Positions 1 through 20,995 of a stretch of 20,995 bases of DNA are shown piece by piece. The notes under the pieces were generated by a model, which saw only the letters and a program-made list of their open reading frames with translations, did not search any database and had not been told where the DNA came from. How positions within the stretch are numbered: the first letter of the stretch is position 1; every line of letters starts with the position of its first letter. The DNA is from a virus. The DNA is taken from IMG/VR virus record IMGVR_UViG_3300031919_000022, positions 1-20,995 of that record; one strand, given 5' to 3'. A program made the position numbers and the translations under genes.

Positions 1-1299
1 TTTAATAAATTCTAATGGCATAACATCTCCTGTTTTTTCAGATAAACAGGTTAGGTCTTCCGCAAAACCTGTATAAATAGGTGCGCAATACCTTGAATTA
101 GTTCTATCATAAGGTTGCATTTGCATCAGTTCTAATTCAGCTAATAACATGAGACGTACTAATTCTTTGAATTGACTAACCATAGTCAAATTTTTAGCTT
201 CAACATGAACATGCAACCCACAAGTAGCATCTACATACCATTCTGCTTTTTCATTTAATACAGAAAAAACTGTACGTAGTTGTCTCAATCCTTCTTCACC
301 TTTAAGTGGTGGTGATACAATCTCTATACCATAAATTTGTGCGTTACAGTCGCGGTTGTGAATACAATCATAGCATTCTTGACCATGAACCTGACATTCT
401 TCACACATTCCATCAAATGGAGCAGAAATACTTCCATCTCCTGTTATTTTCCAACAATCTTTATACGTAGAAAATGTGTCTGTATCTAATATAACTTTAA
501 CTCCTGCTCTTTGTAACATAGTTTCTAATCTACCTGGTGATATACCAATAATTCCTTCTAATTCTACACCAAATTTATAAGTATTAAATATGTTTACATA
601 TGGTATATCTAACTCAGATACTGATTTATTATCAGTTTTTATTTCGCATCTTCCTATATAGGTCGAAGGTGGCATAGCCGCGTATGACCTCGTACTACGT
701 AAACAATGTTCTAACGTATTTATATTTGGTACTGTTATTATTCTTGCTGAGTCATCGCTTTGGTTTTCATCACTCCCACTATTTTCTTCTCTCACATTAA
801 TTTCTTCTCTCACATTAATTTCTTCTCTCACATTAATTTCTTCACCATCCCAATATTCACTATAGGAATCCACCACATATTGTTGACTTTCTTCCCATAT
901 ATTAATATCAACATCACGCTGAAGCAATAAATCTGTCACATAATCTGGAACACCATATTCATGACAGGTAGCATGCGGCATATCTATTTTTTGATGTAAA
1001 ATAGATAGAGAAGACGTTGGACTACGTTTTACTAGTATACCTACACTCCATTGTTTAACATAATATGAACCAGTATTTTTATGTAGTACAAAATCACCTA
1101 TAAGAGCTTCACTTATAGGTTTAATAGGAATTAAATCCTCTGTGAGACGTACTACGTGTACATTTACATTATTATGTATAATAGTACCTTCCACAGGTAC
1201 TGAAATAGTAGGTACTGAAGTATCACGTGGTATTATTCTATCTGGTAAAAATAATTTATAATAATTATTAAATTTTATCGCATATAACTTCATTGTCAT
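1..1299 (-). CDS. Amidoligase-like protein with short Cys-rich insert, partial (C-terminus off window)
   Basis: The 3' end is missing: 431 codons are present counting from ATG 1293, or 433 from ATG 1299. Both ATGs lie just downstream of a tandem SD array and either could be used. Numbered from 1293, residues 1-235 are unrecognised and include a charged linker with INVREE repeated three times (about 153-170). From about residue 241 the pattern fits the amidoligase_2 (COOH-NH2 ligase, glutamine-synthetase-like fold) family: FGVELEG (241-247), GDGSIS (285-290), GIEIVSPPLKG (322-332) and CGLHVHV (358-364). Such enzymes form amide bonds between a carboxylate and an amine using ATP; the substrate here is unknown. 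Cysteines 297, 300, 307, 310 and 316, between GDGSIS and EIVSPP, look like a small zinc-binding insertion. It is the second gene after the related 1353-2390 gene, 53 bases downstream of it, so probably the same mRNA. The family call is fairly secure; the reaction is inference. Confidence 0.75.
   Translation of the reverse strand, partial: MTMKLYAIKFNNYYKLFLPDRIIPRDTSVPTISVPVEGTIIHNNVNVHVVRLTEDLIPIKPISEALIGDFVLHKNTGSYYVKQWSVGILVKRSPTSSLSILHQKIDMPHATCHEYGVPDYVTDLLLQRDVDINIWEESQQYVVDSYSEYWDGEEINVREEINVREEINVREENSGSDENQSDDSARIITVPNINTLEHCLRSTRSYAAMPPSTYIGRCEIKTDNKSVSELDIPYVNIFNTYKFGVELEGIIGISPGRLETMLQRAGVKVILDTDTFSTYKDCWKITGDGSISAPFDGMCEECQVHGQECYDCIHNRDCNAQIYGIEIVSPPLKGEEGLRQLRTVFSVLNEKAEWYVDATCGLHVHVEAKNLTMVSQFKELVRLMLLAELELMQMQPYDRTNSRYCAPIYTGFAEDLTCLSEKTGDVMPLEFIK
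794..843. repeat. 18-bp tandem repeat inside amidoligase-like gene
   Basis: ACATTAATTTCTTCTCTC occurs at 794-811 and 812-829, with a partial third copy at 830-843 and a partial half-unit just before (781-793). On the coding strand it encodes the acidic repeat INVREE. The unit is a multiple of three, so copy-number change would keep the frame and only alter linker length between the N-terminal region and the ligase domain. Confidence 0.85.
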
Positions 1300-1303
1300 T
1301 TTT

Positions 1304-1331
1304 CTCCTTTCTCCTTTCTCCTTTCTCCTTT
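1304..1331 (-). promoter_or_regulatory. Tandem Shine-Dalgarno array (four 7-bp units)
   Basis: Four perfect copies of CTCCTTT on the plus strand read as AAAGGAG repeated four times on the coding strand. They fill much of the 53-base gap between the two amidoligase-like genes. The last copy lies 4 bases before ATG 1299 and 10 bases before ATG 1293. Each unit is a full ribosome binding site, so the array offers several alternative docking positions. Confidence 0.8.
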
Positions 1332-1352
1332 CTATTTTCTATTTATATAATT

Positions 1353-2390
1353 CTATCCTGCTAATGTAACGTCTATATTTGTTGTCTCTAACAGGGCGTA
1401 GAAGCGTTCTTTACTTCCATCATAGCCTTCTTCAACTGCAAGTACTAGTTTAGCTACACAATTTAATGCTTCTAGTATATCAACAGCATTATTAGTACCA
1501 TCAAATAATCTAAATTCAACAGTACCATGACAAACATATGCTGTGAAATTCAGTGTACAATACCTAACATCAAACCCTCCTAAATATTCAATATAAGTAT
1601 TACCATCTCCAATACTAGGTATAAAGTATTCAACATCATGTTTATTCAAACAAATGTCGTCGCTACCACATGTCTCCCACTTCTTAGCATATTCTTCTAT
1701 TCTATCGTCAACAGGACAGAAATAAGTTAAAAACTCTTCTTCTGCCCAATAATACCATGCTTGAGCTAATGCTTCTGCATGTTCTCCTGTCCAGCCATCT
1801 TTAGGCCTTACGTGCACGTGTAGACCACATGTTGCATATGGATTACTGTCGCCATCGAGTTTATCAATAATATCCATTACATCATTAACATAACACTGGA
1901 TATTATCTTGTCCATACTTAAGTACTTGAGAAGCAAATTCTGCACCCCATTCAGTATCGCTGTGATTAATAGAGGAGTCATTTTTTAATTCGCCCATTTT
2001 GCGAAGTTTATTATATAATTGTTCAACGCCTACGCGCTCTAAATATCCCTCTCCATTACATTCTGGACATGTTATATATAACTCCTCATAAGAACAATTA
2101 CAAGGAAGTACCCCTCTTCCTGAACAGATACCACAGATATGTTCATTATCATATTCATCATGAACATACCCATCTCCCTCACAGATAGGACATTCTATCT
2201 CCTCTCTACCATTACATGAAGGGCAAGTAATCGCAATTGCCCCACTACCTTCACAAATATCACATTCTTGATTATCTTCTGGACAGCAAAACTCTAATTC
2301 CCACCCTAACGTTAATAACTCGTCACCACCACCTTCGAGAAGGTCATATCCTCCTCTTAGTCTGTTTATGGCGTCGTGCACATACATCAT
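1353..2390 (-). CDS. Amidoligase-like enzyme with DnaJ-type zinc-finger insertion
   Basis: Residues are numbered from the upstream ATG at 2405. I prefer the start at 2390 because AAAGGA lies 6 bases before it, whereas 2405 has no SD. Amidoligase_2 hallmarks are WELEF (35-39), NDSSI (142-146), a segment at the usual E-x-xSP position (156-165), CGLHVHV (193-199), and C-terminal RYCTLNF plus TVEFRLFDGT (295-304). Between WELEF and NDSSI sits a cysteine-rich block (48-120) with CxxCxGxG-type units CDICEGSG, CPSCNG, CPICEGDG, CGICSGRG and CPECNGEG plus CNC. These resemble the DnaJ zinc-binding domain, which in DnaJ has four such units. Expected role: ATP-dependent amide ligation, with the zinc module possibly gripping a peptide or protein partner. 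It is the first gene of a leftward operon behind a long structured leader; a second, different amidoligase follows. Substrate unknown. Confidence 0.8.
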   Translation of the reverse strand: MMYVHDAINRLRGGYDLLEGGGDELLTLGWELEFCCPEDNQECDICEGSGAIAITCPSCNGREEIECPICEGDGYVHDEYDNEHICGICSGRGVLPCNCSYEELYITCPECNGEGYLERVGVEQLYNKLRKMGELKNDSSINHSDTEWGAEFASQVLKYGQDNIQCYVNDVMDIIDKLDGDSNPYATCGLHVHVRPKDGWTGEHAEALAQAWYYWAEEEFLTYFCPVDDRIEEYAKKWETCGSDDICLNKHDVEYFIPSIGDGNTYIEYLGGFDVRYCTLNFTAYVCHGTVEFRLFDGTNNAVDILEALNCVAKLVLAVEEGYDGSKERFYALLETTNIDVTLAG

Positions 2391-2430
2391 ACTCAATCCT
2401 TTCATTTTTATTTTAGAGATACTACCTCTT

Positions 2431-2501
2431 TAATACGCAGAAACACTACTGTACAATATCACCTCCTTAATGGTGGAACATAGCTATGTTTCTGCGCATT
2501 A
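2431..2501 (-). other. Long hairpin in the leader of the amidoligase operon
   Basis: A 14-base arm at 2431-2444 pairs with 2488-2501 with one mismatch (TAATACGCAGAAAC against TAATGCGCAGAAAC). The loop contains the palindrome AACATAGCTATGTT and an AAGGAGGTG Shine-Dalgarno that can itself pair with CACC in a small inner hairpin. On the minus strand that SD is followed 5 bases later by TTG and an 8-codon frame ending TAA (LYSSVSAY after TTG), which might be a leader peptide. It lies 26 bases upstream of ATG 2405. The structure is seen directly; a regulatory role is inference. Confidence 0.55.
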
Positions 2502-2525
2502 AAAAAGCAGCACTTCTGTACTGCT
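2501..2525 (-). terminator. Intrinsic terminator or attenuator, leftward
   Basis: On the minus strand AGCAGTAC-AGAA-GTGCTGCT forms an 8-bp stem (one G-U) followed by six T (2506-2501). It sits inside the leader, after promoter 2804-2832 and before the amidoligase genes. It would therefore cut off most readthrough unless antagonised, which makes it an attenuator candidate. Confidence 0.65.
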
Positions 2526-2797
2526 GTAATTTTACAGGGGAGGAGGGTGGTGAACCTCCCCTGCATTACTGCCACCCTGTGTTTCAGATGACTATATTGT
2601 TACTAATAATAATATAATGCATAATAATTAGTATACTACCGTATACACCGCATAATAGAGCTATTACTGCACCAAACCATTTACTATTCTAACACCTGTA
2701 AAAGGAGCTAAAGTTTTTCTATCTTTAGCTCTAACCCACTACTGCATCATTCCAGAATTCCAGAGGTATAACAATACCTCACCAATATCCTACAGTT
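2526..2797 (-). other. Hairpin-rich untranslated leader, amidoligase operon
   Basis: No credible gene is present. Four further inverted repeats occur. CAGGGGAGG / CCTCCCCTG at 2535-2543 and 2555-2563 is a perfect 9-bp stem, extended outward by GTAAT/ATTAC. GTATAC-TACC-GTATAC is at 2631-2646. GAGCTAAAG / CTTTAGCTC at 2705-2713 and 2723-2731 is followed on the minus strand by CTTTT, so it is terminator-like. GAGGTAT / ATACCTC is at 2763-2769 and 2774-2780. Together with the two preceding entries this gives about 400 nt of structured RNA between the promoter and the first gene. I do not recognise a known riboswitch class. Confidence 0.5.
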
Positions 2798-2803
2798 TTT
2801 TAG

Positions 2804-2832
2804 ATTATACAGGAGAACCTAGCTATTGTTAA
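2804..2832 (-). promoter_or_regulatory. Sigma70-type promoter, leftward
   Basis: On the minus strand TTAACA (2832-2827), a 17-base spacer and TATAAT (2809-2804) match the vegetative consensus closely. Transcription would begin near 2797 and run through the structured leader into the amidoligase genes. TGCACCAT repeats lie immediately upstream. Confidence 0.7.
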
Positions 2833-2858
2833 AGACCTGCATAACTCCTGTACATAAG

Positions 2859-2965
2859 TGCACCATTACATTCTCCTAGTCAGAAGCTATGAGAACATAA
2901 GGGTATACTTCTGCACCATAGATAGGGTACTTCTGCACCATAGAGATACAGCGTCACTGCACCAT
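2859..2965. repeat. Iteron-like TGCACCAT repeats upstream of a promoter
   Basis: TGCACCAT occurs at 2859-2866, 2912-2919, 2934-2941 and 2958-2965. The last three share the longer core CTGCACCATAG and are spaced 22 and 24 bases apart, about two helical turns. A degenerate copy (TGCACCAA) is at 2668-2675, inside the leader. The position just upstream of the promoter at 2804-2832 suggests binding sites for an activator or repressor. Confidence 0.6.
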
Positions 2966-2991
2966 AGAAAAATGATATATATTCCCTTTTT

Positions 2992-3026
2992 AAAAAAGGG
3001 AGAGAAAGTAGGTATTACCCTACCTT
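2992..3026 (-). terminator. Probable terminator after the 80-residue gene
   Basis: On the minus strand GAAGGTAGG and CCTACTTTC (3026-3004) form a 9-bp stem with one mismatch that overlaps the stop codon at 3015-3017. TCTCCC and six T follow. A second short palindrome, CCCTTTTTTAAAAAGGG, overlaps the T run. The T tract is about six bases from the stem, so the call is moderate. Confidence 0.45.
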
Positions 3027-3257
3027 CTCCATCACATTTAGACCGAATTTGATTATCCGCCCATTGGGTAATTCGGCCTTTTGCGTCAGTGACGCTAGGA
3101 CCCTACTCTTACCTGATTCAGACAGTTTGCCGGAAACTGTCTGAAGTTTGTCAATTGGCATTAAAATAGCCAATTGACCATGAATAACATCAATCACTGG
3201 AGTTATTCGTTCTTCGCTCATCTTTGCTTGAATACCATTTTTACTAATTTTTAACAA
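3015..3257 (-). CDS. Small protein of unknown function, 80 residues
   Basis: I do not recognise this protein. I place the start at TTG 3257 because GGAGG lies 9 bases upstream (3271-3267). A GTG at 3308 would lengthen it to 97 residues but has no SD; an ATG at 3221 also lacks one. From the TTG it begins (M)LKISKNGIQAKMSEERITP and ends PNGRIIKFGLNVMEKVG. It is soluble, mildly basic, and has no cysteine, signal peptide or membrane segment. A duplicated operator-like element lies directly upstream and a probable terminator overlaps its stop, so it seems to be a single-gene transcription unit. A small, individually regulated phage protein in this position could be an early host-takeover or inhibitor factor, but nothing in the sequence shows that. 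Confidence 0.6.
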   Translation of the reverse strand: MLKISKNGIQAKMSEERITPVIDVIHGQLAILMPIDKLQTVSGKLSESGKSRVLASLTQKAELPNGRIIKFGLNVMEKVG

Positions 3258-3285
3258 ATAAATCAACCTCCAAACCAAAATTTGA

Positions 3286-3463
3286 ATTTGAGTAGGTTTT
3301 TCAACCACTCAATTAATATAGTCGCGAAAAATCACCAAAAGGTCTGGTCATTTTAGAAAAAATTTAAAAAATTTTATCGAAAATTTGAATTTGAAATTTG
3401 AGCAGGTTTTTCAACCGCTCAATTATTATAGTCATGAAAAAGCACCAAAAGGTCTGGTCATTT
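3286..3463. repeat. Duplicated operator-like element with a covarying hairpin
   Basis: Bases 3286-3353 are repeated at 3396-3463, exactly 110 bases apart, with six mismatches over the last 63 bases. Each copy holds a dyad, GAGT-a-GGTT-TTTC-AACC-ACTC in the first and GAGC-a-GGTT-TTTC-AACC-GCTC in the second. The T-A pair of one is C-G in the other, a compensated change. Each also contains the small dyad ACCAAAAGGT, and on the minus strand TATATT or TATAAT, a possible -10 box. It separates the 250-residue gene from the 80-residue gene. Confidence 0.7.
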
Positions 3464-3465
3464 GG

Positions 3466-3502
3466 AAAAAAAAAAAAAAAAAATAAGCCTGTTAAACAGG
3501 CT
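3466..3502 (-). terminator. Strong intrinsic terminator, leftward
   Basis: AGCCTGTT / AACAGGCT (3502-3495 and 3493-3486) is a perfect 8-bp stem with a 1-base centre, in practice a 3- to 5-base loop. After TA comes an 18-base T run on the minus strand (A run 3466-3483). It starts 13 bases after the TAG of the 250-residue gene. Confidence 0.9.
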
Positions 3503-3515
3503 AAAAACAACTTGT

Positions 3516-4268
3516 CTATTGTGCGGCCAAACAATCACGCAAAGTACGACGCGTTTTTGCGTACGTTTCTTTGGAAACATTTTGTCTTCCAATATCTTCC
3601 AAAATGCATCGTAGAGCCACTCTTTGTGCGGGCGTCTTCACTTTTTCCGCCACGTCTATCATTGTGTCGATGAAGTGTTCCTGCTCCCAGGCGAAAAGGG
3701 ATACGTGATATTCTGTGGTGGCACATTCCACCGAATATTCCTCTCCATTTTCTCCCATATACGTGGAAGAAACTTCCTGGATATTTTTATACGTTTTGAC
3801 AATATATGCCAATATACGTAGTGCGACGGTGAATGAAGCTCGAAAATACAGCGATACGATGTATTTTCGATATTCGCGACTGGTCCGCATCCGCACGCCA
3901 GCCCCAGCCAAGGAGTGATTTCTACGCAGGAATTCCATCGCCAAGACGTAGGATTCCTGTTTCACGTCCTCATATTGGAGATATTGTTCCAGGCCCTGAA
4001 GCACAGGCGGCTTTGTACGCATATATTCTTGACAGACCTTCCCTGTGCCGTCCGTATATTCTACCACGCGGTTTTTCCGTGTTTTGACGCGGTTGTTCAG
4101 TACTCTATGCACTATTTTTTCTACCAATTTTTCCTGGTTGAATACGTCGCCCATATATTCTATACGCGATATATTCTCCTTTTGGCTGTTGTGATACCGT
4201 TTCCACTGACCTGTTATACGTGTTTGCATTTCCTCGGTTATTATTTTTTCGCTTGTAATTTTTAACAT
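3516..4268 (-). CDS. Unrecognised 250-residue protein, possibly a divergent sigma-like factor
   Basis: The start at ATG 4268 is supported by AGGAGAG about 9 bases upstream. The protein is basic and mostly helical, with no signal peptide or membrane segment. Two stretches faintly resemble RNA polymerase sigma factors. LQYEDVKQESYVLAMEFL (about 97-114) resembles the acidic region-2 helix (D-x-x-QE-x-hydrophobic). TPAQRVALRCIL through VSKETYAKTRRTLRDCL (about 212-247) resembles region 4, though the middle of the helix-turn-helix is short. This is weak and could be chance; I found no catalytic motif. Its upstream DNA has a cluster of GTCTCA/TGAGAC operator sites and its 3' end a very strong terminator, so it is separately controlled. 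Its DNA is visibly richer in GC than the neighbouring genes, suggesting a different origin. Confidence 0.6.
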   Translation of the reverse strand: MLKITSEKIITEEMQTRITGQWKRYHNSQKENISRIEYMGDVFNQEKLVEKIVHRVLNNRVKTRKNRVVEYTDGTGKVCQEYMRTKPPVLQGLEQYLQYEDVKQESYVLAMEFLRRNHSLAGAGVRMRTSREYRKYIVSLYFRASFTVALRILAYIVKTYKNIQEVSSTYMGENGEEYSVECATTEYHVSLFAWEQEHFIDTMIDVAEKVKTPAQRVALRCILEDIGRQNVSKETYAKTRRTLRDCLAAQ

Positions 4269-4301
4269 TTTAATATCTCTCCTTTTTTGTTATTTTTTGG
4301 T

Positions 4302-4371
4302 GTCTCATTAGTGAGACATGTCTCATTTTTAAGACATGTCGCATTTTTAAGACATGTCTCATTAGTGAGAC
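4302..4371. promoter_or_regulatory. Operator cluster upstream of the 250-residue gene
   Basis: The dyad GTCTCATTAGTGAGAC occurs identically at 4302-4317 and 4356-4371. Between them AGACATGTCKCATTTTTA repeats with an 18-base period (4314, 4332, 4350), each unit containing the palindrome GACATGTC. The cluster ends about 34 bases before ATG 4268, so it lies in the 5' untranslated region or over the promoter. The GTCTCA/TGAGAC core recurs many times at 5062-5477, implying one shared binding protein. Confidence 0.65.
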
Positions 4372-4436
4372 TTTACGAGACGTACAATTTTTTACATTTA
4401 TCTAGCATACCCCCCCACCCTATTTTTTTTTGTCTA

Positions 4437-4654
4437 ACTGTAGCACTGTATTACTGTCGTACTTTCTTACTTTCCTACTTTCTTACTTTAACACTTTCCT
4501 ACTTTCTTACTTTAACACTTTCCTACTTTAACACTTTCCTACTTTAACACTTTCCTACTTTCTTACTTTCTTACTTTCCTACTTTAGCACTTTAACACTT
4601 TAGCACTTTAACACTGTAGTACTGTAACACTTTAACACGGTAAAGCACTGTATT
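4437..4654. repeat. Octamer tandem array (27 units)
   Basis: From 4437 the sequence reads as 25 octamers in perfect phase to 4636, then a 10-base unit and one more octamer. Units are ACTTTCCT, ACTTTCTT, ACTTTAAC and ACTTTAGC, with ACTG variants at both ends. ACTK is fixed apart from ACGG in the 10-base unit, while the second half varies. The period of 8 is not a multiple of three and no SD precedes any frame, so it is not coding. Such short direct repeats occur in origins and partition or replication-protein sites, but no specific role is shown. Confidence 0.85.
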
Positions 4655-4747
4655 TATTTATTTTTTTCCTGTATAAATACTTCGATAGCATGTCCAATTT
4701 TCCTTTTTTCCATACTCAAGTATATTGTATACACATCGACACATTGT

Positions 4748-4889
4748 GACAGTGTGGTTGTCATGCTGTGTTTCAATTCCTCATAGGTAAACTAAAAACT
4801 GTATTTTCATAATCAGACATAGAAATCATCTCCTCGTTTCAATTCCTCATAGGTCAGCTAAAAACTCGACAGTGTGGCTGTCATGCTGT
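4748..4889. repeat. 22-bp direct repeats flanking the mini-CRISPR
   Basis: The segments 4748-4769 and 4868-4889 differ at one base and start GACAGTGTGG. In the right copy GACAG-TGTGG-CTGTC is a perfect hairpin; in the left copy the last pair is G-T. The left copy abuts the first CRISPR repeat and the right copy lies two bases after the second. The order is hairpin, repeat, spacer, repeat, hairpin, so the CRISPR unit is bracketed by a direct duplication. Confidence 0.8.
4770..4865 (-). CRISPR. Phage-borne mini-CRISPR: two 30-bp repeats, one 36-bp spacer
   Basis: Repeats at 4770-4799 and 4836-4865 begin GTTTCAATTCCTCATAGGT and end CTAAAAAC, matching at 28 of 30 positions. The spacer is 4800-4835. 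On the minus strand each repeat ends GGAATTGAAAC, giving the ATTGAAAC 5' handle known for type I-B and some type III crRNAs, so I assign the minus strand as crRNA sense. Repeat and spacer lengths fit those systems. No cas gene is in the window, so any function must rely on host Cas proteins. Possible roles are a guide against a competing phage, or an RNA anti-CRISPR decoy of the kind described for solitary repeat units in phages. The structure is clear; the role is not. Confidence 0.8.
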
Positions 4890-4908
4890 TAAGTAAAAAT
4901 ACTTGACA
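4887..4908 (+). repeat. Exact 22-bp repeat shared with the late promoter, copy 1
   Basis: This segment is identical to 9395-9416 and contains the dyad AAGTA-AAAA-TACTT followed by TTGACA. At 9395 the TTGACA is a promoter -35 box; here no -10 box follows at 16-18 bases. It directly adjoins the right hairpin repeat of the mini-CRISPR. It may be a regulator binding site. Confidence 0.75.
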
Positions 4909-4931
4909 GGGGTGGGGTAGCCAGACCGCGA

Positions 4932-4964
4932 CGCTGTGTCATTGCTTGTTAAGCATACACAGCG
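4932..4964. other. Stable hairpin near the mini-CRISPR
   Basis: CGCTGTGT (4932-4939) pairs perfectly with ACACAGCG (4957-4964), and GCTT/AAGC pair again inside. There is no T run on either side, so it is not an ordinary terminator. The surrounding 4909-4940 stretch is unusually GC-rich for this region. Confidence 0.5.
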
Positions 4965-5119
4965 ATTTCTCACAATTTTTTGTAAAATAGCTTTCCTTTT
5001 TTCCTGCAAGTATTTCCGCACTACACTTTTCAACAGGGAGAAGGATTTTAAGACATTCCATTGAGACATTTGAGACATTTGTGACATTCTTAAATTAGAA
5101 ATGTCTCAACAAATGTCAC

Positions 5120-5152
5120 AAAAAAAATCCCTCAACCATGCGGGTTAGAAGG
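5120..5152 (-). terminator. Possible terminator, leftward
   Basis: The stem 5129-5152 (CCCTCAACC paired with GGTTAGAAGG) has one bulge and one mismatch and is followed on the minus strand by eight T (A run 5120-5127). It resembles the better terminator at 5383-5423. Confidence 0.45.
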
Positions 5153-5156
5153 TCGC

Positions 5157-5308
5157 TGAGACAAAAGTGACATTTATTTTTATAAAAAACATATATTATA
5201 TAAGGCGTACACACACAAATAATTTTTAATCTTTCCCTGTTATTTTTGTGTGTGTATGTCCTCTTAGGATTTAATATATATCTCTAAAATTATGTCACTT
5301 TTGTCTCA
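5157..5308. other. Nested inverted repeat, candidate replication origin
   Basis: The outer arms TGAGACAAAAGTGACAT (5157-5173) and its exact complement (5292-5308) are 17 bp without mismatch. The inner arms TACACACACAAATAA (5208-5222) and TTATTTTTGTGTGTGTA (5240-5256) pair with two extra T. AT-only stretches with ATATATTA/TAATATAT lie between. The 152-bp near-symmetrical layout, flanking binding-site repeats, AT-rich core and lack of genes fit an origin. A centromere-like or regulatory site is possible. Confidence 0.5.
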
Positions 5309-5382
5309 AAGACCCCTCAGCCCAGTCACAGCAAGGGTTTCAGTGAGACATTCCAGATTTTGACAATGTCACAAAGAAAATC

Positions 5383-5423
5383 AAAAAAAACCCTCTAACC
5401 CAAGCTGGGCAAGGGCTAGAGGG
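5383..5423 (-). terminator. Intrinsic terminator of the replication operon
   Basis: CCCTCTAGCCC and GGGTTAGAGGG (5423-5413, 5401-5391) form an 11-bp stem with one G-U pair, followed by eight T on the minus strand (A run 5383-5390). It is the first strong terminator after the last leftward gene (stop 5571). Confidence 0.85.
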
Positions 5424-5570
5424 CTGTGACAAAATGTTTTAAGAAATGTCACAAAAAAATGTCACAAAAATGTCTCACACATAGGAAATATTATTAAACA
5501 TCACAGTATTTTATCAAATACGGACTTTTCGACATTTCTGTCGGAAAGTACAGAATATATAAAGAGTATT

Positions 5571-5729
5571 TTACTTATCCTTCTTCAACATATGTTGCAC
5601 AGCAACATTGCCACATTTTATACATAAATACTCAATTCTAGTTCCGTCAGCATACTTATTCATTTTATCAATAGCCATAGGTATACCACATTTTCTACAT
5701 CTCATTGATACATATTTCTTACATCTCAT
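5571..5729 (-). CDS. Zinc-ribbon-like protein, 52 residues
   Basis: Starting at ATG 5729 after AAGGAGGGG 6 bases upstream, the frame encodes MRCKKYVSMRCRKCGIPMA... with CRKCG (11-15) and CIKCG (36-40). Two CxxC pairs 21 residues apart are the usual four-cysteine zinc ribbon, with a basic N-terminus and C-terminus. Small zinc ribbons of this kind often bind nucleic acid or another protein; the specific role is unknown. It is the last gene of the leftward replication operon. Its SD and start lie inside the 3' end of the preceding, TGA-interrupted frame (overlap 5719-5729). That suggests translational coupling and that the upstream frame is or was translated to its end. Confidence 0.75.
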   Translation of the reverse strand: MRCKKYVSMRCRKCGIPMAIDKMNKYADGTRIEYLCIKCGNVAVQHMLKKDK

Positions 5730-5928
5730 TATTACACCCCTCCTTTTTTAGGGGACACTGCTCATTTTTAAATATTGTTACACACCATGAATCTTCATAT
5801 TTGCGTACGTGATATTCAATCCCACAGAATAACAGTGAAGTTGTTAAATCTTCAACCTTAGTCCTTTTATTAAGTCAAACTTTTACATAATCTAAACACA
5901 TTACACATTCCTCCTTAACAGTAATCAT
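5719..5928 (-). pseudogene. Small Cys-containing gene interrupted by in-frame TGA
   Basis: From ATG 5928, which overlaps the previous stop as ATGA, the frame reads MITVKEECVMCLDYVKV and then TGA (5877-5875). It continues open in the same frame as LNKRTKVEDL...CGIEYHVRKY to TAA at 5721-5719, 69 residues if the TGA is ignored. The second part has no start codon or SD of its own yet looks like protein and reaches the next gene. TGA serves as an ordinary stop elsewhere here (for example 5927-5925 and 9412-9414), so general recoding is unlikely. It could be a nonsense mutation, a programmed readthrough (context TGA CTT), a sequencing error, or a 17-residue peptide followed by chance open frame. 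No function is recognised. Confidence 0.45.
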
Positions 5929-6041
5929 TTTTTCTCCTCCCATCTGCAACACCAAGTATCAATAGTCACCTTCTGTTTAAACATACACTCAATAAAGTAT
6001 TTGCAGTTCCCACATCTTTGTTCTTTCTTTGGTATTCTCAT
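5925..6041 (-). CDS. Cysteine-rich small protein, 38 residues
   Basis: The frame starts at ATG 6041 with AAGGAGGAG 7 bases upstream. That SD overlaps the stop of the primase-helicase gene. The product MRIPKKEQRCGNCKYFIECM... has CGNC (10-13), C19 and CC (31-32), a spacing compatible with binding one zinc ion. Its TGA overlaps the next ATG (ATGA), the classic sign of coupled translation. It is a member of the leftward replication operon; the role is unknown. It is short, but the SD, overlaps and cysteine pattern make it believable. Confidence 0.65.
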   Translation of the reverse strand: MRIPKKEQRCGNCKYFIECMFKQKVTIDTWCCRWEEKK

Positions 6042-6054
6042 AAGTATCTCCTCC

Positions 6055-8862
6055 TTAAAATTCTAAGGTATCATCATCATTAGCAGCACAGATTTCCTGT
6101 AAATCATCATTATTGATAGCCCTATAATTGAGCATTAGACAACGAAGTTGATTGCCTGTTGACTGTAAACGTGCCCTGACGTTGTTCTTTACGAAGAAGG
6201 GTTCTTTCTTTATGTAATCCAGAAGCACAGTACGTTTAATATCAGCATCAGGATAGTTTTTAACCCATGTATCATATACACCTTTAAACCATAGTAATAT
6301 TGTGTTGTTTTCAATCTTATAATGTTTACCATTGAGTAATTTACCATCTAACATTAGTACAGTCATGTCAGAGAAAAACTTTGACACTGTGTGGTCGCTT
6401 TCAGTTATTTCTTTAGTTTCTGTAGCTTTGCTACTTAACCAGTTAATAAAATCTAACTTATCTTTCTCTGTTAAAACATGCTCGAACTCGTGGAGAAATG
6501 CTCCTGCAAACACAGATACGTTTTTAGCAAGACGTCCATCTATGTCTTGTGACATTAATCTGTCTTGTATGTAATCTATTTTAGCTAATAACTTCTCTGA
6601 ACCTTCACGTTGTTTCTTAGTAGCGAAGTGTAACCCTAAAGATGGAAAGTGTTGAACTAGGTCGAGCATATGTGTTAATGCGTTGTTGTCCCTCTCGTAT
6701 GCAGAAATTTGAATATTACAGCAACGCGAAAATACAGCGTTATTATCAGGAGTATCCTCTCCACTAAGTAGTAAAAACCCTCTGATTTTTTCTGCTCTAA
6801 CACCAAAACCTGACTTAATACCTTTATCAGCACCTTGCCTGTTATACGCACCGAGCAAAAATTCATCGCGGTGTTTAATATCTTTAAGATTGTTTTTATA
6901 ATCGTCATACCACAGCGGTAACGAGGAATAGTACCCTAATTTTCTGGTCATACTAACTATAGAGGGCATGGCGAAGTTCTTACCATCTATATGTGGAAAC
7001 CCGTAAGCAGACATTAACCACCGGGCAAGGTAGGTCTTTCCGCTATTACGTTTACCATTTATAAAGAAGATAGGAAACGATTTATCGCCTTTATGATTGT
7101 AGATTGCGTTACTGTGCCATCCAGCCACTATAAAACCTAGTGAAAGCCATGCATTAAATGTACCTAAGTTGGTTTTCAATGTGTAAGCAACATCTTTTAA
7201 ATAATCATCAGTTATTTCTTCAATTACGTCTGGTTTGGTTGGCATGTATGTCTCATCATTATCATCTACAATGTTAAGATTACGTACCATGTAGCTCTTA
7301 TCATCTAAAGTGATAATGTTATTATCATCGCAAGTTATAATCTGCCCTTTATTATCTATACCATAACGTCCCATTATCCAAATATCGTTTACTTGTCCTA
7401 TGTGGTCAGGTGAGTGAACGATATTTTCTTCTTGTTTAAGTAGAATTTCGTTAAGTGCTATTAGGTCTTTAAAATCACCTTTGAATATATAGTTACCTGC
7501 TTTTTTACACTCAGCCATGAAATCCATAGGCCTAGTAAGTGTCTCTGCTGTGAAAATAACTTGCCTACTGATTTGCCCCCGTTCATTTTCTAATTTACAT
7601 ATTCTAACATGATTACCATCAGCTTCAATAGTATGGAGTAGATGAATAACAAAATTAGAAATACAGACTTCTGCGATACCTTCATTAGTATGAACTGTTT
7701 TATAATAACATTTGTTCTTCTGGTATATATCAGCGTCAGCATCATTTTTTTCTTGATTACACTGGTTATATCTCTTATATGCGTTATTATATGCTTTAGT
7801 TATTATAGTTTTACTTATTTTAAGGCTAGCTTTTAGTGTGTCTACGAAAAGCATAATCTTAACTTCATCCTGTAAAGCTAAGAATGTGTAATACCATGCA
7901 TCATATTTACTAAGTATATCAGGTGTTTCTTTAGCTGTTGCTATAAAGGTTTTAGGTGTTGCAGGAATATAGGTTTGTGTGGTAAAATATTTATATAGAA
8001 CTTCCTTATTTCCTCCACAATTATACATATAATAATCACTAACATCATTAAATCTTGTAGGTAAAGATATAGTATATAATTTATCTGGAAACGTAGCTGC
8101 AATTGTTTTTAAAAGTTTTAGCCCTGCTTTATCTTGGTCAGGAACAGCTATTATTTTATTAAATTTAGTAAGTAAATTACCTAAATTTTCTGTACTGGTT
8201 TCCCATGCAGTAGCTCCGGGGACACCAATAGCTTGTAATCCGGCTTGTATAGCAGTTAAAGCATCTGTTTCACCTTCAAATATATAAAGATAATCATTAT
8301 TATAATTTTTAAGGAGGTCTAAACCATATATGGTATTACTACCTTCCGTAAATGTATATTTATTAGTACCTTCAAATTTAAGACGTTTTTTAACAGCTAA
8401 TATATCCCCATCTGCTCCGTAAAATGGTATAACAACACCTTTAATAATTTCACCATTTCGCACGTGTTTATGATTATCTATACCACGTGATTTTAAAAAT
8501 TCTATATCGAAACCTTTAAATTCAGCAAAATTTTCTAATGTAACAATGTTAGGGTATTCTAACTTAAAAATTTTTCTAATATCTTTAACAGCGTTCTCTA
8601 TACTATCGAATAACCCCATCTCTACTAGTAATTTAGGTGCAGTACCACCTATACCACATGCACCATAACAAACCCAATCCCACCCTTGTCCTTTGGAGGT
8701 TTTGTCATAGATTGCTAAACTAGTACCTTTAGTTTCTTTATGAATGGGGCACTTAGTTAAATAGACGTATTTGCCTTGTTTTATAAAGTCATTATCGTTA
8801 TAGTTTAGGTAATATTTCATTACGTCTATTAGTGATAAATTGTTTATTAGCAATCGTGACAT
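6055..8862 (-). CDS. Primase-helicase (zinc-binding, Toprim and P-loop ATPase)
   Basis: This 935-residue protein probably makes RNA primers and unwinds DNA at the phage fork. The start at ATG 8862 has AAGGAGG 8 bases upstream. Domain order: a DnaG/gp4-type zinc-binding region with CPIH (38-41) and C65, C69; a Toprim domain with EGETD (196-200) and DQDKAG (242-247), whose acidic residues bind metal; a long middle region I cannot assign; then a P-loop ATPase with GKRNSGKT (603-610), a Walker-B-like LPLWYDDY (648-655) and LLLSGEDTP (697-705). The ATPase looks more like the superfamily 3/AAA+ type of phage and plasmid primase-helicases than the hexameric DnaB type, but I am unsure of that. It is the second gene of the leftward operon, 3 bases after the ribbon-helix-helix-like gene. 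Confidence 0.88.
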   Translation of the reverse strand: MSRLLINNLSLIDVMKYYLNYNDNDFIKQGKYVYLTKCPIHKETKGTSLAIYDKTSKGQGWDWVCYGACGIGGTAPKLLVEMGLFDSIENAVKDIRKIFKLEYPNIVTLENFAEFKGFDIEFLKSRGIDNHKHVRNGEIIKGVVIPFYGADGDILAVKKRLKFEGTNKYTFTEGSNTIYGLDLLKNYNNDYLYIFEGETDALTAIQAGLQAIGVPGATAWETSTENLGNLLTKFNKIIAVPDQDKAGLKLLKTIAATFPDKLYTISLPTRFNDVSDYYMYNCGGNKEVLYKYFTTQTYIPATPKTFIATAKETPDILSKYDAWYYTFLALQDEVKIMLFVDTLKASLKISKTIITKAYNNAYKRYNQCNQEKNDADADIYQKNKCYYKTVHTNEGIAEVCISNFVIHLLHTIEADGNHVRICKLENERGQISRQVIFTAETLTRPMDFMAECKKAGNYIFKGDFKDLIALNEILLKQEENIVHSPDHIGQVNDIWIMGRYGIDNKGQIITCDDNNIITLDDKSYMVRNLNIVDDNDETYMPTKPDVIEEITDDYLKDVAYTLKTNLGTFNAWLSLGFIVAGWHSNAIYNHKGDKSFPIFFINGKRNSGKTYLARWLMSAYGFPHIDGKNFAMPSIVSMTRKLGYYSSLPLWYDDYKNNLKDIKHRDEFLLGAYNRQGADKGIKSGFGVRAEKIRGFLLLSGEDTPDNNAVFSRCCNIQISAYERDNNALTHMLDLVQHFPSLGLHFATKKQREGSEKLLAKIDYIQDRLMSQDIDGRLAKNVSVFAGAFLHEFEHVLTEKDKLDFINWLSSKATETKEITESDHTVSKFFSDMTVLMLDGKLLNGKHYKIENNTILLWFKGVYDTWVKNYPDADIKRTVLLDYIKKEPFFVKNNVRARLQSTGNQLRCLMLNYRAINNDDLQEICAANDDDTLEF

Positions 8863-8865
8863 TAA

Positions 8866-9036
8866 TTATTCCTCCTTTTTAGTGCTATATTGCTTAATCG
8901 CTAATTTTAAACCCTCTTCTAACATTTGTCTCCAAGAAATGTCATAGTCAATACAGATTTTTCTTGCTTCTTTGTAAATTGTGCTGTTAATCCAGTTGTT
9001 GATTTTACTTAAACCTTTAAATTTTTCGTTAGCCAT
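8866..9036 (-). CDS. Small ribbon-helix-helix-like DNA-binding protein
   Basis: From ATG 9036 (AAAGG 10 bases upstream) the product is 56 residues, MANEKFKGLSKINNWINSTI...; an ATG at 9054 would add six residues. A short N-terminal segment followed by two helices, about NSTIYKEARKICIDYDIS and WRQMLEEGLKLAIKQY, fits the ribbon-helix-helix (Arc/CopG) architecture of small dimeric repressors, although the strand is not typical. It is the first gene of the leftward replication operon. Its promoter is 46 bases upstream, so it may autoregulate that operon or act on the operator repeats further left. The family assignment is by shape, not by a diagnostic motif. Confidence 0.55.
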   Translation of the reverse strand: MANEKFKGLSKINNWINSTIYKEARKICIDYDISWRQMLEEGLKLAIKQYSTKKEE

Positions 9037-9081
9037 ATTTTCACAACCTTTCATTAAGTTTTCCTTTTTGCCGACAATCTT

Positions 9082-9110
9082 AGTATAACCATTTTTTGAT
9101 TTTATGTCAA
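9082..9110 (-). promoter_or_regulatory. Consensus sigma70 promoter for the leftward replication operon
   Basis: On the minus strand TTGACA (9110-9105), a 17-base spacer and TATACT (9087-9082) give a perfect -35 and a 5/6 -10. Transcription would start near 9075, just before the ribbon-helix-helix-like gene, and the host polymerase should recognise it at once after infection. Confidence 0.85.
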
Positions 9111-9126
9111 GGGAGTTGATGGAAAA

Positions 9127-9414
9127 ATGTCCAAAAATTTTTATTTAAGGATTTATAAGGATGATGAGCCTGTAAATCGTAATCAATTTATGAAGCACCG
9201 TAAGGTTTTTGTGCAATTTAATCCTAAATTTTTAGAAAAAATTGTCATTGATGAAATGATTAAAAAGTTACCTTTAAAATTCAGACAAGTTATAATTTTA
9301 CATGTTATTAAAGGTTATCCAGTTAAACAAATAGCTAAATATTTAGAAGTTCACAGAAGCACAGTGCATCGGAGATTAATAAAAGCATTAGATATGTTAA
9401 GTAAAAATACTTGA
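9127..9414 (+). CDS. Sigma region 4-like helix-turn-helix regulator, 95 residues
   Basis: The C-terminal half, from KLPLKFRQVIILHVIKGYPV through KQIAKYLEVHRSTVHRRLIK (about 47-86), matches sigma-70 region 4 and related activators: a leucine-proline start, an R-x-V-hydrophobic helix, then the helix-turn-helix with recognition helix HRSTVHRRL. The N-terminal 45 residues are unrecognised and no region 2 is present, so it is not a complete sigma factor. It is the first rightward gene and its stop codon overlaps the -35 box of the promoter that serves the packaging and structural genes. By analogy with small phage late activators of the ArpU/RinA kind, it may switch on late transcription; that is inference from position and fold. 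GGGAG lies 11 bases before the ATG. Confidence 0.7.
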   Translation: MSKNFYLRIYKDDEPVNRNQFMKHRKVFVQFNPKFLEKIVIDEMIKKLPLKFRQVIILHVIKGYPVKQIAKYLEVHRSTVHRRLIKALDMLSKNT

Positions 9415-9416
9415 CA
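9395..9416 (+). repeat. Exact 22-bp repeat overlapping the late promoter, copy 2
   Basis: Identical to 4887-4908. It contains AAGTA-AAAA-TACTT and ends with the TTGACA of the promoter at 9411-9440, while also encoding the last residues of the regulator gene. A protein bound here would cover the -35 box. Confidence 0.75.
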
Positions 9417-9440
9417 ATTTGCAACAAAAATTGGTATAAT
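9411..9440 (+). promoter_or_regulatory. Consensus promoter for packaging and structural genes
   Basis: TTGACA (9411-9416), an 18-base spacer and TATAAT (9435-9440) are full consensus boxes. The -35 overlaps the TGA of the upstream regulator gene and the end of the 22-bp repeat. The start point would be near 9447, about 34 bases before the first gene. Confidence 0.85.
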
Positions 9441-9480
9441 AAGGTAAGATGGAACAAGTGTGTTATAAAGGGTGTTTTTA

Positions 9481-9912
9481 GTGCCATACAAAGATTATGA
9501 AAAACAAAAAGCTAGTTGGCGTAGAACAAAGAAAAGATTTAGAGCTAAATATCCTGAATTAAATAAACAAAGGCAAGAGAAATATATTGAAGATTTTGTT
9601 AAAAGACACAATATAATAACATACCATAAATATAGGGTAGCAAAATTAAAAGACCCTAATTATACTCCCACTAAAACACAGTTGGATAGAATCGAAAAAG
9701 TAGCTAAATTATACGTAGATGTAGGTTACGTTGATGCTGTGTTACTTAAAGAAAGATATAATCTTACTACACATCAAGTAAAATATTTAACAATGACGAA
9801 ATGTTTTGAGGAAAAAGTTCAAATGTTTCGTAATATTGAATATACGAAAGCGTTAGTAGTGTTATTAGCTGAAGTACGGAGGAAATTTTATGAGCAACTT
9901 AAATCCACCTAG
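9481..9912 (+). CDS. Small basic protein of unknown function before terminase
   Basis: I choose GTG 9481 because AAAGGG lies 7 bases upstream; a GTG at 9472 would overlap that SD. The 143-residue product begins MPYKDYEKQKASWRRTKKRF and is lysine/arginine-rich at the N-terminus with predicted helices throughout. The stretch VGYVDAVLLKERYNLTTHQVKYL (about residues 79-101) could form a helix-turn-helix, but no diagnostic motif is present. Its 3' end overlaps the small terminase gene by 23 bases, so the two are translated together. Its place, just before TerS, suggests a DNA-binding role in packaging or late control. This is weak inference. Confidence 0.75.
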   Translation: MPYKDYEKQKASWRRTKKRFRAKYPELNKQRQEKYIEDFVKRHNIITYHKYRVAKLKDPNYTPTKTQLDRIEKVAKLYVDVGYVDAVLLKERYNLTTHQVKYLTMTKCFEEKVQMFRNIEYTKALVVLLAEVRRKFYEQLKST

Positions 9913-10420
9913 ATTAGCTCTTAATGTGGACGGATTAAAAGTAAATAAACGGATGATTGAGGTAGCTCAACAGATTGTCTTAACAGGTAGTATCAAAACC
10001 GCTGCGAAAGTTGTTGGTGTACCATCTGCTACTGTAAATGGATGGCTAGCTAATAAAGAAGATTTTAAACAATTAGTTCAACAATTTACAGATGCTATGC
10101 TTATTGAAATGAAATCTGAACTGGTAGGAGTGTCGCGCGAAGCACTTGAAGTAATACGTTTAATAATGGTAGACCCTGGCATTGACCCTGCACAAAGATT
10201 AAAAGCAGCACAGGATATTTTAAGTAGAGCGGGGCTTAATGCAGAGAAAAAACAACAAATTGATGTTAATAATAATTATAATATTTTTTCACAAATGGAT
10301 GATGATGAACTAGATAAATTAGCCAATATAGATTTTAAGGAAGTGATAGATGTTGAGCCGAGTGACGAAGGAAAAGATAGCTCTGGCAAAGATGGAGAAG
10401 TTAAGGCGAACAGCGTATAA
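9890..10420 (+). CDS. terS: Terminase small subunit
   Basis: This is a 176-residue protein with a GGAGG SD 7 bases before the ATG. The N-terminal region MIEVAQQIVLTGSIKTAAKV through VGVPSATVNGWLANKEDF (about 22-59) is the helix-turn-helix used by small terminases to bind the packaging site. A helical middle (MKSELVGVSREALEVIRLIM, PAQRLKAAQDILSRAGL) would form the oligomerisation ring. The acidic tail (MDDDELDKLANIDFKEVIDV onward) probably contacts the large subunit. The length is typical. It recognises phage DNA and hands it to TerL for packaging into the prohead. It overlaps the preceding gene by 23 bases and TerL by up to 71. Confidence 0.85.
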   Translation: MSNLNPPRLALNVDGLKVNKRMIEVAQQIVLTGSIKTAAKVVGVPSATVNGWLANKEDFKQLVQQFTDAMLIEMKSELVGVSREALEVIRLIMVDPGIDPAQRLKAAQDILSRAGLNAEKKQQIDVNNNYNIFSQMDDDELDKLANIDFKEVIDVEPSDEGKDSSGKDGEVKANSV

Positions 10421-11867
10421 AGACCTCTATTACTTTACAAAATATGTTATGGGGTTTAATTTACTAGAGCCACAACCACACAAAGGCGTCTGTGATTTTC
10501 TTACTAAAGACCCTGATATATTAGATTGGGTAAAAATGTCTCGTGCTGAACGTGCTGCTAAAGCACAACATACTGGTAACATTAAAAAATTACTTATGTT
10601 ACCTAGAGGATGTTTTAAATCTACAATAGCAACAATATCTTTTCCTGTATGGTTACATTGGCATGACCCTAATTTACGAATAATGATAGATAATGAAAAT
10701 TATAAAAACTCTAAGAAATTTTTATCTGAAACAAAAGTTATTCTTACAGGCAATCAATTACTGCAACAACTTGTTGTAGATGAGGATAATGAATTTTTAT
10801 TAGAACCTAATTTTAAAATGCCTGGTGGATTTACAGAAGATGGTATTATTTATAAAAATAGAACAATTCCTGCTAAAGAGCCATCTTTGTTTTGTTCAGG
10901 AGTTGATACAGCTGCTACTGGGCAGCACCCTGATGTAATTATTATGGATGACTTGGTATCAGAACGTAATGTTACTACAGATGACCAGATAAAAAAAGTT
11001 AAACAGCATTACAGATTTGCTTATTCTCTGTTAGAACCCGGTGGATTATTGATTGTTATTGGGACAAGATACCATATGAACGATTTGTATAATGAAATTA
11101 TTGATGATGACACTTTTAAAACTATAATTTGTCCAGCAATTGATGATAAAGGCGAATTATTTTTCCCTACTAGATTAGGTCATAAACGTCTTGCTGAACT
11201 TAAAAAATCACAAGGTCTATACATATTTAATTCACAATATATGTTAAATCCAATCTCTGATGAAAATGCTATTTTTCACCCAGATTGGATTAAATATTAT
11301 ACAGAAGATGATTTAAAAGGTAAAATACTGCATACTTTTATTACAGTAGATTTAGCTATTAGTCAAAAAGAAACAGCAGACTATACAGTTGTGCTAGTAT
11401 CATCTATAGATACTGATAGCAATATATATGTTCGTGAATATGTACGTGAACGTTCCACCCCACAGGAAACTAGTGAGACTATTTTTAGATTAGCATCAAA
11501 ATATAAAAATGAACGTTTACTTAAAGTTGGAGTAGAAAGTGTTGCTTGGCAGAAAGCTATGATTTATTTTTTACGTGATGAAATGCGTAGACGTGGTAAA
11601 TTTATACCATTAGTTGAATTAAAAGCTGATAAAGATAAAGTTAGACGTGCGTATGGTTTTCAACCTTACGTTGAAAATGGCGCATTTTTTATTAAAAAGG
11701 ATATGAAAATTTTATATCAAGAAATGATGGAATTTCCATTAGGTAAACATGATGATACAGTTGACGCTGTTACATATATTCCACAAATAATGCGTAAACC
11801 CAGTCGTGGAAAAAGTCTTGGAGTTGATAGTACGTATGAGCCAAGAAATTCTATTACGGGTTATTAA
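10350..11867 (+). CDS. terL: Terminase large subunit (packaging ATPase and nuclease)
   Basis: This protein translocates DNA into the prohead and cuts the concatemer. Residues are counted from TTG 10350, which has AAGGAAGTG upstream; ATG 10392 is an alternative that removes 14 residues. The ATPase domain has Walker A LPRGCFKST (84-92) and Walker B VIIMDD (196-201). The RNase-H-like nuclease domain has D334 in FITVDLAIS, E396 in VGVESVAW, and D468/D469/D472 in KHDDTVDAV, the usual metal-binding set. The total of 505 residues is normal for podovirus-type TerL. The 5' end overlaps TerS in another frame and the portal gene follows after 13 bases. Confidence 0.93.
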   Translation: MLSRVTKEKIALAKMEKLRRTAYKDLYYFTKYVMGFNLLEPQPHKGVCDFLTKDPDILDWVKMSRAERAAKAQHTGNIKKLLMLPRGCFKSTIATISFPVWLHWHDPNLRIMIDNENYKNSKKFLSETKVILTGNQLLQQLVVDEDNEFLLEPNFKMPGGFTEDGIIYKNRTIPAKEPSLFCSGVDTAATGQHPDVIIMDDLVSERNVTTDDQIKKVKQHYRFAYSLLEPGGLLIVIGTRYHMNDLYNEIIDDDTFKTIICPAIDDKGELFFPTRLGHKRLAELKKSQGLYIFNSQYMLNPISDENAIFHPDWIKYYTEDDLKGKILHTFITVDLAISQKETADYTVVLVSSIDTDSNIYVREYVRERSTPQETSETIFRLASKYKNERLLKVGVESVAWQKAMIYFLRDEMRRRGKFIPLVELKADKDKVRRAYGFQPYVENGAFFIKKDMKILYQEMMEFPLGKHDDTVDAVTYIPQIMRKPSRGKSLGVDSTYEPRNSITGY

Positions 11868-11880
11868 GGTGGTGTTATAA

Positions 11881-13650
11881 TTGTTTGATTTTGACAATGC
11901 TTCACCTAAAGATGTTGCTCAACATATTGTTAATAGGTTTAATATTGCAGCTACAGCGAGAAGCACTAGGGAAGATAAATTTTTACGATGGTATAAATTA
12001 TATCGTAGTTACATAGAAGCTAAAGATAATAATAAAGCTAATTTATTTATTCCTTATACTTTTGGTGTTATTGAAACAGTAACACCACGTATTATTGGCG
12101 CATTATTTGCATCAAGACCCTATGTATCAGTTGTCCCACTCAAAGCGGAAACAGTAGATAATGCTAAAGTATTAGAAACTTTATTAGATTACCAATTAAC
12201 GCAGAAAATAAATATTATTGAAATAGCTACTTCTTGGGTAAAAGAAGCATTGATTTATGGCACATCTATTTTAAAAGTAGGTTGGGATTATGAGGAAGCA
12301 GAAGTTTGGGTAGATGAACCTATAGCAAGTTTTATGGGTATGGATATTATGCCTAGACGAGTTAAAAAAGTAGCTGCAATTAAAGATGACCCATTAGTAG
12401 AGCATATTGATTTATGGGATTTTTATGTTGACCCTAATGGTAAAACAATAGATGATGCAGAGTATTGCATACATAAACCTTATGTTAGTATTGCATATCT
12501 TAAACGTATGGAAGAATTAGGGGTATTTAAAAATATAGATAAAGTAATAAAGCGTATTAATAAAGATGGTCAAATGTATGAAATAGCAGGAGAGACGCAA
12601 CCTTATGAAACTGGTGCAAGTGACCGTCTAAGTTCTATAGGGATGCAAGATGTACAAAAAACAGATGGTAAAGTAGAACTACTTGAATATTGGCAAGATG
12701 ATAGAGTAGTTGTTATTGCGAATAGAAGCATTGTTATTCGTAATGAAGAAAATCCTTATCATCATAGAAAAAAACCATTTGTTAGATTAGTAGATATTCC
12801 TGTACCACATGAATTTTATGGTATTGGTGAAATAGAGCCTATAGAACATTTACAATATGAACTTAATAGTTTACGTAATCAACGTATGGATAATATTAAT
12901 TTAATAATTAATAATATGTGGAAAATATTGCGTGGTGCAGATATTAATCCTAAACAATTAGTGTCACGTCCCGGTGGAATAATAGAAGTGGATGAAATGA
13001 ATGATATTGAAGCATTACCAATGACTGATGTTACAGGACAATCTGTTGAACAGGCTATAGAAAATGTTCGTAGAGATATAGATAATGCAAATGGTGTCTA
13101 TGATTATGCTAGAGGTGAGACAACAGATAGACGTGAAACCGCAACAACAGCATCTATTTTATCTACAGCAGCTAATGAACGATTTAAGTTAAAAATTACA
13201 TTAATCGAAGATATAGGTATTCGTAGATTAGCTAGTTTACTTATTCAACTTGACCAACAATATATAGACACAAATAGATGTGTGTATATTTTAGGTGAAA
13301 ATGGTACTAATTATAAAGATGTTTCTCCACAAGATATAAGAGGACAATTTGACGTAATGCCATTAGGTTCTTCTATTGAACCTATTCATAACAAAGAAAA
13401 TAGATTAGTTAATCTTATTAATCTTTATAATAATTTAAAAGATAGTCCTTTTGTAAATCATCCATTATTAATAAAGAAAATATTAGATGCTGCTGATTTT
13501 AAGGACGCAAATAGTTTAATTATTGAAAATGCAGAAGAATTACTTTTACAACAATTAATGGATGGCATGGGGCAGGAAGAAGATTATTTAGGTGAAGAAG
13601 ATGTTCTCCCTGTAAATACAGATAATGAAGGAGTGTTACAAAATGGATGA
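11881..13650 (+). CDS. Portal protein
   Basis: The 589-residue product starts at TTG 11881 with AAGGTGGTG 7 bases upstream. It directly follows TerL. Features typical of podovirus head-tail connectors are the N-terminal region with KFLRWYKLYRSYIEAKDNNK and NLFIPYTFGVIETVTPRIIG; the pattern EALIYGTSILKVGWDYEE followed by DLWDFYVDPNG; and the later helical block YELNSLRNQRMDNINLIINN, which would line the DNA channel. The order is conserved in many podophage portals. It forms a dodecameric ring at one head vertex, binds TerL during packaging, and later joins the tail. Its last codons overlap the next gene by 8 bases. I rely on pattern and context, not a single catalytic motif. Confidence 0.88.
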   Translation: MFDFDNASPKDVAQHIVNRFNIAATARSTREDKFLRWYKLYRSYIEAKDNNKANLFIPYTFGVIETVTPRIIGALFASRPYVSVVPLKAETVDNAKVLETLLDYQLTQKINIIEIATSWVKEALIYGTSILKVGWDYEEAEVWVDEPIASFMGMDIMPRRVKKVAAIKDDPLVEHIDLWDFYVDPNGKTIDDAEYCIHKPYVSIAYLKRMEELGVFKNIDKVIKRINKDGQMYEIAGETQPYETGASDRLSSIGMQDVQKTDGKVELLEYWQDDRVVVIANRSIVIRNEENPYHHRKKPFVRLVDIPVPHEFYGIGEIEPIEHLQYELNSLRNQRMDNINLIINNMWKILRGADINPKQLVSRPGGIIEVDEMNDIEALPMTDVTGQSVEQAIENVRRDIDNANGVYDYARGETTDRRETATTASILSTAANERFKLKITLIEDIGIRRLASLLIQLDQQYIDTNRCVYILGENGTNYKDVSPQDIRGQFDVMPLGSSIEPIHNKENRLVNLINLYNNLKDSPFVNHPLLIKKILDAADFKDANSLIIENAEELLLQQLMDGMGQEEDYLGEEDVLPVNTDNEGVLQNG

Positions 13651-13846
13651 CCAATTTAATCCATTAGTAGAATTAAAGCAATTAGAAGGATGGAAAATAT
13701 TACAACAATATATAGACCATCGCAAAAACGAATATGCTAGTAAAATTATTAAATCAGACCCTACAAACGCTATTGGTATTGCGCGTTGCCAAGGTGTATT
13801 GATGGGGTTAGATTTAGTATTAAATAAAGTTAATACAACTAAATAG
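13643..13846 (+). CDS. Small protein between portal and scaffold, 67 residues
   Basis: The start at ATG 13643 follows GGAG by 9 bases and overlaps the end of the portal gene by 8 bases. The product MDDQFNPLVELKQLEGWKIL... is mostly helical and carries IGIARCQGVLMGLDLVLNKV near its end. Proteins of this size and pattern are common between portal and scaffold genes in podophages, but I know of no demonstrated function. The tight coupling implies similar expression to the portal. It could be a head-assembly accessory protein. It has no membrane segment or signal peptide. Confidence 0.75.
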   Translation: MDDQFNPLVELKQLEGWKILQQYIDHRKNEYASKIIKSDPTNAIGIARCQGVLMGLDLVLNKVNTTK

Positions 13847-13859
13847 GAGGTTTTATTTA

Positions 13860-14759
13860 ATGAGTGAAATGATGCAATTCTTCAACAACCTTGGAGGTCA
13901 AGAGAACTCTGTGCAAGAGCAATCTCAACAAGACGAAAGGACTGAAGAACAGCAAAGTAGCAAGAGTGAAACTCTTAATACTAATGAGCAATTCACAGAG
14001 GGAGAACTAGAAGTAACTGAACAAGAAGGGCAAGAAGGGCAAGAAGAGCAAGAAGGACAAGAAGGGCAAGAAGAAATTGAGCAACAACCACAAAAATATG
14101 CAGGAATATTTAATACTGTAGAAGATTTAGAGAAAGCATATAAATCACTACAAGCTATATATACCAAAAATAATCAAGTACTAAAGGATATACAAAATAC
14201 ACAGCAACAATCAGTACAACAATCAGTACAACAATCAGTACAACAAACACAACAATTAGGTATTCCTAATGAGTTAGCCACTAATCCACAATTTATACAG
14301 TTATCACAGACTAATCCTAGTCAAGCATTGGATGTTTTAACTCAATATCGAGCACAACAAATGATTACACCAATACAACAACAGCAACAACAAGAATTAC
14401 GAAATATGCGTATGCAGCAAGAAGTTTTATTATTAAGAACTAATCCAGAAACTAAAGATTTTGATACTATTGCACCTGAATTACCAAATGTATTTGAGCA
14501 AAATCCTTGGTTATGGAATACACCAAACCCCATAGAAACAGCTTATAAATTAACAAAAGCTAATAAGGTGTCTGAAATGATGGCACAGGCTTCACAAGTT
14601 GCAACTGAACAAGCTTATCAAAATAAACAAGCTAAAAAAGGAGCAGCAGGTGTGCGGCAATCTGCTAAAACTCCTCCAAAAACTAAAACTGCCGAGGACC
14701 AAATTGCTGATGCTATCTTAATAGCAAGTCAAGGGCAGAAAAATGCGTTTATGCCGTAA
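13860..14759 (+). CDS. Capsid scaffold protein
   Basis: This is a 299-residue, extremely glutamine- and glutamate-rich protein with AGGAGG 10 bases before the ATG. It lies between portal and major capsid genes, the standard place for scaffold. Residues 55-71 repeat (Q)EGQEGQEE-type units and 116-128 repeat QQSV three times, giving a disordered N-terminal half. The C-terminal part is helical (NTVEDLEKAYKSLQAIYTKN, LRNMRMQQEVLLLRTNPETK) and ends with a basic stretch (NKQAKKGAAGVRQSAKTPPK) suited to contacting the inner capsid surface. Scaffolds template prohead assembly and then leave. There is no protease motif, so removal would need another protein or exit. Confidence 0.8.
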   Translation: MSEMMQFFNNLGGQENSVQEQSQQDERTEEQQSSKSETLNTNEQFTEGELEVTEQEGQEGQEEQEGQEGQEEIEQQPQKYAGIFNTVEDLEKAYKSLQAIYTKNNQVLKDIQNTQQQSVQQSVQQSVQQTQQLGIPNELATNPQFIQLSQTNPSQALDVLTQYRAQQMITPIQQQQQQELRNMRMQQEVLLLRTNPETKDFDTIAPELPNVFEQNPWLWNTPNPIETAYKLTKANKVSEMMAQASQVATEQAYQNKQAKKGAAGVRQSAKTPPKTKTAEDQIADAILIASQGQKNAFMP

Positions 14760-14788
14760 TAATTTAGTTTATTAAGGAGTGAATTATT

Positions 14789-15943
14789 ATGCCAATTATT
14801 TCTGGTCTTAGAACCACAAAAAATATAAACCAAGATAGACGTGTCGTTGATATGTCTACTAAAATTGCGTTATTGCAACCTAGTAAAGCACCTTTGATTA
14901 CATTACTGAAAAGATTATCTAAACGAAACGCAATTAATCCTATTTTTCATTGGTTAGAAGATGATTTGCAAGCAAGATGGGATGCTGTAAATCAAGTTAA
15001 TGAAACTGCTGTCGGTACTGCTGTAATTGTTGATAACGCTGATTTGTTTAGTGTAGCTGACATTGTTAAGGTACCTCGTACTGGTGAGGTAATGAAGGTA
15101 ACTGCTGTAGATTCTGCCACTAATACTTTAACTGTTGTTCGTGCGTATGGTACTACTTCTGCTGCTCTTTTAGTAGATAATGACCCATTAGTAATTATTG
15201 GTAATGCTTTTAAAGAAGGTTCTACCGCAGGCACACCTAAAACTGTTAGTACTACTACTGTTTTTAACTATACACAAATATTCAGAACACCTATTAAAAT
15301 TACTAAAACACAAGATGCCAGTGAATTATATGGTGGTTCTGACCGCCCGTATCAACGTATGAAGAAAGGCATTGAGCACGCTATTGATTTAGAACGTGCA
15401 GCTTGGTTTGGTGAAAAATCAGAGCATACTTCCGGTGATGAAATTATTAGAACTACTGCTGGGATTATTCCTTTGATTACTGCTAATGCTGTAACTTATG
15501 ACGCAAGTAATGCTTTAACAGAAGATAACTTTGAAAAAGCGTTTTTGGAAGATTTATTTAGATATGGTAGTGATACTAAGACCATGTTCTGTTCTGGTAG
15601 AGTAATTTCCGTAATTAATAGTTGGGGTAGAGATAAGATACAGACTGTTGTTGGTGAAGAAACTTACGGTTTAAAAATTTATCGTTATATTTCTGCACAT
15701 GGGGCACTTAATTTAGTGAAACATCACCTGTTTGAAGGGGATGTTTATGGTAGAATGGCAGTTGCTTTGGATTTAGAAAAAGTTAAAATTCGTCCATTAG
15801 TAGGGCGGGATACTAAACTTAATACTAATATCCAACCTAATGATGCGGATTATTACTTAGATGAATATATTACTGAGACAGGATTTGAAGTTAAATTACC
15901 ACAGACACATGGTATTCTTAACAACGTAGATTTCCCTGCGTAA
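14789..15943 (+). CDS. Major capsid protein (SU10/DUF5309-like, HK97 fold)
   Basis: This 384-residue protein forms the head shell. An AAGGAG SD lies 9 bases upstream of the ATG. The N-terminal region has RTTKNINQDRRVVDMSTKIA, then PSKAPLITLLKRLSKR and FHWLEDDL. This is the pattern I associate with the SU10-like major capsid family (DUF5309). An inserted domain rich in valine and threonine follows (DIVKVPRTGEVMKVTAVDSA). RTPIKITKTQDASELYGGSD and KKGIEHAIDLERAAWFGEKS form the long-helix part of an HK97 fold. The gene follows scaffold and is followed by a terminator, consistent with the need for high and separately tuned expression. The family name is from memory of the pattern; the role is secure from both pattern and position. 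Confidence 0.88.
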   Translation: MPIISGLRTTKNINQDRRVVDMSTKIALLQPSKAPLITLLKRLSKRNAINPIFHWLEDDLQARWDAVNQVNETAVGTAVIVDNADLFSVADIVKVPRTGEVMKVTAVDSATNTLTVVRAYGTTSAALLVDNDPLVIIGNAFKEGSTAGTPKTVSTTTVFNYTQIFRTPIKITKTQDASELYGGSDRPYQRMKKGIEHAIDLERAAWFGEKSEHTSGDEIIRTTAGIIPLITANAVTYDASNALTEDNFEKAFLEDLFRYGSDTKTMFCSGRVISVINSWGRDKIQTVVGEETYGLKIYRYISAHGALNLVKHHLFEGDVYGRMAVALDLEKVKIRPLVGRDTKLNTNIQPNDADYYLDEYITETGFEVKLPQTHGILNNVDFPA

Positions 15944-15953
15944 ATAATTAAAT

Positions 15954-15979
15954 AGGGGCTGAAATATGCCCCTTTATTT
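15954..15979 (+). terminator. Terminator after the major capsid gene
   Basis: AGGGGC (15954-15959) pairs with GCCCCT (15968-15973) around an 8-base loop and is followed by TTATTTTTATT. It lies 11 bases after the capsid stop. The stem is short, so it probably lets some transcripts through, lowering expression of tail genes relative to capsid. Confidence 0.7.
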
Positions 15980-16000
15980 TTATTATAGGAGGATTTGATT

Positions 16001-16213
16001 ATGTTATTTTTAAGCAGAGCTAATCGGTTTAAATTAAACACTAATAGAGGTACTGTTGTGTTTGAAAATGGGCAAGTTAATATAGATGACACAAAATTTA
16101 TAAAAGCAATAAAAGAAACACCTGCTTTTATAAATGGGCATGTTACATTTGTTCCAACCAAAGAAACTAACTCTAAAATAAAACTATCAAAAAAAGAGGT
16201 TGATAATAAATAA
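16001..16213 (+). CDS. Small protein after the major capsid gene, 70 residues
   Basis: The ATG at 16001 has AGGAGG 8 bases upstream; a TTG six bases earlier is too close to that SD. The product MLFLSRANRFKLNTNRGTVV... appears to be a beta-strand-rich N-terminal half (GTVVFENGQVNIDDTKF) and a lysine-rich tail (KLSKKEVDNK). I do not recognise the family. Its location after the capsid terminator and before the adaptor suggests a minor head component or head-tail joining protein. The pattern of a value-like beta motif followed by FIKAIKETPAF recalls small structural proteins in other podophages, but that is only an impression. Confidence 0.7.
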   Translation: MLFLSRANRFKLNTNRGTVVFENGQVNIDDTKFIKAIKETPAFINGHVTFVPTKETNSKIKLSKKEVDNK

Positions 16214-16245
16214 TTACTATTTGTGTGTAAAGGTAGGTGATTTAC

Positions 16246-16824
16246 GTGAATGTAGGTGAACTTAGAACAGCATTTGAAGCATTAATACAGGATAGCGTAG
16301 ATAATACTACATTTTTAACATGGATAATTGAAGCACAAGAAGAAATTGCATTAGAATATGGTAAAATTAATACTATTACAATAGAATGTACTACTGTAGG
16401 CGAAGCATATAGTTTACCAAGTGATTTCCTTGCTGTTGCTGAGTTATTAGATAGTAATGATAATAGATATTATAATTATGATATTACATCGATAAACACT
16501 ATTATTTTTGAAGATACTGATATATATACACTATATTATCATAAATCACCTGATACTATTACAGCTAATGATGATAATGCTGAACCAGAAATACACCCAC
16601 TATTACATTCACCAATGATTTATTACGCCGCAGCACAGTTTTATGACCAAGAAAGCGGTGGGGATGAAGAAGAAAGTAACATGGCAACTAAAATGTTGAA
16701 TAAGTTTTATGGTATGGTACATAATCGAAGTAAAAAATTAAAAGCAAGAAGAAGTACAAATTATAATTTTTCACAAAATGAAAATTATTTTAATAATATT
16801 AAAACAAGTCGTAATACAGTATAA
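16246..16824 (+). CDS. Head-tail adaptor-like protein
   Basis: GTG 16246 is the likely start, with AGGTAGG about 8 bases upstream; GTG 16237 overlaps that SD. The 192-residue product begins MNVGELRTAFEALIQDSVDN and continues with FLTWIIEAQEEIALEYGKIN and YSLPSDFLAVAELLDSNDNR. This is a helix, beta and helix layout typical of podophage connector or adaptor proteins that dock under the portal. The segment HSPMIYYAAAQFYDQESGGD with following ATKMLNKFYGMV matches the C-terminal helical part of such proteins. It would link portal to tail nozzle. Position between capsid and nozzle genes agrees. Confidence 0.75.
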   Translation: MNVGELRTAFEALIQDSVDNTTFLTWIIEAQEEIALEYGKINTITIECTTVGEAYSLPSDFLAVAELLDSNDNRYYNYDITSINTIIFEDTDIYTLYYHKSPDTITANDDNAEPEIHPLLHSPMIYYAAAQFYDQESGGDEEESNMATKMLNKFYGMVHNRSKKLKARRSTNYNFSQNENYFNNIKTSRNTV

Positions 16825-16838
16825 GGAGGGGGTAATAG

Positions 16839-18338
16839 ATGGGAAAATCTTTAAGAGTATATAAAGATTTTAGTGGTGGTATAAGTGAAGTTGCCCCTGA
16901 TATTATGCTTAATAGCGAACTTATTGAAGCACAAAATGCTATTCCTCAGCAGCGTGGGGGGTTATCTAAATGTAAAGGAACAACACGCTATAATGAAACA
17001 GCATTTGACGCTAATGGCATAGAAGTTATAATTGAATTTGGTAAAAGTGATGGTACGATTGTTAAACTAGTTTTTAGTGGCACAACAGTACGTAAATGGG
17101 ATGGGACAATATTAAAAAATGATTTACCTGCTGCACCTACTGATTGGGATATTTATAGTGATGTATTATATTGGTTAGATGGGACTAAATTTTGGCAATA
17201 TGATGGTACAACTATTGCAGAAGTAACAATGGATGTAAATGGAGATAGTGCTACATGGGGTATAATTAAAACGTGTCATTTTATTGAACAAAGAGGACAG
17301 CGTCATTTTTTTGCTAAAAAAGGTACTAGTACACTTTACTATTCAGAAATAGGTAATCCAACTTATATTAAAGCAACTAATACTATTGCAAGTGTTACAG
17401 ATGATGCTGACCAAATTACAGCATTAAAAGAATTTGGTGGGGCATTATTAGTATTTAAGAAAAACGCAATATTTGGTTGGTTTGGATGGACACCTGCTGT
17501 AGATGTTGAATTTGTTAGAATTGATGCACATAAAGGCACTGTATCACAATATACAGTACAACGTGTAGAAAATATGTTATTCTATATGGCAGATGATGGT
17601 GTGTATGCATTACTAACATTATATACAAATATGATTTCTTCTGTTGATGTATCTGATAAGAAAATTAAGAATATTATTATTAACGCAGCATATAAAAATA
17701 AAGCATGTGCTATTTATTATCAAGGGGTGTATAGACTATCTATTTGTGATACAGGCACAACAAATAATAAAGAATATAGATATTACCCACCTAAAACAGA
17801 TAATGAAAAAGGCGCATGGTATGGAGCGTTTACACATCCTATATCTTGTTATTTAATCGATAGTAATGGAGATTTATATTCAGGGCATCCTACTGATGGT
17901 TTAATTTTTAAGCATGAACAAGGTTATAATTATGACGGTAAAGCTATTCATTTTAAGGTAATTACTAAGCCTTTTGATTTAACAGAATTAATGGTTATTG
18001 TGAATAATATTAAAAAAGTTTTTGTTGCCTGTAGACAATACGAAAGTGAAAGTAGTACACTTACTATTACAATTAAAGTAGATTATATTACGAAACAATT
18101 TATACTTGATTTAGATGAAAGTATGGTATGGAGTGAAGGTATTTGGGGTGAAGCAATTTGGGGATGGGTTGATTTAATAACGAAACAATTAAATATAAAT
18201 AAAAAAGGCACTAGAATACAAATAACTTTAGAAAATAATGAGGTAGACCAACCTGTTACAGTTTATGGTATAGCTATTTTATATAAATCTAAAAAACCTA
18301 AAGGCATGTTAACTGGTATTACGGAGGTGATTAATTAA
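16839..18338 (+). CDS. Tail nozzle / tail tubular-like beta-propeller protein
   Basis: The gene encodes 499 residues, with AAGGAGGGGG 7 bases before the ATG. The opening SLRVYKDFSGGISEVAPDIM ... EAQNAIPQQRGGLSKCKGTT is the usual start of podovirus tail nozzle or stabilisation-type proteins (compare the T7 gp12 and P22 gp10 roles). Repeated short strands with WDG/YDG turns (VRKWDGTILK, YWLDGTKFWQYDGTT) and FGGALLVFKKNAIFGWFGW suggest a beta-propeller. It would form the tail tube end below the adaptor, with the fibres attached to it. Its TAA shares one base with the ATG of the fibre gene, so translation is coupled. The function is from position and pattern. Confidence 0.75.
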   Translation: MGKSLRVYKDFSGGISEVAPDIMLNSELIEAQNAIPQQRGGLSKCKGTTRYNETAFDANGIEVIIEFGKSDGTIVKLVFSGTTVRKWDGTILKNDLPAAPTDWDIYSDVLYWLDGTKFWQYDGTTIAEVTMDVNGDSATWGIIKTCHFIEQRGQRHFFAKKGTSTLYYSEIGNPTYIKATNTIASVTDDADQITALKEFGGALLVFKKNAIFGWFGWTPAVDVEFVRIDAHKGTVSQYTVQRVENMLFYMADDGVYALLTLYTNMISSVDVSDKKIKNIIINAAYKNKACAIYYQGVYRLSICDTGTTNNKEYRYYPPKTDNEKGAWYGAFTHPISCYLIDSNGDLYSGHPTDGLIFKHEQGYNYDGKAIHFKVITKPFDLTELMVIVNNIKKVFVACRQYESESSTLTITIKVDYITKQFILDLDESMVWSEGIWGEAIWGWVDLITKQLNINKKGTRIQITLENNEVDQPVTVYGIAILYKSKKPKGMLTGITEVIN

Positions 18339-20986
18339 TGGCACAAATAAATTTACCCCACAGTTTAACAGAAGGTACAACAGCGTTTGCAACACAAGTA
18401 ATGAATAATTTAAATGCTATAAAAAATACTATAAATGCTGGTATACAGTCAGACAATATAGAAGATTTAGCAGTAACAACTACAAAAATAGCAGATTTAG
18501 CTGTTACAGCCGCAAAAATAGCAAACAGTAATATAACCACAGATAAAATAGCAGATTTAGCTGTTACAGCCGCAAAAATAGCAAATGATGCTGTAACAGA
18601 TGTTAAAATAGGTACACGTACAATAGATGATGCTACTGTTACAGCTTATACAAATACAGCAAAAATTACAGATTTACTTTCTCTTATAGTAAAAACTGTA
18701 AAAAATTTAAAAGGTACAACTAATTGGTATGATGATGGTGCAGACACAATTACAAATTTAAATAGTAGAATAATAAGTAATGATGCAGATATTACTAATC
18801 TTCAAAATAATAAAGCAGATATATCTTATGTAGATACACAAGATAATACTTTACAAGCTAATATAACTAATTTAGAAGGAGCAGGGCGTACTACTGAAAC
18901 AGTTAAAGCTACGTATGATGATTTACAAAATCATAAAGGATTAAATAATAATCCTCACGCTGTAACAGCAAGTCAAGTAAATGCATATTCAAAAACGGAA
19001 TTACTGACAAGTGGTCAAGCACAAGTACACTGGGAAAATTTAACTAATGTACCAGCAATGGCAGATGATAGCTGGAAATCTCCTGTAGCCACTATAGCAG
19101 ATTTACCTTCTACTGGTAACATAGACGGCGATTTAAGAATTGTTTTAGATGAAGATACTGTTTATACGTGGGACGCAAGCACTTTAGCGTGGATAGCAAT
19201 AGGAGCTAGTGGTAATGGCATAACTGACCACGGTTCTTTGAAAGGATTATCAGATGATGACCATACGCAATATTTAAGAACGGATGGTACACGAGCATTA
19301 ACGGGTAATCAGGATTTTGCACAAAATCAGGCTCTTAACATGGTGGAACATAAGGGTATTGCTTTTCCTGTTACTCCTGTTGTTGGGCAAAGATTTTTCA
19401 GAACAGATTTAGACCACGCTTTTGTTTACACAAGTACCGGAGAATGGATAAAAGTAAGCGGATATGGTTCATTGCTTAGACGTGAAAAATTTACAGCGTC
19501 TATAACAGGATATGAACAGTTTACATTAGTAGATGGACAATATGAATTAGGTAAAAACGCATTATTGGTTTTTGTGAATGGTAACATCGTAGACCATACA
19601 GAGGATGATACAACACATTTTACTGTTACCGTTACTAGTGGGGATACAGTTTTGGCGTGGTATCTTCAAAATTCACCTGCTGTAACTATTCAAGCAGACG
19701 GTACTTTGCAAACTAACTTAAACGCTGATATGGTTGATGATAAACATTTTGCAGATATACAGGTAGATGCACAAGCAAGAGTAGATGAGCTAGCAGGTAC
19801 AGGAAGAACAACCGAAACTGTAAAGCAAAATGCTGATAACCATGATGCACATTTGGCCGAAACTGTGATAAAAACCAGCAAAACGATTAACGTCCCCGCT
19901 GATTACGCCACAATACAGGAAGCTTTAGACAGCCTCAAATACACCTGGATTCCCGACGATATTACCGTTACAATTTCGGTCGCAGCTGGGACGCACTTGC
20001 ATACTAGCCAGATTAGTATCACTCACTCTTGTGGAAGCCAGATACAGATAATCGGTGCAGACCCTATTACCACCACTATTACGAGCGTTGGCACAGTTAC
20101 CGGCGCAGCAGGAGCCTGGAGCGTACCGATAAACGTAACCAATGCGACAGGTATGGCCGTAGGAGACTATGTTATCATTCGAAATACTGCTGGAACAGAC
20201 GACCACTATGCCCATCGTGGAATTTGGGAGATAACAGCAATTAACGTTAACACGGTAACGGTAAAGAATACTCACCAATCTGGTATTTTCCCGAGTGCTA
20301 CTTTGAGCGGTGGGGATTTTATCTGTCTAAAGACCGTCTTGAAGTTTAATAATTGCAACGGGATAGTTTCCTGTCACGCCAATCTGGGGCTGCTTGACAA
20401 AGTAGCAGTTGTCGGAAACGGTACAAGCGGATACTCAGGCGTAGTAGTCGGGAGCAGTACGACAATTCCTTCTAATGCCAGCATTGTTTGCGGAAGCAGC
20501 ATGGGTGTCAATGGTTTCGGCTCTCGCGGCTTCTATGCCCTATACTCCAGCAGTATCGAAGCCCCTTCCAGCACCGCAAGCGGGAACGGCTCTTACGGCT
20601 TCTGTGCCGAATACTCCAGCAGTATCAGCACCTATTCCAGCACCGCAAGCGGGAACGGCTCTTACGGCTTCTGTGACCTATACTCCAGCAGTATCCGCGC
20701 CGATGCCAGCACCGCAAGCGGGAACGGCTCTTACGGCTTCTGTGCCGATTACTCCAGCAGTATCCGCGCCTATTCCAGCACCGCAAGCGGGAACGGCTCT
20801 TACGGCTTCTGTGCCTTATACTCCAGCAGTCTCCGCGCCGATTCCAGCACCGCAAGCGGGAACGCTAGTTCGGATTATTTTGCTTCGAAGATGGGATACA
20901 TTTACTGCTACAGCTACCAGGGCACGCCTACGTTCTCACCGGCGCTGAACACCGAGGGCAATGGCAATGCGATAATTACTACCTAA
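18338..20986 (+). CDS. Tail fibre / receptor-binding protein with beta-helix tip
   Basis: This 882-residue protein has GGAGGTG 9 bases upstream. Residues 1-120 contain repeats of the KIADLAVTAAKIAN type typical of tail-fibre shafts. A trimeric coiled-coil-like part follows (NNKADISYVDTQDNTLQANI) with GAGRTTETVK, then LSDDDHTQYLRTDGTRALTG, a motif common in phage fibres. GTGRTTETVK recurs near 490. From about residue 512 (INVPADYATIQEALDSL) begins a pectate-lyase-like beta-helix ending in four-plus 23-residue repeats of the YSSSIRAYSSTASGNGSYGF kind. No clear depolymerase active site is visible. The DNA becomes much GC-richer near 19,870, at the start of the beta-helix, suggesting the tip was acquired from elsewhere. 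It should bind the host surface. Confidence 0.85.
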   Translation: MAQINLPHSLTEGTTAFATQVMNNLNAIKNTINAGIQSDNIEDLAVTTTKIADLAVTAAKIANSNITTDKIADLAVTAAKIANDAVTDVKIGTRTIDDATVTAYTNTAKITDLLSLIVKTVKNLKGTTNWYDDGADTITNLNSRIISNDADITNLQNNKADISYVDTQDNTLQANITNLEGAGRTTETVKATYDDLQNHKGLNNNPHAVTASQVNAYSKTELLTSGQAQVHWENLTNVPAMADDSWKSPVATIADLPSTGNIDGDLRIVLDEDTVYTWDASTLAWIAIGASGNGITDHGSLKGLSDDDHTQYLRTDGTRALTGNQDFAQNQALNMVEHKGIAFPVTPVVGQRFFRTDLDHAFVYTSTGEWIKVSGYGSLLRREKFTASITGYEQFTLVDGQYELGKNALLVFVNGNIVDHTEDDTTHFTVTVTSGDTVLAWYLQNSPAVTIQADGTLQTNLNADMVDDKHFADIQVDAQARVDELAGTGRTTETVKQNADNHDAHLAETVIKTSKTINVPADYATIQEALDSLKYTWIPDDITVTISVAAGTHLHTSQISITHSCGSQIQIIGADPITTTITSVGTVTGAAGAWSVPINVTNATGMAVGDYVIIRNTAGTDDHYAHRGIWEITAINVNTVTVKNTHQSGIFPSATLSGGDFICLKTVLKFNNCNGIVSCHANLGLLDKVAVVGNGTSGYSGVVVGSSTTIPSNASIVCGSSMGVNGFGSRGFYALYSSSIEAPSSTASGNGSYGFCAEYSSSISTYSSTASGNGSYGFCDLYSSSIRADASTASGNGSYGFCADYSSSIRAYSSTASGNGSYGFCALYSSSLRADSSTASGNASSDYFASKMGYIYCYSYQGTPTFSPALNTEGNGNAIITT
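18485..18585 (+). repeat. 41-bp direct repeat in fibre shaft
   Basis: Bases 18485-18525 are identical to 18545-18585, 60 bases apart. Both encode KIADLAVTAAKIAN-type shaft residues. The identity at DNA level points to a recent duplication of 20 codons. Confidence 0.85.
20543..20880 (+). repeat. 69-bp tandem repeats in the fibre tip
   Basis: Units start at 20543, 20612, 20681, 20750 and 20819 (the last one diverges after about 45 bases). Each encodes 23 residues, YSSSI-x4-S-T-A-S-G-N-G-SYGFC. The variation is concentrated at the two residues after YSSSI and in the last two of each unit, while the GNGSYGF core is almost unchanged. Confidence 0.9.
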
Positions 20987-20995
20987 GGAGGGATG
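20987..20995 (+). other. Ribosome binding site of the next gene at window edge
   Basis: GGAGGG follows the fibre stop and the window ends in ATG (20993-20995). That ATG is too close to the SD to be the start, so the true start of the following gene is probably just beyond the window. Confidence 0.4.

Follow-up and report, generated by a model that had tools for sequence, protein, structure and literature searches.

Two tandem Amidoligase_2 genes with unlike cysteine-rich insertions, predicted to bind zinc, in an uncultured tailed phage

Judged by their sequences, two neighboring genes of an uncultured tailed phage, here called P1 and P2, encode in tandem two different proteins of the Amidoligase_2 family, and each protein carries a cysteine-rich insertion at a different place in the ligase domain. 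The gene pair is real and not an artefact; the enzyme family is known, but its architecture here is unusual. What appears to be new is the paired arrangement with predicted zinc arms, which was not found elsewhere; Amidoligase_2 as such is known in phages.

The window, that is, the whole stretch of DNA analysed, is a phage record of 20,995 bases from IMG/VR whose gene content includes terminase, portal, head, tail-fibre, and primase genes. P2 and P1 are co-directional and lie at the left end of the window with a spacing of 53 nt, and both frames are intact (Table 1). Given the candidate terminator-like hairpin upstream of P2, P2 and P1 could be transcribed as a separate unit.

Table 1. Positions in the window of the two ligase genes, their parts, and flanking elements
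Feature	Residues	Position	Strand	Basis or remark
P2	350 aa	1353..2405	-	Complete Amidoligase_2 gene
P2 GWELEF	34-39	2289..2306	-	First strand with metal-site glutamates E36 and E38 (E-x-E); G34, E36, and E38 invariant in the 50-sequence alignment
P2 DnaJ-type cysteine-rich insertion	44-121	2043..2276	-	Matches to PF00684, DUF5351, and 1exk; cysteine positions
P2 remaining ligase core	124-341	1383..2036	-	Profile match (E 5e-39), conservation, fold
P2 CGLHVH	193-198	1812..1829	-	Alignment conservation
P2 E-F-R	297-299	1509..1517	-	Alignment conservation
P1	at least 433 aa	1..1299	-	Amidoligase_2 gene; 3' end past the contig edge
P1 N-terminal extension	1-235	595..1299	-	No known family; low-confidence model
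18-nt tandem repeat, in frame (EEINVR), within the P1 extension		765..843	-	Repeat analysis
P1 N-terminal portion of the ligase core	240-415	55..582	-	PF12224 match at 240-415; alignment
P1 insertion, C-x2-C-x6-C-x2-C-x5-C	293-324	328..423	-	Between strands 2 and 3
Repeated GAAAGGA, Shine-Dalgarno-like stretch		1300..1340	-	Directly upstream of the P1 start
Terminator-like hairpin		2506..2525	-	Upstream of P2; consensus scan only

Both proteins match the Pfam profile PF12224 (Amidoligase_2), P1 with an E-value of 1.7e-22 (80.9 bits) and P2 with an E-value of 2.2e-10 (41.3 bits), and both exceed the curated cut-off of 22 bits; the match is to PF12224 and not to PF14395 (COOH-NH2_lig). Both also match PHROG 2443, 'amidoligase enzyme'. 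The first-pass annotation had described two adjacent phage amidoligase-like genes and proposed a profile search as a check, and the search bears it out. It had also ascribed the pattern E-L-E, D-S, E-x-xS(P), and CGLHVHV to both proteins. The motifs are present in both, in the order FGVELE, DGSIS, cysteine insert, EIVSPP, and CGLHVHV in P1 and WELEF (residues 35–39), cysteine array, NDSSI, EFASQ, and CGLHVHV in P2, except that P2 has SQ and not SP.

Relatives for comparison were phage and prophage sequences, with alignments of 50 and conservation at each position taken over 162. All 15 columns that are invariant among the 50 aligned relatives are kept in P2 (G34, E36, E38, D143, S145, E156, C193, G194, H196, H198, R281, N286, E297, F298, and R299), and the family residues G-x-E-x-E, D-x-S, E, H-x-H, R-Y...N, and E-F-R are all present; D143, S145, E156, H196, H198, R281, N286, E297, and R299 are the core residues at 124–341. 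The P2 structure model is confident in the core, with a pLDDT of ~92 for the first strand (residues 32–42) and of 78–92 for most core blocks. In the PDB, the P2 model matches 1tt4, a YbdK-type ligase (Z 11.9, rmsd 3.9, 214 aligned), 1r8g (Z 11.6), the plant glutamate-cysteine ligase 2gwc (Z 11.1), and glutamine synthetases (Z ~10), and in Foldseek YbdK ranks first (E 2e-3). Among viral structures it matches amidoligases from phages to a giant virus, with E-values down to 1e-8, as well as a phage protein annotated as 'LIM domain' (A0A6J7X2B6). Structure prediction, also proposed at first pass, therefore returns the YbdK/glutamate-cysteine ligase/glutamine synthetase fold (Z 10–12) with the active-site residues kept, and the model supports a GS/GCS-type fold of carboxylate-amine ligases for P2.

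P1 retains the family-invariant positions that fall within the window, G-x-E-x-E, D-x-S, E, and H-x-H, and its core residues are E246, E248, W283, D288, S290, E326, C360, H363, and H365. The final conserved R...E-F-R segment is missing because the window ends there. The core of the P1 model has a pLDDT mostly >70, the insert excepted. With half of the domain past the contig edge, this model matches mostly common ferredoxin-like structures in the PDB and one glutamine synthetase (Z 6.6), and these matches are given no weight for the fold of P1.

The insertion in P2, ~78 residues long, sits directly behind the E-x-E strand. It contains the cysteines C48xxC51, C61xxC64, C72xxC75, C91xxC94, C102xC104, and C113xxC116, and thus has five CxxCxG motifs, which is far beyond chance (mean 0.13 and maximum 3 in 20,000 shuffles). 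A DnaJ-type CxxCxGxG block between WELEF and NDSSI had been read from the letters, and it is indeed there. The comparison with the DnaJ zinc-domain profile is less clear-cut: the insertion matches PF00684 (DnaJ_CXXCXGXG) with an E-value of 8.6e-7 over the entire model length, but its 29.6 bits are just below the curated cut-off of 32.7, and therefore we term it 'DnaJ-type' and not a PF00684 member. It matches DUF5351 with an E-value of 1e-7, above the cut-off of that family, and DnaJ 1exk with an E-value of 0.0025. The cysteine spacing is mirror-like (48/51, 61/64, 72/75 versus 91/94, 102/104, 113/116), and we infer nested pairs, 48/51 with 113/116, 61/64 with 102/104, and 72/75 with 91/94. 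The insertion is thus probably a hairpin with three predicted Cys4 sites; in the structure model its pLDDT is <50. The central zinc domain of DnaJ (1exk) likewise has nested CxxCxGxG repeats. DnaJ differs in having two zinc sites and four motifs, whereas P2 reads as a three-site protein without a J domain.

In P1 the five cysteines noticed between GDGSIS and EIVSPP are confirmed as C299, C302, C309, C312, and C318. They lie in a loop, from D-x-S to E-x-V-S-P, of ~33 aa, compared with 3–11 aa in relatives. The two CxxC motifs of P1 on their own are near chance (p 0.035), and the loop length is a stronger fact than these motifs. The insert taken on its own has no Pfam match.

Enzymes of this superfamily use ATP to phosphorylate a carboxylate at a two-metal site, and attack by an amine follows; the catalytic residues of the superfamily are present in P1 and P2 where the window covers them. 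A DnaJ-type arm, in its known setting, is a peptide-binding module. The likeliest role, which we favor with moderate confidence, is that P1 and P2 are ATP-dependent peptide- or protein-modifying ligases in tandem, whose zinc arms would help to hold the substrate. If the analogy with glutamine synthetase, glutamate-cysteine ligase, and YbdK holds, catalysis in each enzyme would run through an acyl phosphate: two metals would form the site where the carboxylate is activated, and condensation with an amine would follow. Behind the E-x-E strand, the P2 arm would form a hairpin of the DnaJ type that probably has three Cys4 sites, and the P1 arm would be a small Cys4–5 knuckle placed between its strands 2 and 3. 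With zinc bound, the arms would serve as docking points for a peptide or a protein, so that P1 and P2 modify different residues or separate targets. Zinc binding, ATP use, the peptide substrate, and the division of labor between P1 and P2 are all putative. So are the first-pass proposals of substrate choice by the zinc modules, of two different linkages, and of mutual action; no sign that one enzyme acts on the other was found.

A different and rather unlikely possibility is that P2 is divergent and catalytically weak or dead, and forms a hetero-oligomer with P1 in which it acts as a regulator or substrate-binding subunit via its zinc hairpin. GS-family enzymes are commonly oligomers, and P2 has lost residues at positions that are 91–98% conserved among the 162 relatives (W111 to G, P131 to Q, R198 to D, K262 to D, and W266 to A). 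Because of these deviations its activity may be altered, reduced, or lost. Its branch is also very long, at 2.69 changes per column, which makes its placement in the tree unsure. However, the metal-site and E-F-R residues are all kept, and other lineages that are open and evidently maintained likewise lack SP or the last-motif QH: L125/L127 have SR/HR there, and gut-phage enzymes have LF. At position 254, ten of the 162 relatives have F, as P2 does. Since some of its deviations are also found in other intact lineages, they are no proof that P2 is dead.

It is doubtful, too, that the pair makes small gamma-glutamyl-amine metabolites, as in nitrogen or cell-wall precursor chemistry, with zinc modules that are merely structural. 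The nearest solved folds, YbdK and glutamate-cysteine ligase, are small-molecule ligases. In related phages gamma-glutamylcyclotransferase is a neighbor, its gene being present in 31 of the 50 phage records listed with an amidoligase, which fits chemistry of the gamma-glutamyl-amide type and is in keeping with the favored reading as well. A cell-wall change that blocks superinfection, proposed for phiEco32 by Iyer 2009 as cited in PMC10580990, also speaks for small-molecule products, and such a change would fit several of the readings of P1 and P2. Small-molecule synthesis, however, leaves the DnaJ-type arm unexplained, and there is no gamma-glutamylcyclotransferase gene (GGACT, PF06094) within the window, although one could lie past the left edge. 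That neither a substrate gene, nor the cyclotransferase, nor an amidotransferase is visible within the window counts against the favored reading too.

Ordinary tandem duplication, with diverged and largely redundant copies in which the insertions are neutral passengers, is improbable. As first noted, the two proteins are divergent, with 24% identity over 116 shared columns, whereas P1 shares 35–39% identity with the enzymes of other phages and is thus nearer to them than to P2. A quick tree places P1 and P2 apart; a tree constrained to unite them in a clade is 17.8 log units better than this free quick tree and is not rejected (p-AU 0.79), which suits redundant copies. Against neutral passengers, the five regular CxxCxG motifs, symmetrically spaced, suggest zinc sites that are maintained. 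Because the insertions of P1 and P2 are at different places, they are separate events, and to this extent the earlier proposal that they were independently acquired stands; it does not extend to the enzymes, for which a shared origin by tandem duplication is not rejected. The enzyme pair goes back either to tandem duplication or to separate capture, and the tree favors no decision.

That the ligases act in host regulation, with zinc modules that attach to nucleic acid or draw in RNA polymerase or a chaperone of the host, is hard to credit, since the similar CxxC arrays in phage Q-type antitermination proteins (a weak phrog_127 match; tblastn) are short and weak matches and the insertion lies inside the catalytic domain, directly behind the metal-site strand.

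The relatives collected are a sample limited by motif patterns and not a census. Among the 164 sequences listed in the final profile search, two Amidoligase_2 genes occur in the window alone, and a second such gene is present in none of the 50 other whole phage records listed with one. No insertion of the P1 type or the P2 type is found among the relatives listed, and therefore conservation gives no proof that the insertions are important. A set of 299 genomes from one bacterial phylum contains no adjacent whole Amidoligase_2 genes, the gut phages and LUZ24 inspected have no second PF12224 gene, and IMG/VR yielded no near relatives of either P1 or P2. Several apparent pairs were rejected: the two matches of L157 are one split gene, the double rows of G020 and G032 are pieces of a single frame, and the neighboring partial matches of G146, from the set of 299, look like pieces of broken genes. 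The phage itself has terminase relatives on six contigs (25–74% identity). No amidoligase is found in these six; the closest, L008, stops short of the equivalent region. An extension of the left edge, sought by exact DNA match and with the neighbor genes 6055–8862 and 3516–4268, was not found.

Other parts of the window have features of their own. The ORF at 3516–4268 (minus strand, 250 aa) has a G+C content of 44% compared with 34% for the window, has no confident family match, and has no relative found in IMG/VR. Mostly intergenic DNA at 3278–3482 contains a 110-nt unit in nearly two copies that are 86% alike. The intergenic region 4270–6055, beside the primase gene, is repeat-rich: it contains 18-nt palindromic repeats at 4301–4371, an 8-nt tandem array of ACTTTCCT/ACTTTAAC at 4445–4657, and scattered GAGACATTTGTGACAT-like repeats with inverted repeats at 5056–5470, and is possibly a replication origin. 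At positions 1–6100 of the window there are 15 terminator-like hairpins, compared with 2.4 expected in shuffles. At 20518–20864, in the C-terminal part of the tail-fibre gene, a 69-nt repeat occurs five times (89% alike) with SSSIRADASTASGNGSYGFC-like units.

The novelty of the pair is limited by precedents, namely cysteine arrays on viral amidoligases, a DnaJ domain in phage polymerases, and ligase pairs of the LUZ24 type. Known phage amidoligases of PF12224/PHROG 2443, for example those of Bacillus phage 031MP004 (gp40), Geobacillus phage GR1, and Arthrobacter phage Kovu (gp97), share with P1 and P2 the profile family, the invariant residues, and the location on a phage. Unlike P1 and P2, they are single, without internal cysteine insertions, and often beside gamma-glutamylcyclotransferase.

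In the LUZ24-type cluster, a COOH-NH2 ligase (PF14395) and an Amidoligase_2 enzyme occur with a glutamine amidotransferase, a RimK-like ATP-grasp enzyme, and gamma-glutamylcyclotransferase. As in our phage, two amidoligase-type enzymes are thus found within one phage operon; in contrast, the LUZ24-type pair spans two Pfam families and lacks a zinc-type insertion in its Amidoligase_2 member, whereas P1 and P2 are both PF12224. None of the partner enzymes is seen in the window, which ends at P1. Prophage phi13 of Clostridium clostridioforme LM41 has two near-adjacent amidoligase annotations (ORFs 35 and 37, PHROG 2443) and a gamma-glutamylcyclotransferase (ORF 39); the excerpted description mentions no zinc insertions, and ORFs 35 and 37 could both stem from a single split gene (PMC11318856).

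Zinc-type modules on an Amidoligase_2 core have a counterpart in six viral amidoligases (L122, L123, L125, L127, L128, and L131), which have an N-terminal array of at least five CxxC motifs, and in the LIM-annotated A0A6J7X2B6. The modules of the six are N-terminal extensions, and in those tested Pfam recognizes neither a zinc family nor a DnaJ-like domain, whereas the modules of P1 and P2 are internal. Together with the 'LIM domain' structure match, these arrays suggest that amidoligases have gained zinc modules more than once. A CxxCxGxG zinc module inserted in a phage enzyme is also known from the HMO-2011-type DNA polymerase, which contains a partial DnaJ central domain; the polymerase has two motifs, and the P2 ligase has five CxxC and one CxC (PMC9038755). 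Amidoligases thus join HMO-2011-type DNA polymerases as phage enzymes with an inserted DnaJ-type module.

Amidoligase_2 is widespread in phages, and a reported substrate was not found in the literature consulted. The unlike, removable arms offer a handle on what an Amidoligase_2 pair binds: the P1 and P2 arms alone would be usable as bait, and arm deletions could part catalysis from recognition. It is quite improbable that P1 and P2 form a two-enzyme protein-tagging system, in which the DnaJ-type three-zinc arm of P2 would capture unfolded or specific peptide segments of a target and the ligases would then each add a different amide or isopeptide bond to it. If true, this would in principle be a phage counterpart of pupylation or glutamylation.

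Follow-up and report, generated by a model that had tools for sequence, protein, structure and literature searches.

Virus-borne CRISPR arrays of one or two spacers that turn the immune enzymes of the host on a competitor have been documented in archaeal viruses (PMC6858448). The mini-arrays of SPV1 and SPV2 (Medvedeva et al. 2019, PMC6858448) carry one to two spacers between host-type repeats and are located in intergenic regions of viruses free of cas genes. In Clostridia, C. difficile phages and prophages are reported to carry arrays that are expressed and processed and whose spacers match other phages (PMC4524475). Two other classes of elements also resemble isolated CRISPR units. RNA anti-CRISPRs (Racr) and solitary repeat units mimic host repeats in viral intergenic regions (Camara-Wilpert et al. 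2023, PMC10651486), whereas CreR and CreA guides, in which one guide is placed between degenerate repeats, act in a Cascade-dependent manner (PMC12737573).

Here we analysed a CRISPR-like locus in a 20,995-bp phage contig (IMG/VR record IMGVR_UViG_3300031919_000022), the whole of which is called the window below. The locus shares spacer number, intergenic position and the cas-free setting with the SPV1 and SPV2 arrays, but these have host-like leaders and known targets in sister viruses (PMC6858448), whereas here there is no leader, the target was not found and the repeats have diverged. According to a review, mini-array repeats are identical to those of the host, while those studied here have no exact match among the host repeats scanned and are one substitution away from the host variant AAGC. 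The C. difficile arrays, to which the locus is likened by description and not by sequence, have known hosts and reported expression and processing (PMC4524475). It differs from Racr and solitary repeat units by two full repeats, a spacer and an intact 5′ handle (PMC10651486), and from CreR and CreA by a position away from any cas operon and by the lack of a promoter match in the searches made (PMC12737573).

Results

Structure of the CRISPR unit

Two 30-bp repeats, identical at 28/30 positions, enclose a single 36-bp spacer, and this repeat–spacer–repeat unit lies between two 22-bp sequences in direct orientation that agree at 21/22 positions (Table 1). Both repeats exceeded the gathering threshold of 37 bits of the Rfam model CRISPR-DR2 (E 4e-6 and 1e-5), which confirms the CRISPR unit of the original prediction. 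The arrangement of two repeats and one spacer is not due to chance. No further match to the repeat was detected across the contig. The only differences between the repeats, at positions 20 and 22, map to the internal loop that the Rfam model leaves unpaired; the stem and the 8-nt handle are unbroken in both. Full-length repeats on either side of one spacer are thus present, as in a mini-array.

Repeats of types I-B and III have a characteristic handle and start. The 8-nt handle ATTGAAAC and the start GTTTTTA accordingly indicate that the predicted crRNA is encoded by the minus strand, which is also the direction of the neighbouring primase gene and of a 250-aa ORF.

Table 1 Features of the CRISPR unit and its borders in the window
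Feature	Position	Strand	Remarks
Phage-native block, left border of array site	4664..4749	no strand	Matches L097 260-342 and L103 86-129
22-bp direct flank, copy 1	4748..4769	no strand	Abuts repeat; imperfect dyad; overlaps weak minus-strand −35-like hexamer
CRISPR repeat	4770..4799	minus	GTTTTTAGTTTACCTATGAGGAATTGAAAC, read in the window as GTTTCAATTCCTCATAGGTAAACTAAAAAC; 3′ repeat on crRNA strand; CRISPR-DR2 45.2 bits
Spacer, single, 36 bp	4800..4835	minus	crRNA sense GAGGAGATGATTTCTATGTCTGATTATGAAAATACA
CRISPR repeat	4836..4865	minus	GTTTTTAGCTGACCTATGAGGAATTGAAAC, read in the window as GTTTCAATTCCTCATAGGTCAGCTAAAAAC; 5′ repeat on crRNA strand, gives ATTGAAAC handle; CRISPR-DR2 43.2 bits
22-bp direct flank, copy 2	4868..4889	no strand	2 bp away from repeat
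Phage-native block, right border of array site	4891..5233	no strand	L103 218-559, 70.7%

Host repeat family

The 26 bases common to both phage repeats were used to scan 84,980 species genomes. This core was found in 89 chromosomal stretches, mostly of Clostridia and Bacilli, the remainder including some Hydrogenothermaceae, Leptospiraceae and magnetotactic bacteria. A chromosomal repeat family, the absence of which would have spoken against the original prediction, therefore exists, although the exact phage repeats occur in none of the stretches. The proposed origin in Clostridia or Negativicutes was right as to Clostridia, whereas no Negativicutes were among the matches. Among the neighbouring genes tested, those of type I-B were found at L045 (cas6, cas8b, cas7, cas5, cas3) and L086 (cas7, cas5, cas3), and those of types III-A/III-D at L005, L012 and L080. 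The spacers in these host arrays have a modal length of 36 bp, equal to that of the phage spacer.

Repeat positions 20–23 are variable among the hosts. The phage variants AAAC and CAGC were not detected among approximately 1,490 exact-core host repeats, while AAGC, which is one substitution away from each phage repeat, occurs in six genomes; of the four combinations that could be ancestral, hosts show this one alone. At L045, the AAGC array adjoins the type I-B operon. The simplest history that we infer from these variants is that the phage acquired one AAGC unit and that one substitution then arose in each copy. Of the 60 repeat bases, 2 carry a substitution relative to this putative ancestor, and both substitutions lie in the internal loop. 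One of them, A20C in the 5′ repeat, affects a position at which every exact-core host variant has A, and could weaken Cas6 recognition of this repeat.

L045 contains another element as well. On its minus strand at 507-593 (plus strand ~7408-7494), two degenerate repeats, each matching at 19/30 positions, surround a 27-bp spacer, and this element is a candidate CreR. Neither the terminase nor the amidoligase identified the host of the phage. Comparison of the host spacers with the window and the related phages gave longest matches of 16–20 bp, which is about the level of chance.

Spacer and search for its target

On the crRNA strand, the spacer contains GAGGAG, 9 nt and then ATG TCT GAT TAT GAA AAT ACA (MSDYENT). 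Its likeness to a gene start with a ribosome-binding site and a start codon is suggestive only: 56 of 1,633 host spacers (3.4%) were gene-start-like on either strand, compared to 26 after shuffling. If the likeness is real, the guide would correspond to the sense strand of the gene, which would fit type I DNA targeting better than type III mRNA targeting. A protospacer was not found in the window and the fetched loci, in viral contigs (two patterns), phages, plasmids and 16 viral records, or in 28 host genomes with the cognate repeat and 391 Clostridia genomes. The best spacer match, 28/36 in L095, was rejected, since it had been picked by the search pattern itself and has a poor 5′ seed.

Flanking repeats, promoter and leader

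The 22-bp flanks were originally described as hairpin-forming direct repeats which might trim or protect the RNA. The direct repeats are real, but each copy can form only an imperfect stem of 5–9 bp, and the folded unit as a whole is not more stable than shuffled sequences (z +0.21 and −0.64 on the two strands), which leaves the hairpin character weak. The suggested role in RNA trimming or protection gained no support. A terminator-like call on the flank was discounted because the U-run is the repeat itself. The 22-bp sequence was not found in other viral contigs, and the 22 host genomes searched contained a single match with 2 mismatches. The flanks may be a duplication formed on the arrival of the unit (an insertion footprint), phage regulatory repeats like others in the region, or overlapping remains of two spacers from a host array. 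Removal of either 120 bp or ~98 bp gives a length near that of the relative L103, so this comparison does not decide whether the 22-bp duplication or the unit came first.

Just upstream of the unit, the minus strand showed no identifiable promoter. The minus-strand promoter-like site to which the hexamer overlapped by copy 1 belongs has a −10 region (TATACAAT) that is also present in L097. A host-like leader, which is a typical but not obligatory feature of mini-arrays, is absent: host leader-side sequences of this repeat family often start with CCATC or similar (in the orientation of the phage unit), and the phage flank showed no similarity to them. The right flank is homologous to sequences of array-less relatives and is not a host CRISPR leader. 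Acquisition of new spacers at the unit would be unlikely, because there is no host leader and the right flank is phage-native. The absence of a leader bears on spacer acquisition and not on guide production.

Phage genome and related phages

The window encodes the small and large terminase, portal, major head and tail proteins, a primase (6055-8862, minus) and a sigma-factor-like protein (9127-9414). At 1-2405, two amidoligase_2 genes lie side by side, the second with a DnaJ/anti-TRAP-like cysteine stretch. The most complete relative is a record of 42,148 bp, and the window is therefore probably a partial genome, approximately half of the whole. As originally stated, no cas genes accompany the unit: none was found among the scanned proteins of this incomplete contig. 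The unit is located in a long non-coding stretch (4269 to ~6054) that contains only short ORFs and is flanked by two minus-strand genes. An intergenic site in a viral genome with no cas genes found nearby, in a contig that is incomplete, is the setting of a mini-array.

Relatives were found by a terminase search (L097–L101) and by alignment (L103, L104), whereas the portal protein as query retrieved none. L103 and L097 have the conserved block to the left of the unit as well as that to its right, and L098 and L099 retain the right-hand motif. No repeat-like sequence was detected in L097, L098, L099 or L103, and for this reason the array, absent from four relatives with a syntenic intergenic region, is a lineage-specific gain.

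Several other repeated elements were observed in this region. More than 20 tandem 8-bp units (ACTTTCCT / ACTTTAAC / ACTTTCTT) occupy 4437-4650, and similar TTTAACGCTTTAACAC-type repeats are found at the matching place in L098 and L099, which suggests a putative iteron-like region. Palindromes of the TGTCTCATTAGTGAGACATG type, which recur every 18 bp at 4301-4371 immediately upstream of the 250-aa minus-strand ORF, resemble operators. Dense short repeats (GAGACATTTGTGACATT type) at 5040-5520 have equivalents in L103 (390-900) and L097 (660-1240, TTGTAACTT type), each phage having its own version at a constant position. In this otherwise fast-changing intergenic region, AGCGATTTCTCACAATTTTTT (4961-4981) is nearly invariant in five related phages (L098 371, L099 369, L103 284, L097 ~603, with small differences in L097 and L098) and is possibly a replication or transcription signal.

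Repeats of the same family in other viral contigs

A relaxed repeat pattern gave 14 stretches in IMG/VR. The contig L110 (IMGVR_UViG_3300005962_000016; 46.9 kb) contains, in the region 5925-6985, a repeat–spacer–repeat unit with a truncated repeat of the same superfamily and, ~0.9 kb away, an extra solitary repeat, but it has its own repeat variant (ending in TACAAAC) and unrelated flanks. Single full-pattern repeats were found in L113, L117 and L120. On the basis of the L110 array and the further IMG/VR viral contigs with this repeat family, its mini-arrays recur in viral contigs, although cases at contig ends need care. In L003 (1-230), the spacer continues into a phage gene; this is likely an assembly chimera and shows a real spacer–protospacer pair from one metagenome.

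Discussion

We consider the locus to be a phage-borne mini-CRISPR array, the crRNA of which would be made by host Cas6/Cascade and directed against a competing element, and give this reading a probability of roughly one half. It is the best reading because the unit has all that is needed for one normal crRNA made by host enzymes. The minus strand would be transcribed during infection and a host Cas6 of the type I-B family would cut both repeats, giving one crRNA composed of ATTGAAAC, the 36-nt spacer and the stem of the 3′ repeat. The host effector loaded with this crRNA would attack DNA containing a matching protospacer; the target would most likely be a gene start in a rival phage or plasmid, and the outcome would be superinfection exclusion through borrowed host enzymes. 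Our searches found no protospacer, no exact host repeat, no near minus-strand promoter and no leader, which counts against this function, as does the change at a host-invariant position in the 5′ repeat. Of the two precedents invoked in the original prediction, the virus-borne mini-array is well supported by the chromosomal repeat family, the canonical geometry, the intergenic site and the four array-less relatives, whereas the solitary repeat unit is not: its published definition leaves out paired repeats within 100 bp (PMC10651486), and the second repeat is less than 100 bp away.

The same definition weakens the rather unlikely proposal that the transcript is a Racr-like decoy which occupies host Cas6/Cas7 or loads Cascade with a harmless guide and so shields the phage. 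In its favour, Racrs occur widely in IMG/VR (PMC10651486), the phage repeats imitate that of the host apart from minor departures, one of them at a host-invariant position, and the target of the spacer was not found in the searches made; but RacrIF1 acts through a missing 5′ handle (PMC10651486), while two full repeats with an unbroken 5′ handle would yield a normal crRNA. The departures in the repeats could also be those of an inert relic, a captured piece of a host array drifting neutrally within a repeat-rich intergenic region. The two repeats differ from one another as well as from every known host repeat, two or more differences between adjacent interior repeats are seen in just 20/1370 host pairs, and the unit has no leader and is missing from four relatives. 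Nevertheless, the only 2 substitutions in the 60 repeat bases are confined to the internal loop and the spacer length is retained, which makes this explanation quite unlikely. Similarly improbable, if anything slightly more so, is a CreR-like repressor, the crRNA of which would pair partly with the promoter of the cas operon or another host gene and repress it via Cascade. CreRs have been reported for type I-B, in the AAGC locus L045 two degenerate, creR-like repeats lie directly upstream of cas6, and the spacer resembles a ribosome-binding site with a start codon. On the other hand, the spacer seed has no match in the region upstream of this cas6, the 27-bp creR-like spacer of L045 is unrelated, and a full 36-bp spacer is unnecessary for repression.

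Two further explanations concern the way in which the unit came to stand between phage sequences, and both seem to us highly improbable. Reads of a host array could have been joined to phage reads during assembly via spacers copied from this phage, the shared k-mers being the 22-bp flanks. Phage-like sequence flanks the unit on either side, in several viral contigs the arrays of this family stand at a contig end, and L003 runs seamlessly from spacer into phage gene like a chimera. However, the unit studied here is in the contig interior with both borders conserved in relatives, two chimeric joins would be needed within 22 bp, the 2 bp next to copy 2 mismatch the other flank, no match to the site was seen among the host spacers screened and, unlike neighbours in host arrays, the two repeats differ. 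Alternatively, the unit may have been gained by recombination between phage protospacers and two matching spacers of a host array, the flanks being the overlap of those spacers. If this is true, recombination at matching spacers would be a route for phages to capture CRISPR units, and the host repeat would occupy the former place of the protospacer-adjacent motif of the phage.

As a mini-array, the locus is probably a known but rarely seen case of a phage turning host immune enzymes on a competitor. The well-characterised examples of phage-borne mini-arrays come mainly from archaeal viruses, whereas the present one-spacer unit belongs to a bacterial phage and derives from a type I-B-associated repeat. 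Its one-step drift from AAGC points to bacteria with this variant, e.g. those behind L045, L050, L031 and L068, as candidate hosts. Since relatives keep the locus without the unit, its gain and its function could both be tested by comparing phages that have it with phages that do not.

Follow-up and report, generated by a model that had tools for sequence, protein, structure and literature searches.

A likely iteron-type replication origin beside a Toprim primase-helicase gene in an uncultured tailed phage lineage, with iterons recoded at their centre base

The window analyzed here is a linear virus record of 20,995 bp and represents a fragment. It comprises a leftward early operon with the gene for a primase-helicase of 935 amino acids (6055..8862, minus strand) and a rightward late operon with terminase, portal, capsid, and tail genes. 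At the 3′ end of the leftward operon, where the first-pass annotation had placed a gene-free nested inverted repeat as candidate replication origin, positions 5088 to 5570 were indeed devoid of a credible open reading frame. A repeat unit with the sequence 5′-TGWGACA-3′ on the reading strand occurs there in approximately 16 copies over 5049–5477; the resulting array of ~430 bp, which had been overlooked earlier, is located 0.6–1.0 kb from the primase-helicase stop codon. Its clustering was far above chance as judged from shuffled sequences. The direct ATGTCWCA sites previously described on both sides were recovered, with 10 copies within 5062–5477; in the entire window, 15 were observed versus 1.8 expected, a number reached in 0 of 100 shuffles.

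The left iteron array (5049..5120, mixed orientation) starts with a degenerate TAAGACA near 5049, followed by TGAGACA at 5062 and 5071 and TGTGACA at 5080 on the plus strand (9-bp steps), and by TGAGACA at 5102 and TGTGACA at 5114 on the minus strand. A core-proximal iteron pair (5157..5173, plus strand; TGAGACA at 5157 and AGTGACA at 5166) is opposed in orientation to a second pair (5292..5308, minus strand; sites at 5293 and 5302) on the other side of an AT-rich core (5174..5291), a putative unwinding element with an AT content of 76% in its best 100 bp. The right iteron array (5344..5477) contains sites at 5344 (plus), 5367 (minus), 5425 (plus), and 5447, 5460, and 5471 (all minus), giving an overall layout around the core of 6> 2< | 2> 6<. 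The two core-proximal pairs form the 17-bp outer inverted repeat of the first-pass annotation, which is perfect as claimed, with TGAGACAAAAGTGACAT (5157–5173) being the reverse complement of ATGTCACTTTTGTCTCA (5292–5308). It lengthens to 23 nt at 91% identity, and the expectation for a perfect 17-mer dyad within 200 bp was 0.15 in dinucleotide shuffles of the window. The dyad is itself built of iterons, two per side and 9 bp apart, opposed across the core. The inner AC/GT repeat in the core was verified as 12 perfect bp (5208–5219 / 5245–5256), whereas its extension to 15/17 bp was generous; the element is unconserved, with no full copy in the relatives. We take the iteron array as the functional unit; the hairpin or dyad is a consequence of opposed iterons.

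A second conserved block (4880..4995) consists of a G-rich stretch followed by GCGATTTCTCACAATTTTTT (minus strand AAAAAATTGTGAGAAATCGC). The block GCGATTTCTCACAATTTTTT adjoins the array in six related phages, including those termed L003, L004, L005, L009, and L018 below, and is degenerate in L019. Sites resembling the iterons form another small cluster at 4298..4361, where TGAGACATGTCTCA palindromes lie within the leader of gene 3516–4268 (minus strand); this cluster may be an operator.

Relatives of the phage were gathered by a terminase scan, primase scans, and a genome scan. The expectation that related phages should have the dyad in the same position was borne out: the corresponding stretch is repeat-rich and gene-poor, lies on the 3′ side of the primase-helicase gene, and contains opposed iteron sets about an AT-rich core. 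Each lineage has its own site at the same place and in the same layout: TGWGACA in the window and L009 (the latter also with TAAGACA), TGTAACT in L003 and L019, GTAAC[CT] in L004, GTTAC[CT] in L005, GGAACA in L013/L014, [GA]AGACA in L017, and GGGACA in L018. For each array tested, the count of the leading 7-mer was above the maximum of 300 shuffles, and iterons were present in all nine phages having a clear array. The layout of L018 is identical to that of the window (6> 2< | 2> 6<), and in both a tandem pair spaced by 8–9 bp is closest to the core on both sides; L003 shows 9> 0< | 1> 8<. The distance to the helicase gene is at most ~1 kb in L003, L004, L005, and L013/L014, and ~0.8–3 kb with small genes in between in L009, L019, L017, and L018. 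No clear array was found in L016, and the GTAGTAA-type array of L078 was hard to align with the others. These results support the reading of the locus as a candidate origin and refine it.

No close cultured relative was found, and phage and plasmid records shared at most ~25% identity with the primase-helicase. The last viral scans yielded no new family member, and a search of the phylum of the sole metagenome-assembled genome (MAG) matched returned only that MAG (L019). Because the latter may be mis-binned, no host was inferred. Between the primase-helicase gene and the array of L018, positions 8930–10781 encode an FtsK-like ATPase and a replication-relaxation-like protein, as judged by eye from the translations.

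The nearly identical phages L004 and L005 (94.5% identity over 9.7 kb) constitute a natural experiment, with all iterons one base apart. The centre base differs at 11 of 11 L004 sites from L005 and the other site positions at 0 of 44, versus 52 of 358 changed positions in the rest of the region (Fisher 4.7 × 10−10). L005 has two extra sites, both with the L005 centre base. Flanking and spacing sequences could be aligned throughout, so that replacement of a block does not account for the difference. The change at all 11 sites points to one trans-acting reader and suggests a joint change of the sites and of a single protein that reads them.

The best candidate for this reader is encoded next to the array. 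The N-terminal half of the primase-helicase is a DnaG/T7-type Toprim primase, with a DnaG-type zinc ribbon in most relatives. For the AAA+ helicase half, structural matches were obtained with SCCmec Cch (5dgk; Z 22.3, 383 aligned) and with SaPIBov1 Rep (8tch; Z 18.2, aligned 376–927); Pfam DUF927 gave a weak match in one family member only. The C-terminal residues 859–912 (6127..6288, minus strand) are predicted to form a winged helix with wing strands at 890–898 and 905–912, for which Foldseek analysis of the isolated domain gave no more than weak winged-helix matches (best E 0.23). This domain is the favored and probable iteron reader.

The primase-helicases of L004 and L005 differ by 25 aligned substitutions and one indel. 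Five of the 25 substitutions fall into the last 46 residues (890–935; Fisher 0.006, for a range chosen afterwards); residues 892, 903, and 906 (L004 numbering) are those that differ in the wing. In a column scan with the window, L009, L017, and L018 as the xxGAC group, columns 552, 896, and 908 alone (3 of 871 gap-free columns) split the xxGAC phages from the AAC/TAC phages; this correlation is post hoc, as a cysteine had been spotted by eye first, and derives from nine related sequences in a gapped part of the alignment. R896 and C908 are located on the two wing strands of the predicted winged helix, and an arginine facing a G site is chemically sensible. Tentatively, the initiator may read the iteron centre base by two wing residues, R896 and C908 going with G and other residues with A or T. 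Lineages might then rewrite all iterons at the centre base upon a wing change and acquire new replication specificities, perhaps pressed by origin-targeting parasites or competitors; we consider this proposal possible rather than probable. With L004 and L005, a small protein domain and short duplexes suffice to test directly how specificity can shift in concert between an initiator and its numerous dispersed sites.

The skew analysis proposed in the first-pass annotation gave a divided result. In the window, the cumulative GC-skew minimum (9,090) coincides with the gene-strand switch and not with the array, whereas in three near-complete relatives the minimum was found ~0–2.3 kb from the region. 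In L018, the minimum is at 21,139 with the array at 18.8–19.3 kb, and does not coincide with the gene-strand switch at ~13 kb. The L014 minimum is near 0/850 and the array at 42.9–43.4 kb of 43.76 kb, which are near each other only if the contig is circular. In L016, the minimum (24,644) falls within its AT-rich intergenic region and coincides with the gene-strand switch. The skew evidence for an origin is suggestive only.

From position, layout, and conservation, the region 5049–5477 is likely the replication origin of the phage. We consider a joint explanation for the observations rather likely, in which the opposed TGWGACA sets flanking the AT-rich core are probably bound by the neighboring primase-helicase through its C-terminal winged helix. 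By analogy, the opposed sets would load two helicase rings face to face in a self-loading reaction, the AT-rich core would melt, and the fused Toprim primase would start both forks.

An origin of this type, with iterons about an AT-rich core just downstream of the gene for a self-loading helicase, is already known from SaPI and SCCmec, as is the Toprim fusion from P4 (PMC4234260). Both SaPIBov1 Rep and SCCmec Cch are initiators that recognize iterons located immediately 3′ of the gene encoding them. The SaPIBov1 Rep and SCCmec Cch/Cch2 systems resemble the phage in an initiator helicase of the same fold, a short-iteron origin directly downstream of the helicase gene, and a C-terminal DNA-binding domain (PMC7581432), which in the phage is a predicted winged helix with residues that covary with the iteron centre base; multiple iterons about an AT-rich core are likewise shared. 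In SaPI, primases are of the archaeo-eukaryotic type (PMC7581432), whereas the helicase here carries a fused Toprim/DnaG-type primase; the iteron sequence also differs, and the element is a tailed phage that encodes a capsid and terminase of its own.

The fusion of a Toprim primase, a helicase, and a predicted C-terminal DNA-binding domain is of the P4 alpha type, in which a C-terminal winged helix reads the iterons. P4 has a distant second iteron array, crr, whereas a single array was found beside the gene here: no second dense array was detected in the 42-kb contig of L018, and the window fragment contained only the small cluster at 4298–4361. P4 alpha likewise combines a fused bacterial-type (Toprim) primase with an iteron origin (PMC4234260), but the helicase half of the phage protein is closest to SaPIBov1 Rep/Cch. 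Systems of the pRN1/BIP-1 type share an origin 3′ of the primase-helicase gene and a C-terminal winged helix (PMC4234260); unlike the phage, pRN1 relies on an iteron-free stem-loop and has a primase of the archaeo-eukaryotic type. In PLE RepA/origin modules, the DNA-binding domain and the origin covary between relatives, and iteron changes escape the origin-cutting nuclease ICP1 Odn (PMC8263062). Such a nuclease escape is one possible driver of iteron recoding; in PLE, however, whole modules are exchanged and the initiator belongs to the RepA_N family, whereas here the flanks are kept and one base per site is changed. Closely related geminiviruses are also reported to differ often in their iterons (PMC12548392). 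In the literature compared, neither a tailed phage that combines a SaPIBov1-Rep-like helicase with a Toprim primase nor a base-by-base recoding of every origin site was found; the recoding and the wing correlation are new.

The small terminase tracks the motif at a higher rate than the primase-helicase (4 of 138 versus 3 of 871 columns), and the array might be a packaging (pac) site read by this protein, which also changed between L004 and L005 (17 of ~177 residues, including residue 36 in the helix-turn-helix region, a column that tracks the motif across phages as well). We regard this as unlikely. The array adjoins a replication gene and is ~4–7 kb away from the terminase genes; the sole GGGACAAA cluster of the L018 contig is at the array, with none near the small-terminase gene; and the presumed recognition helix differs between the window (PSATVNGWL) and L009 (NYNTVNTWL) despite their common iteron. 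To our knowledge, an AT-rich core between opposed iterons is atypical of pac sites. Of similarly low probability is a reader encoded on the opposite flank of the array, the sigma-like product of gene 3516–4268 (minus strand), with the array being a regulatory or origin region under its control. Iteron-like palindromes do occur in the leader of this gene (4298–4361), a GGGGACATAAGTCCCC dyad precedes the comparable gene of L018 (near 12790), and the GNNAC form resembles ECF sigma −35 elements. However, no iterons were seen before the comparable gene in L019, and dense opposed arrays about an AT-rich core are unlike a promoter set; a promoter-like scan gave fewer matches than in shuffles and was uninformative. 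The sigma-like identity itself was judged by eye, with no Pfam or PHROG match, and the L004 and L005 contigs stop short of this gene. A 95-amino-acid sigma-region-4-like protein is an unlikely specificity setter, being identical in L004 and L005 despite their differing iterons, as is a ribbon-helix-helix protein whose N-terminal strand is identical in these two phages.

That a long hairpin is recognized in place of the iterons, as in the pRN1 origin, a stem-loop 3′ of the primase-helicase gene (PMC4234260), appears highly improbable. The single-stranded fold of −32.6 kcal/mol (z −8.7) is far better than in shuffles, but such a hairpin is a by-product of opposed iterons, its inner stem was not found whole in the relatives, and the concerted change includes iterons that lie beyond the hairpin as well as those within it; moreover, all nine phages with a clear array have iterons. 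We give almost no weight to another cis element, such as a terminator or a recombination cluster, with no role as origin. GC-rich hairpins are present among the iterons, and five terminator-like sites were counted versus 0.7 expected from shuffles; such an element leaves unexplained the motif-specific concerted change and the opposed array about an AT-rich core in nine phages.

The iteron array marks where replication probably begins in an uncultured phage lineage. For metagenomic phages, the results suggest searching 3′ of primase-helicase genes for the top over-represented short word, opposed about an AT-rich core.

Some further features were observed in the window and in a relative. The primase-helicase of L079 (7992–10430) is 39% identical to that of the window in its N-terminal part, and its C-terminal half is apparently unrelated; the tblastn match ends at residue 361, and a TTGACACA-type repeat array lies downstream. 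A domain thus appears to have been swapped, and the motif is a different one. Low-complexity repeats of the CTTTAACAC / GTAAAGC type extend over 4440–4660 of the window, and similar words are found on the same array side in L004, L005, L019, and L079. Positions 4770–4865 contain two CRISPR-DR2 repeats (Rfam RF01315) with one 36-nt spacer, a phage-borne mini-CRISPR array flanked by 22-nt repeats, GACAGTGTGG[TC]TGTCATGCTGT. Viral contigs contained no exact copy of the spacer, nor did the loci compared contain a near match; mini-arrays carried by viruses are already known (PMC6858448). At 1353–2405, an amidoligase gene contains inserted DnaJ-like cysteine repeats.
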